Assembly (NCBI GenBank): GCA_028683835.1
Contig: JAQUHB010000001.1
Location: 1 to 64,000, forward strand
Length of the DNA: 64,000 nucleotides
DNA from: Sulfurimonadaceae bacterium
GTDB taxonomy: Bacteria > Campylobacterota > Campylobacteria > Campylobacterales > Sulfurimonadaceae
Reading direction: 5' to 3'
Shown: piece by piece, positions 1-64,000 of the stretch
How positions within the stretch are numbered: the stretch's first letter is position 1
Layout: each line of letters starts with the position of its first letter
The notes under the pieces: model-generated
Told to the model about the DNA's origin: nothing
What the model saw: only the letters and a program-made list of their open reading frames with translations
Databases searched by the model: none
Translations under genes and position numbers: made by a program

Positions 1-18
1 CGTGTGCTCTTCCGATCT
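1..18. other. Illumina adapter remnant at contig end
   Basis: The first 18 bases, CGTGTGCTCTTCCGATCT, are exactly the 3' end of the Illumina TruSeq read-2 adapter. Genomic sequence starts at base 19, inside an open reading frame. This is sequencing artefact, not biology, and it marks the window start as a raw contig end. Confidence 0.97.
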
Positions 19-224
19 AAAGTGATGGCACGGTTTGAGGGATGCGAGCGGTGAAAAAGATCGCCCGTGTGGATGATGAAGTCGGGTTTTATCTCTATGA
101 TCTGCTTGACAACTTGAGAGAAAGCATCGTAAAAATCCGCCTCTCTTTGGTTGATGTTTTCGTCATTTAGAACATCAAGGTCATTGAAGCCCAGATGTGT
201 GTCGCTAAAGTGAATAATATTCAA
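19..224 (-). CDS. SbcD-like metallophosphoesterase, N-terminal fragment
   Basis: This is the first 68 codons of a gene cut off by the contig end. The frame opens with SDTHLGF near residue 7 and has HTGDLFH near residue 52, which are the first two metal-binding motifs of calcineurin-like phosphoesterases of the SbcD/Mre11 type. These nucleases, with an SbcC ATPase, process hairpins and DNA ends. The start is probably TTG at 224: an in-frame TAG lies five codons upstream and AGAGGAA sits about 6 bases before the TTG. It reads in the same direction as, and 21 bases after, the diguanylate cyclase gene. The downstream sbcC partner, if present, is outside the window. The family is clear; the exact member is less certain because only the N-terminus is visible. 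Confidence 0.8.
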
Positions 225-245
225 AGAGAGTTCCTCTATAAAAGT

Positions 246-2231
246 TTATGCGTTGAATTTTTCAACTCGATTTTTACCGTTTTCCTTTGCTTTATAGAGT
301 GCTTGATCTGCTTCTATAAAGATGGTATCGCTGTGACTGAGCTTTTTGATCTGTGCGACTCCAAAACTGCAAGTGATATTTTTTCCAAACTCAAATTCCA
401 GCATTTGTATAGAAGCTCTGATCTCATCCGCTTTTTTTACTGCTTGGTCTATATTTGTATTGAGCATGAGTATCACAAACTCTTCACCGCCCCATCTTGC
501 AAAGATATCAGATTCTCTTAATAGCTGTGTGACGCAAGTAGTGATCTTGATCAACACTTCATCGCCTTGTTTATGGCCAAAGCTATCATTAATCATCTTG
601 AAATCATCTATATCAAAGAGGATAAGAGAGATATTCGTATCATATCGCTCGCCTCTTTGAATCTCTTTTTCAAAGAAAGTGTCAAACATTTGTCTGTTAT
701 ATATTTTTGTCAGATGATCATGTGAAGCAAGGAAATTAAAATGCTGTTTATCTTTAAGAACCTGTTTATATTCCGTAGTATCATTGATAAATGCTACAAA
801 ACATTCGACTCCCTCGACATCGATAAGCTGTAGATGTATAAACACATTATAATCGGTACCATCTTTTCTTCTATGTAGCGTTTCAAAGATCTGTGTTTGT
901 TTTGAGCCGTCTAAAAGTGGTTTTAACAGATCTTGAAACTCCTCATCGCTTAAATAGGGCTTGAGGTCTAAGGGTTTCATATATTGTAACTCTTCTAAAG
1001 TATATCCTGCATTTGTTTGAGCGCATTTGTTGGCAAAAATAAAATAAAGCGTCGTCTTATCAAATATATAGATCTCATTGAGACTGTCATTGATGATATC
1101 TTCAAATCCTTTTGCTTTGGTATAGAGTTTTTCAAGAGGCTTGATAACACATCTTCGGATAATGGACTTAATAACAAAATATCCGCTGAAAATCAATAAA
1201 AACGAGACAAAAATTGTCCAGATATAGATGCCTCTTAAGATAGAATCAAACTGACTGGCGATTTCACTATCATCAATCTCACTAACAACCGCCCAATGAA
1301 GAGTATCAAACTTAAAGGCTGAATATACAGATAAAACAGAGAGATTTCTATAATCTTGTACAATAGCAGATCCGCTTTTTCCACTCAGTGCTTCATCGAT
1401 ACTTTTTGTATAGACTTTAGAGTGATTTGGATCAAGAAATGAGTTTTTTACAGAGTATCTTTTTTCAAGAAAACTGTCACTTCGAAAGAGATGGTCTTGA
1501 CCTATGGCATAAGTCTCGTAGGTTTTAAGATCGCCAGACTTTACATGGACAAGTGTATTGACGGAGGTGCTTGGCATCTTGATCATGACGATGGAGATCA
1601 GTTTTCCTTTATCAAAGACAGGTGCACCCACAAGCATAACGGGTACATCTGTATATAAGACGGGAATATGCATGTCACTTATATGTGTTACGTTGGTTTC
1701 AATCACTTTTTTCCATAATTTTGTCATTTCACTATTTTCAAAAGCTTTAGAATAAAGATTTTTGCCAATATACTGTTTATAATTTAAAGAGGAGAGGATG
1801 TCTCCGTCTTGAGCATCCATGATAAGAATATCTGTGTACATATACTGTTTTAAAAAATTGCTGAGATATTCTCTGTATGGATCAGGAATAGTCGTGTTTT
1901 TATCTGTGATCGACTGGAGTTCATGAGCATCGAGCAGACGGCTGAGATCAATGATAGTTTGATTTGAAGCTAAAGCAGTGACATCAGCTTCTCTGTCTTG
2001 AAAAAAGAGCTGAAGATTATGGGTTTTTATCGTATTGATCGATGAGAGTTGGTCAAAAACATGGCTATAAAGTATTGCTCTACTTTTTTGGGAATAGAAG
2101 TAAGTCATCAGCAACATTGCAATAGATAAAGCGATAAAACCAAATAATGAGAGCAGAAGTTGCGGTCTACTCCTGATATTTTTAATATTCTCTTTCATTA
2201 TAGCTACCCATGATTTCATGATTTGTAGCAT
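246..2231 (-). CDS. Membrane PAS-GGDEF diguanylate cyclase with large periplasmic sensor
   Basis: Makes c-di-GMP from two GTP. A membrane helix near residues 25-46 is followed by about 290 periplasmic residues of dCache-like sensor, a second helix near 336-358, a PAS domain near 375-490 and a C-terminal GGDEF domain. The catalytic motif is intact (RWGGEEF) and an allosteric I-site RESD lies five residues before it, so the enzyme should be active and product-inhibited. Start codon is uncertain: a TATAAT lies only 7-12 bases before the first ATG, so the methionine at codon 12 (base 2198, MKENIKN) may be the true start. It lies downstream of cheR in the same direction, separated by 129 bases. 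The ligand of the sensor cannot be read from the sequence. Confidence 0.9.
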   Translation of the reverse strand: MLQIMKSWVAIMKENIKNIRSRPQLLLSLFGFIALSIAMLLMTYFYSQKSRAILYSHVFDQLSSINTIKTHNLQLFFQDREADVTALASNQTIIDLSRLLDAHELQSITDKNTTIPDPYREYLSNFLKQYMYTDILIMDAQDGDILSSLNYKQYIGKNLYSKAFENSEMTKLWKKVIETNVTHISDMHIPVLYTDVPVMLVGAPVFDKGKLISIVMIKMPSTSVNTLVHVKSGDLKTYETYAIGQDHLFRSDSFLEKRYSVKNSFLDPNHSKVYTKSIDEALSGKSGSAIVQDYRNLSVLSVYSAFKFDTLHWAVVSEIDDSEIASQFDSILRGIYIWTIFVSFLLIFSGYFVIKSIIRRCVIKPLEKLYTKAKGFEDIINDSLNEIYIFDKTTLYFIFANKCAQTNAGYTLEELQYMKPLDLKPYLSDEEFQDLLKPLLDGSKQTQIFETLHRRKDGTDYNVFIHLQLIDVEGVECFVAFINDTTEYKQVLKDKQHFNFLASHDHLTKIYNRQMFDTFFEKEIQRGERYDTNISLILFDIDDFKMINDSFGHKQGDEVLIKITTCVTQLLRESDIFARWGGEEFVILMLNTNIDQAVKKADEIRASIQMLEFEFGKNITCSFGVAQIKKLSHSDTIFIEADQALYKAKENGKNRVEKFNA

Positions 2232-2237
2232 TATTGT

Positions 2238-2243
2238 ATTATA
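2238..2243 (-). promoter_or_regulatory. Probable -10 box of the diguanylate cyclase gene
   Basis: TATAAT on the minus strand in the gap between cheR and the cyclase gene. Its position, 7 bases before the first ATG at 2231, suggests either a leaderless message or a downstream translation start. No -35 box is obvious, as is usual for this phylum. Confidence 0.45.
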
Positions 2244-2318
2244 TAAAGCTTAAGTCTTTTCAAATCTTTGTATCTTTTTGCAAAATCAAGAAGCAATCAT
2301 CGGTCTGATCGTTTTTTC

Positions 2319-2341
2319 CTAAAAACTTTATCTTTGTTCTG
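2319..2341 (-). repeat. Near-copy of the 3' end of glmU, downstream of cheR
   Basis: These 23 bases match 3774-3796 inside the end of glmU at 22 of 23 positions, in the same orientation. Translated in the equivalent frame, both give RTKIKFL, the start of the last segment of GlmU. Together the copies flank the cheB-cheR pair. The sequence fits a scar left when cheBR inserted next to glmU; chance similarity in AT-rich DNA is possible. Confidence 0.55.
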
Positions 2342-2360
2342 TTTGTACATAGATCTTGTA

Positions 2361-3164
2361 TTAGAAGAGATCGGCGTGACCAAAAAATATCTCATTCTTC
2401 TTCTCGTTTAATAGATTTTCTAAAATATCTTTAGCTTTTACTTTTGTCTCTTTATCAAAATAGATCAGCATATTTCTCGAAAACACAAAATCAAATTTTC
2501 CAATGCTAGAAAAATTCTCATCAAAGATATTCATTTTTCTAAAATCTACCGAGCTTTTGAAAAACTCTTTGAGTATATAATGTGATCCATTAAAATCAAA
2601 ATATTTCTCGATCAACTCTTGGGATAAATTTCTTAAATTTTTTGAGTTATAAACTGCATTTTTCGCTTTTTCTATGACCTCTTGATTGATATCGATACCT
2701 AAGATTGAAAATCTATTGTGAGGGATATTTGCTTCAAGGAAGGCTATAACGATGGAGTAAACCTCTTCTCCCGTTGAACAGGGCGCACAAAGAATCGTAA
2801 TATCGCTGTGAGTTGCTTTGACATTTTCTACAAGTTTTTCTATCTGTTTGTACTCTCTGTAAAAATATGTTTCATTCGTGGTCAGATAATCGATCAGTTC
2901 CTGCTTTAACAATGCATCTTTTTTAACGAAATCCAAACACTCTTGAAAACCTTTGAACGATCTTTTGGAACAAAAAGCGATCATCTTACTTTTGAGGATA
3001 CTCAGCTGAGAATCAAAATCCACACCTGTCTCATTTTTAAAATATTGTGCAAGGGGTAGAACATCATCAAAAGATGTTAGTCTCAGCTCATCTTGTTTGT
3101 GCTGCGGTTGAATCTCTTCTTCTTTTTTTTTCTTTTGAAAGAAACTGAACATATTATTTTCCAA
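2361..3164 (-). CDS. cheR: Chemotaxis protein methyltransferase CheR
   Basis: Methylates glutamates of chemoreceptors with S-adenosylmethionine and works against CheB in adaptation. The 267-residue protein has a Lys/Glu-rich N-terminus, the CheR motif NETYFYRE at 97-104, the SAM loop CAPCSTGEEVYS at 126-137 and FSRNMLIYFD near 230. Its first codons overlap the end of cheB by 11 bases, so the two are translated together and in fixed ratio. No pentapeptide-binding tether or TPR is visible. It lies between two short copies of glmU 3' sequence, suggesting the pair moved here as a unit. Confidence 0.95.
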   Translation of the reverse strand: MENNMFSFFQKKKKEEEIQPQHKQDELRLTSFDDVLPLAQYFKNETGVDFDSQLSILKSKMIAFCSKRSFKGFQECLDFVKKDALLKQELIDYLTTNETYFYREYKQIEKLVENVKATHSDITILCAPCSTGEEVYSIVIAFLEANIPHNRFSILGIDINQEVIEKAKNAVYNSKNLRNLSQELIEKYFDFNGSHYILKEFFKSSVDFRKMNIFDENFSSIGKFDFVFSRNMLIYFDKETKVKAKDILENLLNEKKNEIFFGHADLF

Positions 3165-3720
3165 ACTCTTGTATGGTATGAATGATTTTATTCAATGAAA
3201 GTACATCTATATCTTTTACCAGCTCTTTAGCCCGCATCGGCATCCCGTAAATGATAGCACTCTCCTTTGATTCTGCGATGAGTGTTGCATTGCATTTTGA
3301 AAGTTTCAGCATGGCCGTAGCACCGTCATCACCGATACCTGTCAAGATAATCGCCATGATTTCATATTTACCGCAGAGCTTAGTAGCAGAAGAAAAAAGT
3401 TGATTTATATCAGGATTGTAAAGGGATTGATTGTGACCCTCTTGTGTCAGAAGTTTGACTCTATCATCTGCCAACTCAAATTCACAGTTTTTTTCGCATA
3501 TATAGATATTTGTATTTTCTAGCCAAGTTGTATTATGAGCTAGATTTACGCTAAGTGCGGAGATCTCATTGAGTCTTGAGGCAAAACTTTGTAGATATTC
3601 AAAACCCATATGCTGTGCAATGACAATGATGGCATTAAAAGAGGAGGGCAAAGATGAAACTATCTTTTGAAGGTGACCCGGTCCTCCCGTGGAAGAACCT
3701 ATCAGGATGATTTTTTGCAT
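3154..3720 (-). CDS. cheB: Receiver-less CheB methylesterase
   Basis: Removes methyl groups from chemoreceptors. The 188-residue protein is the catalytic domain alone: GSSTGG (Ser10), AQHM (His37) and GIGDDGA (Asp132) form the Ser-His-Asp triad. The N-terminal response-regulator domain of enterobacterial CheB is absent, as is known for Campylobacter jejuni, so activity cannot be set by phosphorylation from CheA through its own receiver. It begins 18 bases after glmU ends and overlaps cheR by 11 bases. No receptor or CheA gene lies next to it. Confidence 0.94.
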   Translation of the reverse strand: MQKIILIGSSTGGPGHLQKIVSSLPSSFNAIIVIAQHMGFEYLQSFASRLNEISALSVNLAHNTTWLENTNIYICEKNCEFELADDRVKLLTQEGHNQSLYNPDINQLFSSATKLCGKYEIMAIILTGIGDDGATAMLKLSKCNATLIAESKESAIIYGMPMRAKELVKDIDVLSLNKIIHTIQEFGK

Positions 3721-3738
3721 ATCAAGTTCAAGATTTAA

Positions 3739-5037
3739 TTATTTTTTTCCAAAGAATTTATAGTAAAAACCCTCTAAAAACTTTATCTTCGTTCTGCTGA
3801 TCGCAAGGCTTCCTTTTGGTACTGTCCCGCTTGTTACAGTCGTTCCAGCGGCGATCATAACATCATCTTCTATCGTCACGGGTGCTACGAGTTGGCTATC
3901 ACTTCCGATAAAGACATTTTTGCCGATGATGGTCTTGTATTTTTTTACGCCATCGTAGTTGCATGTAATCGTACCCGCACCGATGTTTGTACCCGTATCT
4001 ATCTCGCTGTCGCCAAGGTAGCTGAGGTGTCCCGCTTTGACTCCTTTGAGGATGCTTTTTTTTACCTCTACGAAGTTTCCGATATGCGTATTTAAAATCT
4101 CGCAAGCAGGGCGGATATGAGCAAGCGGCCCGACATCTGAATCGATAAGCACAGAATCTTCCACAACGCTTGAAGCCTTGATAATAGAGTTTGTGATGAC
4201 ACTGTTACCCGTAATACGGCAGTTGTTTTCGACGATACATTCACCCTCAAATACGACTCCCTCTTCGATGTAGATAGTGTGAGGCAGGTTCATGATAACG
4301 CCCTCAGCCATCCATTTGTTTCTGATACGTTCTTGCATGATCTCTTCAGAAGCCGCAAGGTCTATCTTGGAGTTTACACCTTTGAAATGCTCTTCATCCA
4401 CCAAAAGTGGTTTGATGACAAGTCCCTCATCTTTTGCCATTTTGATGACATCTGTGAGGTAGTATTCGTTTTGTGCATTTGCATTGGAGAGACGTGGAAT
4501 ATACGTTTCTAAAATCTCTTTTTTAAACGCATAGATCCCCGCATTGACCTGAGTGATGGCAAGTTCATACTCATTTGCATCTTTTTGCTCTACGATGTAG
4601 CTTACCTCGCCGTTTTCTATCTTCACGCGACCATAACCGCTTGGGTCTTTGAGGTCAAAGATAGAAAGTACGACATCGGCATTTGTATGTAAAAATCCGT
4701 TCAGTGCCTCGGCTGTGATAAGCGGCATATCTCCGTTTAAAACAAGCACTTTCTCATGTTTTGCCACGACATTTTTCATCGCTCCGCCGGTTCCTGGGAA
4801 GTTGATATCGTCTTGGACTACAAAAGTGACATCTGGGAAATCTTTGCTGATCTCTGCGATAACCGCATCTTTTTGATGCGCTACGACAATAGTGACATCA
4901 TCGCTTACATATAAGGACTCTTTTGTGATGTGATAGAGCATCGGTTTACCGCTTATTTTGTGAAGGACTTTGGCTTTTGGAGATTTCATGCGGCTGCCTT
5001 TGCCTGCAGCGAGGATGACTATAGAGATATTATTCAT
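3739..5037 (-). CDS. glmU: Bifunctional GlmU, UDP-GlcNAc synthesis
   Basis: Acetylates glucosamine-1-phosphate and then uridylylates it to UDP-GlcNAc, the precursor of peptidoglycan and lipid A and a likely precursor of the exopolysaccharide encoded further along. The N-terminal nucleotidyltransferase carries [15 protein letters not shown] at residues 10-24; the second half is a left-handed beta-helix of hexapeptide repeats with the acetyltransferase region ([18 protein letters not shown]). At 432 residues it is slightly shorter than the E. coli enzyme (456). It is transcribed away from the coaX group from its own TATAAT at 5072-5077. Its last codons are duplicated downstream of cheR. Confidence 0.97.
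3774..3796 (-). repeat. glmU 3' segment duplicated at 2319-2341
   Basis: This is the parental copy, inside the glmU coding region (RTKIKFLEG). It matches 2319-2341 at 22 of 23 bases as a direct repeat. Confidence 0.55.
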
Positions 5038-5071
5038 GAGTAAGACTTTTAAGTGATTTTTTATAAGTAGG

Positions 5072-5095
5072 ATTATACCAAAGTGGTACTATAAT
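5072..5095. promoter_or_regulatory. Divergent -10 boxes for glmU and the coaX-hisG group
   Basis: TATAAT occurs on the plus strand at 5090-5095, 34 bases before the ATG at 5129, and on the minus strand at 5077-5072, 35 bases before the glmU start. Between them they explain both divergent transcription units. A ribosome-binding site AAGGAAAA lies at 5113-5120. No -35 boxes are clear. Confidence 0.6.
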
Positions 5096-5128
5096 TACGC
5101 AATAGAGTATATAAGGAAAATCACGCCG

Positions 5129-5452
5129 ATGCAAACAGTAGTCGATTCACTTAGAGAAAGTGGTAACTTATATAAAAAGATGATAGAGGTAAAACCCTCA
5201 CAGCTAGGTGTAAGAAACAAGATAAAAATCTATCATGCGACAGATACGAGGGGCTATTTTAGTGCCATATTTGCCGTATCACAAAAGAGCAGACTTCTTA
5301 TGAAAGATGTTTTAAAATTTGAAGAGATCTATCACAAGCTCGTCATCTTCAGTGATCATAATTTTAAATACAAAATCCTTTTCTTGGATGCGCCTTTATG
5401 CTCAAAAGCGAGAGAAGCGTTTATGAGTTGTGGTTGGAGTATACAAGATTGA
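5129..5452 (+). CDS. Conserved-looking protein of unknown function, first gene of the coaX-hisG unit
   Basis: I do not recognise this 107-residue protein. It is predicted to be cytoplasmic, with no signal peptide, membrane helix or clear cofactor motif. It has a charged N-terminal helix and an alternating hydrophobic C-terminal half (KLVIFSDHNFKYKILFLD), plausible for a small alpha/beta fold. A good ribosome-binding site (AAGGAAAA) and a TATAAT precede it, and its stop codon overlaps the TTG start of coaX, so it is a real, translationally coupled gene. Position at the head of a unit with coaX and hisG hints at a housekeeping role but does not reveal it. Confidence 0.8.
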   Translation: MQTVVDSLRESGNLYKKMIEVKPSQLGVRNKIKIYHATDTRGYFSAIFAVSQKSRLLMKDVLKFEEIYHKLVIFSDHNFKYKILFLDAPLCSKAREAFMSCGWSIQD

Positions 5453-6066
5453 CCCTTTGTGACATAGGAAATACGACTTTCGACTTTTATAAAAACGGTG
5501 CAAAAGAGAAGATTTTTGTAGCCGATTATGAGCTGAAAAAGAGTGATGAAAAAGTATTTTATATCTGTGTGAATGAAAAAATTGCAAACGACCTCAAGAA
5601 CTTTTCAAACTGGATAGATTTAAAATATTTTGTAGATATGAAAAACTACTATGAGACAATGGGAATAGACCGAATTATGGGATGTGAAGCGGTGCAAAAC
5701 GGTGTTATTATTGATGCTGGAAGTGCCATAACCGTGGATGTCGTAAAAAACGGAGTATTTCAAGGCGGATACATCGCTTTAGGCTTATATACAAGCCACG
5801 AAGCATATCTGCAAATCTCTCCAAGACTCGACTACTCATATAACTTTGAGATAGATTTGGATAAAATGCCAAAAAATTCCCAGGATGCGCTCACTTACGG
5901 ACAGCTAGGTTTGCTGTATCGTGATGTCATGAGTCACTCTTTGCCGGTGTATCTCACAGGCGGAGACGCGTCTAAACTAAAAGCTATTTTCAAAGATGCA
6001 GTTGTAGATGAAGAGCTACTCTTTAAAGGGATGAAAAATATTATGAAAAAGGTTGATCTATGCTAA
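5449..6066 (+). CDS. coaX: Type III pantothenate kinase
   Basis: Phosphorylates pantothenate, the first step to coenzyme A. Motifs of the CoaX family are present: DIGNT at the N-terminus (phosphate-binding), GIDRI in the middle and DAGSAITVD, which carries the catalytic aspartate. The longest frame starts at 5398, but that would overlap the upstream gene by 55 bases and add 17 residues that CoaX proteins lack. TTG at 5449 overlaps the upstream TGA (TTGA) and follows GGAG by about 10 bases, giving 205 residues, a little shorter than most CoaX. It overlaps hisG by 7 bases. Confidence 0.9.
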   Translation: MTLCDIGNTTFDFYKNGAKEKIFVADYELKKSDEKVFYICVNEKIANDLKNFSNWIDLKYFVDMKNYYETMGIDRIMGCEAVQNGVIIDAGSAITVDVVKNGVFQGGYIALGLYTSHEAYLQISPRLDYSYNFEIDLDKMPKNSQDALTYGQLGLLYRDVMSHSLPVYLTGGDASKLKAIFKDAVVDEELLFKGMKNIMKKVDLC

Positions 6067-6686
6067 CGGTTGCACTTCCAAAAGGGCGTATTGCACAAGA
6101 AACTTTAGAGATTTTTGAGACTATTTTTGGCGATACTTTCGCATTTGATGACAGAAAACTGATTTTAGAAACAGAAAAATTCAAGTTTTTACTTGTAAGA
6201 AATCAGGATGTTGCGACTTATGTGTATCATCAAGCTGCAGATATCGGTGTGGTCGGACTTGACACTCTAGAAGAGCAGGGACTTGATGTTATCCGTCTTT
6301 TAGACCTTCGCCGTGGGATCTGTAAAGTGGCTATCGGGATGAGAAAGGGAGAAAAACTTGACCTTAGTAAACCTGAGATCAAGGTAGCGACAAAGATGGT
6401 AAACATCACAAAACGCTACTTTTCAGACCGTGCTATTGCCGCTGAGATCATCAAACTTTACGGTTCTATCGAGCTTGCTCCTCTTGTAGGACTTGCAGAT
6501 ATGATCGTAGATGTCGTTGAAACTGGTGCCACAATGAAGCAAAACGGTTTGGAAGTGGTTGAAGATATCATGGAATCTTCGACATACCTCATAGCAAACA
6601 AAAACAGCTTTTTTGAGAAAAAAAGCGAAGTGCTGGATATTTTTGAGAAAATAGAAAAAGTGATTAAAGCGGAGCAAAAAGCCTGA
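6060..6686 (+). CDS. hisG: ATP phosphoribosyltransferase, short form
   Basis: Condenses ATP with PRPP in the first committed step of histidine synthesis. The start LTVALPKGRI, the RNQDVATYV stretch, ADIGVVGLDTLEE and the PRPP loop region LADMIVDVVETGATMKQNGLE are typical. At 208 residues it lacks the C-terminal regulatory ACT-like domain, so it belongs to the short HisG form, which normally needs HisZ for activity and feedback control. No hisZ lies in this window. It overlaps coaX by 7 bases and shares one base with the next gene. Confidence 0.96.
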   Translation: MLTVALPKGRIAQETLEIFETIFGDTFAFDDRKLILETEKFKFLLVRNQDVATYVYHQAADIGVVGLDTLEEQGLDVIRLLDLRRGICKVAIGMRKGEKLDLSKPEIKVATKMVNITKRYFSDRAIAAEIIKLYGSIELAPLVGLADMIVDVVETGATMKQNGLEVVEDIMESSTYLIANKNSFFEKKSEVLDIFEKIEKVIKAEQKA

Positions 6687-7372
6687 TGACAAATCTTGAC
6701 CTTTATGCAAAAGCGGAACATCTCTTAGGTATAGAAGAAGCAACTGAAGAGCTTTACAACCTCTACCGTTCTGAACTTGATGATTACAAAGTAAAAACAC
6801 TCCTTGATGTTGGTTGCGGACGTGGCGGATTTATGCGCCGTATGATGAGTGACGGTGTTATATGTAAGGGTGTCGATCTAAGTCAAGTGATGGTGGATGA
6901 GTGTAAAGCCATCGGTCTTGATGCTGAGTGCATTGACGTAAGTGAAGTCGAAGGCAAATATGACGCAGTTGTTGCGATCTTCGATGTTTTGAATTTTCTT
7001 GATAAAGATGGACTGACGAAGTTTTTGGATGCGGTTGCGGAAAAACTAAACGATGATGGACTCTTTATTGCCGATATCAATACTCTTTACGGCTTTAGTG
7101 ATGTTGCTGAGGGTACGATGAGTAGTGAAAACGAAAAAGAGTTTCTTATCGTCGATGCTGTGTTTGAAAAAAATGAACTCCATACAAAGTTCACTCTTTT
7201 TGAAAAAAATGAAGATGAAAGATTTACAAAGTATCAAGATACGATCATCCAGTATTTTCATAAGATGCAGTTTTTTGAAAAAGTAAAATCACTCAAACTT
7301 GTAGATAAACAGACATTTTCGCTTTATGATGAACTTGATAAAAGTTTACTGATTTTTAAAAAAAGAGTTTAA
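6686..7372 (+). CDS. Class I SAM-dependent methyltransferase
   Basis: The 228-residue protein has a Rossmann methyltransferase fold: motif I LLDVGCGRGGF near residues 39-49, an acidic strand end at GVDLS (motif II), and AIFDVLNFL as motif IV. It is similar in layout to the Methyltransf_11/25 group, which act on small molecules, lipids or quinone precursors; the substrate cannot be told. It starts within the last base of hisG (TGATG), so it belongs to the same transcription unit. A hairpin terminator follows at 7379. Confidence 0.85.
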   Translation: MTNLDLYAKAEHLLGIEEATEELYNLYRSELDDYKVKTLLDVGCGRGGFMRRMMSDGVICKGVDLSQVMVDECKAIGLDAECIDVSEVEGKYDAVVAIFDVLNFLDKDGLTKFLDAVAEKLNDDGLFIADINTLYGFSDVAEGTMSSENEKEFLIVDAVFEKNELHTKFTLFEKNEDERFTKYQDTIIQYFHKMQFFEKVKSLKLVDKQTFSLYDELDKSLLIFKKRV

Positions 7373-7378
7373 GAGGAG

Positions 7379-7406
7379 TTTCATGAGAGAGCTAGCTCTC
7401 ATGAAA
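7379..7406. terminator. Bidirectional hairpin terminator
   Basis: TTTCATGAGAG and CTCTCATGAAA form a perfect 11-base stem around a 6-base loop, between the ends of two convergent genes. Stem ends are A/T-rich, but there is no long T run on either side, so termination strength is uncertain. Confidence 0.65.
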
Positions 7407-7410
7407 GTGA

Positions 7411-7638
7411 TTATTTAGCTTCTGCCGCTGGAGCTGCTTCTTCAGCTTTTTTCTCTACTTTTTTAGCTTTTTTAGCTTTTTTGTGAGCTTTATGAACTTT
7501 TTTCTCTACTTTTTTCTCAGCTTTTGCTGTTGCCGGTTTTTCAGTTTTTACTTCAGCTTTAGCGTCAGCTGCTGGTGCTTCTGCTGCAAATAGTGAAGTT
7601 AAGCCTAATGCTAATGCAAGTGCGATTATTTTTTTCAT
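7411..7638 (-). CDS. Small exported Ala/Lys-rich protein
   Basis: The 75-residue product has a clear signal peptide (MKKIIALALALGLTSLFA, cleavage after AAEA or nearby) followed by about 55 residues composed almost only of Ala, Lys, Glu, Pro, Thr and Val, with KKVEKK and HKKAKKAKK runs that resemble histone H1 tails. It is probably a disordered, strongly basic periplasmic or secreted protein. AAGGAT precedes the ATG. The promoter overlaps the end of the upstream histidine kinase gene and has an 11-bp direct repeat, so control by that two-component system is likely. Function is unknown; binding of anionic envelope polymers is only a guess. Confidence 0.85.
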   Translation of the reverse strand: MKKIIALALALGLTSLFAAEAPAADAKAEVKTEKPATAKAEKKVEKKVHKAHKKAKKAKKVEKKAEEAAPAAEAK

Positions 7639-7686
7639 GAGGTAGATCCTTTTTTATTTTTGGTTTCACATCTCTGTGTTGACGAA

Positions 7687-7721
7687 AGTATATGCTATGA
7701 AGTGTGAACTATTCGTGAACT
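7687..7721 (-). promoter_or_regulatory. Probable response-regulator operator and -10 box
   Basis: On the minus strand, AGTTCAC occurs twice with an 11-base period (7721-7715 and 7710-7704), followed 11 bases later by the -10 box TATACT (7692-7687). Tandem sites with 11-bp spacing just upstream of a -10 box are the classical layout for OmpR/PhoB-type regulators. The repeats lie in the last codons of the histidine kinase gene, and the promoter would drive the small exported protein at 7638. Confidence 0.55.
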
Positions 7722-8876
7722 TTTCCAAGAGAGTATAAAAATTGTTCCTTCATCGATCTTTGTCTGTACATCTATAGTTATTTCATATAAATCACAAAGA
7801 GATTTTACGATGTTAAGACCTAGACCGAACCCACCATTTGCACTTTCAAGTCGAGTGAAGCGTCCAAAAATTTCATGAGACTTTGCAGGATCAAATCCTA
7901 TACCCGTATCTGCAACGCTTAATGCGTTGGTATCTAATTTGATTGTTAATGTTCCGTTGATTTTATTATATTTGATCGCATTTGAGATAAGATTATCGAT
8001 TATTCGGCTAAGGTCGCCTTCATTGACAAGAAGTGCACACTCTTGAAGATCTTCTATCAGTTCAATTTGTTTGGCTTCTGCAAGAGGAAGAAAAAAACTG
8101 ATTCTTTGCAAAACCAACTCTTTGACATTAACCTGTGTGGACACAGATGATTTTTGCGCGAGCATGATAAAACTCAGATCATCAAAAAGGTGTGACATTG
8201 TTCTTGTGGCGACAAGCATCCTACCAAATGCTTTAGCATTTTTAGCACTCAGCTCATTTTGCTCGATCCGCTCTAAGCTCATTGATAAAATAGAGATAGG
8301 AGTATTGAGCTCATGTGTAGCATCTCTGATAAATCTATCAAGAAATTCAATATACTCTCGCAAAGGTGTTAAAAAAATTCTTGATAATACAAAGATCATG
8401 ACTGCAAAAAAAGGGATAGATAAAAAGAGGACAAGATAGATACTTTTTCTTGTTTGTTCCAGCTGCGGGTCTATGGTTTCAGAACGTAATACAAGGTAGT
8501 GAATATCTTTGATCTGATCGAGTTCGAGTGACTTTACATAATAATAGTATCCATTACTTCTAAAAAAACCTTTTTGAAATTTCATATCGAAATGCTCATC
8601 TGCAGGATAAACAACTACATTTTTTTTGTCAACGACTTCAATATCAAATCTATCATCATGGAGTAAAAAATCATCTAATCTGTTGATATCGTCGAGTTCA
8701 TAAATAGATTCAGATGCGGTTTCTGCATAATTGAGCATCTCATTTTGTAAGAAGTCTAAATACTCGTTTTTTTGGTAGTTATAATAAAAAATAGAAAGGG
8801 TGACCAAAAAAAGAGTATTGAGTGCGACAAAGACAGATACAAATTTAAAAAGAGTTTTCTTTTCAACTAAAAGCAA
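7695..8876 (-). CDS. Membrane sensor histidine kinase
   Basis: Partner of the OmpR-type regulator encoded just upstream. The 393-residue protein has a membrane helix at about 12-33, a periplasmic sensor of about 110 residues, a second helix near 147-168, a DHp domain with the phosphorylated His188 (ATHELNTP) and an ATPase domain with IDNLISNAIKYNK (N box), DTGIGFD (G1) and GGFGLGLN (G2). No HAMP domain is obvious. The start overlaps the regulator gene by 14 bases. The sensor region matches nothing I recognise. The likely target is the adjacent small exported protein. Confidence 0.93.
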   Translation of the reverse strand: MLLVEKKTLFKFVSVFVALNTLFLVTLSIFYYNYQKNEYLDFLQNEMLNYAETASESIYELDDINRLDDFLLHDDRFDIEVVDKKNVVVYPADEHFDMKFQKGFFRSNGYYYYVKSLELDQIKDIHYLVLRSETIDPQLEQTRKSIYLVLFLSIPFFAVMIFVLSRIFLTPLREYIEFLDRFIRDATHELNTPISILSMSLERIEQNELSAKNAKAFGRMLVATRTMSHLFDDLSFIMLAQKSSVSTQVNVKELVLQRISFFLPLAEAKQIELIEDLQECALLVNEGDLSRIIDNLISNAIKYNKINGTLTIKLDTNALSVADTGIGFDPAKSHEIFGRFTRLESANGGFGLGLNIVKSLCDLYEITIDVQTKIDEGTIFILSWKSSRIVHTS

Positions 8877-9549
8877 AAAGGTACCCTTGTTTGCGTATAT
8901 TTTGGATCATGTCCTTGCCAAGTATTTTTCGGAGTTTTTTGATATGCGTTCTCAGATTTTCCTCTGTTGCTTCATCATCATAATCCCAAGCAGAACTCAT
9001 AATCTGTTCATGTGTGACCATTTTTCCTCTGTGAGCTAAAAGAGTATTGAGTATTTTTGTCTCTTTTTTTGTTAAGAAAAAAGATTCATCAATGCTTATG
9101 AGCTTTCCGCTGGTAGGTTCAAAAGACCAGAGTGGATTTAAAATAATCATATCATCTCCACAAAGAGCAAAAGAATTTTTTATCAGTTTTTTAAGACGGA
9201 TTTGCAGTTCTTTGAGTTCAAAAGGTTTCTTGATATAGTCATCACATCCGGCATCGTAGCCTTGTGAAAGATCATCGACGCTAGAAAGTGAAGTGATAAA
9301 AATGGCCGGAGCATCTTTTTTAGCATCTCGCAATTCTTTTAAGACATCAAAACCATTTTTTGATGGTACTTTGACGTCGAAGATAAAAGCATCAAAGTGT
9401 TCTTCATACGCCTTATCCACAGCGTCGTTTCCATCAAGAACCGTTACCACTTCATAGTCACTCTCTTCAAGAAACTCACAAACGATCTCAGAAATTGTGG
9501 GATCATCTTCGAGCAGTAAAACACGTAGTTTTGTTCTGGTATCAGCCAT
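8863..9549 (-). CDS. OmpR-family response regulator
   Basis: DNA-binding regulator of 228 residues. The receiver has the acidic pair ED at 14-15, phosphoacceptor Asp58 (FIFDVKVPS), a Thr/Ser at FITSLSS and Lys in IKKPF. The C-terminal winged helix ends with RTHIKKLRKILG and VRKQGY-like IRKQGYLFAF. It overlaps the kinase gene by 14 bases. An 11-bp tandem repeat at 7704-7721 is a candidate binding site. Confidence 0.95.
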   Translation of the reverse strand: MADTRTKLRVLLLEDDPTISEIVCEFLEESDYEVVTVLDGNDAVDKAYEEHFDAFIFDVKVPSKNGFDVLKELRDAKKDAPAIFITSLSSVDDLSQGYDAGCDDYIKKPFELKELQIRLKKLIKNSFALCGDDMIILNPLWSFEPTSGKLISIDESFFLTKKETKILNTLLAHRGKMVTHEQIMSSAWDYDDEATEENLRTHIKKLRKILGKDMIQNIRKQGYLFAFS

Positions 9550-9563
9550 TTTTTGTTCCCGAC

Positions 9564-9959
9564 TTAGATAAATTGAGCAGATACTTCTCTTAAAATAGCA
9601 TCACTTTTTACTGAAGCTCCATCATATTTTACAATTTTTACAGCATAATTTTTCATAGCATTTGCTGTGTTTTTACATGCACGTTTGACGACAATGTAAT
9701 CACAATCTTCCAAAATTTCACCCATTTTTACGTGTTGTGCCACATGCTCGGCATCGTCAGTACCATGTGAACACTGGTGAGATTCATCTTCATCTTCGTG
9801 CTCATCTAAGTCAGTGCGAGGATTGTTACGAATCTCCTCTAGTTTAAAAGAGCGGAACATTCCCCCACCATTCATCTCGTAAATTGCGAACATTGGCGTA
9901 TGTCCTGCATTGCCAAAAAAAGTTAGAGTTTCATCTTTCACTGGAATAGCTATTTTCAT
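9564..9959 (-). CDS. NifX/NifB-C-type iron-molybdenum cofactor domain protein with His-rich insert
   Basis: A small (131-residue) protein of the dinitrogenase iron-molybdenum cofactor-binding family: the start MKIAIPVKDETL, the GHTPMFAIYE strand and the DCDYIVVKRACKNTA stretch fit. Stand-alone members occur in many organisms without nitrogenase and are thought to handle metal clusters. Between the two halves is an acidic His-rich insert (about residues 50-75, with DEHEDEDESHQCSHG) containing a Cys, a possible metal site. It precedes the two-component genes in the same direction by only 14 bases and may be co-transcribed with them. Confidence 0.8.
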   Translation of the reverse strand: MKIAIPVKDETLTFFGNAGHTPMFAIYEMNGGGMFRSFKLEEIRNNPRTDLDEHEDEDESHQCSHGTDDAEHVAQHVKMGEILEDCDYIVVKRACKNTANAMKNYAVKIVKYDGASVKSDAILREVSAQFI

Positions 9960-9991
9960 ATATTACTGCCTTATGTTTTGGTTTATTAGAG

Positions 9992-9997
9992 ATTATA
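9992..9997 (-). promoter_or_regulatory. Probable -10 box of the NifX-like gene
   Basis: TATAAT on the minus strand, 32 bases before the ATG at 9959. It could also serve the response regulator and kinase downstream. Confidence 0.45.
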
Positions 9998-10004
9998 TCG
10001 TAAA

Positions 10005-12581
10005 TTAAATCTCTGTTGGTAATTTTGGTTTTGAAAAAAGATATCCCTGATAAAAGTTGCATCCCATCTTATAGAGCATATCAAACTGTTCATTTGTTTC
10101 CACACCCTCAGCAATAACCTCAAGATTAAATGTCTTGCCAATGGCGATAATTGTTTCTATAATCGCACGATCTGATTCACTCTCGGGAAGAGCCATCACA
10201 AATGATTGATCGATCTTGAGTTCATCGATTGGCAGATGTTTGAGATAAGAGAGACTTGAATATCCTGTTCCAAAATCGTCCATTGAAAAGCTAACTCCCA
10301 AGCTTTTTAATGTACGTATTTTATTGAGAATGTTTTCGTTGCTATTTAAAAATATCCCCTCCGTAAGCTCTAAACGCAATCTTGATGGTGAAATTTGTAC
10401 TTTATCTAAAAGCTGAGTGATATGATCGAGAATACCTGCATCTTCAAACTGATGTGCGCTGACATTGACAGAGACTCTCCACTCACGTCGAATCGGATCA
10501 TTTTTCCACTCATGAATTTGCAAAACAGCTTTTTGCAATACTTGCTGTCCAATGGCAATAATAAGTCCAGCTTCTTCAGCAATAGGAATAAAAAGAGATG
10601 GTGGCACGGCTCCCATTTGAGGATCATTCCAACGAACGAGTGCTTCAAGACCAATAATTTTCCCATCAAAATCGACTTGTGGTTGATACACAACAAACAA
10701 GATCTCATCTTGAACTGCAGCACGAAGTTTTTGTACCATCTGTGCATGTTTTGTCATCTCTTCTTGAAGTGATGCATCATAAAATCGACTTGTATTTTTT
10801 CCACTATTTTTTGCTGCATACATGGCACTATCTGATTGTGTGAGAAGATTATCAATAGACATTTCACGATCCAAAAATAAGGTGATCCCGATACTTGCAC
10901 TTAAATAAAAAGTATACTCATCTATAAAAAAAGGCTCTTGTATACTGTTAAGAATTTTTTCTGCTGTTGCTTGGATTATTGAAGCTGCATGCTGTTGAAC
11001 TTGACCTATATTTTCTATCAATAAAACAAATTCATCACCGCCAAAGCGCGATACAGTGTCAGATTCTCTTAAAAGGTTTGAAACTCTTTGTGCTGTTTCT
11101 TTCAAGATTTGATCGCCAAAAATGTGACCTTTTAGATCATTTATCTCTTTAAAATTATCAAGATCAATGAACAACAAGGCCGCATATTGTTGCGTGCGTT
11201 CACTCATCAACATCGTCTGATTGAGCCTGTCAATCATAAGGCGACGATTAGGGAGATTTGTCAATGGATCATAATAGGAGAGTCTGGCAATATTTTCTTT
11301 TTGGTAAAAAGAGTTGATAGCAAAACCTATATCTCCAGCCAACTCTTGAATCATCGCTTCCTCTTCTGGAGTAAAACCATCTTGTTGCGTTGTACATATC
11401 GACATCACTCCAAGCGCTTTCTTTGCAAAGGTGTCTTCTCGAAGTGCAACAGCATAAATTGCTGTAAAATCATAACTTTCCATTAAATTACGACAGGATT
11501 CTGGAATATTTTTACTCTGCTTGTTAAGTGTTTTTACAGTGTTATGTTCAAATGCTTCGATCTCAATTGGTAATAAGTCAAAAATATCACCCTTACCAGA
11601 GAATTTTTGAAGTTCCAAAGAACCGTTTTTTTCTAATGCGATTTTTACATTACTAAACGCTTCATTCTCTGCTAAACATTCAGCCGTTTTACTTATAAGT
11701 TCATTCAACGATTGTGTTGTAATTAAAATTTGATTGCTATCCGCTACCGTTCGTAAAATAGAAAAAAGATGTTTTTGATAGTGATTTGATGCAGCAAGTT
11801 CTGAAGCTGTACTTTTTAAATCAGCAGTGCGTTCTTGTACCAACTTTTCAAGGTGCTGTTTTGCCATCACTTCTTTTTGAGTAAACTCAGAAATGGCATA
11901 ACGGATAAGCCCCAATAAAAATAAAATAATCACCCAGTTAAAAGAGACCTCTTTCCAAAAAATAACCATAGTTTTGCCAATAAGATTCTCTTTATCAATT
12001 TTAATACTTGTAACACCTCGCACATCTCCAACTTTGTAATCATAAGCTGTAGTGTATCGTCTGGCGATATAAGGCAGCACTTCTTCTTTTTTCCCATGGC
12101 ATGAGATACAATAAGGCTGGATTTTGATAGGAGCCGTGAAAAAATAGTAATCTTTTCCATCTTGATTAATTTGGCTCATCTGCTCTTTTGCCTGAGGATG
12201 ATTTATAAAATAGCGTATGGACATAAGTTCAAAGTTATCAGCTTTATTATGAGGATTGCGAGGGCGATCACTGACATTTCGAATGGATATTCCCTCATGT
12301 GAATGGATTGAGAATTGATCACTGATTAGAGAAGCTGCATGAGCTGGCAAAAAACCGACAGTTGAATCATTTAAATCAATACCGCTATCTAGAAATTGAT
12401 GATGATAAACATAACGCATAGACATAAAATAATTTTGCAAAATTTTAGCGCGACTAAGAGCACTAGATTCTGCTAGACGAAGTGTTTGCTGATATTGGTA
12501 GAAAGTAATAGCTAATGAAGCAGTGATAACAAAGAAAGAGATGACCCAAAACAATTTATTTGAAAGATTGATGCGTTGCAT
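10005..12581 (-). CDS. Haem-type (CISCH) sensor GGDEF-EAL protein
   Basis: Two-domain c-di-GMP enzyme with a periplasmic sensor. A TM helix at the N-terminus is followed by a Tll0287-like/DUF3365 domain with CISCH, a c-type haem attachment motif near residue 160, a second TM helix, a GAF-like region, GGDEF and EAL. GGDEF is intact (RFGGDEF) with an RESD I-site; EAL keeps EALVRW, DDFGTGYSS and EGVET. Both synthesis and breakdown of c-di-GMP are possible, with redox or gas sensing by haem the likely input. The longest frame begins at 12620, but ATG 12581 is preceded by GAGGTT at the right distance, giving 858 residues. It is divergent from the CHAD gene. Confidence 0.9.
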   Translation of the reverse strand: MQRINLSNKLFWVISFFVITASLAITFYQYQQTLRLAESSALSRAKILQNYFMSMRYVYHHQFLDSGIDLNDSTVGFLPAHAASLISDQFSIHSHEGISIRNVSDRPRNPHNKADNFELMSIRYFINHPQAKEQMSQINQDGKDYYFFTAPIKIQPYCISCHGKKEEVLPYIARRYTTAYDYKVGDVRGVTSIKIDKENLIGKTMVIFWKEVSFNWVIILFLLGLIRYAISEFTQKEVMAKQHLEKLVQERTADLKSTASELAASNHYQKHLFSILRTVADSNQILITTQSLNELISKTAECLAENEAFSNVKIALEKNGSLELQKFSGKGDIFDLLPIEIEAFEHNTVKTLNKQSKNIPESCRNLMESYDFTAIYAVALREDTFAKKALGVMSICTTQQDGFTPEEEAMIQELAGDIGFAINSFYQKENIARLSYYDPLTNLPNRRLMIDRLNQTMLMSERTQQYAALLFIDLDNFKEINDLKGHIFGDQILKETAQRVSNLLRESDTVSRFGGDEFVLLIENIGQVQQHAASIIQATAEKILNSIQEPFFIDEYTFYLSASIGITLFLDREMSIDNLLTQSDSAMYAAKNSGKNTSRFYDASLQEEMTKHAQMVQKLRAAVQDEILFVVYQPQVDFDGKIIGLEALVRWNDPQMGAVPPSLFIPIAEEAGLIIAIGQQVLQKAVLQIHEWKNDPIRREWRVSVNVSAHQFEDAGILDHITQLLDKVQISPSRLRLELTEGIFLNSNENILNKIRTLKSLGVSFSMDDFGTGYSSLSYLKHLPIDELKIDQSFVMALPESESDRAIIETIIAIGKTFNLEVIAEGVETNEQFDMLYKMGCNFYQGYLFSKPKLPTEI

Positions 12582-12701
12582 AATAACCTCATATAAAGAC
12601 AAACGTCTACATAATAGCACATCTATTATTAAAAATAAGAGTCAAATTTTGAGAGTTAAAAGAAAAATTGGCTATGATGTTTTGTAGTTTTTTAAAATGA
12701 G

Positions 12702-13496
12702 ATGTATAAGGTCGTTATTGTGAAATTTAAGAACATATTTCAAGATAAAATTGAGCTTGCTCTAAAACTTTATAAATATTTATGTGTCAATTATGATGTT
12801 GAAGATCTACACAAATATCGTGTTAGTTTACGTAAAATGCTTGCGTATAACCAAGTATTTGGCGTGCACTTGGATGAAAAAAATTCACAAATTGTATCAA
12901 AACTCTTAAAAGATATCATAAGACCGACTTCGTTGCTACGGGATTTAGACCTTTTTTTGGTTGAGATAGATGTCATGCGATGTTCTACGCAAAGTAAGAA
13001 AAAATTACTTCAAATTTTTACTTCAAAGAGAGATCTTTTAGTGGATAATTTCAAAGATGATGCATATAAAAAAAACCTTCAAAAGTTAAAAGTGCTAACG
13101 AAGAAAAATGAATTGTTCGAAGGCGATTTTCACAAGCTTGATAAAATTACTATTTTACAAAATATGAGTAAAAAAATTTCAAAACACTTTAACTTGATTG
13201 ATGAAAATAGTTCGTTTGAAGAGCTGCATAAACAGAGAATCAAGTTTAAAAGATTTCGCTATGCCTTAGAGATGTATATGCACTATTTTAGTGATGAAGA
13301 TCTGCATCTAGAAAACTTCTATGATCTAAAAAAACTCCAAGATATTTTTGGAGTCATTCAAGATAATAGTGCAAGAATTGTATTTCTAGAAGATGTGCGT
13401 CATGAGTTTGAGACTCATGAGATAGAAAATCTTCTCAGTGATTTGAACCAAAAAATTAAAAATGCAAAACAAGAACTGTTTCGCATAGTAGGATAA
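12702..13496 (+). CDS. CHAD domain protein
   Basis: The 264-residue protein is a single CHAD domain, an alpha-helical fold with conserved His and basic residues known to bind polyphosphate. The diagnostic pattern is visible twice: DLHKYRVSLRKMLA near residue 35 and ELHKQRIKFKRFRYALEM near residue 180, the two halves of the internal repeat. No CYTH domain is attached. GTG at 12720 has a better ribosome-binding site (TAAGGT) than the ATG at 12702, so the protein may be six residues shorter. The next gene starts 3 bases after its stop. A polyphosphate kinase of the PPK2 family is encoded at 35220-36047. Confidence 0.9.
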   Translation: MYKVVIVKFKNIFQDKIELALKLYKYLCVNYDVEDLHKYRVSLRKMLAYNQVFGVHLDEKNSQIVSKLLKDIIRPTSLLRDLDLFLVEIDVMRCSTQSKKKLLQIFTSKRDLLVDNFKDDAYKKNLQKLKVLTKKNELFEGDFHKLDKITILQNMSKKISKHFNLIDENSSFEELHKQRIKFKRFRYALEMYMHYFSDEDLHLENFYDLKKLQDIFGVIQDNSARIVFLEDVRHEFETHEIENLLSDLNQKIKNAKQELFRIVG

Positions 13497-13499
13497 GAA

Positions 13500-14753
13500 A
13501 TGTTTGATCTGTTGATACACAAACTGTGGTTTGAACTTTTAGTCGTCGTCATCGCAGGACTTCTTACAGGTTTGGAGATAAAAGAGTATAGAGTCCATAA
13601 TGATGCGATAAAAGAGATAGGAAGTGTAAGAACTTTTACTTTTATATCCCTGATAGGATTTATCTTTTACAAGATAGATTTTTATCTTTACATGCTTGGT
13701 TATGCGGCTTTGGTAGGGCACTTCTTGCTTTTTTATGTGGAAAAGCTCAAAACTGCCAAAAATGGAATGTTACTTTTTTTGATGGCGACTTTGGTATACA
13801 GTTTTGGCGTACTTATTACGAAGTTTGATATCTGGTTTTTGATCGTTGTATTTGTGTCTATCATTTTTATCTATAATATTAATCGAAGATTTGGACATAT
13901 TTATGGAGCTTTTGACGAAGAAGAGATAGAGATTTTTTCAAAACTTCTTCTTTTAAGCGCTGTTATATTACCACTGTTGCCTCAAGATAATATCTCAGAT
14001 TTTATCCCTGTTTCTTACTTTAAAGTCTGGCTTGCTGTTGTCGTTGTTTCGATGTTCTCATATGTCGGATACGTTCTTAAAAGATATATTTTTAAAGATA
14101 AAGGGTATCTTATTGCCGGTATTTTGGGTGGGATTTATTCGAGTACGGCAACAACGATAGTTTTGGCTAAAAAATCGACTTCTGGGCATACTCCGCATAT
14201 TTTTGCTGCTTCCATCATCATGGCGACTGCATTCATGTACATACGACTTTTGGGGATTACATACGCTTTCAATCATGAGATTGCTCATCAGCTGATTTTT
14301 CCTTTTGTAGCTCTTGCACTTATCAGTATTATCTTGGCATATATGATGTACAGACGTGCTGAGGTTGAAGTGAGTAAAGAAACAGACGCGAGCGAAGATA
14401 AAAATCCTCTTGAGCTTTCTACAGCCTTTTTATTTGCAGTATTATTTATCGTCATGTCTGTGATTACAAATTTTGTAACAGTAAATTACGGAGATATTGG
14501 TCTTAATATTCTTTCATTTATCGTCGGTTTTACAGATATAGATCCTTTTGTTCTCTCTATTCTTTCTTCAAAACTTGATATTACGGTTTCAGGCGCTTCT
14601 TCAGCGATTATCATTGCCGTTGGAAGCAACAATATCTTAAAAGCTTTCTATGCATACATGTTTTCAAAAAACAGAGCTGGAAAACTGAGTGCTTTTGCAT
14701 TGTTGGGATTGGGCGCTTTAACTATGGGAATGGTCTTAATCAGCTATGTTTAA
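13500..14753 (+). CDS. MgtC/SapB-DUF4010 family membrane protein
   Basis: An integral membrane protein of 417 residues with about eleven or twelve hydrophobic segments. The N-terminal third has the MgtC/SapB pattern (AGLLTGLEIKE, KEIGSVRTFTFISLIG); the remainder fits DUF4010, with GGIYSSTATTIVLAKKS as its most conserved part. Family members are linked to growth at low magnesium, but transport has not been shown. It follows the CHAD gene by 3 bases and overlaps the next gene by 8, so the three form one unit. Confidence 0.85.
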   Translation: MFDLLIHKLWFELLVVVIAGLLTGLEIKEYRVHNDAIKEIGSVRTFTFISLIGFIFYKIDFYLYMLGYAALVGHFLLFYVEKLKTAKNGMLLFLMATLVYSFGVLITKFDIWFLIVVFVSIIFIYNINRRFGHIYGAFDEEEIEIFSKLLLLSAVILPLLPQDNISDFIPVSYFKVWLAVVVVSMFSYVGYVLKRYIFKDKGYLIAGILGGIYSSTATTIVLAKKSTSGHTPHIFAASIIMATAFMYIRLLGITYAFNHEIAHQLIFPFVALALISIILAYMMYRRAEVEVSKETDASEDKNPLELSTAFLFAVLFIVMSVITNFVTVNYGDIGLNILSFIVGFTDIDPFVLSILSSKLDITVSGASSAIIIAVGSNNILKAFYAYMFSKNRAGKLSAFALLGLGALTMGMVLISYV

Positions 14754-17406
14754 AAAGTTCTCTACTATCTCATATGAACTTGGATATGAAAAAACAGCAT
14801 TTATAATTATTATGTTTTTATCCATCATGATGATTGCGATGATGTGGGTTATATCGAGGGAATATTACGATACTTTGAGAAAAGATGAGTTTCAAAAAGA
14901 TGTTATGGTAAATATGGATCTTATTCAAAAAAGGATGATTAATAATACTTATCTTTTACAAAGTTGTGTAGCTTTATTTGATGCAAGTAAAAGTGTGACA
15001 CGTCAAGAATGGCATAATTTTATAGCATCACAGTATATAGAAAAAAATTATCCCGGTATCCAAGGAATAGGATATTCTAAACTCATGAGTTTTAGTGATG
15101 AGATGAGGCCGAGGGGAAAACAACTTCAGTACGCTCCTGTTTTATATATAGAACCCATGAATAAAAGAAATATAATGGCTATAGGCTATGATGTATTTTC
15201 TGAGCCGACACGCCGTAGCGCTATGCTTAGTGCAAGAGATAGCGCTTTACCTGCTATGACGGATAAAATCACTTTAGTGCAAGAGATAGATGAGCATAAA
15301 CAGCATGGAATGCTTATCTATTTGCCAATTTATAAAAAAAATATGAAAATAGATACAGTCAATGAACGTCGTAGGGCTATTGATGGCTATATCAGCGGTG
15401 TTTTTCGTATGAATGATCTCATGGAGAAGATAGTTATTAAGAGATCAGTTGTCAATTTTGAGATATATGATGGAAAAAATATAACAGAAAATCATCTACT
15501 TTATCGTTCATTTAGGCCATCATCTTATATTTCAAAGTATCATATTCAAGAACAGTTACTTATAAATGGGCGTGTATGGCATATCAATCTTTCAAGTACG
15601 AAAGAGTTTGATGAGAACTCAGACACTCTTTATCCATTACTGATTACCTTAGCTGGGATGACAGTCTATTTTTTACTTTTATATATTATTGTCTCACTCA
15701 TCAAAAGCCGTCGACTTCTTATTCAACAATCTTTTGAGCTACTGAAACTTTCTCAGGCTATTGAACAAAGTCCGGTAAGTATCGTCATCACAAATCTTGA
15801 TGGAGAAATGGAATATGTGAATGCAGCTTTTACAAAAAATACCGGATACACAAAAGAGGAAACCATGGGACAAAATCCTCGTATCTTACAATCTGGCAAA
15901 ACGTTACCTGAATCTTATGAAGAGATGTGGAAACATATTTCAGAAGGTCAAAATTGGCAAGGAGAGTTTATAAATCGTCGCAAAGATGGAAGCGAATACA
16001 TAGAAACAGTTAGTATGTCACCCGTATTTCAGAGGGATGGAAGTATTTCACATTATATAGGAATAAAAGAAGATATTACAGAAAAAAAGCAATCCCAAGA
16101 GAGAATACAATATCTAGCAAATTTTGATTCTCTAACAGGACTTCCAAATAGATTTCAACTTGAAAAGCTAATCGACAATTCCATACATATGGCAATAAAA
16201 GAGAAAGAGACATTTGCGATAATATTTTTGGATATTGATCATTTTAAAGATATCAATGATACCCTCGGTCATCATGTGGGCGATGAGATTCTTATAGCAC
16301 TTTCTAAGCGTTTTAGCTCACTGTTAGGGGCCATGGATATAGTCTCAAGACTTGGTGGTGATGAATTTATATTTTTGTTTTCAAAAACAAATCCACATGA
16401 TGTTGAGAGTATTGTAAAAAAACTTTTGGACTCAATAGATGAATCTATTAAACTCGAGCATCATGATCTTAGAGTAACAGCATCTATAGGTATCGCAATT
16501 TATCCTATTGATGGTGCAGATTCGCAAACTCTTTTAAAACATGGAGATACTGCGATGTTTAGGGCAAAAAAAGAGGGACGTAACAGATACGTTTTTTATA
16601 CAAAAAGTATGCAAGAACACTCCGTTCGAAATCTAAACCTTACTAATGCTTTACACTATGCACTCTCACGCCAAGAACTTTATCTTGTTTATCAGCCTCA
16701 AATCTTGGCAAAAGATACAAGCCTCATTGGGATGGAAGTGCTTTTGAGATGGAAACATCCGGAGTTTGGGGAGATTTCACCTATGGAGTTTATACCTCTT
16801 GCAGAAGAGAGCGGACTCATTTTGTCCATCGGCGAGTGGGTGCTTCGCAGTGCAGTGCTGCAAACAAAAGAGTGGATAGAAAAATACCATTTTCCACTTA
16901 CAGTGGCAGTGAACCTTTCTGCCGTACAGTTTCGACAGCCAAATCTTGCCCAACTCATTTCCGGCATTTTGGAAGAGGCACAACTTGGTGCTGAGTATCT
17001 TGAGCTTGAACTCACGGAAGCCGTGGCTATGAATAATCCTCAAGATGCAATAAACGTGATGAATAGTCTGCATGAAAAAGGGATAAAAATGTCGATAGAT
17101 GATTTTGGAACCGGATATTCATCACTGAGTTATCTTAAAAAATTCAAAATCTCAAAACTCAAAATCGATCAGTCATTCGTTCGTGATATTTTTACCGATC
17201 ATGAAGATAGAGCGATAGTAAGTACCATCATTAACATGGCACACAGTCTTGGGATGTTGACAATTGCCGAAGGTGTAGAAACAGAGGAACAATTACATTA
17301 TCTGCAAGAACAAAAATGTGATGAGATACAAGGATACTACTATTCAAAACCACTCAAAAAAGAGGATTTTGAAAGATATATCTCGACATCATGTAAGAGA
17401 TTTTAA
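14746..17406 (+). CDS. CHASE-PAS-GGDEF-EAL protein
   Basis: An 886-residue inner-membrane c-di-GMP enzyme. A TM helix near 17-36 and a second near 300-325 bracket a periplasmic CHASE domain (NYPGIQGIGYSK). A PAS domain (SPVSIVITNLDGEMEYVN, then NRRKDGSEYIETVSMSP) leads to GGDEF with intact RLGGDEF; the I-site arginine is absent (GAMD), so product inhibition at that site is unlikely. The EAL signature reads EVL but keeps the metal-binding Glu, and DDFGTGYSS and EGVET are intact, so phosphodiesterase activity is likely. It overlaps the upstream membrane protein by 8 bases, and its stop overlaps that of the convergent TonB receptor gene (TTAA). Confidence 0.93.
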   Translation: MFKKFSTISYELGYEKTAFIIIMFLSIMMIAMMWVISREYYDTLRKDEFQKDVMVNMDLIQKRMINNTYLLQSCVALFDASKSVTRQEWHNFIASQYIEKNYPGIQGIGYSKLMSFSDEMRPRGKQLQYAPVLYIEPMNKRNIMAIGYDVFSEPTRRSAMLSARDSALPAMTDKITLVQEIDEHKQHGMLIYLPIYKKNMKIDTVNERRRAIDGYISGVFRMNDLMEKIVIKRSVVNFEIYDGKNITENHLLYRSFRPSSYISKYHIQEQLLINGRVWHINLSSTKEFDENSDTLYPLLITLAGMTVYFLLLYIIVSLIKSRRLLIQQSFELLKLSQAIEQSPVSIVITNLDGEMEYVNAAFTKNTGYTKEETMGQNPRILQSGKTLPESYEEMWKHISEGQNWQGEFINRRKDGSEYIETVSMSPVFQRDGSISHYIGIKEDITEKKQSQERIQYLANFDSLTGLPNRFQLEKLIDNSIHMAIKEKETFAIIFLDIDHFKDINDTLGHHVGDEILIALSKRFSSLLGAMDIVSRLGGDEFIFLFSKTNPHDVESIVKKLLDSIDESIKLEHHDLRVTASIGIAIYPIDGADSQTLLKHGDTAMFRAKKEGRNRYVFYTKSMQEHSVRNLNLTNALHYALSRQELYLVYQPQILAKDTSLIGMEVLLRWKHPEFGEISPMEFIPLAEESGLILSIGEWVLRSAVLQTKEWIEKYHFPLTVAVNLSAVQFRQPNLAQLISGILEEAQLGAEYLELELTEAVAMNNPQDAINVMNSLHEKGIKMSIDDFGTGYSSLSYLKKFKISKLKIDQSFVRDIFTDHEDRAIVSTIINMAHSLGMLTIAEGVETEEQLHYLQEQKCDEIQGYYYSKPLKKEDFERYISTSCKRF

Positions 17407-19544
17407 AACTTTTGTGTGAAGGTAAACATATAGTTTCTACCCTCACGCTGGATACCTCCATTTACATAGTAATAATATGCCGGTTGCATCACTTGTTCAT
17501 TAAAGATGTTTTTAACTGTCGCCTGAATTTTACTTGTTGGCGTGAAGTGATAGGTAAGAGTTTCATCAAAAATACTTGTTGATTTTACAGGTGTGTCACT
17601 TCCATCTAAAACTACCCAAACAGTTCGAGGTGAAGTTGTTTGTGAAAAATATCTCCATGCTGTTCCAAGAGAGAGTTTTGGAGTTGGTTTATAGATGTAA
17701 AGAGCTTTTGCCATAAACTTAGAGATATCAGGCATGCTCTCAACAATAGAAGGACCTACAACATCTAAATGAGTCACAGGGTCGGTATAAGTATCTTTGG
17801 GCGTGATATAAGTAGAATTTACATAAGATGCATTGAGATATAAATTATGTTTTGTATGAGTTTTGAAGAAATACTCAAACTCCACACCTTTACTCGCTCT
17901 ATCTGGATACTGTGTATATCCAATAGGAGTATTTCCAAGCTCTTCCAAATCAATAGCATTATGAAGTTCTGTATAATAAAAATTGAGAGTAAATTTATTA
18001 TAAAAATCTGGAGAATATACTACAGCTGCCTCATAGGTGTTACATTCTTCAGGTTTTAAGTTAGAATCTCCCATACGAAGGTTGATATGTCCTAAAGCAT
18101 ACGCCTCAGTAAGAGTTGGCGCACGGTAAGAGGATCCATACAGTAGTTTGAACGTCGTAGTATCATTCGCACGATAAACAAATCCTACTCTTTTACTGAG
18201 CTCATTTCCAACATCTGAAATATTGTCTAAACGTAGACCTAAGATAAGGTCTATTTTGTCAGTAATGGATATCAAATCTTGAGCGTAAGTATAAACATTT
18301 GTTCTACTGATTCCTTTTGGAAGTAGTGTGGTTGCAGTTGGATTGAGCCAGTAAGCAGGCTCATTAGACTCCCTATAATAAAAATTTGTATCATTTTGCA
18401 ATGTGGTCATATTGCCACTTTGAACGATTGCATTCTCAACACTACTAAAATAGTTGTCCGTATTAACAACATCATAATTGACACCAACACCAACTAAAAT
18501 ATCATTGGAAGCAATTGTTGGTAAAGTTAAAGTGGATTCAAAGCCATAATTGTCTTCTTGTATATTCATAGCAGTGTAAAAACCATTTAATCTAGTATCA
18601 GCAAATTTCGTTCTTGTATCAGCACTAGCTATATTCGCATTGATACTTTCATCTCTATGAGAATAATTTACCTTTGTTTCTAGTTCGTAGTCATCAAAAG
18701 AGGTTTTATTGGATAGTTGTGCAAGAAAATAGATGTTGGAATGGTTTTCCGGTTTATCTGGTATAGGGTTGAGTTCACCTTCAAAACTATAATAATTTCC
18801 CGCAGTTTCATGCTTGACTCTGGTTAAAAATTTCCATCCATCTTTTGATGCTTTAAAACCCACACTGTAGTCTTTCGTTGCTTCATTGGTATAGCCATTT
18901 TGTTCAGGAAAGGGAAGGGTTTTATTGTTAGAATAAGCATACCCATCGGCAAAGATATCCCAACCGTTTTTGGTAGTATTTAGGTTTGTTCCGGCTGTAA
19001 TAGCTCCATAACTTCCACCACTCACATAGAGCTGATTTTCTTTTTTTTCACTTCCAAGTTTTGTGATGATATTGACAGCGCCGTAGTACGCTCCGCCTCC
19101 ATACATCGTCGATGCCGGACCACGAAGCACTTCTATCTTTTCAACGAGTTGTATCGGAAAATCAAGATAAAAACTTGCCGTTCCCGTGACTTCGTTGTTA
19201 ATAGGCACACCGTCAACCAAAATTTTTACTTTATCAGCAAAGTAAGCATTTGGATTTTTAAAACCTCTGACTGTTGAGATAGTGTATCCCATCGGACTGA
19301 TTTGTTCTTGAAATCCCGGAAGCATATCCAACGCTTGAGAGATGTTTTGTATACCGGCATCCAAAAAAGTTTCTGCGTCTATGACCGTGACGACAGAGGG
19401 CATATAATCTACATTGACTGATTTTTTGGTTGCGATGCTGCTTACATTGTTAAGAAGAGATTCCATATCTTGGTCACTATCATTTGCTTGCAATAAGCTA
19501 GCCGTAACAATGGAGATAATGATAGCAAAGTTACTCTTTTTCAT
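17403..19544 (-). CDS. TonB-dependent outer-membrane receptor
   Basis: A 713-residue outer-membrane transporter. A signal peptide (MKKSNFAIIISIVTASLLQA) precedes the plug domain (SVVTVIDAETFLDAGIQNIS, GFKNPNAYF, ILVDGVPINN, EVLRGPASTMYGGGAYYGAV) and a 22-strand-type barrel ending in the aromatic FTFTQKF for BAM insertion. The plug is closest to cobalamin/colicin-type receptors, but the substrate cannot be assigned. It is divergent from a YfiR-diguanylate cyclase pair, an arrangement that suggests the receptor is a signal input for the cyclase rather than, or besides, a nutrient importer. No exbB, exbD or tonB lies nearby. Confidence 0.93.
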   Translation of the reverse strand: MKKSNFAIIISIVTASLLQANDSDQDMESLLNNVSSIATKKSVNVDYMPSVVTVIDAETFLDAGIQNISQALDMLPGFQEQISPMGYTISTVRGFKNPNAYFADKVKILVDGVPINNEVTGTASFYLDFPIQLVEKIEVLRGPASTMYGGGAYYGAVNIITKLGSEKKENQLYVSGGSYGAITAGTNLNTTKNGWDIFADGYAYSNNKTLPFPEQNGYTNEATKDYSVGFKASKDGWKFLTRVKHETAGNYYSFEGELNPIPDKPENHSNIYFLAQLSNKTSFDDYELETKVNYSHRDESINANIASADTRTKFADTRLNGFYTAMNIQEDNYGFESTLTLPTIASNDILVGVGVNYDVVNTDNYFSSVENAIVQSGNMTTLQNDTNFYYRESNEPAYWLNPTATTLLPKGISRTNVYTYAQDLISITDKIDLILGLRLDNISDVGNELSKRVGFVYRANDTTTFKLLYGSSYRAPTLTEAYALGHINLRMGDSNLKPEECNTYEAAVVYSPDFYNKFTLNFYYTELHNAIDLEELGNTPIGYTQYPDRASKGVEFEYFFKTHTKHNLYLNASYVNSTYITPKDTYTDPVTHLDVVGPSIVESMPDISKFMAKALYIYKPTPKLSLGTAWRYFSQTTSPRTVWVVLDGSDTPVKSTSIFDETLTYHFTPTSKIQATVKNIFNEQVMQPAYYYYVNGGIQREGRNYMFTFTQKF

Positions 19545-19651
19545 ATTACTATTATCCTCTTTTTTAATTGTAAGAATTACGTATACATAGAATTTATAGA
19601 AAGTATGCTACTATAACTTTTATATATTTTGGCTTTAAGGTTGGTGTTTTT

Positions 19652-20212
19652 TTGTTAGTAAAATTTGTTAAAGTTCTTTTACTTTTTGCTTTCCTTTTTA
19701 ACACAACAATGGTCAGTGCAACAGATTATGATGAAGATGTCTTAGAGATATTTTCAAAGCTACTTCCCCGTTTTGTTATCATGAGTGACCAAAAACTCAA
19801 AGTAAAAGATCAGATCAATATTTGTGTTGTACATGAAGATATAGAAAAAGGTACTGCATCTTCATTGATTGAAAAAACAATTCACAATTATCCTCAGGGT
19901 ATAAAAAACTACAATATAAAACTTATCCAAACTGATTTTACAAATCTTTCTATGTGTAAAAATAGTGAATTGTTCTTTTTATTTAATAGCTCTGAAAAAA
20001 ATATCATTGAGACGCTTTTATTTGCGAAAAAACAAAAAATATTAACAGTATCGTATGATGCCTCTTTGCTTGAAAATGGTATTGAAGTCTCTCTTTTTTT
20101 AGGTAGAAAAATTTTGCCTTATATCAATGTCAATGCTTTAAAAAGAAACGGTATTATTGTAGATCCAATTTTACTTCGAATCTCAAAAATTTATATGCAA
20201 ACGGATAAATGA
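19652..20212 (+). CDS. YfiR/DUF4154 periplasmic regulator
   Basis: The 186-residue protein has a signal peptide and the DUF4154 pattern (VLEIFSKLLPRFV, INICVVHE, ELFFLFNSSE, ILTVSYDASLLENGIEVSLFLG and a C-terminal strand-helix). YfiR of Pseudomonas is a periplasmic repressor of the diguanylate cyclase YfiN; it binds the periplasmic part of its partner. Here the start is TTG at 19652, with AAGG about 11 bases upstream. The stop overlaps the start of the cyclase gene by 4 bases (ATGA), and the TonB receptor is divergent. Two cysteines (ICVV, MCKN) could form the disulfide known in YfiR. Confidence 0.85.
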   Translation: MLVKFVKVLLLFAFLFNTTMVSATDYDEDVLEIFSKLLPRFVIMSDQKLKVKDQINICVVHEDIEKGTASSLIEKTIHNYPQGIKNYNIKLIQTDFTNLSMCKNSELFFLFNSSEKNIIETLLFAKKQKILTVSYDASLLENGIEVSLFLGRKILPYINVNALKRNGIIVDPILLRISKIYMQTDK

Positions 20213-21501
20213 TGCGTACGTTCAGTATAGAAATAAAAATTATTTTAGGTGTTATCTTTTTTACACTGATGATTACCGGGTTTGAACGCTATCAGCTTTC
20301 TAAAAATATCATTACTCAGTTTGAAAACTCAAAGAAATCAAAAAATAAACTTCTCCTTGATACGATGTTGCCGATACTCAGCTTAAATATTTTATTGGGT
20401 CTTGATGATGCAAACAGGGAATACTTAAATCTTATTGTTAAACAAAATAAAGATATACAATGGATGCAGATCACAAATAAAAAAAATCAGGTTCTTTTTT
20501 TATATCCAGATGATTTCAAAGTAAAAGAAGTTTTGCCTGATGGTATAAAGATCTGTTGTAGTGAGATTATCGATAATATTACAAATGAGAGTATTGGCAA
20601 CATTAAAGTAAAATTTTCTGATGATGAATATGAACAGGTACGTCTGAAAAATAAAGAAACAACAATACGTGTTTTTGCGGTTACATTGATTTTATTGGGA
20701 GTCTTTCTCTATTTTCTTAGACGTGAATTTAAACATTTTAGAAAATTGATACAGGCTGTTTTAGTGTACGATCCAAAATTAAATAATTTTGATTTAGAAA
20801 AATCAGAACGCACTGATGAAGTAGGTGTTATCCATAATGCTATTGTCGGTATGGTTGCGAGGATAGGTACTTATACGAAACTCTTAGATGAGATGAATAG
20901 TTCGCTTGAAGAGAAGATAGAAGAAAGAACTAAATTACTCCAAAAAGCGAATGAAAAACTAGAACAAATGACTATGACTGATCCTCTTACAAAAATAGCA
21001 AATAGAAGACATTTCGAAGAATATGTGGAAAATATCTGGGAGTTGGCGTTACGTACTAATACAAAGATATCTCTTGTGATGTGTGATATCGATTTCTTTA
21101 AAAACGTGAATGATACGTACGGACATATTACAGGAGATGAAGTATTAAAAAATGTTGCGCATACGATTGTAAATTCGCTCAAACGTTCTTCTGATCTTGC
21201 AGCACGTTATGGAGGAGAAGAGTTTGTAATTATTCTTTATGACACAGACCTTCAAGGTGCATGGGAACTTTGTAGAGAGATAGCCGAGCAGTTAAAAAAT
21301 CCAAAGAACTTTAAAGTCAATGGGATAGAGATCGCGCCATTTACGATGAGTTTTGGAGTGAGCAGTGTTGTGCCTACAAAAGATCACACTTATAAAGATC
21401 TTTTAGAATTCGCAGATGAAGCTCTTTATAGGGCAAAAGAGAGTGGAAGAAATCGTGTTATTACACTAGAGTTTGATACAAATAAACTCAGTATTCATTG
21501 A
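20209..21501 (+). CDS. YfiN-like diguanylate cyclase, partner of YfiR homologue
   Basis: A 430-residue inner-membrane cyclase. TM helices near 7-27 and 150-168 flank a periplasmic domain of about 120 residues, the expected docking site for the YfiR-like protein. A HAMP-like stretch, a coiled coil (ELVKNEK-type KIEERTKLLQKANEKLEQ) and a GGDEF domain follow. RYGGEEF is intact and the I-site RSSD is present, so the enzyme should be active and inhibited by its product. It overlaps the upstream yfiR-like gene by 4 bases (ATGA). By analogy with YfiBNR, release of the periplasmic repressor would raise c-di-GMP and promote biofilm. Confidence 0.92.
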   Translation: MMRTFSIEIKIILGVIFFTLMITGFERYQLSKNIITQFENSKKSKNKLLLDTMLPILSLNILLGLDDANREYLNLIVKQNKDIQWMQITNKKNQVLFLYPDDFKVKEVLPDGIKICCSEIIDNITNESIGNIKVKFSDDEYEQVRLKNKETTIRVFAVTLILLGVFLYFLRREFKHFRKLIQAVLVYDPKLNNFDLEKSERTDEVGVIHNAIVGMVARIGTYTKLLDEMNSSLEEKIEERTKLLQKANEKLEQMTMTDPLTKIANRRHFEEYVENIWELALRTNTKISLVMCDIDFFKNVNDTYGHITGDEVLKNVAHTIVNSLKRSSDLAARYGGEEFVIILYDTDLQGAWELCREIAEQLKNPKNFKVNGIEIAPFTMSFGVSSVVPTKDHTYKDLLEFADEALYRAKESGRNRVITLEFDTNKLSIH

Positions 21502-21519
21502 ATTGGTATCTTTGCATAA

Positions 21520-22359
21520 GTGTATGATTTGAATATGAATTTTTATAAAGAGTTGGAAGCAGTTTTATATGAAACAGATGCAGAAAAAAAACTGAAACTT
21601 TTTGAATTTTTTTATATGAACTATAAAAATAGGCAAATTATTTTTGAACATGATTATGATCAAAAATCTGTAGAACATCCCTCATACGATTCTTTTTGTC
21701 AAATTATAGCGGCTCAAGATGTCCCAAAAAGAAAAAACTTGACAACTTCTGAAGGACAGATATTTTTGCTGCATGCCATTGCACATATCGAATACAGTGC
21801 GATCGATCTTGCTCTTGATGCGGCATATAGATTTCATAATTTACCTATCGAGTATTATACTGACTGGCTAGAAGTCGCCGCTGATGAAGTGAGGCACTTT
21901 TTGATGCTTCAGGAATTACTCGTTGAGCTTGGCAGTTATTATGGAGCTGTTGCGGTACATAACTCTCTTTTTGAAGCGATGGCAAAAACTCAGAACTCTT
22001 TTTTAGAACGGATGGCGATTGTTCCGAGATATCTCGAAGCAAATGGTCTTGATGCTACGCCGCTTATCTTAAACAAACTCAAAAAATTGCCTGAAAATGA
22101 GATGCTTTCTAAGATTAGAAAAGCCTTACAGGTAATCGTCAATGAAGAGGTCTCACATGTTCAAAAGGGTGACAAGTGGTTTACTTATGCCTGTAAGCAG
22201 GAGGGCAAAGATAAAAATGTTTATTTTGAGATTATAGAGAAGTACTATCCTCTTTGGTTGGCAAAGAAAAAAGAGTTAAATATCGAGGGAAGAAAGCAAG
22301 CAGGTTTTACCTGCGAGGAGCTTCAAACTTTAGGATATAAAGATATTTGTCAAGATTAA
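21520..22359 (+). CDS. DUF455 ferritin-like di-iron protein
   Basis: A 279-residue helical protein of the DUF455 family, within the ferritin-like superfamily. Iron-binding positions are visible as HIEYSAIDLALD (about residue 87), ADEVRHF (about 122) and EEVSHVQKG (about 210). The family is distantly related to the tRNA hydroxylase MiaE, but function is not established. GTG at 21520 begins the longest frame; ATG at 21535 (MNFYKELE) is an alternative, and neither has a good ribosome-binding site. It begins 18 bases after the cyclase gene and may be read from it. Confidence 0.8.
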   Translation: MYDLNMNFYKELEAVLYETDAEKKLKLFEFFYMNYKNRQIIFEHDYDQKSVEHPSYDSFCQIIAAQDVPKRKNLTTSEGQIFLLHAIAHIEYSAIDLALDAAYRFHNLPIEYYTDWLEVAADEVRHFLMLQELLVELGSYYGAVAVHNSLFEAMAKTQNSFLERMAIVPRYLEANGLDATPLILNKLKKLPENEMLSKIRKALQVIVNEEVSHVQKGDKWFTYACKQEGKDKNVYFEIIEKYYPLWLAKKKELNIEGRKQAGFTCEELQTLGYKDICQD

Positions 22360-22405
22360 GGAATCTTGCAAATTTCCGATTTAGATGAAGGCAAAAGGAG
22401 TTATC

Positions 22406-22801
22406 ATGTCCAGCACAATTTCATCTGGTTATACTCAAACATCGTTGTATTCAAGTACGTCTGTAGGGGCTACTCCCTCTTCTGTGACTACCTCTACTAC
22501 AAATACATCATCATCTGATGCGACAACCTCAAGTTCTTCTATTCACACTGATACAGTGCAGATTTCAGCCAAAGGAAAAGCTCAAGCATCCGGAGGAGCT
22601 TCATCAACTAGTTCAGATACACAAACTCAAATAGAAAAACTTCAAAAAGAGATAGCAAAAGTTCAAAAAGAGATCGCTGAACTTATGAAAAAAGATGATG
22701 AACAATCTAGACAACTTTTGGCCGCTAAAACAGCACAATTAACTTCTTATGAGGCACAATTAAAAACACTAGAAGCTAAAACGAGTAGCTCTCAATCGTA
22801 A
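22406..22801 (+). CDS. Ser/Thr-rich protein with C-terminal coiled coil (FlxA-like)
   Basis: A 131-residue protein with a low-complexity Ser/Thr N-terminal half (about residues 1-65) and a long Lys/Glu/Gln coiled coil (TQIEKLQKEIAKVQKEIAEL). The DTVQISAKGKAQA motif in the middle recurs in flagellum-associated and FlxA-like proteins. The ATG at 22406 has AAAAGGAG seven bases upstream and is preferred to the ATG at 22385. No signal peptide. Function is unknown. Confidence 0.7.
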   Translation: MSSTISSGYTQTSLYSSTSVGATPSSVTTSTTNTSSSDATTSSSSIHTDTVQISAKGKAQASGGASSTSSDTQTQIEKLQKEIAKVQKEIAELMKKDDEQSRQLLAAKTAQLTSYEAQLKTLEAKTSSSQS

Positions 22802-22876
22802 GAGATATTTACTAATCTTAAAAATTTATTTCTGAATTGCTTAGGGGCATAGAGAATATTCAAAATAAAATTTGGA

Positions 22877-22882
22877 TATAAT
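22877..22882 (+). promoter_or_regulatory. Probable -10 box of the nadE unit
   Basis: TATAAT, 52 bases before the nadE ATG at 22934. It is the only good -10 in the gap after the coiled-coil gene and would start the nadE-thrC gene run. Confidence 0.5.
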
Positions 22883-22933
22883 CTTCTTTCTATGAGCAAG
22901 AAGATAAATTATGATGCAGGGTACTTATAAGAT

Positions 22934-23740
22934 ATGAAAAAATATGCAAGAATTGCAGATTATTTAACACGTTTTTTAGAGAATGAAGTTTATAAAACAG
23001 GTCTGAAGAAAGCTATTTTGGGTCTGAGTGGTGGCATAGACTCTGCTGTAGTTGCAGTTTTAGCACAACGTGCGTTTGGAGATGATCTTCTGTGTGTTAA
23101 AATGCCATCACATTACTCTTCACAAAACTCTCTTGATGATGCAGATGCACTTTGCAGGGATTTTGATCTTAGGTCAGTGACCAAAAGTATAGCACCGATG
23201 CTTCAGGCTTATGAGGCAGAAAATCCCGACATGAATAATCTCCGCCGTGGGAATCTCTCAGCGCGTCTTAGAATGGTCACACTCTTTGATATGTCGGCAA
23301 AAGAGGGCGCTTTGGTGCTGGGTACAAGTAACAAAAGTGAGCTGATGTTGGGATATGGAACGCTTTATGGTGATCTTGCAAGCGCCTTAAATCCTATAGG
23401 AGATCTCTATAAAAGTGAGATTTTTGAATTTGCACGCTATTTGGGTGTTACAAAAAGCATCATTACTAAGGCACCATCGGCAGATTTGTGGAATGGACAG
23501 AGTGATGAGGCCGATCTTGGGTATAGTTACGAAAAGCTAGATGAAGCGCTACGTCTGTATGTAGAAAAGCGCCTCAGCGTCGATGCAATCATCGAACACG
23601 GTATCAACAAAGAGATGCTTGAAATGATCATCAAAAAGATCTATGCAAACCAGTTTAAGAGAAAAATGCCCGTGATCGCGAAACTGACATCACGGACAAT
23701 CAATCATGATTTTAATTATGCAAGAGATATAAACCTATAA
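22934..23740 (+). CDS. nadE: NAD+ synthetase, ammonia-type
   Basis: Amidates nicotinic acid adenine dinucleotide to NAD+. The P-loop LGLSGGIDSAVVAVLAQ, the AKEGALVLGTSNKSELMLGY segment and the KAPSADLW region are typical. At 268 residues it lacks a glutaminase domain, so ammonia is the likely nitrogen donor. It heads a run of plus-strand genes (aminotransferase, lpxK, argB, thrC); the order nadE, lpxK, thrC resembles that in Campylobacter jejuni, with two extra genes inserted here. Confidence 0.96.
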   Translation: MKKYARIADYLTRFLENEVYKTGLKKAILGLSGGIDSAVVAVLAQRAFGDDLLCVKMPSHYSSQNSLDDADALCRDFDLRSVTKSIAPMLQAYEAENPDMNNLRRGNLSARLRMVTLFDMSAKEGALVLGTSNKSELMLGYGTLYGDLASALNPIGDLYKSEIFEFARYLGVTKSIITKAPSADLWNGQSDEADLGYSYEKLDEALRLYVEKRLSVDAIIEHGINKEMLEMIIKKIYANQFKRKMPVIAKLTSRTINHDFNYARDINL

Positions 23741-23750
23741 GGAGAATAGT

Positions 23751-24872
23751 ATGAAAGTTCCATTTTACAGACAAGAAAGCGGAGTTGTTGAGCATGACCA
23801 TATAGCCGATGTTTTAGACGGAGAAAATGGTGATTTTGTTGCTAAACTTGAAGAAGAGTTTGAGACTTATATAGGTGCAAGTTTTGCCATAGCTACATCA
23901 AGTGGTACGGCTGCACTTCACTTGGCTATGCTTGCACTTGATCTTAAACGCGGGGATAAAGTTCTTTGTTCAGTCAATGCTTTTCCATCCGTTCCTGAAG
24001 TCGTACGTCACTTTGATGCAGAACCGACTTTTATAGATATTGATCCTAAGACTTATAATATTGATTTAAATAAATTAGAAAAATATCTTGAGGAAAATGC
24101 GTCAAGAAAACTTAAAGCGGTCATCGTAAGCCATATTGCAGGTCAGTGTGTGGATTTAGAGCGTTTATATAAAATGGCAAAGACTTATGATGTGAAAATC
24201 GTAGAAGATGCCGCAGATGCTCTTGGTTCAACATATAATGGCGATAAAATCGGCTCTACAGGTGCTGATATCACATGTTTTAGCTTCTCTCCACATCTCA
24301 AAAATAGCGTCTGTAACGGCGGTATGATGGTTACAAACGATGAGGAGATAAAAAACAGAGCAAAATTGCTTCGCAACCACGCTATGGTCGTTAATGAAGA
24401 TGGACTCGATTATATCTATGACATTACGGATATCGGAAATAAATACACGATGAGTCAGCTTGACGCGGCTTATATCTTAGCTCAAATTGAAAAGCAAGAT
24501 GAGTGTATTTTAAGACAAAGAGAGATAGCTACCATCTACAATGATGCACTTAAAAATACGACTCATATTAGCGTACCAAACTTGGCAAATGAAGATCACT
24601 CTTTTTCACTTTATATTATTGAAATAGATAAAAATAGAGATTCTTTTGCAAAAGAATTAAATGAAAATGGGATTAAAACAGCATTGCATTATATACCGTT
24701 ACATCTTCTTTCATATTACAAATCTAAGTATTCACTTCGAGTAAATGATTTTCCAGTAGCATTGAAAACATTTCAAAAAGTGTTGTCTATTCCTATCTAT
24801 TCTGCTATGACTGATGCAGAGATCAAGTACGTCGTTGACGTAATCAAAAAGATAGCAAAAACAAGAGTTTGA
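23751..24872 (+). CDS. DegT/DnrJ/EryC1-type sugar aminotransferase
   Basis: A 373-residue PLP enzyme of the DegT family. It has the N-terminal SSGTAALHLAML (PLP phosphate contacts), the EDAADALGSTYNGDKIGS stretch and the PLP lysine in SPHLKNSVCNGG. Members transfer an amino group to nucleotide-linked sugars, for example PseC. The SxHxxK pattern is altered compared with classical members, so substrate prediction is weak. It begins 10 bases after nadE, with AAGGAG upstream, and overlaps lpxK by 4 bases. A second DegT-family gene (gnnB) lies at 51606. Confidence 0.9.
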   Translation: MKVPFYRQESGVVEHDHIADVLDGENGDFVAKLEEEFETYIGASFAIATSSGTAALHLAMLALDLKRGDKVLCSVNAFPSVPEVVRHFDAEPTFIDIDPKTYNIDLNKLEKYLEENASRKLKAVIVSHIAGQCVDLERLYKMAKTYDVKIVEDAADALGSTYNGDKIGSTGADITCFSFSPHLKNSVCNGGMMVTNDEEIKNRAKLLRNHAMVVNEDGLDYIYDITDIGNKYTMSQLDAAYILAQIEKQDECILRQREIATIYNDALKNTTHISVPNLANEDHSFSLYIIEIDKNRDSFAKELNENGIKTALHYIPLHLLSYYKSKYSLRVNDFPVALKTFQKVLSIPIYSAMTDAEIKYVVDVIKKIAKTRV

Positions 24873-25792
24873 AAAAATCACTTGTCTTTTGGGTTGAGAG
24901 ATATCTCTATAAACCGAGTTTCTCTCAAGTTCTTTTATCACTCTTTTTTCTTCCTCTAAGCTGGATATACTGTCTTATTGTTTGGATAAAGTATAAGAAC
25001 GCAATTCCTAAAGATTATGGTATCGATGTTGTAAGTGTTGGAAACCTTAGTGTTGGTGGCAGTGGAAAAACCCCTTTAACAACGGCTCTAGCGCTTCGTT
25101 ATGAAAATGTCGCGATCGTTCTTCGAGGTTATGGAAGAAAATCAAAGGGCTTACATATAGTTTCAGATGGAAGTAAGATTTTGTGTGATGTCGAAGTAAG
25201 CGGCGATGAAGCGATGATCTATGCACAGAAAGTTCCTCGTGCCATCGTCATCGTATGTGAGAAAAGAGAAGAGGGGGTATTAAAGGCTAAAGAGATAGGG
25301 GCTAAACTTGTCTTTTTGGATGATGGATACTCTAAACATCATATTAAAAAGCTTGATATTCTCATCGATGTAGAGAGTAAAAACTCTTTTTGTCTTCCAT
25401 CTGGTCCCTACCGAGAAAAAAGTTGGAGGAGCAAAGAGGTCGCGGTCGTAAAAGATGGTGTTGATTTTAAAAGAGCTGTACATATAGAGAATCCAACTTC
25501 TAAAATGGCACTTGTCACCGCTATCGCAAGACCTCAAAGGCTTGATCCATTTTTACCTGAAGTTACAAGTAAACATTATTTTGAAGATCATCATTATTTT
25601 ACAAAAGAGGAACTAGAGTGGATCTTCTATCTTAATGGTGTAGATTCTTTGCTTGTAACATTCAAGGATTATGTGAAAATCAAGGATTTTGGTATTACTA
25701 TTTCACTGCTTGATTTAAAGCTGGATGTAGATGAAAAAGTTTTTGAACTTATAGATAATTATGTAAAGGAAAACCATGCAAAAAAAGATTGA
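24869..25792 (+). CDS. lpxK: Lipid A 4'-kinase LpxK
   Basis: Phosphorylates the 4' position of tetraacyldisaccharide-1-phosphate to lipid IVA at the inner membrane. A single N-terminal membrane helix (LSLFFLPLSWIYCLIVW) precedes the P-loop GNLSVGGSGKTP near residue 55 and RGYGRKSKG. LDDGYSKH is the conserved DDGxQH-type motif with S in place of the usual Q. It overlaps the aminotransferase gene by 4 bases and argB by 17. The lipid A genes at 49985-53740 probably supply its substrate. Confidence 0.95.
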   Translation: MKKSLVFWVERYLYKPSFSQVLLSLFFLPLSWIYCLIVWIKYKNAIPKDYGIDVVSVGNLSVGGSGKTPLTTALALRYENVAIVLRGYGRKSKGLHIVSDGSKILCDVEVSGDEAMIYAQKVPRAIVIVCEKREEGVLKAKEIGAKLVFLDDGYSKHHIKKLDILIDVESKNSFCLPSGPYREKSWRSKEVAVVKDGVDFKRAVHIENPTSKMALVTAIARPQRLDPFLPEVTSKHYFEDHHYFTKEELEWIFYLNGVDSLLVTFKDYVKIKDFGITISLLDLKLDVDEKVFELIDNYVKENHAKKD

Positions 25793-26627
25793 AACCGTAA
25801 AAACTCTCCTTGATGCACTGCCGTTTATAAAGCAGTTTGCAAATCAAAAAATCGTTATCAAATATGGCGGTTCAGCACAGACTTCTCCGCAGCTCAAAGA
25901 GCAGTTTGCTGAAGACATCTTACTCATGTATCTTGTGGGAATCCGTCCTGTCGTCGTACATGGCGGAGGTAAAAGCATCACCGATATGCTTGATGCTCTC
26001 AATATTGAGTCCAAATTTATCGAGGGTCAGCGTGTGACGACCAAAGAGGTTATGCGAATTGTCGAGATGATTTTAAGTGGTGAGATCAACAAAGAGATCG
26101 TTTCACTTTTGAATTCTCATGGGGCAAAAGCGATCGGTATCAGCGGAAAAGACGCACACTTTGTGACAGCTCAACCACTTGATTTTGCAAAATGGGGACT
26201 TACTGGAAAGATAAAACATGTAGACGCGAGTGTTATCAATAACCTTGTGCATGAAAAATTTATCCCAGTTATCGCGCCTATCGCCGCGGGAGAAGAGATG
26301 GGACATCCGGGATATAACATCAATGCCGATCTTGCGGCTTCATTTATCGCAAAATCAATCGGCGCGAAAAAGATCATCTTTTTAACCGATACGGCGGGTG
26401 TCTTGGACAATGATAAAAATCTCTTTACTTCACTCACAAAAGCTGAGATAGATGCTCTCAAAGCTGATGGAACGATCAACGGCGGCATTGTGCCAAAAGT
26501 GGATGCATGTCTTGAAGCGGTTGAGGGCGGTGTGGAAAAAGCACATATTATCGATGGAAGAGTCGAACACTCTTTACTTTTAGAGCTATTTACATCCGAG
26601 GGTGTGGGTACTCAAATTACGCTATAA
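25776..26627 (+). CDS. argB: Acetylglutamate kinase
   Basis: Phosphorylates N-acetylglutamate in arginine synthesis. The amino acid kinase fold shows VIKYGGSA at the N-terminus, VVVHGGGKSI, the GHPGYNINADLAA stretch and GVLDNDKNL. The 283-residue length is normal for the cyclic pathway. It overlaps lpxK by 17 bases; the product class is unrelated, so the linkage is probably only transcriptional. Confidence 0.96.
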   Translation: MQKKIETVKTLLDALPFIKQFANQKIVIKYGGSAQTSPQLKEQFAEDILLMYLVGIRPVVVHGGGKSITDMLDALNIESKFIEGQRVTTKEVMRIVEMILSGEINKEIVSLLNSHGAKAIGISGKDAHFVTAQPLDFAKWGLTGKIKHVDASVINNLVHEKFIPVIAPIAAGEEMGHPGYNINADLAASFIAKSIGAKKIIFLTDTAGVLDNDKNLFTSLTKAEIDALKADGTINGGIVPKVDACLEAVEGGVEKAHIIDGRVEHSLLLELFTSEGVGTQITL

Positions 26628-26654
26628 TTGCACAAAAATTTTTTAGGCTGAAAT

Positions 26655-28124
26655 ATGAATTTTATTGAAACACGCGGAAACGACGGCAAAAATCCTGCAG
26701 AAGTGACATTTTCAGAGGCGATCCTCTCTCCGATCGCTTCATTTGGCGGACTTTATGTACCCAAAGAACTTCCGGCTTTAGGCAAAGAGTTTTTAGAAAA
26801 ACATCTAAACTCTTCATATAAAGAATTAGCAAAAGATATGCTCACTCGATTTCAGATCGACATCGACGGCGCTGTTATAGATGAAGCTTTGGCTCTTTAT
26901 GACAAGTTTGACGATGCTTCCAATCCTGTGCCTGTCGTAAAAGTAAAAAATGACCTTTATGTGAGTGAACTCTATCATGGCCCGACACGCGCGTTTAAAG
27001 ATATGGCGTTACAGCCTTTTGGTGTGGTGCTTTCATCTATCGCACAAAAAAGAGGTGAGAACTATCTTATCTTGGCGGCAACAAGCGGAGATACAGGTCC
27101 GGCGGCTTTAGAGACATTCAAAAACCGTGCGAATGTTCAAGTGGCTTGTTTGTATCCAGATGGCGGGACAAGTGATGTTCAACGCCTTCAAATGGTCACA
27201 GAAGACGCAAAAAATCTCAAAGTCATCGGTATCAACGGTGTTTTTGATGATGCTCAAAACGCGCTCAAACATCTTCTTGCAAGTGAGCGATTTAAAGCGG
27301 AGCTAAAAGAGAAAAATATCCTTCTCTCCGCTGCAAACTCTGTGAACTTCGGACGTATCATTTTCCAAATCATCTACCATATCCACAGTTATCTTGAACT
27401 TGTACGTCAAGGCGAGATAGCAATGGGTGAAAAAGTTTACTTAAACGTGCCAAGCGGAAACTTTGGAAATGCTCTTGGCGGATACTACGCTATGAAGATG
27501 TGTATACCGGTTGAGAAGATCATCATCGCTTCAAATGAGAACAATGTCCTAACACGCCTTATCAATCTTGGAAAATATGACCTAAACGGTCACGGTGTCG
27601 TCTCTACAACATCTCCTGCGATGGATATCTTGAAATCATCAAATGTCGAGCGTATCCTTTATGATATGTTTGGCGACAAACGTACAAAAGAGCTTATGAA
27701 CGACCTTGACACTAAAAATGTGTATGAACTTACTGCACAAGAACTTTCCACGCTTCAAGAAGTATTTGCGGCGGATTATTGTAACGGCGATGAGGGTAAA
27801 AAATATATCAAAGACACTTTTGAATCAGGCTATTTGATGGATCCTCATACTGCTACTTGTTTTAAAGCGTATGAGACTTGCGCGACAAAAGAGTACGTGA
27901 CTATCGCGTATTCTACAGCAGAGTGGACGAAGTTTTCTCCGACAATCGCAAATGCGCTAACAGGCGAACTTGACGCGTCTGACATCGATGCGCTTGAAGC
28001 GATCTCTCAAGAAGCAAAACTCTCTATTCCTTCAATGATCGCTGGGCTTTTCTCCAAAGCAGTAGTTCAAAAAACTGTCATCGAAAAAGAGCAGATAGAA
28101 GAAGAGATTTTAAAATTCTTATAA
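26655..28124 (+). CDS. thrC: Threonine synthase
   Basis: A PLP enzyme that converts O-phosphohomoserine to threonine. The 489-residue protein has the PLP lysine in HGPTRAFKDMAL, the ATSGDTGPAALE loop and NSVNFGRI, all typical of the longer bacterial/fungal class. It is the last gene of the nadE unit. Three stem-loops follow in the 197-base gap before the convergent repeat protein. Confidence 0.97.
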   Translation: MNFIETRGNDGKNPAEVTFSEAILSPIASFGGLYVPKELPALGKEFLEKHLNSSYKELAKDMLTRFQIDIDGAVIDEALALYDKFDDASNPVPVVKVKNDLYVSELYHGPTRAFKDMALQPFGVVLSSIAQKRGENYLILAATSGDTGPAALETFKNRANVQVACLYPDGGTSDVQRLQMVTEDAKNLKVIGINGVFDDAQNALKHLLASERFKAELKEKNILLSAANSVNFGRIIFQIIYHIHSYLELVRQGEIAMGEKVYLNVPSGNFGNALGGYYAMKMCIPVEKIIIASNENNVLTRLINLGKYDLNGHGVVSTTSPAMDILKSSNVERILYDMFGDKRTKELMNDLDTKNVYELTAQELSTLQEVFAADYCNGDEGKKYIKDTFESGYLMDPHTATCFKAYETCATKEYVTIAYSTAEWTKFSPTIANALTGELDASDIDALEAISQEAKLSIPSMIAGLFSKAVVQKTVIEKEQIEEEILKFL

Positions 28125-28227
28125 TTTCTTAGAAGGAAAGTAGGTTCTGAGTTATTCAAACTTTTTTTAAAATTCATTGAAATAGATTGTTTTTTTATAA
28201 TTCTGATGATGATTTTTCAATTATCTA

Positions 28228-28310
28228 GACAGAGTATTCTGTCGAATTTCTCAACTGAGAAATGAATTTTAACACTCCTAAAATACATTTTATTTGATTT
28301 ATCGGGAGTG
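28228..28310. terminator. Cluster of three stem-loops between convergent genes
   Basis: GACAGA/TCTGTC (28228-28243), ATTTCTC/GAGAAAT (28246-28263) and CACTCC/GGAGTG (28273-28310, with an inner TAAAAT/ATTTTA hairpin) are consecutive inverted repeats between thrC and the GloVer protein. They probably terminate transcription from both sides. Confidence 0.55.
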
Positions 28311-28321
28311 CGAATTATTGT

Positions 28322-30703
28322 TTATATATGTGCTGTAAAAGTACCATTGACGGTACCTAATCCTGGAAATGTTTCAGACCACGTACCAGTTGCAGAACCA
28401 CTTGTGATCTGTCCAGTTAGTACCACTGGAACACCAGAATCACTTGTAGATATACTTAAAGTACCTGTACTAGTGTTGACGGTGCCTGAAACAGCACCCA
28501 AATCTATACCATCATAGTTATACCACTCACCTGCGACATTATTACCTGATACAGTGAAATCTATTGTTCCAGATGTACCATATCCAGTAGATGCATAACC
28601 ACTATAAACACCTTGATAGTTTCCATTTTGGTTCACTACAGTTGGTGAAGAAACACCAGCAAGTTGAATTTCAAATAAAGTTCCAGAATTGTTCGTTCCT
28701 CCATATTCTGTCGTGCCATATAGATTACCATCATTTCCTTGAATGAGGGCACCATGAGAGTTAGCGCCAGTAGTAGAGGCATTAAAGGTAGACAATACAG
28801 TTTCAACGCCAGCTGGAGTAATCTTGAATACTGTCCCAGTATTATTCATACCACCGTTTTCTGTCGTACCATAAAAGTTGCCATCATTAGCTTGAATTAA
28901 GTTACCAACAGGCGTTTGTCCATCAGCGCCGCCACTAAAGGAGTGCAATACTGTTGTAGTGCCATTTGGACTAATCTTGAGTACAGTTCCATCATTATAT
29001 GTACCACCATAAGCTGTCGTACAGTAAAAGTTTCCATCACTGCCTTGGATTAAACCGCTCTGAGGGTCAGAGGCATGAATATCACCAATACCGAAGGAAG
29101 ATAGTTGCGTTTCTTCACCGGTAGCAGTAATCTTAAACGCCGTTCCCTGATACCCTCTACCACCACCGGATGTTGTACCATAAAAGCTACCATCGTTGCC
29201 TTGAATGAGACTACCCATAGGTTGTACACCATTAATACCATCATTAATACCGAAAGAATACAGTGTAGTTTCAACGCCAGCTGGAGTAATCTTGAATACC
29301 GTTCCAGTATTATTCGTGCCGCCGTATTCTGTCGTACCATAGAAGTTGCCATCATTAGCTTGAATTAAGTTACCAATAGGTGCTTGGCCATCAGTACCAT
29401 TAAAAGAATACAATGTAGTTAAAACACCATCTGAAGTGATCTTAAACACCGTTCCATCATTATACGTATCACCAGCACTTGTCCTTCCACTTGTCGTACC
29501 ATAGAAGTTGCCATCGTTACCTTGAATTAGGTTACAAGGTTCTTGTCCATCAGTGCCATTAAAAGAGTACACTGTAGTTTCTACGCCAGCTGGAGTGATC
29601 TTGAATATAGACCCATGACTATACATACCGCCAAAGATTGTGGTACCATAGAAGTTGCCATCGTTACCTTGGACCAAACCGCCATTGGTAGGATAATTAC
29701 CTGTATCACTAAGAATAAAGGAGTATAATACACTAGGTGTTATCGGAGTTGATGAACCACCAGTCGGACCAGTTGTCCCGATTAATTCACTTGCACTAAT
29801 CAGTGAAGTAGTCAAGTATTCATTATAAGTGTATCCATCACTACGAGTGTGTGCGACCTCTACAGTATCAGATGTATTATTTGGATTGTTAATTATACTA
29901 TAAGAATCAGTAATAACAGGAGTCACACCATCAGGGTAGGTTACTAAATTTAATTTCCCATTCTCCAGATTAAAAAATTCATTAGCTGGATGATTTGGAA
30001 ACATTACATTGCTACCTTCGTGATTGATAGAAATAAAGCTGGGCCAAAAAACAGACCCAAGATTAACCGCACCTGCCCAAATGCCAGAAGTAAACTTCAT
30101 TTCAAATGTACCATCTAAAATACCATCTCCATTACTATCTAGAACATCAATAATATTTTTACCAGCTAACCCATCATTTGTAAATAAAATTGGAGGGGCA
30201 CTATTTTGATTTTCTAATGCAATAATTTGCGTTGCGGCATTAGGCACAGACGCAGAATCAGCGGTAACACTCTGCATAACTGTCTTAGCATCAATTACAT
30301 TATCCAAACCAGCATTGGCAAAATCTAAACCTACTTGAACTTTGTTATTCATGAGCGTTGCATCGTTTCCAGCAGCAGTATCCAGAGCTCCGTTAATAAG
30401 AGCTTGTAACATTAGACTTTGCGAGAATGCATGATTATCAAGTTGTCCAACCCAGTAATTGAGTCCAGCGGTATCTGGTTCTCTATTAAAAAGATTTTCG
30501 TAAGCTGTAGTGACTAATTGTGCTGTAGATGTACCAGCTGGATATGCAGCATGAGCTTCAGGAGAATCAAAAAAACTACTTGCAATATCTTCGATATTTG
30601 TTAATCCAGAACTATTTACCCAATAATCCAAACCTGCAGAATCAGGTGCTCTACCAAATGTTGCAACATATATCTCAGCTACTTGTTGTCTTGTAAATGA
30701 CAT
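28322..30703 (-). CDS. Large DUF4214-GloVer repeat protein, probably secreted
   Basis: A 793-residue protein without a signal peptide. Residues 1-90 hold two DUF4214 units (FGRAPDSAGLDYWV and FNREPDTAGLNYWV), which are common in exported type I secretion substrates. A possible calcium loop, DSNGDGILDG, is at 189-198. Seven repeats of about 50 residues with IQGNDGNFYGTT and GTVFKITPAGVETTL (about 326-682) follow; these are the Gloeo-Verruco (GloVer) motif, which likely fold as a beta-propeller. The last 100 residues are a Gly/Ser/Thr-rich beta domain. AAGGTTAAGGA precedes the ATG. It follows a MacAB-TolC efflux unit after 222 bases, suggesting but not proving a link. Confidence 0.85.
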   Translation of the reverse strand: MSFTRQQVAEIYVATFGRAPDSAGLDYWVNSSGLTNIEDIASSFFDSPEAHAAYPAGTSTAQLVTTAYENLFNREPDTAGLNYWVGQLDNHAFSQSLMLQALINGALDTAAGNDATLMNNKVQVGLDFANAGLDNVIDAKTVMQSVTADSASVPNAATQIIALENQNSAPPILFTNDGLAGKNIIDVLDSNGDGILDGTFEMKFTSGIWAGAVNLGSVFWPSFISINHEGSNVMFPNHPANEFFNLENGKLNLVTYPDGVTPVITDSYSIINNPNNTSDTVEVAHTRSDGYTYNEYLTTSLISASELIGTTGPTGGSSTPITPSVLYSFILSDTGNYPTNGGLVQGNDGNFYGTTIFGGMYSHGSIFKITPAGVETTVYSFNGTDGQEPCNLIQGNDGNFYGTTSGRTSAGDTYNDGTVFKITSDGVLTTLYSFNGTDGQAPIGNLIQANDGNFYGTTEYGGTNNTGTVFKITPAGVETTLYSFGINDGINGVQPMGSLIQGNDGSFYGTTSGGGRGYQGTAFKITATGEETQLSSFGIGDIHASDPQSGLIQGSDGNFYCTTAYGGTYNDGTVLKISPNGTTTVLHSFSGGADGQTPVGNLIQANDGNFYGTTENGGMNNTGTVFKITPAGVETVLSTFNASTTGANSHGALIQGNDGNLYGTTEYGGTNNSGTLFEIQLAGVSSPTVVNQNGNYQGVYSGYASTGYGTSGTIDFTVSGNNVAGEWYNYDGIDLGAVSGTVNTSTGTLSISTSDSGVPVVLTGQITSGSATGTWSETFPGLGTVNGTFTAHI
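28658..29728 (-). repeat. Seven tandem coding repeats of about 150 bases
   Basis: These encode the seven GloVer modules. Copies two apart (around 28818-28900 and 29281-29365) are nearly identical over about 80 bases while others are more diverged, which suggests recent gain or conversion of repeat units. Confidence 0.8.
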
Positions 30704-30925
30704 TCCTTAACCTTATAATTTTTATTTAGTGATAAAATACGATTTAACTACTTAAGTTATTTAGTAAAAATAATTTTTTATGTTTAAGTGTGCAATATTT
30801 GAGTCTTTTAGTAACAGAGTATTTATCAAAATCTGATCATATAATTAAAAGGCAGCAATTTGATAAAATGAATAGACATTCGACTTTCTACGCAATAAAA
30901 ATTTCGAGAGGCTGAATAAAAAATT

Positions 30926-32137
30926 TTACTCATACCTCAAAGCATCTATCGGGTTCATGTTTGATGCTTTTCTTGCTGGGATGATTCCAAAGACGATCCC
31001 TATCAACATCGAAAAGAGTAAAGAGACCACGGTGATGGTCGGGTCTATAATAAGTGTAAAATGCATAAAATAGCTCACTATCATTGTGATAGAGATACCA
31101 AAGATCACTCCCACTAACCCGCCAAGTCCCGATAATACGACCGCTTCGATCAAAAACTGGATCAAGATATCCTGAGACATTGCTCCCACAGCTATACGAA
31201 TCCCTATCTCACGCGTTCGCTCAGTTACAGAGACCAGCATGATATTCATGATCCCGATTCCACCCACGATAAGTGAGATAGCCGCAACAGCTCCAAGCAT
31301 GATAGTAAGCATGGATGTGATCTGGCTGATCGTATCGACAAGCGCAGACATATTTCTAACTGAAAAGTTATCTTCATCTTGAGGTTTTAGGTGGCGGTTT
31401 TCACGTATAAGCTGTTGGATCTGCACTGTGGCTTCTTCGAGCGGGATATTGTCTTTGACTTTTACCATGATGAGATGGATATTTTCATTTCCGCTGACAC
31501 GTCGAAGAAACATATTGAGCGGAACTAAAATTACATCATCTTGATCCATCCCAAAAGTATTTGCGCCTTTGGGATTCAGTACTCCTGCTACTTCACATGA
31601 AAATTTTTGTAAGCGCAGTTTTTTACCAATCGGATTCTCGCCATTGACAAAAAGTTTATCTACAACAGTTTTTCCTAAAATACAGGTTTTCAAACCGCTT
31701 CGAAGTTCATTGCTCGTAAAATCTCTGCCCGATTTGAAGCTGAAATCCTGTATTTTAAAATAGTCGTTTTCTATACCTTTGACACTGGTTTGATAGTTTT
31801 GATCGCCGTAAAGTGCCGTCATACTACTGCTTTCTACCGCAGATATCGCATCTAGCGTGATGATAGATTCTTTTAATACTTCGACATCTTTGCTTTTAAA
31901 CGGGATAGCTACGGCAGACTGGCTTCCCGGACCATGCTGTTGTCCGGGGGTAATAAAAAGTGTGTTGCTTCCAAGTTTACTTATGCTCTTTGTGATCGAT
32001 TGACTCGCACCTTTGCCGATATTGACCATGGCGATGACAGATGCGATACCAATGACGATACCCATCGCCGTGAGTAGCGAGCGCATAAGGTTTCGTTTGA
32101 TCTCTCTAAGAGCTTGGATAAAGGCGTTAATGAACAT
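30926..32137 (-). CDS. MacB-type ABC transporter permease
   Basis: The 403-residue permease has an N-terminal TM helix (LLTAMGIVIGIASVIAM), a large periplasmic MacB_PCD domain and three TM helices in the C-terminal FtsX domain (about 275-300, 325-350, 365-390). MacB is normally one polypeptide of permease plus ATPase; here they are separate genes. The start overlaps the ATPase gene by 11 bases. It is the last gene of the efflux unit and is followed by the repeat protein. Confidence 0.93.
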   Translation of the reverse strand: MFINAFIQALREIKRNLMRSLLTAMGIVIGIASVIAMVNIGKGASQSITKSISKLGSNTLFITPGQQHGPGSQSAVAIPFKSKDVEVLKESIITLDAISAVESSSMTALYGDQNYQTSVKGIENDYFKIQDFSFKSGRDFTSNELRSGLKTCILGKTVVDKLFVNGENPIGKKLRLQKFSCEVAGVLNPKGANTFGMDQDDVILVPLNMFLRRVSGNENIHLIMVKVKDNIPLEEATVQIQQLIRENRHLKPQDEDNFSVRNMSALVDTISQITSMLTIMLGAVAAISLIVGGIGIMNIMLVSVTERTREIGIRIAVGAMSQDILIQFLIEAVVLSGLGGLVGVIFGISITMIVSYFMHFTLIIDPTITVVSLLFSMLIGIVFGIIPARKASNMNPIDALRYE

Positions 32138-32807
32138 TGTTCTCCTCTCTTTCCACGATTCCGTCTCTTACATGTAAGACTCTTGAAGCATAAGCCGCAA
32201 TATCGCTTTCATGCGTGACCATGATGATAGTGATGCCGTTTTTATTGAACTCCTGAAGAATCTGCATGATCTCATGACTTCTTTTTGTATCAAGATTTCC
32301 CGTGGGTTCATCAGCGATGAGGACTTTTGGATTTGTGACGATGGCTCTTGCGATCGCCACGCGTTGCTGTTGACCGCCTGAGAGTTTTGAGGGTTCATAA
32401 TCCGCACGATCCTCAAGTCCCACACTTTTAAGTGCTTGAAGTGCTCTCTCTTTTCTCTCTTTTGCATGTACACCAAGGTAGATAAGAGGCATCTCCACAT
32501 TGTCAAGTGCAGTCGTTTTTTTGAGCAGGTTGAATCCTTGAAAGATAAATCCAAGAACATAACGCCTAAAAAGTGATCTTTGATCTTGGCTAAGTGCTGT
32601 GACATCGGTAGTTTCAAAATTGTATTTCCCTGAACTCGGTACATCAAGAGTGCCGAGAATATTTAAAAGAGTCGATTTACCGCTACCGCTTGGCCCCATA
32701 ATAGCGATAAATTCACCCTCTTTGATCTGCAGGCTGATATCTTTTAAAACAGTCGATGAAGCCTCAGCTGTTCCATAGACTTTGTATATGCCTGAGAGTT
32801 CTATCAT
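32127..32807 (-). CDS. MacB/LolD-type ABC transporter ATPase
   Basis: Drives the MacB-type permease. The 226-residue protein has Walker A (GPSGSGKST), signature (LSGGQQQRVAIARAI), Walker B (VLIADEPTGNLD) and an H-loop (VTHE). It overlaps both neighbours: macA by 4 bases and the permease by 11 bases. Together with the MacA- and TolC-like proteins it would span both membranes. Confidence 0.95.
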   Translation of the reverse strand: MIELSGIYKVYGTAEASSTVLKDISLQIKEGEFIAIMGPSGSGKSTLLNILGTLDVPSSGKYNFETTDVTALSQDQRSLFRRYVLGFIFQGFNLLKKTTALDNVEMPLIYLGVHAKERKERALQALKSVGLEDRADYEPSKLSGGQQQRVAIARAIVTNPKVLIADEPTGNLDTKRSHEIMQILQEFNKNGITIIMVTHESDIAAYASRVLHVRDGIVEREENNVH

Positions 32808-34012
32808 TGATGTTTTTCCTGAGTGATAATAATAGGATCATTTTCTTTGAGTTCATCAGAACTGATCGCGCTCATCGCTCCACTGCTACCGAGTACTTTT
32901 ACATAGACTTTTTTTGGTTGATTATTTTTTAGTATCCATACATGCGGTTTTGGGTCTATTGTTATTTTTTCATCTTTTGTTGAGCCAAAAAAGCTTTTTA
33001 CCTGAGATTTGACAGGTATGAAAAGAAGAGCTGCTTTTGAGACGATAAGAGTATTTTTAATAGTCTCAGTAGTAATATCAATATCCGCACTCATTCCCGG
33101 TTTTAAAAGCAGGTTAGCGTTATTGTAGTCCATAATGGCAAGATAAGTTACGACACCATCGACGATAGCTGAATTGACGCGCACTTGGCTGATGGAAGTT
33201 TGAAACTTCATGTGAGGATACGCATCGACGCTAAAAGATGCGCTTTGTCCCTCTTTGACTTTGGCAATATCTGCTTCATCGATGCTTGCTTGAAGTTGCA
33301 TCTTTGTGAGGTCTTTTGCGATTGTAAAGAGAACCGGTGTTTGAAAAGAAGCGGCAACTGTTTGCCCAGGATCGATACTTTTGACTAAAATAGTTCCATT
33401 GACGGGAGAGTAGACATTTGTTTTTTGAAGGTCATACTCTATAGAAATACAGTCTTGTTTTGACTGGTTGATTTGTGCTTTTGCACTCTCGATTTGTGCC
33501 TTTGCACTGAGATATGAAGACCAGTCATTGTCCCAGTCGTTTTTTGATGGAAGGGCACCGTTTGTTGATTCGCGAAGCATCTTATCTCTTGATATGATCG
33601 ACTCTGCTTTATAAAGTGCCGCCTGCATATTTTGCAAATTTGCATTTGCCGAAGCTAAGGAAGCTTGCGCTTTTTTGAGATTACTTTCATATTTTGTTCT
33701 ATCTATTTGTGCTAGGAGCTCACCTTTTTTGACCACATCATTGTAATCGACAAATACTTTTTCAATCGTTCCTGAGACTTCACTTCCTACATTGACCTGC
33801 TCGATAGGCTGGATATTTCCTGTTGCCGAAACGGTAATCGTAAGGTCGGCTTTCTTTAATGGTTCTCTGACATAGGTAAATTCGTTTTTTGTTTCTTTTG
33901 GTACAAAGATTTTATATCCTATAAAGCCAAGAATCAGAAGAAAAACGGCTATAAAAATCTTCCATACCAAGCCGCTTTTTTTATATTTAGTAACTTTTTC
34001 CATCTCTTGCAT
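32804..34012 (-). CDS. MacA-like periplasmic adaptor
   Basis: A 402-residue membrane fusion protein: one N-terminal TM helix (WKIFIAVFLLILGFIGYKIF), a lipoyl half (NIQPIEQVNVGSEVSGTIEK) and its partner (NVYSPVNGTILV), an alpha-helical hairpin in between (LKKAQASLASANANLQ) and beta-barrel/MP domains after it. It links the MacB complex to the TolC-like channel. It starts 8 bases after the tolC-like gene and overlaps the ATPase gene by 4. Confidence 0.92.
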   Translation of the reverse strand: MQEMEKVTKYKKSGLVWKIFIAVFLLILGFIGYKIFVPKETKNEFTYVREPLKKADLTITVSATGNIQPIEQVNVGSEVSGTIEKVFVDYNDVVKKGELLAQIDRTKYESNLKKAQASLASANANLQNMQAALYKAESIISRDKMLRESTNGALPSKNDWDNDWSSYLSAKAQIESAKAQINQSKQDCISIEYDLQKTNVYSPVNGTILVKSIDPGQTVAASFQTPVLFTIAKDLTKMQLQASIDEADIAKVKEGQSASFSVDAYPHMKFQTSISQVRVNSAIVDGVVTYLAIMDYNNANLLLKPGMSADIDITTETIKNTLIVSKAALLFIPVKSQVKSFFGSTKDEKITIDPKPHVWILKNNQPKKVYVKVLGSSGAMSAISSDELKENDPIIITQEKHQ

Positions 34013-34020
34013 ATTTTTCC

Positions 34021-35208
34021 TTAATGTTTTGTATCGAAATAGAGTGTAATCTTTTCGATGCTTATGTTGTAGTTTTGTATCTCTTTTTCAAGTTTTTGAA
34101 TATTTACGGAATTTTGCAGAGAATCAAGATCGTATTGTGACTTGAATCCTGCGGCAACTTGTCCTTTGGTAAAATCATAGAGTTCATCATACATCTTAAT
34201 CATCTCATCAGCGAGAACAATTTTTTCATTATAGTTACGGATATTATTGATATGTTTTTCATATTCTTGAATAAGTTCAATTTGTCTGTCTGTTTGTGCA
34301 CTTTTTGTTTGAAGATATTGGAGTTTTGCAGATTGTGTGGAGGCGTTTGCGTTCACGTCAAGTAGTGGCATGGACAAAGTAAGTCCGTAGCTGTATTCAT
34401 TTCCTTCAAAATCTGATGAATAAGGATTATTATAGATGTTTTTAGAATACCCATAAGAACCATTAAATGCCAACTTTGGCAGATAACTAGATGCTTTGTT
34501 TTTCCAAGCGGCTTCAGTTGCCTGATCTTGTTTATTGTATTGTAAAAGTTCAAGATTTTTGGCTAGATATTCCTCTTTGGATGGAACTGCTATCGTTGGA
34601 ATTGTGATCGTATCTGTACTCTTGCTCTGAATTAGTTTTTTGAGTTCATATGTTTCACTTTCAAGAGAGTTTGTTATGACAATAAGATTTGTTCTTGCTG
34701 TATCTCTATTTAATGTTATTTGATTAAGTTGGCTCAAATCTGAGAGTCCGGCTTTGTATTTGGCTTTTGTCATCAAAAGATCGATATCACTGTTTTTAAG
34801 TGTCAGCTGACTTTGATTTACTGCGAGTTTATCACGTTCTATTTGTGTTTTTAGAGTATAGAGATTTTTCAGATAAGTAGCTTCTTGAATATCTATGCCA
34901 AGGAGATTGGCAGCTCCATTGGCTTTGGATTGTTCTATGGTATAGCCAATTCCGCCGCTTCTAAAGAGATCTTGATTCCACTGCAAAGAAGCATTTTGAA
35001 GTTCACTATTATTATTGAGTGAGTTCTTATTTTCATTGATTGAGAGTGAAAGAATGAGTGGAGAGATCCAGCTTTTCATCGCTACGTCCATATCCTGCTC
35101 AATCTGCTTGCGTTTTAGATCAAGTGTTTCTTGTTTTTGCTGTGAAAGCGGACTCTCATCTGCAAAGAGCGCTATGGTACAAAGCAGACTTATCACTATT
35201 TTGTTCAT
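34021..35208 (-). CDS. TolC-like outer-membrane channel
   Basis: A 395-residue outer-membrane factor with a signal peptide (MNKIVISLLCTIALFA). Two halves of long helices with short barrel strands are visible (SLSINENKNSLNNNSELQN and FNGSYGYSKNIYN). It is the exit duct for the Mac-type efflux pump encoded next to it. It starts 11 bases after ppk2. Confidence 0.88.
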   Translation of the reverse strand: MNKIVISLLCTIALFADESPLSQQKQETLDLKRKQIEQDMDVAMKSWISPLILSLSINENKNSLNNNSELQNASLQWNQDLFRSGGIGYTIEQSKANGAANLLGIDIQEATYLKNLYTLKTQIERDKLAVNQSQLTLKNSDIDLLMTKAKYKAGLSDLSQLNQITLNRDTARTNLIVITNSLESETYELKKLIQSKSTDTITIPTIAVPSKEEYLAKNLELLQYNKQDQATEAAWKNKASSYLPKLAFNGSYGYSKNIYNNPYSSDFEGNEYSYGLTLSMPLLDVNANASTQSAKLQYLQTKSAQTDRQIELIQEYEKHINNIRNYNEKIVLADEMIKMYDELYDFTKGQVAAGFKSQYDLDSLQNSVNIQKLEKEIQNYNISIEKITLYFDTKH

Positions 35209-35219
35209 ACTACCTCTTT

Positions 35220-36047
35220 TTAATTGATCTTGATATTCATTTTAGATTCCATGTATCTCACTTCATCATTGCCATCAAAAACAATTTTGTCATTAGTTTT
35301 TAAAAATTCTTCTGATATTTTTTCTGGGTATTCGATGTGCGAGATTATATGCTTTATACAGTTAATACGAGCTTCTTTTTTGTTGTCAGAACGTACTATT
35401 GTCCAAGGAGTTCCGGGAGTGTGCGAAGCTAAGAGCATCGAATATTTTGCAACTGTATATTTTTCCCATAGCTCTTGAGCATGTTCATCTACTGAAGAGA
35501 TCTTAAAGTGTTTGAGTGGATCATGTTTTCTTTCTTTAAAGCGTTTTTGTTGCACATCTTTGGAAACTGAAATGTAATATTTTAAGATTTGAATTCCAGA
35601 GTTTATCAGCATTCTTTCAAATTTTGGTACAGATTGTAAAAAATCTTCATGTTCCTCTGGCGTACAAAAACCCATAACAGGTTCAACCCCACCTCTATTG
35701 TACCAGCTACGATCAAAAAGTACGATCTCTCCGGCTGAAGGTAAGTGGCTTGTATATCTTTGAAAGTACCATTGGGTTTTTTCAGTATCTGAGGGTTTGT
35801 TAAGAGCGACGACTCTGGCACCACGAGGATTTAGATGTTCTGTGATTCGTTTTATCATCCCGCCTTTTCCCGCTGCATCACGTCCTTCAAAGATAATAAG
35901 AAGCTTTTGACCGGTGTCTTTGATATGGTTTTGCATCTTTAAAAGCTCTATTTGTAGCGTTCGAAGGTCTTTTTCATAAATAAGTTGCGATTCTTTGACA
36001 TCAATTTGAACCATTTTATCTTTATGTTGTTTTTTCTTTTTTGACAT
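35220..36047 (-). CDS. Polyphosphate kinase 2
   Basis: Transfers phosphate between polyphosphate and nucleotides, mostly making GTP or ATP from polyphosphate. The 275-residue single-domain protein has Walker A (GRDAAGKGG at 55-63), the lid stretch NPRGARVVALNKPSDTEKTQ and Walker B (VLFDRSWYNR). It starts 11 bases after the degenerate GGDEF protein and precedes tolC, so polyphosphate metabolism, an envelope transporter and a signalling protein appear to be co-transcribed. Confidence 0.93.
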   Translation of the reverse strand: MSKKKKQHKDKMVQIDVKESQLIYEKDLRTLQIELLKMQNHIKDTGQKLLIIFEGRDAAGKGGMIKRITEHLNPRGARVVALNKPSDTEKTQWYFQRYTSHLPSAGEIVLFDRSWYNRGGVEPVMGFCTPEEHEDFLQSVPKFERMLINSGIQILKYYISVSKDVQQKRFKERKHDPLKHFKISSVDEHAQELWEKYTVAKYSMLLASHTPGTPWTIVRSDNKKEARINCIKHIISHIEYPEKISEEFLKTNDKIVFDGNDEVRYMESKMNIKIN

Positions 36048-36058
36048 TTTATTTCCTT

Positions 36059-38056
36059 TTACATTTTTAAGATATTTTTTTGTAGATTTTTAATGATTTC
36101 GAGTTGGCGATTTGATACATATGGAGAGAGTATCTCCTCAGTAGATGAAGTTACTTCAAGATGAACTACGAGAATAAATCTCTCAGTAAGCGGAATGATT
36201 TTAAGAATTTGTCCTCTATATAAATCCTCTTTATCGCTTAAATTGGCTGTGATTTCGATTTCATCGCCAATTTGAAGAGTATGGATATGTTGGAGGGAGA
36301 TTTCAAAGGTATTGATTGAAACAGATTGAAGTTGGCCATTAATTTTTTCTGATTCAAACGACAAAGAGACTTCAAGAGGTCGGTCTAGCTTCACATGTAC
36401 ATGTTTTCTATCAAGCGCTGATGATTCAACAGCTTGAAATAAGTGTAATGTTACATGATTTTCAAATTTATCTACTTTTTCAACGAAGGCCTTATAATCT
36501 GGTTTTTGTGGCATTTGTATATAAACGGGATCACCTTGATATAAAGAAAAAAGTGCTACTTTTCTTACCGTTACGATGAGTTGATTTTTGGTTATGAATA
36601 AAATAGTAGCATCAGATTTTATCCCTATTTCAAGATAATAATTGGTTACAGAAATCGTTCTTTTTTCTTGGTAATTAATTTTCATTAGTTGAAGAAATTT
36701 CTTTTCTTGCTCTAATCTAATTCTTTCTTTTTCTATGATGAGCGTTTCATCAACAATAGTTTCCAAAGAGTCCATTTTTACTTGTTCAAGTAAAAGGTCT
36801 GCTCGTGCCAACATAAGTTCGATAGTATCGTTTTTACGATGCACGACAATTGCCGCTAAAGGTTTAATCCTATCTTTACAATTATTTTCTTCTAAAAGTA
36901 AGTTGATTTTATTGATAATTTCTTGAGCATTATTTAGTTTTTTTTCTTTTAAAATGAGAGCAAAGCGCTCAAAATCAATTTTTGCAGAGTTGTCTTTATT
37001 ATCTTCTTTGAGTATATCAGAAATATTTTTAATCAGATCCTCTCCACTTTTTTTGTCATGAGTATCATTAAAAATTTTAAACCCCTCAAGATGAATCATT
37101 AAAATATTAAGTTCATCTTGAGAATGGGCTTGGAGTTGTTCTTGAACCATCTCTTTGAATTTTGTCAGATTAGCAAGATCTGTCAAGGGATCTAAAGCAA
37201 TGATGTTTTCTATTTTTTTTATCTTACGCTCTGTCTCTGAAAAGTTTTCAAGAGTAAAAATAAAATCATTAAGTTCATCGATTTTTTGTACATTTAAGGA
37301 CATCATTGAATGTTTATTTAGCTGATGATTGAAAAATTCTATCTCACATGCTCCTCCATTATTTTTAATAATCTGCATCAACCATTGATCATATTCTTTT
37401 CTTTTAAATAAATTTTCGTACATTGTAGTAGTTTCAATAAAATCTAAAGGATGAAAAAAACATTTTTGAAACTCTTTTGCATTTAGAACGCCTGTGGCAA
37501 GATAAAGGGGTTTATTTGCCAAAAAAAGTTTATTGTCATGAAGTTTAAAAATAATATTTTTTTGTGTATCTAAAATGATTTGAACTCTTTTAGCATATTT
37601 TATTAATTCAAGATTTGCCTGATTTTGTAGATTATATTCTAAAAGTTTTGCATCAAAATTTGCTAAAACACCAGAAAGATTTTCATCAAATAGATCTAAA
37701 ATTTTTATCATTATTTCAGATTTTTTGAATAAATCAGGATCATTTTTAGAGAGACTTTCTAAAATTGTTGAACGAAGTTGTGTACAGATGATAAAAATAT
37801 CTTGAGATTTTATATTTTTTTTGATCATATAATTGACAAACTGGTTCATGATATGACAAGTTCCAGGTAATTTATTTCCACGAAGTACATCAAGATTATA
37901 TAAAAGAATTGGATGAGCAAATTTTTTAGCAAATTGTGCATTATTAATTTTATGATCTAAAAAGTACTTTTGAACTATATCTTTATTAAGCCATGAATTA
38001 ACAAGGTCATATCTTTGCTCAATGAGCCAGATAACCATTTTTTCTAATTCATCCAA
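36059..38056 (-). CDS. Degenerate GGDEF protein with C-terminal PilZ-like region
   Basis: A 665-residue soluble protein. Residues about 1-145 are helical, similar in length to globin-like or RsbR-N sensor domains. A PAS-like part near 170-270 follows. Residues about 290-420 have GGDEF-domain spacing (DPLTDLANLTKFKEMVQ), but the active motif reads IDFERF, so it cannot make c-di-GMP. The last 200 residues have a YcgR-N/PilZ-like layout (GIKSDATILFITKNQLIV, RPLEVSLSFE), yet the PilZ motifs RxxxR and DxSxxG are not intact. It could be a c-di-GMP effector with lost contacts. It starts 9 bases after the DUF255 gene and precedes ppk2. Confidence 0.65.
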   Translation of the reverse strand: MDELEKMVIWLIEQRYDLVNSWLNKDIVQKYFLDHKINNAQFAKKFAHPILLYNLDVLRGNKLPGTCHIMNQFVNYMIKKNIKSQDIFIICTQLRSTILESLSKNDPDLFKKSEIMIKILDLFDENLSGVLANFDAKLLEYNLQNQANLELIKYAKRVQIILDTQKNIIFKLHDNKLFLANKPLYLATGVLNAKEFQKCFFHPLDFIETTTMYENLFKRKEYDQWLMQIIKNNGGACEIEFFNHQLNKHSMMSLNVQKIDELNDFIFTLENFSETERKIKKIENIIALDPLTDLANLTKFKEMVQEQLQAHSQDELNILMIHLEGFKIFNDTHDKKSGEDLIKNISDILKEDNKDNSAKIDFERFALILKEKKLNNAQEIINKINLLLEENNCKDRIKPLAAIVVHRKNDTIELMLARADLLLEQVKMDSLETIVDETLIIEKERIRLEQEKKFLQLMKINYQEKRTISVTNYYLEIGIKSDATILFITKNQLIVTVRKVALFSLYQGDPVYIQMPQKPDYKAFVEKVDKFENHVTLHLFQAVESSALDRKHVHVKLDRPLEVSLSFESEKINGQLQSVSINTFEISLQHIHTLQIGDEIEITANLSDKEDLYRGQILKIIPLTERFILVVHLEVTSSTEEILSPYVSNRQLEIIKNLQKNILKM

Positions 38057-38065
38057 GAGTTTTTC

Positions 38066-40006
38066 CTATAAAATAGAGTTTTTAATTAATTGATCTATTT
38101 GTGTGATATCTTTTGTATTGGCAAAACAACTATTTTGACCGCATATTAAAAAGTCATCTTCCGTATTTGTTTGCTTTAAAATAAAAGGATAGCTTATATT
38201 CGCAATATCTCTACTATTTATCTGAAGATTTCTACTATTTGACTTGATAATTCTATCACCTTTAAGATATCTGAGCATTTGATTTAACATATATGGAGTA
38301 TAAATCGGTTTACGTCCAAGATCGTAGGAGTTGTATTCTAGTGTTTTAAATGCGAACGTTCTATATTTTTCTTCCCCTAAAGAAGCAAGAGAAAGAAGAA
38401 GATCTACCATAGTACTGACAGTTGAGGGATAAGTATTGTCACTAATCTCTGCTTGAGTTGTAAACTCTCCTGTACTGAAGAACCATCTTCCTTTGTCATA
38501 AAACTCTTCAAGTGCTTTGTTGGCAAATCTTTGTGCATGTATAAGGTAAAGTTCATCACTCGTTGCTTCATAAGCAGCAATTAAAGCAACGCCCATAAAG
38601 GCATAATCCTCTAAGAATGCTTTTACTTTTGGAGTTTTATGAATAAGTGTGGAGTGGTAAAGCTCACCATCAATGAACATAGTTTTTAAAAGTGCATCAA
38701 GATGCTCTTTGGCAACACTGTTATATCGGGCTTCTACGTTAGAAAGAGCAAAAAGCGCTTTTATCATCATCGCATTCCAAGAAGTCTGTACTTTTTTGTC
38801 GATAAATGGGTACTTTCTTGTAGCTCTTATAGAACTTAAAATATTCATAACATTGGCAAACCAGTCAGAAGGGATAGCCTCTTCATATCTTATAATATTG
38901 CGTCCCTCAAAATTGCCTTGGTCACTTACATGTAAGAGTTTTAAGATCAAAGCGATCTCGTTAGATTCATAACCGTGTTGTTCTAAGGCAGAAGTGACTT
39001 CCTCTTTTGTATAGGTGAAGTAGTATCCTTCTCCTTCGTCACTATCAGCGTCACTTGCAGAATAAAACAAGTTGTCTTCTTGCATAGATTTGAGCATAAA
39101 ATCTGCTGTTTGTTTGGCTATATTTAAATAGTTATCTTCTTTACAAGTAAGATAAGCTTTGGTATAAAGTTCGCAAAGTAGGGCATTATCATAAGTCATT
39201 TTTTCAAAGTGTGGAACGAGCCATTTTTCATCAGTAGAATATCTACAAAATCCACCTTCGACAAGGTCGTACATCCCACCTTTCATCATATTATCAAGAG
39301 TAAATGTAACCATTTTTTTTGCATCTTTATTATCATAAAGCAAAGAAATATTTAAAAGAGTGGTGAGCGTTGTAGAATGAGGAAATTTTGGCGTATGAGA
39401 AAACCCTCCATAATTTGTTTCATAATTACGTTCACTTTGAAGAAGAAAATTTTTATAAATATCTTCCATCAGTTTAGTAGCTTCCTTTGGATGATTGGTT
39501 GGTCGTAAAAATCCTTCAATTTCATCGGCATTTTTAAATATCTGCTCATTTTTTTCTGCAACTTTTTCTGCAATAATCTGAGTGATCTCACTAAAACCTA
39601 TCATATTAACATCCCCTTCTTTGCTATGGAGAGGAATGTACGTTCCAGCAAAAAAAGCTTTGTTTTGTGGAGTCGCAAAAATAGATGTCGGCCATCCACC
39701 TGCACGGCGATTTAAAAGCTGGTATACCTCTTGATAGTGCTTGTCGATGTCAGGTCTTTCTTCGCGGTCAACTTTGATACATATAAAATGATCATTGACA
39801 AATTTTGCAATCTTTTCATCTTCAAATACCTCTTTTTCCATTACATGACACCAATGGCAACTGCTATAACCTATAGAAATAAAGATAGGTTTATTTTCAT
39901 CTTTAGCTATTTTAAATGCTTCATCACACCATGGGAACCAGTCTATTGGATTGTTTTTGTGTTGTTGTAAATAGGGTGAGTCTTCTAAGGCTAATCTGTT
40001 TGACAT
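38066..40006 (-). CDS. DUF255 (Ssp411/YyaL-type) thioredoxin-fold protein
   Basis: A 646-residue cytoplasmic protein. The N-terminal 160 residues are a thioredoxin-like DUF255 domain ([24 protein letters not shown]), followed by a six-hairpin glycosidase-like alpha/alpha toroid ([28 protein letters not shown]). The CHWCH motif could bind a metal. Biological role is unknown for the family. The second methionine (40006) is the probable start because it fits AAGAGA spacing better than 40012. It is the first gene of the unit that ends with the MacB permease. Confidence 0.88.
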
Positions 40007-40204
40007 GATCATTCTCTTATTTTAATTTATTGAGTATAGGGTAGGGGAATTTATATGATGATTCGCTTAAATATATAAAGTATAAATTTAATTCATCGTA
40101 ACTATCAAGGCTTATAATAATGATTCAAAGAGCTAAGAGAAGATGTACGAGTTGATCACATAGCTCCTTTTTTAGTTCTATTTCAACATATTTTGCATAC
40201 TTCG

Positions 40205-41467
40205 TTAAAGTCGAAAATCAGTTTCTTCTTTTGGAAGTAAGCTTTTTAAATCTAATATAATACCAATGTCATTTCTTAAAAAACTTTTAATCGGAAGTAT
40301 TTTATAGGCTGTATGAGCAACTGTGATAATGATTGCATCATACTTTTTTGTTAGTAAATCTTCAATACAAAGAGTATTGATTCCATATACTCTAAGTATT
40401 TCTTCATGATCAGCGACGGGATCAAATAAATCTACTTGTTTCATTTTTGTATTTAATTTTGAAAAAATACTAGCACTTTGAGAATTTCGGATATCTGGGC
40501 AATTCTCTTTGAACGTGATACCAAGCATTAGTACTTCAGCATTTTTAGGTTCAATGTTAGATTCTTTTAGTAGGTCAATTGTAGTATTTACTACATAGTC
40601 TACCATTGTGCTATTGATGGACCTGGAAAGTTTGATCAATGGAAGATCAATACCACTTTTCTTTCCATTATAGAGCATATAATAGGGATCAATACTAATA
40701 CAATGTCCACCAACAAGACCCGGACGAAAAGGGATGAAATTCCATTTAGTCGCAGCAGCGTTAATAACATCGTTAGTATCTACGCCGAGAGAGTGAAAAA
40801 CTTTACTTAGTTCATTTATGAGAGCAATATTGACATCCCGTTGTATATTTTCTACGAGTTTAGATGCTTCTGCAGTCTTGATAGAAGGAGCAATATGAAG
40901 TCCGGCATGCACAATCTTTCCATATAAATCTTCCATGGTTTTAGTAACTTCTTGTGTTGAACCGGCGATAATTTTAACAACAGTATGGATAGTATGTTCT
41001 TTATCTGCGGGATTAATCCGCTCTGGGCTGAATCCAACGTAAAAATCTTGATTAAAGGTAAGAGTACTTTCTTTTACAAGAATTGGAACACAAAACTCTT
41101 CAGTACAGCCAATAAAAACAGTACTTTCATAGATAACAATATCTCCCTTTTTTAAAACAGAAGCGATACTCTTTGTTGCTTCTTCAACGGGAGAAAGATC
41201 TGGCATATTATCACTCTTTACAGGGGTAGGAACACTAACTATAAAAATAGTTGAATCCATCGCATCTGCAATATCTGAGGTAAATAAAATCCCATCTTTT
41301 TGTAATATTTCAGTGCTAAACGTCTCTGTACGGTCAAACCCTTTAGATAACTCTTCTGCATGAAGTCTTGATTTTGTGACAACTGTAACAGAAAAATAAT
41401 TTGCAAAAGCTACGGCTAGAGGAAGTCCCACATATCCTCCGCCAATAATACATATTTTTTTATTCAT
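40205..41467 (-). CDS. UDP-N-acetyl-hexosamine dehydrogenase, TviB/WbpO type
   Basis: Oxidises C6 of a UDP-N-acetylhexosamine to a uronic acid with NAD+. The 420-residue protein has the N-terminal NAD site GGGYVGLPLA, the middle YESTVFIGCTEE and FYVGFSPERINP, and the active-site cysteine in GGHCIS. Layout and many stretches resemble TviB of the Vi antigen locus. It is the last gene of the four-gene exopolysaccharide operon, 10 bases after the fusion protein. Its product, UDP-GlcNAcA or UDP-GalNAcA, would be a precursor of the polymer. Confidence 0.9.
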   Translation of the reverse strand: MNKKICIIGGGYVGLPLAVAFANYFSVTVVTKSRLHAEELSKGFDRTETFSTEILQKDGILFTSDIADAMDSTIFIVSVPTPVKSDNMPDLSPVEEATKSIASVLKKGDIVIYESTVFIGCTEEFCVPILVKESTLTFNQDFYVGFSPERINPADKEHTIHTVVKIIAGSTQEVTKTMEDLYGKIVHAGLHIAPSIKTAEASKLVENIQRDVNIALINELSKVFHSLGVDTNDVINAAATKWNFIPFRPGLVGGHCISIDPYYMLYNGKKSGIDLPLIKLSRSINSTMVDYVVNTTIDLLKESNIEPKNAEVLMLGITFKENCPDIRNSQSASIFSKLNTKMKQVDLFDPVADHEEILRVYGINTLCIEDLLTKKYDAIIITVAHTAYKILPIKSFLRNDIGIILDLKSLLPKEETDFRL

Positions 41468-41477
41468 AGGTTTCTTC

Positions 41478-44400
41478 TTAAAAACGGCGTGTTAAAAAGA
41501 GAGAAAAGTTTTTGCCTGTATAAGCATGATCATAAAATCGTGGAGTATAATCAAATGACGTACTTGCCTTTATCAGCCAGTCTCGATATAAACCAAAAAC
41601 TCCTTCTAAGGTTGCTGCACAACTTGGTTTGGTCTGATTTGCATAACTATCATTTATTGCTCCTGCTGAGAGCACCAGATTTACTCCGTCATTGTCACTT
41701 TTTTTCCAGTTTATATATCCTGAAAGATAATATTCTTGGATTAGTTTTGGTGAATAATAACCATGATCAGTATACTGTTTATCATATCCATAAAATTGAA
41801 CATCCGGACCAATATCAAAATTCCAATATTGTGTTCGTGATACTTGCCATGTAGGGTTTAATTCAACACTCCAACGCTGATTCGAATCAGATAGCGTATC
41901 ATATGTACCAGTTAAGTTGAGATTTGTTTTCATATTTGGTTCCCACAAAACTTTTAACTGTGTATAATCATCTCTAATGCCTCGTCCTATGGTACGTGGA
42001 GAAACAATATAATAGTCGTGTCCATGACTCAGATCCACTGATAACGTATTTAGAGGTGTCCATAATGCTCCAACTGAGTAAACAATATTATTGTTATCTT
42101 CCGCAGTTGCTCCCCCTAAAGTTGCACGAAGTTCTATATTTGGAGAAAATCTGTGGTTGACTCCAACTGTAGCACTTGTGTAATTAGCATTTTCTTGACC
42201 ATTATCCTGAGCAAAACCACTTTGTGTTGTCGCACGCAAATCATCCCATTTTATTTTAGCACTTAATCTTGTCAGAGGTGATAAAAAATATTCACCTTCG
42301 AGTGAGAGTGTGCGATCACTAACATCATATGAATCACTATAGTATTGAAAGCCAGCCGTCAGAGATGGGCGGAATTTAGTAGTTAAATACTTTTCTAAAA
42401 AGTTGTTTTCTTGTACGGCGTTTAAACGTAGATTTTTAACTGTTTGGAGCTCATCAATAGCCTCGATAGGTTGGAAATTATTATTATAGGCAACGGCTCT
42501 TGTATAGTGAGCATCATAATCATTTGGACTTTTTTGTAGTTTTGGATTAAGGATACTAAGAGCTTCGCGTGAACGATTTCCCCAGCTTAAGGCTTCTGCT
42601 TTTGTTTTTAAATAAGGCTCAGTCTCTCCAAATTTTTGTTTGTAAATGGATAAGGTTTCCATACTTTGGGCATATTTTCCAATCCAGGTTTGTACCTGAA
42701 TATATTCAATCCAAACTGCTTGATCTTCATTATGAGTTTGAAGATAGCGTTTAAAATCTTTATAAGCATCATCTAGTTGATTAGCCCATACATTTGCACG
42801 TGCAAGGATAAGTAGATTTTCATCTGTAGGCTCTAGCTGATAAATTTTATTGGCCGCATTTACTAAAATAAGTGGCGCATCAGCTTCACCTGCAATTTTC
42901 CATTGAGTTTTAAGATAGTTGATATTATCAGGCGAGAGCTTTACTGCTTCATTAATAGAGGACAATGCATTAGCATACTCCTTAGACATAGAAGACAACA
43001 TTGCCTTTCCATAAGCTTTTTCAGCATCATTAGGCTCAATCTTAGAGATAAAACTGTCTGCCGGTCTTAGTGGATTATTTATAGTGGAAACACCTTGACT
43101 TAGAGGATCAATTGCAGGTTTTGGTCCATAAATCAGAACTCGTGGAATATTAAATTGATTCATTCTTTCTAACTCTGCAACTCCACCAGTAGATGCAACT
43201 GCTGTAGTATAACCCAAAGAAGAAAGATCATTGTGCAAGGCTACCGCTCCATCTCCATCGCCATATGGATAGGCAAAGGATGTGATAGTAGATCCTGTAT
43301 TTGCCAAAATAGCAAGTTTTGAATATAAAAGCTCATAAATCTGATTTTGACTATCGATTGTGCTCATAAACGGGTGTGAATCTGAATGGCTTCCAATAGC
43401 CCATCCTGAAGCTATTAACTTATTGATCTCCGGCCAAGTAAGATAATAGGTGAGTGAGTTTTCAGCATTTTCCCCTAATTTGGTAATAGTACTATTTTTT
43501 CTATCCATATCATTGTTCCCAACAGCATCAGTAATAATATAGATTTGCGCAGAGTAGCCTTTACTTTTAAGTATCGGAAAAGCTTTTGTATAGATATTTT
43601 GACATCCATCATCAAATGTTATAATGACAGGCTTTGCAGGAAGATTTGCTTGGCCTAAAATAACTTTTCCTAAGGTATCCATGGTAATCGATTGATAGCC
43701 TTTACTGGCTAATTCATCTATTTGTCCTTTAAACTCTTTCGTTGCAATTGTATAAGTATTTGGTGACACATCATCAATACAGTGATACTCCAAGATTGGT
43801 ACCTTAATATCATTCAGAGAGTTATTATTTTTCAACTGAGCCGACATCGGTTCTTTTAGAAAATGTGTATAAGCTGTTTTAAGTGTATCATTTGCCTTTT
43901 TCACATCTCCGTTTGCTTCCTCAAGCTGAGCAAGAATTAACCAAATTTTTAAATTGTTCGGATTACGTTCAAGATATTTTTTATACAAAGAGATAGCATC
44001 AATATCTTTACCCGCCCATTCCAATGATTGAGAAAACAATAATATGAGATCCTCATTAGCCGGATCTAATGAAATTGCTTTTTTTAAGTCTGCCGTAGCT
44101 AGATCGGATTTTTTAAGCCAATTAGCAATTTTAGCATGTGCCACCAAGTAAGACACATTTTTAGGTTCTAATTTTAATACTTTATCCCAAATTGAAAGTG
44201 CTTTTTCAGGTTGATTCAAAACGGCATACACTGAAGCAAGACGAGTATAAAGTTCAATGCGTCTAGGCTCGACAGCAATTGCCCGACTTAGGACATCAGC
44301 TGCTTTATCATATTGTTTTTCTTTATTATAAATATCTGAGAGTCGTATATATAAATCAGTTTCCTGTGGCTTGTTAATAATTATTTTTTCATAAATACTT

Positions 44401-44516
44401 ATCGCTTCATTCCATTTTCCAGCCATCTCAGCTTTGAGTCCATCTTGTGGCACTCCTGCTGCTAGACCAATAGCACCAGTAAGTAATAATCCTGCGATTT
44501 GTTTCATTTTCTCCAT
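41478..44516 (-). CDS. TPR-polysaccharide deacetylase-TPR-outer membrane barrel fusion (PgaA/PgaB-like)
   Basis: A 1012-residue export protein. Signal peptide at 1-20; TPRs at about 25-225 (many EAIxIYEK-type repeats); a NodB-type deacetylase at about 238-455, with TFDDG at 300-304, HSDSHP at 377-382 and PYG at 417-419; more TPRs at about 495-700; a C-terminal beta-barrel of about 290 residues ending in a phenylalanine. In the E. coli poly-GlcNAc system the deacetylase (PgaB) and the TPR-porin (PgaA) are separate proteins; in Pel the equivalents are PelA and PelB. Here one protein would deacetylate the chain and pass it through the outer membrane. It overlaps the synthase gene by 13 bases. 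Confidence 0.9.
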   Translation of the reverse strand: MEKMKQIAGLLLTGAIGLAAGVPQDGLKAEMAGKWNEAISIYEKIIINKPQETDLYIRLSDIYNKEKQYDKAADVLSRAIAVEPRRIELYTRLASVYAVLNQPEKALSIWDKVLKLEPKNVSYLVAHAKIANWLKKSDLATADLKKAISLDPANEDLILLFSQSLEWAGKDIDAISLYKKYLERNPNNLKIWLILAQLEEANGDVKKANDTLKTAYTHFLKEPMSAQLKNNNSLNDIKVPILEYHCIDDVSPNTYTIATKEFKGQIDELASKGYQSITMDTLGKVILGQANLPAKPVIITFDDGCQNIYTKAFPILKSKGYSAQIYIITDAVGNNDMDRKNSTITKLGENAENSLTYYLTWPEINKLIASGWAIGSHSDSHPFMSTIDSQNQIYELLYSKLAILANTGSTITSFAYPYGDGDGAVALHNDLSSLGYTTAVASTGGVAELERMNQFNIPRVLIYGPKPAIDPLSQGVSTINNPLRPADSFISKIEPNDAEKAYGKAMLSSMSKEYANALSSINEAVKLSPDNINYLKTQWKIAGEADAPLILVNAANKIYQLEPTDENLLILARANVWANQLDDAYKDFKRYLQTHNEDQAVWIEYIQVQTWIGKYAQSMETLSIYKQKFGETEPYLKTKAEALSWGNRSREALSILNPKLQKSPNDYDAHYTRAVAYNNNFQPIEAIDELQTVKNLRLNAVQENNFLEKYLTTKFRPSLTAGFQYYSDSYDVSDRTLSLEGEYFLSPLTRLSAKIKWDDLRATTQSGFAQDNGQENANYTSATVGVNHRFSPNIELRATLGGATAEDNNNIVYSVGALWTPLNTLSVDLSHGHDYYIVSPRTIGRGIRDDYTQLKVLWEPNMKTNLNLTGTYDTLSDSNQRWSVELNPTWQVSRTQYWNFDIGPDVQFYGYDKQYTDHGYYSPKLIQEYYLSGYINWKKSDNDGVNLVLSAGAINDSYANQTKPSCAATLEGVFGLYRDWLIKASTSFDYTPRFYDHAYTGKNFSLFLTRRF

Positions 44517-45895
44517 CCTTTCTCACGAGTTATCCAAATATCAACAGCAAATCGTCCCATTGTGTACAGATCAAACATAATACTTGCATAACGCATAGGT
44601 GTGGCTAACCAACCTTTTATAAAATATTCAAGACGTTCCCCTTTATTACTGACTAAAGTCAGTAAAATAACGGAAATTACCGTTTCAATAGCAACCGTCA
44701 ATCCAAGCCACCACCACAATTTGAATATAACCAATATCAAAAGCGTAGTAGGAAAAAATGTTTTTTCAATCAGTGAAACAAAGATTACCCAGCCCATTGG
44801 ACGTCCATATTGTTGAGTAACTTTATCACCAAACTGTTGTCGATAAGGTTCTTGGATTTTGCGTAACTGTTGAATTTGTTCACTATGTTCTTTTTCCACT
44901 TTTTTATGATGAAGATAACTTGCAAATGATTTGAGAGGACTTCGAACCAACTCATCAAAATAGTAACAACTTTGAAAAAAGGACGAGGACCATAAATAAA
45001 TCTGTGCTGGAAGTTTTTCTGCTTCTGGTTCTTGTGAACGAGCGTAAACATCATTAAGCTGGACATTACGATAGCCATGTTTTAAAAGAGCAAAACCTAT
45101 GAAAATATCTTCAGAGTTAGTTAAGTCATCTCCTAAAATAGGCTCATATTGGTCAAAAAGATCCTTTACATATTTACGTCGATACGCAACCGCACATCCA
45201 ACTGGATTTGTGACAGATCCGAAAAAGACCATTTGTCCTTTGTATATAAATTTTTGTAAAAAAAGATAAAGAGACTCTCTATAAATATTACTGAGTTTAC
45301 GCATTAAAACATGAAAAAAGTTTTGTTTTTGTCGCAAATCTGCATCTGGGAATGTTTTTATAAATTGTTCTATCTGAGGTGTTTGAAGCATTTTTTCACG
45401 ATCTTTATCTCGTAATGGCATTATAGTACCACATACGCTGGCAATGCCAACAGCTTGATAGAGTTCCTGCACTGAGCGTTCAATATAATTAGAAGACTCA
45501 AGATAGGTGTCTCCATCGAGAATAAATTCGACATCTCCATCATACTCTCTTGCTTGGCGCTTGATTGTTGGTGTTTTACCGATAGAATGATCACGGCTAA
45601 TAATTGTAATTTCCATATCATTCGCAAGGGCAAAGGCCTTGGCATATTGTATAGTATTGTCTTTACTCCCATCATCAATAAGGATAATCCTATTTGGTTT
45701 GAGTGTTTGAGTAGCTAAAGAATTTAGGCATAAGATAATATTTTTTTCTTCGTTAAAAGCTGGAATAACAACATCTACTGTCGCTTCTCTCCAGTCTTCA
45801 GCAGGAGTGGGTTCTGTTTTGTCAGGTCCATGAAACATACCTATAACACTAAGAATAAGGTTCGGACTGAGGATAAAATATGGGGTTGCTGCCAT
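44504..45895 (-). CDS. GT2 polysaccharide synthase (PgaC-like)
   Basis: A processive-type glycosyltransferase at the inner membrane that would build the exopolysaccharide. The GT-A domain has DDG (substrate binding), DGD (metal), EDIFIG (catalytic-base region) and the QxxRW-like motif read as QIYLW, with Leu in place of Arg. C-terminal TM helices follow (about 370-440). The longest frame begins at 45949 and would overlap the epimerase by 53 bases; ATG at 45895 (MAATPYF) has AAAGGAGC at the right distance, giving 463 residues. No PgaD-like partner or c-di-GMP-binding PilZ domain is encoded in the operon. Confidence 0.88.
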   Translation of the reverse strand: MAATPYFILSPNLILSVIGMFHGPDKTEPTPAEDWREATVDVVIPAFNEEKNIILCLNSLATQTLKPNRIILIDDGSKDNTIQYAKAFALANDMEITIISRDHSIGKTPTIKRQAREYDGDVEFILDGDTYLESSNYIERSVQELYQAVGIASVCGTIMPLRDKDREKMLQTPQIEQFIKTFPDADLRQKQNFFHVLMRKLSNIYRESLYLFLQKFIYKGQMVFFGSVTNPVGCAVAYRRKYVKDLFDQYEPILGDDLTNSEDIFIGFALLKHGYRNVQLNDVYARSQEPEAEKLPAQIYLWSSSFFQSCYYFDELVRSPLKSFASYLHHKKVEKEHSEQIQQLRKIQEPYRQQFGDKVTQQYGRPMGWVIFVSLIEKTFFPTTLLILVIFKLWWWLGLTVAIETVISVILLTLVSNKGERLEYFIKGWLATPMRYASIMFDLYTMGRFAVDIWITREKGWRK

Positions 45896-45896
45896 T

Positions 45897-46874
45897 TTAG
45901 AGCTCCTTTGTTTGTTCACGTTGAATAAGATCTGTAAGAGTTTCTTCAAGTGTCCATTTTGGTGAATGGTTGGTGAGTCGTAGTAATTTTTCTAAGTTGG
46001 GTTTACGATGATAAATTTCATCAAAATCTTTGCCATATGCGTCTTCATAAGAGGTATAAGTAATGTTAGAAGAAGATTGTGCAAACTCTTTCGTTAGATA
46101 CGCTAATTGATTGATAGTGATCTCACGCGCGGTGCCTACATTGATAACTTCTGCACGGCTTAGGGGATTGTTAGAAAGTAGATCAAGATAGATGATTGCA
46201 TCTCTAACATCTAAAAAAGCACGCTGTTGTGTACCATCTCCGTATATAGTTATATCTTCTGCCCTTACCGCTTGGTGGACAAACCTAGGAACAACCATTC
46301 CGTATTTTCCAGTTTGGTTTGGACCTATAATATTGAAAAAACGAACGACAGTCACATCAATGTTATACTGACGAGCATAAGATAGAGCGAATGCTTCATC
46401 GGCAAGTTTACTTATGGAATAGTTCCAACGACTGTTATGTCCTGGACTAATATGTAGTTCCATATCTTCGCTCAAGAGCTCATATTCAAAGCGATTGCCA
46501 TACACTTCAGAACTAGAAGCGATAATTAGCTTCGTATTCCAGTCAGTACTGTGCACAACTCTTAAAAGACGTTCACATCCAGCAATATTAGTTGCCAACA
46601 CTGATATAGGTTCTTTTAAGACTCTAAAAACACCTACAACAGCAGCCAAATGATAGATCCTATCAGCCCAAGCTACAGCTTTTTCTAGTTCTTTCCATAC
46701 GAGTATATCAACTTCATCAAATTTAAAATTAAGATGTTCGAGAAATAAAGAAATATTTTCAATCCTACCTGTAGAAAGATCATCTATAACGTGAACCTTG
46801 TCACCTTTATTGATATGATAGGCCACTAAATTGGATCCAATGAATCCCGCACCACCAGTAATTAATACATGCAT
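45897..46874 (-). CDS. NAD-dependent sugar epimerase/dehydratase (extended SDR)
   Basis: An extended short-chain dehydrogenase acting on a nucleotide sugar, probably a UDP-hexose(amine) C4 epimerase or a UDP-glucuronate decarboxylase. GGAGFIGS (NAD), the SSSEVYG serine and YSISK catalytic Tyr/Lys are present. ATG at 46874 (MHVLITGG) gives 325 residues; the longer frame from 46913 adds 13 residues not expected in the family. First gene of the exopolysaccharide operon. Its role together with the TviB-like dehydrogenase suggests that an epimerised aminouronate is a unit of the polymer. Confidence 0.88.
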   Translation of the reverse strand: MHVLITGGAGFIGSNLVAYHINKGDKVHVIDDLSTGRIENISLFLEHLNFKFDEVDILVWKELEKAVAWADRIYHLAAVVGVFRVLKEPISVLATNIAGCERLLRVVHSTDWNTKLIIASSSEVYGNRFEYELLSEDMELHISPGHNSRWNYSISKLADEAFALSYARQYNIDVTVVRFFNIIGPNQTGKYGMVVPRFVHQAVRAEDITIYGDGTQQRAFLDVRDAIIYLDLLSNNPLSRAEVINVGTAREITINQLAYLTKEFAQSSSNITYTSYEDAYGKDFDEIYHRKPNLEKLLRLTNHSPKWTLEETLTDLIQREQTKEL

Positions 46875-47080
46875 TTGATATATCCACCTTTCTAAACAAG
46901 AAAAATTAAACATACTTAAACTTCTACCTCACTCATCCTATCATAGTTTTTATAAAAAGTGACAAATTTTTACCTAAATTATAGATTATGCGTGAAAGAG
47001 CGTGTTTTTTGAGTTATTTAAATAGGGAATTTTTTTAACAAATGTAACATATGGTATTCTTTCAAAAAAAATGAGGTTAT

Positions 47081-47962
47081 ATGAAAATTTTTTTTAAAAT
47101 ACTATTTATTGTTATTATTGTTATGCTCTTGGATCTCCTTCGTTATATTATTTATCCCGATGTTTCTTCTCTTAAAAAAAATAATCCTGAGCTGAGTGCA
47201 TTTATGAAATATCGTGAGGCGCAGTGGGCAGATGAAAACAGAGATATAAAGATAAATAAAAAATGGGTAAGTATAAAACAGATCTCTCCAAATCTTATAA
47301 AAGCGGTACTCATCGGGGAAGATGACGGCTTTTATAAACATGATGGATTTGATGTTAAGGGGATGGAAAATGCGCTAGAGCGTAGTATGAAAAATGGTAC
47401 GCTTGCAGGAGGAAGTACTATCTCCCAACAGCTTTCCAAAAACCTTTATCTTTCTCCAAGTAAAAACCCTATTCGCAAGATTAAAGAGGCAATTATTACA
47501 TATAGAATTGAGAAAACTCTCTCTAAACGACGTATTTTAGAGATATATCTCAATGTTGCAGAGTGGGGTGACGGTATTTTTGGTATTGAAGCGGCGGCTC
47601 ATCATTACTATGGAAAGAGTGCAAAAAATTTAAGTGCGCAAGAAGCAGCACATTTAGCTGCAATTCTTCCAAATCCTATAAAATATTCCCCTTTGGGTGA
47701 TCAAAAATATGTGAAGTATCGCTCTGCAATCATCTATAAAATTATGATACGTCGTGGTGTTGTTCTACAATCATTTAAAGAGGTTATGACTCCACCAAAA
47801 AAAGATGAGATACCAGAAGATGAAATGAAACAAGACGGCAATCTGAGTGATCAGAATAAAGATGACACAAAGGTGCAGAATGTAGATCAAAACAGTAGTG
47901 AAAAAACTCTTTCAGGTGAGACAAGACCAGATATGCAAGTGCCCGTAGAGGATGAGAAGTAA
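47081..47962 (+). CDS. mtgA: Monofunctional peptidoglycan glycosyltransferase
   Basis: Polymerises lipid II into glycan strands in the periplasm. One N-terminal TM helix (FKILFIVIIVMLLDLL), then a GT51 domain with EDDGFYKHDGFD (catalytic Glu), GGSTISQQLSKNLYLS, KIKEAIITYRIEK and RRILEIYLNVAEWG. No transpeptidase domain. The C-terminal ~50 residues are an Asp/Glu/Lys-rich disordered tail, unlike most MtgA. GAGG precedes the ATG. Divergent from the exopolysaccharide operon. Confidence 0.94.
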   Translation: MKIFFKILFIVIIVMLLDLLRYIIYPDVSSLKKNNPELSAFMKYREAQWADENRDIKINKKWVSIKQISPNLIKAVLIGEDDGFYKHDGFDVKGMENALERSMKNGTLAGGSTISQQLSKNLYLSPSKNPIRKIKEAIITYRIEKTLSKRRILEIYLNVAEWGDGIFGIEAAAHHYYGKSAKNLSAQEAAHLAAILPNPIKYSPLGDQKYVKYRSAIIYKIMIRRGVVLQSFKEVMTPPKKDEIPEDEMKQDGNLSDQNKDDTKVQNVDQNSSEKTLSGETRPDMQVPVEDEK

Positions 47963-48074
47963 ACATTAAATGCTTAGATTAGTTTGCACTTGAAATATGT
48001 AGGAAACTAAAATTGTTATGAAGTTGTTAAATAATCTTGGCTAAAATATGTCAATATTTGTCAAGGATGTGTGG

Positions 48075-49961
48075 ATGAAGAGATTTTTATTTTTGCTGCT
48101 GGGTTTACTGGCAACATCGCTGTTTGCAAACAGCTTTTTGATGCCAGATCAGGCTTTTAAGCCTTCTGCAGTTTTAAATGATAAAGGGCAGATAGTTGTC
48201 GATGTAAAGCTTGGCGATGGCATCTACCTTTATGAAAAAGAGTTCAAGATATCTTTAAAAGACAGCAAAAATATTGCAATTTTAAAGTCAGAACTTCCAC
48301 AGAGTGTAGATCATGATGGAGATAAAGTTTATCTTGTCTCTCCCCATGTCATAGTCGATCTCAAAAACAATACAGATGTCAGTGGAATGCAAAAGATAGA
48401 TTTTGTGCTTGCTTTTCAAGGATGCTCGAACAAAGGACTTTGTTATGAGCCTCAGACGCATACTTATAGTTTTAATGTAGATGTTGCAAAACTAGGAGCA
48501 AAAACAGTTACAAAAGCTCCAGAAGCATTAAATGTTGCTAAGACTGAAAAAGTTGTTGAACCGCCAATAGTTGCTAAAACTGAAAAAAATGAAGAGACGC
48601 CAAGTGTAGAAAAAAATACAACAGTTCAAGCAGTCTCAAATACAACACAAAAAGTTCCTGAATCAGAGACTCAAAGCATAGCAGATACCCTCAAATCAGG
48701 CAATCTAGTATTGATTTTAGGTATGTTTTTTGTATTTGGACTTCTGCTCTCTTTGACTCCGTGTGTTTTTCCAATGATTCCGATCATCTCATCAGTCATA
48801 GTAGCACAAGGGGAAGGGCTTTCGACAAAACGTGCATTCTTTTTATCTATTGTATATGTGTTATCGATGTCTGTAGCATACACTTTTGCTGGAGTTTTAG
48901 CTGGTCTTTTTGGTTCAAATCTTCAAGCGGCCCTTCAAACTCCATGGGTTATTTATTCATTTGCCGGTATTTTTGTTGCACTTTCTCTTTCTATGTTTGA
49001 TTTGTATGAATTGCAGATGCCAAACTTTATACAGTCAAAACTTAGCTCTGCTACAGGGAAAAAAGGTGGAGTCATCGGTGTAGCTGTTATGGGCTTTTTA
49101 TCTGCTCTCATTGTTGGTCCTTGTGTGGCTGCACCGCTTGCTGGAGCTTTGGTTTACATTGGTCAAACGGGTAACGCACTTCTTGGCGGAGCGGCATTAT
49201 TTATGCTTTCTATTGGCATGGGAGTTCCTCTTATCATCGTTGGAACTGGTGCTGGGAAGTTTATGCCTCGTCCGGGAATGTGGATGGATACTGTTAAAAC
49301 CATCTTTGGCGTGATGATGCTAGGAGTGGCTGTATGGATGGTCTCCAGAATCTTGGATGAGGGCGTTGTTATGCTGCTTTGGGGTCTACTAGCCATAGCA
49401 ACTGGGATCCATTTTGGAGCACTTGAACCTTTACATGTCAACAATGGAGTGAAAGAAAATAGTATTAAAAAGATCGTTGCAGTACTTCTTACTCTTTATG
49501 GAACGGTTCTTTTTATAGGCTCGATCAGTGGTTCGAAAAATGTTCTCACGCCGCTTGATCAGTTTACTCAAAAAAGTTCAGCTATGGCATCGGAGATCAA
49601 AGCTGAAGGACTGAATTTTAAAATAGTGACAACTGAAGATGAGTTAAATGCTGCGCTAGAACAGGCAAAAGGTAAGAAAGTGATTTTAGATTTTGCAGCT
49701 GATTGGTGTACGGCATGTAAAGAGCTAGATGCGACGACTTTTAAAGATAAAGATGTAATTGCTAAGATGAAAGATTTTGTTCTTATTCGCGCAGATATTA
49801 CTGCAAATACAGATAAACAAAAAGCACTTTCAAAACGCTATGGTGTGTTTGGACCACCGGTTATTATTTTTATAGACAAGGATGGAAAAGTACTTGAAAA
49901 TGAAACAATCACTGGTTATAAAGAACCTGCAGAATTTTTAAAACATCTAGGAAACCTTTAA
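48075..49961 (+). CDS. dsbD: Thiol:disulfide interchange protein DsbD
   Basis: Carries electrons from cytoplasmic thioredoxin to periplasmic disulfide reductases. Signal peptide (MKRFLFLLLGLLATSLFA), the N-terminal DsbDalpha domain with the Cys pair in GCSNKGLCY, a linker of repeated Glu/Lys/Thr/Val, eight-TM core with TPCVFPM and GPCVAAP cysteines, and a C-terminal thioredoxin domain with CTAC. ATG at 48075 fits the signal peptide and has AAGGA about 9 bases upstream; a frame from 48048 adds nine residues. A hairpin at 49949-49969 includes its stop codon. Confidence 0.95.
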   Translation: MKRFLFLLLGLLATSLFANSFLMPDQAFKPSAVLNDKGQIVVDVKLGDGIYLYEKEFKISLKDSKNIAILKSELPQSVDHDGDKVYLVSPHVIVDLKNNTDVSGMQKIDFVLAFQGCSNKGLCYEPQTHTYSFNVDVAKLGAKTVTKAPEALNVAKTEKVVEPPIVAKTEKNEETPSVEKNTTVQAVSNTTQKVPESETQSIADTLKSGNLVLILGMFFVFGLLLSLTPCVFPMIPIISSVIVAQGEGLSTKRAFFLSIVYVLSMSVAYTFAGVLAGLFGSNLQAALQTPWVIYSFAGIFVALSLSMFDLYELQMPNFIQSKLSSATGKKGGVIGVAVMGFLSALIVGPCVAAPLAGALVYIGQTGNALLGGAALFMLSIGMGVPLIIVGTGAGKFMPRPGMWMDTVKTIFGVMMLGVAVWMVSRILDEGVVMLLWGLLAIATGIHFGALEPLHVNNGVKENSIKKIVAVLLTLYGTVLFIGSISGSKNVLTPLDQFTQKSSAMASEIKAEGLNFKIVTTEDELNAALEQAKGKKVILDFAADWCTACKELDATTFKDKDVIAKMKDFVLIRADITANTDKQKALSKRYGVFGPPVIIFIDKDGKVLENETITGYKEPAEFLKHLGNL

Positions 49962-49969
49962 GGTTTCCT
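49949..49969. terminator. Hairpin at the convergent dsbD/lpxA-like ends
   Basis: AGGAAACC and GGTTTCCT pair perfectly around TTTAA. The dsbD stop codon lies in the loop, and the LpxA-like gene ends 16 bases further. The T run is weak, so it may act in both directions only modestly. Confidence 0.55.
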
Positions 49970-49984
49970 CATATTTCTACTAAC

Positions 49985-50710
49985 TTATAAGTTACTGTTA
50001 CTAACAAACTCCGCAAACAGTTTTACATAGTTGTTTGAACTTTCTTCTTGAACTTTTTTAGCTAATTCTTTATCAACACGGTTATTGATAATCTTTTTGT
50101 ATGCAGCTTTTATCTCTTCTATGTCTTCACTGTTATTTAGTCTACGTCTAAGACCTATGATGTTAAGACCTTTGATTTTCGAGCGGTTTCCCTCGATCAG
50201 ACAAAACGGCGGGACGTCGTGGTTTACATAAGATGCTCCACCTATCATCACGCCTGTTCCGATATGATTATTTGCTTCTATCGTACTTAATCCGCCTATG
50301 ATAACACGCTCTTGGCATGTGACATTCTCATAGAGTCTTACAGCGTTTGTTAAAACACAGTTATTTGCAATTTTTACACCACTCATGATTTGAACATATG
50401 CCATGATAAAGTTATCATGACTGATATCTATATTTTCATTCTCTTCACTCTCTTGCGTGCCAATTTGAGCAAACTCACGTACATGTGTTCTTTCACCTAT
50501 ACGAATAACAGAGTTTTCATGACCGATCGTCGCAAAACTAAATAGCTTTACATCATCTTCTATAGTAACTTTCCCTTTCATGATAACATTTGAAGCGATG
50601 CTTACGTTTGCGCCGATAACACTCTCTTTACCGATAAAACAAAAAGGGCCTATAACAGCGCTTGAATCTATAATTGCGCCGTCTTCTATAATAGTTGTTT
50701 TATCTATCAT
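49985..50710 (-). CDS. LpxA-family acyltransferase lacking the catalytic histidine
   Basis: LpxA homologue, normally responsible for the first acylation of UDP-GlcNAc in lipid A synthesis. The 241-residue protein is a left-handed beta-helix with the C-terminal GLNIIGLRRRL helix typical of LpxA. Where LpxA proteins have AHIAHDC (catalytic His125 of E. coli), this reads VQIMSGV, with Gln107 and Ser110 at the two His positions; the usual PQDLKYKG loop is also shortened. Overlaps gnnA by 4 bases (ATGA). It may use the 3-amino sugar made by GnnA/GnnB with a different mechanism, have a separate role, or be inactive beside a canonical LpxA elsewhere. Confidence 0.8.
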   Translation of the reverse strand: MIDKTTIIEDGAIIDSSAVIGPFCFIGKESVIGANVSIASNVIMKGKVTIEDDVKLFSFATIGHENSVIRIGERTHVREFAQIGTQESEENENIDISHDNFIMAYVQIMSGVKIANNCVLTNAVRLYENVTCQERVIIGGLSTIEANNHIGTGVMIGGASYVNHDVPPFCLIEGNRSKIKGLNIIGLRRRLNNSEDIEEIKAAYKKIINNRVDKELAKKVQEESSNNYVKLFAEFVSNSNL

Positions 50711-51603
50711 GATTGGATTGCTATTTTTAAAGTGATGATACTGTCTTCTATGGTCGCCAAAGAACCGCGCTCACCCGTTTCTAAGTAGTTGATAAACATC
50801 TCAAGCTCTTTGATAAGCGGCTCATCTTTTTTGATATGGCATCCACGAACGACATAAGAGTTGTTTGTGCTAAATGCCGAGTATTCGGTGAGGCTTTGAG
50901 CGATAAGATCCGCTTCAAAATATGAGTCTTGACATGCCACTTCTATGCAACGTTTTTTAAACGGAGTGAGCCAATTGGTTGTGATATTTGCGATAACAGA
51001 ATCTGTAAGTTCGAAACTAAGGACTGCATTGTCTTCATGGTGATTATGGATCTTACGTGATTTAAAGATCGCCTGATCTAGGATATCTTTATGCGTAATA
51101 AAACGGATAAGGTCGATATCATGAACAGAAAGGTCAGTCAAAACGCCGACATCTGCGATGCGCGGAGGAAACGGTCCAACACGTGTTATAGCAACCGAGA
51201 AGATCTCTTTCCCTTCAAGTTCGTTTTTTAAAGCTTGAACGACAGGGTTAAATCTTTCAACATGCCCGACACAGCTTTTGATACCCGCTACTTCTACAGC
51301 TCTTAAAATCTCTTTTGCATCTTCGACAGTTGAAGCTGCCGGTTTTTCTATAAAGATATGCACACCTTTGGCCGCACATTTCAAAGCTACATCTTTGTGC
51401 AAAAATGTAGGAACAGCGATGATGACAGCATCTGGTTTTGCACTCTCTAACATCTCGTTTACATCATGGAAAAATGGCTCATTGTATGGATCATTTTGTA
51501 CAACGTCGCATAGCGCGCAGACTTCGACGTTATCGAGCATACTTAAAATGCGGTAATGGTTTTTTCCCATTGCTCCAAGACCGATGATTGCTACTTTCGT
51601 CAT
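50707..51603 (-). CDS. gnnA: Gfo/Idh/MocA oxidoreductase, GnnA-type
   Basis: NAD-dependent oxidoreductase, proposed to oxidise C3 of UDP-GlcNAc so that GnnB can aminate it, giving UDP-GlcNAc3N for amide-linked lipid A. The 298-residue protein has the Rossmann start IIGLGAMGKNHY and the catalytic lysine motif IEKPAA, then HVERFNPVV. The order lpxB-gnnB-gnnA-lpxA resembles that described for Acidithiobacillus ferrooxidans and Campylobacter. WbpB-type enzymes of O-antigen synthesis are an alternative, but the lpx neighbours favour GnnA. It follows gnnB by 2 bases. Confidence 0.85.
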   Translation of the reverse strand: MTKVAIIGLGAMGKNHYRILSMLDNVEVCALCDVVQNDPYNEPFFHDVNEMLESAKPDAVIIAVPTFLHKDVALKCAAKGVHIFIEKPAASTVEDAKEILRAVEVAGIKSCVGHVERFNPVVQALKNELEGKEIFSVAITRVGPFPPRIADVGVLTDLSVHDIDLIRFITHKDILDQAIFKSRKIHNHHEDNAVLSFELTDSVIANITTNWLTPFKKRCIEVACQDSYFEADLIAQSLTEYSAFSTNNSYVVRGCHIKKDEPLIKELEMFINYLETGERGSLATIEDSIITLKIAIQS

Positions 51604-51605
51604 GA

Positions 51606-52697
51606 TTATCCTTTGATCGCGTTTACTATAAATTCTTGTTGTTCGTTTGTAAGATATGGACTCATCGGAAGTGACATGATCTCCTCTGAGACTCTCTCAG
51701 AAATCGGGAAATCACCCGCTTTATATCCAAGATAGATAAACGCTTCTTGAAGATGCAGAGGCATCGGATAGTGCACAGCAGTCGGGATAGCTTGCTCACT
51801 TAATTTTGCAACCATTGATGCTCTGTCTTTTGTTCTTACAGAATATTGTGCATAAACGCTAGTGTTTTCATTTTCTATAAACGGAGTTACAACATCAGCA
51901 TCGGCAAGAAGTGTGGAATATCTTTGACCGATCTCTTGGCGCAGTTTGACCTCTTTGTCAAAATGGCGAAGTTTTACATCTAAAATAGCCGCTTGAACAG
52001 CGTCTAGACGGCCATTGATACCGATATATTTGTGTTTGTATCTTTCATTTTGTCCATGATTTAAGAGCATTCTCATTTTGCTTGCGAGCTCATCATCATC
52101 TGTGAATATCGCTCCGCCATCACCATAAGCACCAAGAGGTTTTGATGGGAAAAAGCTTGTACATCCTATAGTTGAAAGTGCGCAAGATTTTTTGCCTTTA
52201 TACTCAGCGCCAAAACTTTGACAAGCGTCTTCAATAACGACAAGATTGTGTTTATCAGCGATAGCATTGATCGCATCCATATCTGCACATTGGCCATAAA
52301 GAGAAACAGGAATGATCGCTTTTGTATTTTTCGTGATAACAGCTTCAATGCGTGAGGGATCAATATTATAAGTTTTTTCGTCAATATCTACAAAAACAGG
52401 TTTTGCACCTAAAAACGCGATCACTTCAGCAGTTGCGATGAAAGTAAAAGGAGTTGTAATGATTTCATCACCCGCTTTGATATCAAGTGCCATAAGAGCA
52501 AGTAAAAGTGCGTCTGTTCCGCTGCTGCAGCCAATAGCGTGTTTTACACCGGTATATGTTGCAAGGTTTTTTTCTAAACTATCAAGTTTTGGTCCGCCGA
52601 TGAATCCGGCACTTGCAAATACTTCACTTACTTCTTTATCTATCTCTGTTTTATACTCTTGATATTGTGCTTGCAAATCTATAAAATTGATCTTCAT
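51606..52697 (-). CDS. gnnB: DegT-family aminotransferase, GnnB-type
   Basis: PLP aminotransferase of 363 residues. GCSSGTDALLLAL, EDACQSFGAEY and the PLP lysine in FFPSKPLGAYGDGG are typical. GnnB transfers an amino group to the 3-keto sugar from GnnA. Start and lpxB stop overlap as TAATG. The result is UDP-2-acetamido-3-amino-2,3-dideoxyglucose, which makes acyl groups of lipid A amide-linked instead of ester-linked, a form resistant to alkaline hydrolysis. Confidence 0.87.
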   Translation of the reverse strand: MKINFIDLQAQYQEYKTEIDKEVSEVFASAGFIGGPKLDSLEKNLATYTGVKHAIGCSSGTDALLLALMALDIKAGDEIITTPFTFIATAEVIAFLGAKPVFVDIDEKTYNIDPSRIEAVITKNTKAIIPVSLYGQCADMDAINAIADKHNLVVIEDACQSFGAEYKGKKSCALSTIGCTSFFPSKPLGAYGDGGAIFTDDDELASKMRMLLNHGQNERYKHKYIGINGRLDAVQAAILDVKLRHFDKEVKLRQEIGQRYSTLLADADVVTPFIENENTSVYAQYSVRTKDRASMVAKLSEQAIPTAVHYPMPLHLQEAFIYLGYKAGDFPISERVSEEIMSLPMSPYLTNEQQEFIVNAIKG

Positions 52698-53740
52698 TAT
52701 TTATCCTCTATGATGGCTGCTACGGTCTTTGAACTTCCGTGGCTTAGGTAATTTCGTAATTCTTTTGAATTGTTTAAAAATTTCACTCTGTCAAACTTTT
52801 GATAAGCTTCAAAAAGGTTCTGTGCTGTGACATCCTTTTGAATGAATTCAGGATGTAAAGCCTCCTCTTTAAACTTGTCAAACATAATGTTGCTAAGTCC
52901 TATGTAGTCTAGTTTCACAAGTCGGCTTGCTATAAAATAGTCAAGCGGTTTTGCGATATAGCTCAGTATAAAAGGAACGCCAATGAGTGCAGCTTCCAAA
53001 GTAGCCGTTCCGCTACAGATAAAAGCAAAGTCACATTCACGCAAAGTTTGATGTGCGTCATAAACAATTTTAAATTCTGATAGGGTACCGTAAACTTCAT
53101 TTAACTCTTCTTTAGAAAACTGTTTTGGAACGATAATATACGCCTCACAGTCGAGTTTTTTTCGAAGTTCTCTAAAAATGGGCATCAATTTTTTGATCTC
53201 GCCTCGACGACTTCCTGGCATAAATGCTATTTTATTTGTATTTGTTACTTCCTCTTTAAACTCTTTGATTTCATCTAAAAGAGGATGCCCAACATAAGTA
53301 ATAGGTGCATTTTTGGAATAATAGCTTTTCTCAAACGGCAAGATCGAAGCAAGATGTGTAATTGTTTTTTCTAAAACAGGAATTCGCTTTTGTTTCCAAG
53401 CCCAAGCCTGTGGAAGGATGTAGTAGATGATCTCTTTGTCCGGGTATTTTTTGCGTATCTTTTTGGCAAGGGGGAGGTTGAAACCTGAAGAATCCATAAG
53501 TAAAATCTTGTCGCAATCACGCGCAAGGGAGACCATCTCATCGCTAAGTTTGAAAAAATATCTGAGTTTTTTTATGGCATCGACAAACCCCATAATTGCC
53601 AAAGAGGAAAGATCGACTAAGGGAGAACCAAGCTCTTTATCAAAGATTCCAACAAGTTCAACATCTGAACTAAGTTCTTGTTTAAGGGCTTTTAAGTGGA
53701 TATTTGAAGAGTGTTCGAGCGCGCTGACAAGAAGTTTCAA
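52697..53740 (-). CDS. lpxB: Lipid A disaccharide synthase
   Basis: Joins UDP-2,3-diacylglucosamine (or its 3-amino form) with lipid X to form the lipid A disaccharide. The 347-residue GT-B fold protein has YYILPQAWAWKQKRI, the PGSRRGEIKKLMPIF loop and SGTATLEAALIGVPFILSY. Shorter than the E. coli protein (382). First gene of the lpxB-gnnB-gnnA-lpxA unit, divergent from the dihydroorotase-like gene. Confidence 0.95.
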   Translation of the reverse strand: MKLLVSALEHSSNIHLKALKQELSSDVELVGIFDKELGSPLVDLSSLAIMGFVDAIKKLRYFFKLSDEMVSLARDCDKILLMDSSGFNLPLAKKIRKKYPDKEIIYYILPQAWAWKQKRIPVLEKTITHLASILPFEKSYYSKNAPITYVGHPLLDEIKEFKEEVTNTNKIAFMPGSRRGEIKKLMPIFRELRKKLDCEAYIIVPKQFSKEELNEVYGTLSEFKIVYDAHQTLRECDFAFICSGTATLEAALIGVPFILSYIAKPLDYFIASRLVKLDYIGLSNIMFDKFKEEALHPEFIQKDVTAQNLFEAYQKFDRVKFLNNSKELRNYLSHGSSKTVAAIIEDK

Positions 53741-53759
53741 AGTTTAAACCTTTTTAGTT

Positions 53760-53777
53760 TATAATTTTGAAATTATA
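53760..53777. promoter_or_regulatory. Overlapping divergent -10 boxes for lpxB and the dihydroorotase-like gene
   Basis: TATAAT on the plus strand at 53760-53765 lies 31 bases before the ATG at 53797; TATAAT on the minus strand at 53777-53772 lies 31 bases before the lpxB start. The two promoters face each other and cannot be used at the same time. Their position supports 53797, not 53767, as start of the plus-strand gene. Confidence 0.55.
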
Positions 53778-53796
53778 TCTAAAAGGTGTTGTCCAA

Positions 53797-54984
53797 ATGC
53801 TAATAACTAACGTAAAAATTTGCGATATTAATGGCGAAAGATTTGCCAATGTAAAGGTAGAAGAGGGCGTTATTACAGAGATAGCAGAGAGCAAAGAAAA
53901 TTTTGAAACTTCACTTTGTCTTATTCCCTCTTTGATCGATCTCAACGTAAGAGTCAAAGATGATGTCTTAAATTCTAAAAAAATAGAAAAACTTTCACGT
54001 AGCGCATCAAAAGGGGGAATCAAAGAACTTGTCTTAAATCCTGAGTCAACGCCAGCCATAGATGATGAGATTGTCTTGGAGTTTGTACAAAATAATGCAA
54101 TCCCAAAGGAGGGTGCAGAGATCCATTGCTCATTTAACACGATAAAAGCATCAGATGCAACGCTCAGCAATATCGCGATTTTGTTGAAAAAAGGGGCGGT
54201 TGCTCCCTTTATGAGCACTACGACACACAATAATCTTGCCATTAAAATAGCTGAATATGTGAAAATGTACAACGTCACGCTTTTTTGTAGAGCTGAAGAT
54301 AGAAGTCTCAGCAATATGGGAGTTATGACGGAGGGCGCAGTGAGTTCTCATCTAGGTCTTGCGGGTATTCCTGCTATTGGAGAACTCTTGCATGTAAGCC
54401 GTATGATTGAACTTGCGCGTTATTATGGGATCAAAGTTTTATTCAAGTCTATAGCTAATCCACGCTCTATTGAGATGATCTCTAAGGCTAAAAAAGAGGG
54501 TGTAGATGTGAGATGTGAAGTAAGTATCCATCATCTTTTACATTCGGATGAACTATGTGAAAACTTTAATACGACAGCAAAAATCTACCCTCCGCTAGCA
54601 ACGACTGAAGATATGAGATTGATGCAAGAAGCTTTGAAAAACGGCGAGATAGATATCCTTACAACTTTGCATCAGCCATCTTCACCTGTTAATAAAGAGG
54701 TCGCATTTTTTGACGCATCGTATGGATGTGAAGCCATAGAAGAAGCGCTTCCTCTTTACTATACAAAACTTGTAAAATCAAATTTTTTGAGTATGAAAGA
54801 TCTGATTCGTCTTTGTGTGAAAAATCCCGCAAAAGCAATAGGAAAACAAAGAGGAACTATTGAAGTGGGTACAAAAGATTTTGTTTTTTTTGACACGCAA
54901 AAAACATTTCATGTGAGCAACAATCAATCTCTTTATAACGGCGAAGAACTCTTTGGCGTTATAAAAAATCTCGATGAGATTTGA
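53797..54984 (+). CDS. Dihydroorotase homologue without metal ligands (non-catalytic PyrC-like)
   Basis: The 395-residue protein has the dihydroorotase TIM-barrel pattern, but the HxH motif after PSLIDL reads NVR (residues 50-52), the next metal ligand is RAED instead of HCED, and the catalytic Asp region reads TTLHQP instead of ATDHAP. HHLL is retained. It is therefore probably a non-catalytic subunit, like the pseudo-dihydroorotases that stabilise aspartate transcarbamoylase. ATG 53797 follows AAAAGGTG, so the frame from 53767 is too long. Its end overlaps ung by 11 bases. Confidence 0.85.
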   Translation: MLITNVKICDINGERFANVKVEEGVITEIAESKENFETSLCLIPSLIDLNVRVKDDVLNSKKIEKLSRSASKGGIKELVLNPESTPAIDDEIVLEFVQNNAIPKEGAEIHCSFNTIKASDATLSNIAILLKKGAVAPFMSTTTHNNLAIKIAEYVKMYNVTLFCRAEDRSLSNMGVMTEGAVSSHLGLAGIPAIGELLHVSRMIELARYYGIKVLFKSIANPRSIEMISKAKKEGVDVRCEVSIHHLLHSDELCENFNTTAKIYPPLATTEDMRLMQEALKNGEIDILTTLHQPSSPVNKEVAFFDASYGCEAIEEALPLYYTKLVKSNFLSMKDLIRLCVKNPAKAIGKQRGTIEVGTKDFVFFDTQKTFHVSNNQSLYNGEELFGVIKNLDEI

Positions 54985-55660
54985 AGAGTTACTTCATGAT
55001 AAAAGTTGGAGAGAACTTTTATCTGATGAGTTTGAAAAACCCTATATCAAAGAGCTTGAAGAATTTTTAGACGAAGAGAGAAAACATTTTCTAGTTTATC
55101 CAGAGCAGGAAAATATTTTCAACGCTTTTAATCTGACTCCTTTGGAAAATCTAAAAGTCGTTATCATCGGACAAGATCCATATCATGGAGCTTCTCAGGC
55201 TCATGGTCTTGCTTTTAGCGTGCTTGATGGTATTCCATTCCCTCCATCACTTCGTAATATTTTTACAGAGTATACGACTGATCTAAACTTATCAATGCCT
55301 GAAAAAGGGGATTTGACAGAGTGGGCAAAAGAGGGAGTTTTTTTGATAAATGCCGTTTTAACAGTACGCGCAGGAGAGCCGGCTTCTCATAAAAATAGAG
55401 GCTGGGAAAAGTTTATTCAAAAAGTGATAGAGCTTATCAATGAAAAAAAAGAGAATGTGGTTTTTATTCTTTGGGGCGCGGATGCACAGAAAAAAGCGAT
55501 GCTTATAGATGAAACAAAACATCTCATTCTAAGGGCACCACATCCATCTCCACTCTCATCTTATCGTGGATTCTTCGGTTCAAAACCCTTTTCAAAAACG
55601 AATGACTATCTTGCATGTAACCATTTAAAACAGATCGATTGGTTTTTACGAAAAAACTAG
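54974..55660 (+). CDS. ung: Uracil-DNA glycosylase
   Basis: Removes uracil from DNA. The 228-residue family 1 enzyme has the water-activating motif GQDPYHG, FPPSLRNIFTEY and HPSPLSSYRGFFGSKPF. It overlaps the upstream dihydroorotase-like gene by 11 bases, so the two are translated together. It is followed by a 97-base gap. Confidence 0.97.
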   Translation: MRFEELLHDKSWRELLSDEFEKPYIKELEEFLDEERKHFLVYPEQENIFNAFNLTPLENLKVVIIGQDPYHGASQAHGLAFSVLDGIPFPPSLRNIFTEYTTDLNLSMPEKGDLTEWAKEGVFLINAVLTVRAGEPASHKNRGWEKFIQKVIELINEKKENVVFILWGADAQKKAMLIDETKHLILRAPHPSPLSSYRGFFGSKPFSKTNDYLACNHLKQIDWFLRKN

Positions 55661-55757
55661 TAGTATATCAGTAATGTTTTGCTACTATCATAAATCAAAT
55701 TTATTATTTATGGGAATGAAACACTTTGAAATTTTTAAATTATAGAGATCTTTCATA

Positions 55758-57389
55758 TTGAATTCATCAACCAATCTTGTAGAAGTTTTACAGGAGAATT
55801 TTAACGTCGTTAATAATGACTTAAATCAGTATAAATTAATGTTAGATACGAGCTCCATTGTTTCAAAAACAGATCTTCAAGGGGCTATTACTTATGTCAA
55901 TGATGAATTTTGTAAAGCCAGCGGATATACAAGAGAAGAGCTTATAGGTAAAAAACATAGTATTATCAAGCATCCAGATACATCTAAAGAGGTGTTTAAA
56001 AGGATGTGGGAGACTATAATAAATAAAAACATTTGGTCTTCAACGATTAAAAACCGTAAAAAAAATGGTGAGAGCTACTACGTAAAAACGGTTATCATGC
56101 CTCTTTTAGACGAGTCTGAAAAAATAGTAGAATATATAGCAGCTAGAACTGATGTTACCGAATTGATGCAAAAAGATAGAATCATTCAAGAACATTTTGT
56201 AGATGAACTAACTGGGATTAAAACTAGAGCGGCACTTTTACACGATCTCCAAAGAAAACCAAATAGTTATGCTTCTTTAATACTCATCAACATAGACAGA
56301 TTCTCAGATATTAATGATTATTTTGGTTATGAGACTGGTGATGAACTTTTAAAGGTATTTGCAAAGAAACTTCAAAATGATCACAATACAGCATATAGAA
56401 TAAGTGGAGATGAGTTTGCACTCCTATGTGAACATGAACTTAACGACGATCGCAGGGATGAAATATCTTCAATGCTTATTGATCTTGAAACAAGTGAATA
56501 TCAGCTTTTTGATGAGAGTATCTCTATTTTTCTATCATGTGGAGTCTCTTATAGTAAAAAGAGTGACTTATATAAGCTTGCACATATCGCTTTGAAAAAA
56601 AATAGAAACTCGAATGAAGCGGTTACTTATTATAATGACAATAAAGATCTTGAAGATAAAGTAAGAGAAAACCTTGATGTCATCTTTAGGATAAAAGAGG
56701 GGCTCAAACATGATAGATTTACCCCATTTTTTCAAGGCATAGTCGATAATAAAACAAAGAAGATCGTCAAATATGAATCACTCATTCGTTTAAAATGTGA
56801 TGATGGAAAAATTGAATCTCCGTTTTTCTTCTTAGAACATGCAAAAAAGTCAAAACTCTATACAAAACTCACACAAGTGATGATTCAAAAAATTTTCGAA
56901 AAGTTTGCAGATCTTGAATATGAGTTTTCCATAAATCTACTTTTACAAGATATTGAGTCACCTAAAGTCATGAAATGTTTAACAGATAATCTGGAAAAAT
57001 ATAAATGTGGGAATAGAGTTGTTTTGGAGATAGTCGAGTCTGAGGGAATTTATAATTTTGACCTTGTTTCTAAGTTTATAACTATGGTTAAAAATTATGG
57101 ATGTAAGATAGCAATTGATGATTTTGGAACAGGATATTCGAATTTTAGTTACTTGGCAAAACTTGATATTGATTATATTAAAATAGATGGCTCTTTGATA
57201 AAGGATATTGACAAAGATCTAGCACAGATGGCAACTGTTGAAAGTATCTTGCATTTTGCAAAGAAGATGTGTATCAAAACAATTGCCGAATATGTAGAGA
57301 ATGAAGTTATATATGATATCTTATGCGGTTTAGATGTGGATTTTTCTCAAGGCTATTATTTCTCAAAGCCCCAAGAGGAGCTTCTTTAG
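55758..57389 (+). CDS. Soluble PAS-GGDEF-EAL protein
   Basis: A 543-residue protein without TM segments. An Aer-like PAS domain (IVSKTDLQGAITYVNDEF, ELIGKKHSIIKHPDT) precedes GGDEF and EAL domains. The GGDEF motif reads SGDEF and the I-site is absent, so cyclase activity is doubtful; EAL keeps the Glu (ESL), FSINLL, DDFGTGYSN and a Glu near AEYVE, so it is probably a phosphodiesterase. Start is TTG at 55758; the next ATG is at codon 28, within the PAS domain. Its stop overlaps that of the convergent Cache-CheW gene (TTAG). Confidence 0.88.
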   Translation: MNSSTNLVEVLQENFNVVNNDLNQYKLMLDTSSIVSKTDLQGAITYVNDEFCKASGYTREELIGKKHSIIKHPDTSKEVFKRMWETIINKNIWSSTIKNRKKNGESYYVKTVIMPLLDESEKIVEYIAARTDVTELMQKDRIIQEHFVDELTGIKTRAALLHDLQRKPNSYASLILINIDRFSDINDYFGYETGDELLKVFAKKLQNDHNTAYRISGDEFALLCEHELNDDRRDEISSMLIDLETSEYQLFDESISIFLSCGVSYSKKSDLYKLAHIALKKNRNSNEAVTYYNDNKDLEDKVRENLDVIFRIKEGLKHDRFTPFFQGIVDNKTKKIVKYESLIRLKCDDGKIESPFFFLEHAKKSKLYTKLTQVMIQKIFEKFADLEYEFSINLLLQDIESPKVMKCLTDNLEKYKCGNRVVLEIVESEGIYNFDLVSKFITMVKNYGCKIAIDDFGTGYSNFSYLAKLDIDYIKIDGSLIKDIDKDLAQMATVESILHFAKKMCIKTIAEYVENEVIYDILCGLDVDFSQGYYFSKPQEELL

Positions 57390-59998
57390 AGTTTTATTTG
57401 TTTATGCAGCATTCTATTTTGTTCTGGACTTACAAGTTCTTTGATGATCTTCTCTACAGAAAGTAAAGAGAGGACATTTTTTGAGCTGGTATGTTTTTCA
57501 AAAAAGATAACACTCTCTACTAAAGTCCCATCTCCTATAATCTCACTATTGAGATTTTTTATATTATCGGTGAGTATTTCTGGAATCTCTTCTAAGCTGT
57601 TGATGAAAATTCCCAAGTAGTGCTCTGGATCTCCATATTTGATAATAATTATCTCTTTATACTCATCGTGTATCTCTTCTTGGAGAAATTTTTTGATATC
57701 TATCACCATTACCGCTTGATCATTATAAATAAGTGTTCCTTTAAAGTGATGATTTGGATCTATCGTAATTGTTGTTTTAAGTTCACTTACATGTACAGCT
57801 TCGACTATACTTTGAGCATCGATACCTAACCACTGATCTCCAATCATAAATGTTGCAATATCTCGAGTGTGTTCACTGTGCTCAAATTGAAGCTCATTAG
57901 AAATCAAAAATCTAGTTTCATTTTCTAATATTACATTGCTAACATCACTGATATATGAGAAAAATAGCGTGTAAATATCATTAATATAAGCATCACTTTT
58001 ACTCTTATATTCACGATATCCTTTTGAACATTTAACACCAAGCGCATAATATTTATCATCATAAATAATAATTTCACTTGTGGATTCTCCAGCATTTAAA
58101 GAGAAATAACTACTGTCAATATTTAAAAATGTTCCAATCTGATGCTTTTCATAGTTAGATGAAACAATCATCATATCTTTTGTGGCTATTGTTGCAAAAA
58201 CTCCATCCATAGTTGTTCCATCACTTTGTTTAGGAAGAGCTTCTTCTATCATTGTTGCAAATTGTTGTGATGAATCAAACACTATGCCAATACCACCTAA
58301 AACTTTTGTCTCATCCAAAGAGCTAATGGCAGCATTATAGATATAAGTATACTCATGATTATAGAGCTCACTGCTGGTAAAGTCACTTACACAATATTGT
58401 GAAGAATCTGAAAGTTTGAGGCTCTTTTCTACCCAGTTATGTGAGAGTTTTTTTCCAATAAGGTAAGATTTATCTTGCTTTGAAACTGCTACAATCGTTC
58501 CTGAGAGATCATAAATAAAAAGATTACTGTAAACTGTATATAGATCATTGATATAGCTTAAAATGTCATTCATTCGTTTTGTATCGTTAGCACTTATTTG
58601 GGTTGTGTTTAAGATTTTACGAAATTCGGATGTAAGCGCCCACCATCTACAATCATTCGCTCTTTCATAAAGGTTTCTGTCCATGATGTCCACGATGAGA
58701 TCTGCATAAAAAACACTGTCACCTAAGATAATTGTCTTTGTCAGATTTGCGATAGATGAGCCTATGATATTTTTCGTATTTTCACCAGTTGTTTTAATCT
58801 CTTGCATTAATGCTTTGGAAAACTGTTTATTGTGATTTTGTCTACTTCCTTGTTTGATAGTGCCATTCCAAATTGCACGATTAAGATTTTTTTGAATACT
58901 GTTTGCTTGTATTGGAATATTTTTGAGTGCTTCACTAAAACGTTCTCCATTTTGAAGGATAGAAAGAAGTAGGTCTTGTGACATCTCAAAATCATCCTCT
59001 TTTGTATCATCAAAAGCATGATCGATCGGTACCATAATATGTCCAACCCATCCAAGCCCAAAAAAATCTTGATAACCGTTTGTTTTTTTACTTTTTGCAA
59101 TATAATCTCTTCCGCCAAAAGTTACAATCTTAAATCTATCATCTAAAATGATTTCAAGTTTTGCGCCAATTGGAATCTGATAAATATCACTTGATGCGAT
59201 AACAAAACCATCTTTATCTAAAAGTGTAATTGCCTCTTTTTTCTCTTTGTTTACAAGATTTTTAAATATCCCATCCATCTCATCTTGAAACTTGAAACAT
59301 AAGCACAGCAGACCTAAAACTTGAGAATTTTGATTATTATCTTTTGTAACTTTGTATGAATAAACAAGAGATTTTTCATAATGAGGTAGAAAATCGTGGT
59401 ATCTATAAGTTTCAACATACTCTTTATTGGTCGTTAAAACCTCTTTGAAGAGAGGGTCGTAAGATTTTGAAATATCTACACGAGTATCTAAATTTGCAAG
59501 AATCTCTCCACTTGGACTCATAAGTATAATATCAAAGTAAACACTGTATTTATTTATATACTCTTGAAATCTTTTTTTAAGGGGATTGAGTGCATTTGTA
59601 TATGATGATGTATATTTTGTCGGGTTATTGATAAGAAAGTTTCTTATATCATCATCCGTTGCTAAAAAACCTATATCTGCTGTTCGTTCAAAGAGATTTC
59701 TAATGACAATATCTACTGCAACTTGAGCTTTAAAATTCATTTCGCTTATATTTTTATTTAAGAGTTCTGCAGCTAAATGGTTTATTAATTCTGATGAAAG
59801 TGTTGTAAAATTATTTTTTATCTCACTCATATTGACACCCGCATCACCTAGTTGGCTTAAAAGTGAAAGCGTATTCCAGTTATTGCTCAGATCATGAAGC
59901 ATCTCTCGGTTGTTCTCTACTTGTTCCATATGTTTTATGAAAGGTACTATCTCTTTTGTTATTTGAATATCTTTGTATCTGTAATAATCTTTTTGCAT
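57386..59998 (-). CDS. Soluble double-Cache protein with C-terminal CheW domain
   Basis: An 870-residue protein with no signal peptide or TM helix. Two similar sensor modules of the Cache type (about 85-330 and 430-665) each begin with a repeated stretch, RNLFERTADIGFLATD and RNLYERANDCRWWALT. A CheW-like domain (about 712-855, DIATFMIGDQWLGID) ends the protein. CheW couples receptors to CheA, so this looks like a cytoplasmic sensor-adaptor that could feed a signal directly to the chemotaxis array without a receptor. Cache domains are normally extracellular, so a soluble pair is unusual. Confidence 0.85.
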   Translation of the reverse strand: MQKDYYRYKDIQITKEIVPFIKHMEQVENNREMLHDLSNNWNTLSLLSQLGDAGVNMSEIKNNFTTLSSELINHLAAELLNKNISEMNFKAQVAVDIVIRNLFERTADIGFLATDDDIRNFLINNPTKYTSSYTNALNPLKKRFQEYINKYSVYFDIILMSPSGEILANLDTRVDISKSYDPLFKEVLTTNKEYVETYRYHDFLPHYEKSLVYSYKVTKDNNQNSQVLGLLCLCFKFQDEMDGIFKNLVNKEKKEAITLLDKDGFVIASSDIYQIPIGAKLEIILDDRFKIVTFGGRDYIAKSKKTNGYQDFFGLGWVGHIMVPIDHAFDDTKEDDFEMSQDLLLSILQNGERFSEALKNIPIQANSIQKNLNRAIWNGTIKQGSRQNHNKQFSKALMQEIKTTGENTKNIIGSSIANLTKTIILGDSVFYADLIVDIMDRNLYERANDCRWWALTSEFRKILNTTQISANDTKRMNDILSYINDLYTVYSNLFIYDLSGTIVAVSKQDKSYLIGKKLSHNWVEKSLKLSDSSQYCVSDFTSSELYNHEYTYIYNAAISSLDETKVLGGIGIVFDSSQQFATMIEEALPKQSDGTTMDGVFATIATKDMMIVSSNYEKHQIGTFLNIDSSYFSLNAGESTSEIIIYDDKYYALGVKCSKGYREYKSKSDAYINDIYTLFFSYISDVSNVILENETRFLISNELQFEHSEHTRDIATFMIGDQWLGIDAQSIVEAVHVSELKTTITIDPNHHFKGTLIYNDQAVMVIDIKKFLQEEIHDEYKEIIIIKYGDPEHYLGIFINSLEEIPEILTDNIKNLNSEIIGDGTLVESVIFFEKHTSSKNVLSLLSVEKIIKELVSPEQNRMLHKQIKL

Positions 59999-60158
59999 TT
60001 TCTAATATCTTTCTTGATAAATTTATAGAAAAAGTTTATATGATTTTTTTGATTATTCAGATGATGAAATGATTGAAAAATAATCACTTGCTTGTCAAAA
60101 TTAGAAATAAGTTGGATATATTTTACACAATTTAAAGATGAGTTTGTAAAAGTTTAGT

Positions 60159-60186
60159 TTATAAAGCTCCAATAGGAACTTTATAA
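60159..60186 (-). terminator. Hairpin terminator of htpG
   Basis: TTATAAAGTTCC and GGAGCTTTATAA (minus strand) form a 12-base stem with one G-T pair around TATT. The htpG stop codon lies in the first arm. A T-rich stretch follows. Confidence 0.6.
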
Positions 60187-62073
60187 GGCTTTAGCCATGA
60201 TACGGTTAAGTTTAGTGATGAATGAAGGAATATCATCTATTTCCATACCGTTGAAGAGTTTTGCTTGATCGAGTAGCACATGAGCTGCATCATTTATCAA
60301 ATTTGCATCAGCTGAATCTTTGAGCTTTTTGATCAGTTCATGATTTGGATTGATTTGTAAGATCGGTTTTGGCATTGGGATATCGTTGCCTTGTCCCATT
60401 TGTCTCATCATCTGAGCCATCATGTAAGATGGATCTTCTTTGTCCTCTTTGAGTGCGACGGCAGAATCTGTAAGATCGAATGTAACTTGAACCTCTTTTA
60501 TCTCTTCACCAAGAGTATTTTTAATCTCTTTTGAAAGAAGATCAAACTCTTTTTGGCTTTCCTCTTTTGCTTTTACATCTTCTTCATTTTCATCAAATTT
60601 TGCATCCGTAACATTGATGAGTTTATATTCTTTATACTCATGTACCATCGGGAAAACGATAGTATCTACTTCTTCGTTTAGGATTAAAACATCAAGACCT
60701 TTTGCTTTAAATCTTTCAAGTGCAGGATTATTTTTAAGCATGCTAACAGATGATTTTGCTGTAATGTAATAGATCTCTTTTTTCTCTTCAGAAATATTTT
60801 TCACGAAATCTTCCAAAGCTACTTTATCATCAGAAGTAAGAGTGCTAAATCTTAAAAGATCCAAGATTCTTTCACGGTTTCCATGATCTGAATAAAGTCC
60901 CTCTTTTAAAACATTTCCAAACTCTTTAATAAATTCAGCATATTTTTGAGCATCATTTTTAGCCATTTTTGAAAGCTCTGACAATACTTTTTTCACTGAA
61001 GCATTTTTGATTTTTGCTAAAACTGCATTGTTTTGAAGGATCTCACGACTCACGTTGAGTGGAAGATCTTTTGAATCGATCACACCTTTTAAGAAGCGTA
61101 AATATGTTGGCATAAGTTCTTTTTCATCATCAGTGATAAATACGCGGTTAATATAAAGTTTGATGCCCGCTTGATAATCGACTCTATACATATCCATAGG
61201 TGCTTTTGATGGAACATAAAAGAGAGTTGTGTACTCGATAGCGCCTTCAGCTTTGTTATGCATCCAAAGAAGAGGATCAGTTGAATCATGTGCAATACTC
61301 TTATAAAAATCTTTGTATTCTTCATCACTGATATCTGATTTGGAGATTGTCCAAAGTGCATTTGCTTTATTGATCTGTTCATTTTGGATTTCAGTTTTGG
61401 AAGGCTCAATCTCTTCACCCTCATCATCTTTTTTTGCTGCAATATATTTTTCTTTATCCATAAAGATTGGAAATGGGATATGGTTTGAGTATTTTTCAAC
61501 AATGCTTGAGATCCTATACTCTTCTAAAAATTCACCCTCATCATCATTGAGGTGAAGAACGATCGTTGTTCCATGTCCATCGCGAGTAGAAGGTTCTAGA
61601 TCAAACTCTCCATCTCCCGCACTTGTCCAGATAAAAGCTTGTTCTTCACCGGCTTTTTTACTAATAACTTCGACTTTATGAGCGACCATAAATGCAGCAT
61701 AAAAACCAACACCAAACTGACCGATAAGTTTTGAATCTTTTTTCTGATCGCCGCTGAGACTTTCAATGAATGCTTTTGTGCCTGATTTTGCGATGGTACC
61801 GATGTTGCTGATTAAGTCAGCTTCATTCATACCGATACCGCTGTCTATAAGTGTTAAAGTTTTATTTTCTTTGTCTAATTTGATATCTATGCGAGGATTA
61901 AATGATACATTTTTATATTTTTCTTCTGTAAGAACGAGCATATTTAGTTTGTCTAAAGCATCTGAACCGTTTGAGATAAGTTCACGTAAAAAAATCTCTT
62001 TATTTGAGTACAAAGAGTGGATCATAAGTTGTAAGATTTGATTTGCTTCGGTTTGAAACTGATGTTTTGCCAT
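60181..62073 (-). CDS. htpG: Molecular chaperone HtpG (Hsp90)
   Basis: ATP-dependent chaperone. N-terminal GHKL ATPase with ELISNGSDALDK, DSGIGM and GQFGVGFYAAF; middle domain with RRVFITDD-like NRVFITDD and GVIDSKDLPLNVSRE; C-terminal dimerisation domain with MRQMGQGN. The longest frame begins at 62112, but ATG 62073 (MAKHQFQTE) follows AAAAGGAA at the right distance, giving 630 residues, a usual length. A hairpin follows the stop. Confidence 0.97.
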   Translation of the reverse strand: MAKHQFQTEANQILQLMIHSLYSNKEIFLRELISNGSDALDKLNMLVLTEEKYKNVSFNPRIDIKLDKENKTLTLIDSGIGMNEADLISNIGTIAKSGTKAFIESLSGDQKKDSKLIGQFGVGFYAAFMVAHKVEVISKKAGEEQAFIWTSAGDGEFDLEPSTRDGHGTTIVLHLNDDEGEFLEEYRISSIVEKYSNHIPFPIFMDKEKYIAAKKDDEGEEIEPSKTEIQNEQINKANALWTISKSDISDEEYKDFYKSIAHDSTDPLLWMHNKAEGAIEYTTLFYVPSKAPMDMYRVDYQAGIKLYINRVFITDDEKELMPTYLRFLKGVIDSKDLPLNVSREILQNNAVLAKIKNASVKKVLSELSKMAKNDAQKYAEFIKEFGNVLKEGLYSDHGNRERILDLLRFSTLTSDDKVALEDFVKNISEEKKEIYYITAKSSVSMLKNNPALERFKAKGLDVLILNEEVDTIVFPMVHEYKEYKLINVTDAKFDENEEDVKAKEESQKEFDLLSKEIKNTLGEEIKEVQVTFDLTDSAVALKEDKEDPSYMMAQMMRQMGQGNDIPMPKPILQINPNHELIKKLKDSADANLINDAAHVLLDQAKLFNGMEIDDIPSFITKLNRIMAKAL

Positions 62074-62146
62074 AGGTATTCCTTTTTTATAAGTTGAGTC
62101 GCATTGTATCAAAAAAAGGTAAATGTATGCAAGTGCTATCAGTATG

Positions 62147-62167
62147 CTTTAGTCAAATAGACTAAAG
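62147..62167. terminator. Hairpin after the receiver-Hpt gene
   Basis: CTTTAGTC and GACTAAAG pair perfectly around AAATA, between the end of the receiver-Hpt gene and the start of htpG. There is no T run, so its strength is unclear. Confidence 0.5.
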
Positions 62168-62172
62168 TGTGT

Positions 62173-63255
62173 TTAGTGCAAGTATGATTTTATCTCATTT
62201 ATAAGAGTAGAAAGGTTATTTGTAAACTCTTCTTCGATTGTAAAAAACTGTTCCCTTAAATCATGATTTAAGATTTCTCTAAACTTCGTTGCGATTTCGG
62301 AGAGTTTATCAGCACCGATATTCGCTGAAATTCCAGAAATATCTAAAAGCAGTTTTTTGATGGCATCTGTATCTTCTTTGAGCATTAATGACTTGATATT
62401 TTGATTTGCATCTTGATACATACTTAAACACTCTAAGAGTATCTCTTTATAAAGTTTAACGTCACCACCACAAATTTCAATTCCTTCATTGATATGTAAA
62501 AGAGCCTTCTCGTCCACAGCGGCAGAAGCAGATTCTTGATCATTTATTATGTCAATATAGCAATAAAGAATATCATAAAGCTTTTCTACTTTTAAAGGTT
62601 TTTCAAGATACTCCTGCATCCCTGAATTCTTCATTTTTTTGATATCATCAACTGCAGTATCACCGCTAAGGGCTACGACTAAGAGATGATCAAGTGACTT
62701 ATCTGCTCGTATACGCTTTGTTGCCTCAAAACCATCTACAATGGGCATATGGGCATCCATTAAAACTATATAAATACTTTTATCATATTTTAGAATGTCA
62801 AGTGCTTCTTGGCCATTATCAGCCATGATTATATCGATACCTGAATCGCCAAGCATACCATTGATAACTTTTTGGTTAATGATATTATCTTCTGCAATAA
62901 GGAGTTTTGAACCTGCAAATATTTTAAAGCTATCTTTGGTAATGGCTCCATGAAGTGCTAATTCTCTTCGTTTTGGAATTATCATTTGCGAAGGTTGTGA
63001 AGTTTTTACACTCTCAGTCGTTTCTATAGCTAAGTTTTCTTTTTTTAGCTCTTCACTTTTTACAGGATTCTTTGTCTGCTCAGCTTGTGCGGAATGTCTA
63101 GTTTTACTTACATTTGTTTGCTCATGAACCATTAAATCTTTTGGATGGTCTTTTTTTTGTTTAAAAATAACAATAAGTAAGAGAATAAACACTCCAGTGA
63201 TAATGGCAATAGCTTCACCAGCATATGTCGTTAAAAGTTGATTCACACCATCCAT
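62173..63255 (-). CDS. Membrane-anchored receiver protein with degenerate Hpt domain
   Basis: A 360-residue protein. N-terminal TM helix (about 13-31), a polar linker of about 80 residues, a receiver domain at about 116-235 with ED pair at 122-123, phospho-Asp167 (VLMDAHMP) and Lys219 (EKPLK), and a C-terminal Hpt-like helical bundle. In Hpt proteins the phospho-His sits in HxLKG; here the sequence is LDISG (304-308), so the His is Leu and the Lys is Ser. The domain cannot pass phosphate and may instead be a binding part. No kinase is attached; it looks like the C-terminal part of a hybrid kinase anchored alone. Confidence 0.85.
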   Translation of the reverse strand: MDGVNQLLTTYAGEAIAIITGVFILLLIVIFKQKKDHPKDLMVHEQTNVSKTRHSAQAEQTKNPVKSEELKKENLAIETTESVKTSQPSQMIIPKRRELALHGAITKDSFKIFAGSKLLIAEDNIINQKVINGMLGDSGIDIIMADNGQEALDILKYDKSIYIVLMDAHMPIVDGFEATKRIRADKSLDHLLVVALSGDTAVDDIKKMKNSGMQEYLEKPLKVEKLYDILYCYIDIINDQESASAAVDEKALLHINEGIEICGGDVKLYKEILLECLSMYQDANQNIKSLMLKEDTDAIKKLLLDISGISANIGADKLSEIATKFREILNHDLREQFFTIEEEFTNNLSTLINEIKSYLH

Positions 63256-63309
63256 GATTTTTCCTTTTTTTATTACGTTGCTATATCATAAACTCTTTTT
63301 TCTTAAACT

Positions 63310-63927
63310 TTAGAGTCCCTCAAGTAATACGTACCACAGTCTGTCTATTTCTTTATTTGTAAGAAATAGTGAAGACCCATTGAGATAAAGTTCTTTTAAT
63401 GCATCCTCATTTATTTGATATGTATGTGAACACTCTTTATGTGTAGGTAAAAACCCTCTTATGAGTGAGATGCCAGTTTCAACTTTTTCATTACACAAAA
63501 AGCAAATATTTTCATCATGTAAGCGTCCTTCATATTTTAGGAGTTTACTGTATGCTTCTATAGCAGCACGTTTAGGATTTTGTTTATCCCATTTGAGTGC
63601 AGCTTCATCTAAAAGGTGAAAATAAAAATTCTCAATATCTTCTGCTTGTTTTAAATGCTGATAAAAAAGGGCCGTAAAATCCTGCCACGCTCTTAAACGG
63701 TTTCTATCCGTGATCCACTTAAATCCTAGATGTATCACATCTCTAAGTCGAGGGATAGAACTTTTATAGGAGCTTTCAAGTTCATAATCAATTTTGAATC
63801 CAAGGTTGATAACACCATGTCTTGCTCCATAAAAGCGATAAACTGTTTGTAAGTTTTCCTTCGATATTATTGTAACAATTAGATCTTCATTCTTGGCGCG
63901 ATTGATGTTGATAATATATCCCTGCAT
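63310..63927 (-). CDS. recO: RecO family recombination mediator
   Basis: Helps RecR load RecA onto single-stranded DNA at gaps. The 205-residue protein has the OB-fold start MQGYIININRAKNEDLIV, a helical middle and a CFLCNEKVETG pair of cysteines (C-x-x-C) resembling the zinc site of RecO. Shorter than E. coli RecO (242), as usual in Campylobacterota. GGAAG lies about 7 bases before the ATG. A short open frame ends 14 bases upstream and may belong to the same unit. Confidence 0.85.
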   Translation of the reverse strand: MQGYIININRAKNEDLIVTIISKENLQTVYRFYGARHGVINLGFKIDYELESSYKSSIPRLRDVIHLGFKWITDRNRLRAWQDFTALFYQHLKQAEDIENFYFHLLDEAALKWDKQNPKRAAIEAYSKLLKYEGRLHDENICFLCNEKVETGISLIRGFLPTHKECSHTYQINEDALKELYLNGSSLFLTNKEIDRLWYVLLEGL

Positions 63928-63941
63928 AAAATGCTTCCAAT

Positions 63942-64000
63942 CTACACGAATTTTATTTTTTGAAAAAATATTATCTCTTTTAAATCCTTTTTTAATTCTT
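63942..64000 (-). CDS. Possible 3' end of an unidentified gene upstream of recO
   Basis: An open frame from the window edge ends at TAG 63942, with the tail ELKKDLKEIIFFQKIKFV. The 14-base spacing to recO fits an operon neighbour. Only 19 codons are visible and nothing is recognised, so it may be chance. Confidence 0.3.
   Translation of the reverse strand, partial: ELKKDLKEIIFFQKIKFV

Follow-up and report, generated by a model that had tools for sequence, protein, structure and literature searches.

A candidate exopolysaccharide exporter of Sulfurimonadaceae joins a PgaB-type deacetylase and a PgaA-type barrel in one chain

Does a single protein of this Sulfurimonadaceae bacterium both modify a polysaccharide in the periplasm and export it? 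The window (the whole stretch of 64,000 nucleotides that was analysed) contains a minus-strand ORF (41478..44516) of 1012 aa, from an ATG start to the stop after ...LTRRF. An earlier note had described a signal peptide, TPRs, a NodB deacetylase, further TPRs and a barrel in this one frame, and the ORF together with the Pfam and NCBIfam matches bears this out. Its domains and the three neighbouring genes of the cassette share this strand. Residues 1 to ~22 (44451..44516) are a signal peptide, read from the sequence, that lacks a lipobox Cys, and the homologues also have a hydrophobic N-terminus. TPR block 1 (residues 26-225; 43842..44441) is matched by Pfam TPR families at residues 31-216 and by positions 100-233 of the PgaA model TIGR03939. 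It is followed by a PgaB/IcaB-type NodB deacetylase domain (residues ~240-467; 43116..43799). TPR block 2 (residues ~490-700; 42417..43049) adjoins the barrel, with a TIGR03939 match at 42237-42821 and a Pfam TPR_20 match at residues 653-692. The C-terminal part (residues ~712-1012; 41478..42383) is assigned to the PgaA-type outer-membrane beta-barrels and ends in Phe. With a probability of about 0.72, the fusion and its three neighbours form a four-gene synthase-dependent exopolysaccharide cassette, in which the periplasmic modification enzyme and the outer-membrane exporter are one protein. The catalysis, outer-membrane location and polymer of the fusion we infer from sequence.

A sequencing error near residues 460-500 could have joined two genes into this frame, and this was rejected. 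Two further genera of the family, represented by G014 and G183, have full-length homologues with 43% identity; these are uninterrupted ORFs of 1009-1030 aa that align end to end, which rules out a sequencing join. Along the gene, GC is even, both overall and at third positions. Among the intact fusions, conservation is highest in TPR block 1 (47-54% identity) and the deacetylase (46-55%), followed by TPR block 2 (39-51%), and lowest in the barrel (36-45%). Between congeners, the barrel is under purifying selection (dN/dS ~0.11), as are the neighbouring SDR (~0.09) and dehydrogenase (~0.13) genes.

The deacetylase domain resembles the PgaB N-deacetylase family in being a NodB domain and in its catalytic His, Asp and metal ligands. 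Pfam Polysacc_deac_1 (PF01522) is matched at residues 291-438 (E 4.7e-22), the NCBIfam PgaB and IcaB models score 78.8 and 52 bits, and hhalign aligns the domain with E. coli PgaB at E 8e-17. The PgaB score is below the equivalog cut-off (78.8 versus 321.9 bits) and covers only profile positions 5-144 of 621; the GH153 glycosidase domain of PgaB is absent from the fusion. The motifs that had been called intact are all present: YHC (H245), TFDDG (D302/D303), HSDSH (H377/H381) and YPYG (416-419). In the alignment, H245, D302, D303, H377 and H381 correspond to E. coli PgaB H55, D114, D115, H184 and H189, whose roles we assume from general knowledge of PgaB. These catalytic residues are kept in all three intact fusions. 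The D114A variant of Bordetella has been reported to lack deacetylase activity (PMC5933820).

The predicted C-terminal barrel is related to the PgaA barrel, distantly but significantly, as judged from profile comparisons. Pfam PF21197 (PgaA_barrel) is matched at residues 839-925 with E 1.8e-4 and 21.2 bits, just below the 27-bit cut-off; in a congeneric metagenome-assembled genome, the corresponding barrel (91% identity) exceeds it at 27.4 bits. TIGR03939 positions 555-723 match the barrel alone at E 2.5e-8 in one genome. When the barrel family was compared with E. coli PgaA by hhalign (E 3e-5), the 177 aligned columns all lay within the PgaA barrel (609-792) and included the SDSNQR and YYxP motifs. 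PF21197 is specific, since only E. coli was matched among 14 control genomes and only the cassette loci among 15 relatives. The fusion scores below the full-length TIGR03939 equivalog cut-off (82.5 versus 366.65 bits, mostly from TPRs), and a simple strand scan of the barrel was no better than for shuffled sequence (18 versus 15.8, fraction 0.22). AlphaFold gave pLDDT 31-33 for the full chain and the barrel, from alignments of 1-2 sequences only. The earlier proposal of a C-terminal barrel is supported by homology through PF21197, TIGR03939 and hhalign, and the comparison with PgaA and PgaB by both hhalign alignments.

The fusion lies in a tight operon, not described in the earlier note, with the order NDP-sugar SDR, GT2, fusion and TviB/WecC-class dehydrogenase. 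The epimerase/decarboxylase-like SDR (45897..46874; longest ORF from 46913, conserved start at 46874) has UDP-glucuronate decarboxylase as its nearest solved structure and keeps the SEVYG and Arg positions of that enzyme, but reaches no equivalog cut-off (TviC 102.6 versus 760 bits). The GT2 family glycosyltransferase (44504..45895; longest ORF from a TTG at 45949, conserved ATG start at 45895) is the putative synthase and overlaps the fusion by 13 bases. The NDP-sugar 6-dehydrogenase (40205..41467) starts 10 bases downstream of the fusion and is of the UDP-HexNAc (TviB/WecC) class, with a TviB score of 398.9 against a cut-off of 592 bits. The GT2 is far below the PgaC and NodC cut-offs; against PgaC it reaches ~50 of 422.3 bits, over only ~100 aligned residues. 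It has no full QxxRW, with QIYLW, EIYLW, EIYMW or ELYMW at the equivalent place, and hydropathy predicts 2 membrane helices. Because of this degenerate motif and the few predicted helices, the GT2 may be non-processive.

In all three genera with an intact fusion, the GT2 gene is directly upstream and the dehydrogenase gene directly downstream. G183 shares all four genes and their order with the window, and the G014 contig, which carries GT2, fusion and dehydrogenase, begins just before the GT2. The flanking genes vary from one genus to another, and the cassette thus behaves as a unit. Its domain content and gene order would fit the general plan of synthase-dependent exopolysaccharide systems, that is a synthase, a periplasmic modifier and a TPR/barrel exporter in one operon. 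Named systems fit less well. The cassette has neither a PgaC synthase with QxxRW nor PgaD, as in the pgaABCD (PNAG) operon, and its scores are below the TviB and TviC equivalog cut-offs for a sugar pathway of Vi-antigen type. The Pel synthase is a GT4 enzyme, and no PelF (GT4), PelG, PelC or PelD is encoded in the cassette, which consists of SDR, GT2, fusion and dehydrogenase only. No co-polymerase, PilZ partner or PgaD is encoded beside the GT2. In a promoter and terminator scan of the operon, the matches were no more numerous than in shuffled sequence.

Two other loci of the window were noted. A gene for a 665-residue GGDEF protein (36059-38056) lies downstream of the cassette in the same orientation, after the gene of a DsbH-like protein, and is not found beside the cassette in the other genera. 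At 49985-53740, an LpxA-like acyltransferase, a Gfo/Idh oxidoreductase, a DegT aminotransferase and LpxB are encoded consecutively, which resembles GnnA/GnnB-type 2,3-diaminoglucose lipid A synthesis.

The cassette is rare. In a census of 228 genomes of the family, 3 intact fusions, 1 broken copy and 1 barrel-only form were found, and no further cassettes were found among 397 phylum and 399 order genomes sampled, two samples that overlap. The only match in a pattern scan of genome contigs was the congeneric copy. A plasmid or phage origin was considered and rejected: neither plasmids nor phages gave a full-length match to the fusion, the GT2 had no good plasmid match, and its matches in viral contigs had only 37-38% identity over ~100 residues. 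Stand-alone NodB relatives in other Campylobacterota were also rejected as the unfused ancestor, being located in unrelated glycosyltransferase clusters and not near a barrel or a cassette GT2.

The broken copy is in a congener, G002, which shares the chromosomal neighbourhood of the window at 89-91% nucleotide identity. Here the fusion is split between contigs C127 and C50, and the GT2 carries a frameshift. The copy ends in non-homologous sequence near the contig ends (L079 5672-5767; L034 1-30 and 1867-1950). The breakage may be decay or an assembly error.

The barrel-only form is in G516 (C131; L073 8730-12072), where SDR and GT2 are followed by a 332-residue protein consisting of a signal peptide and a barrel with 29% identity to that of the fusion over 300 residues (E 3e-34). 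No TPR, NodB or adjacent dehydrogenase is encoded at this locus; a dehydrogenase of the same class is located elsewhere in the genome. Judged by sequence and gene order, G516 shows that the barrel is a domain in its own right and goes with the cassette GT2. GT2 and barrel therefore appear to be the constant core, and TPR-NodB-TPR an optional module. The G516 GT2 is closest to that of the fusion-bearing G183 (73.8% identity), and the barrel-only form may thus have arisen by loss, although the SDR identities (66.2% for G516-G183, 67.4% for G183-window) do not clearly repeat this grouping.

Could the fusion simply belong to a PNAG system? The genome of the window (G000) carries pgaB-pgaC-pgaD elsewhere (G000:C66; L032 4039-7811) without an adjoining pgaA, and no PgaA-type barrel other than the fusion was found in it. 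If the fusion were the missing PgaA of this operon, it would export poly-GlcNAc. This is unlikely, because G014, G183 and G516 carry the cassette but no full-length PgaB, which indicates that the cassette is independent of PgaB, and because the GT2 of the cassette is unlike PgaC. The converse is also seen, in that many relatives with a PgaB-like protein have neither a PgaA barrel nor a cassette. Eight genomes (G001, G021, G035, G361, G362, G367, G372 and G395) encode a NodB protein of PgaB length and no PgaA-type barrel genome-wide, and G000 and these relatives possibly have a PNAG operon without its known porin.

Peptidoglycan and glycolipids are further substrates of NodB enzymes. The fusion might accordingly N-deacetylate another glycan near the outer membrane, such as peptidoglycan or lipopolysaccharide sugars, with the barrel as a mere anchor, and the best-scoring Campylobacterota NodB relatives (~270 aa, with an N-terminal hydrophobic anchor) do sit in large glycosyltransferase clusters. 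We consider this slightly less probable still than a role in PNAG export, for three reasons. The likeness of the barrel is to PgaA in particular and not to anchors in general; polymer exporters have this arrangement of TPRs and barrel; and in three genera the gene is firmly linked to a GT2 and a dehydrogenase of its own. Least probable of all is that the gene is a degenerate, non-functional leftover of horizontal transfer. The patchy distribution (intact in 3/228 family genomes) and the fragmented G002 copy with its frameshifted GT2 would agree with this. In contrast, intact ORFs of 1012-1030 aa, catalytic residues conserved at 43% identity and dN/dS of ~0.1 argue for function, and the G002 breaks adjoin contig ends of a metagenome assembly and may be assembly errors.

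A single-chain modification and export protein is consistent with what is known of the two-protein systems. In E. coli, the deacetylase domain of PgaB becomes 2.3-fold more active when bound by the porin-proximal TPRs of PgaA, and purified PgaA and PgaB form no stable complex on mixing (PMC9384988). In the Pel system, PelA is held by TPRs 9-14 of PelB and modification is functionally coupled to export; contact between porin TPRs and modifying enzymes is described as a common feature (PMC12022489). PelA and PelB are separate proteins, and the Pel system has a CE21 deacetylase, a GH166 hydrolase and a PelC ring, none of which is encoded in the cassette. The fusion shares with PgaA (TIGR03939 / PF21197; TCDB 1.B.55) the signal peptide, the periplasmic TPR superhelix and the C-terminal barrel with SDSNQR and YYxP, but PgaA has no enzyme domain, whereas the superhelix of the fusion is interrupted by a whole NodB domain. 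With PgaB (TIGR03938) and IcaB (TIGR03933) it shares the circularly permuted NodB with the N-terminal catalytic His, TFDDG and HxxxH; it differs in having no GH153 or lipoprotein anchor and in carrying NodB inside an exporter. The fusion is best read as the non-covalent PgaA-PgaB contact of E. coli made covalent, and the comparison supports the view that such a version would make mechanistic sense.

The earlier note knew of no named system with NodB and a PgaA barrel in one protein, and none turned up in searches of the open-access literature. In the passages covered, a survey of operons for synthase-dependent systems names BcsZC and GT-PgaB fusions and mentions none of PgaA-PgaB type (PMC7112194). 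BcsZC of Zymomonas, as described there, is a precedent in principle, in which a modification enzyme (a cellulose hydrolase) is fused to a TPR exporter, the outer-membrane pore. It differs in that the enzyme domain is unrelated, a hydrolase instead of a deacetylase, and the polymer is cellulose instead of an amino-sugar polymer.

If the cassette works as proposed, the TviB/WecC-class dehydrogenase and the SDR would produce an uncommon NDP-sugar, with UDP-HexNAc as the most likely precursor, and the membrane GT2 would polymerise N-acetylated sugars into a chain that crosses the inner membrane. The chain would then enter the TPR solenoid and pass the NodB domain, whose homology is plain and whose predicted activity would remove some of the N-acetyl groups. 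The hydrolysis would be metal-dependent, with H245 as acid, D302 as base and D303/H377/H381 as metal ligands. The resulting cationic chain would move through the second TPR block and the PgaA-type barrel to the outside. Between an inner and a porin-proximal TPR block, the deacetylase would sit at the place predicted by the PgaA and Pel models, giving a single-chain modify-and-export device. Because the parts are one chain, the deacetylase to pore ratio would always be 1:1, and a separate PgaB-like lipoprotein or glycosidase would be unneeded.

The polymer is probably not ordinary PNAG, because the cassette has a GT2 other than PgaC and lacks the glycosidase domain of PgaB. Given the dehydrogenase and SDR classes, a plausible sugar is a HexNAc derivative of uronic or pentosamine type. 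More tentatively, and at somewhat less than even odds, the cassettes may be a separate synthase-dependent class that makes an undescribed, partly de-N-acetylated amino-sugar polymer (e.g. containing GlcNAc-uronate or a 2-acetamido-pentose) and has a modular exporter, with the deacetylation module built in (G000, G014, G183) or omitted (G516).

Studies of the handover of PNAG and Pel chains from deacetylase to porin have relied on complexes that are difficult to isolate. The fusion resembles a known biofilm export machine made in one piece by nature; for the same task, E. coli and Pseudomonas use two proteins joined by contact only. With stoichiometry and geometry set by the single chain, the fusion may lend itself to solving the structure of the periplasmic path as a whole. 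Through the barrel-only variant, export could be compared between natural systems that have the deacetylation module and one that lacks it. As a Rosetta stone, the fusion also adds independent evidence for a functional meaning of the contact between PgaA TPRs and the PgaB deacetylase.
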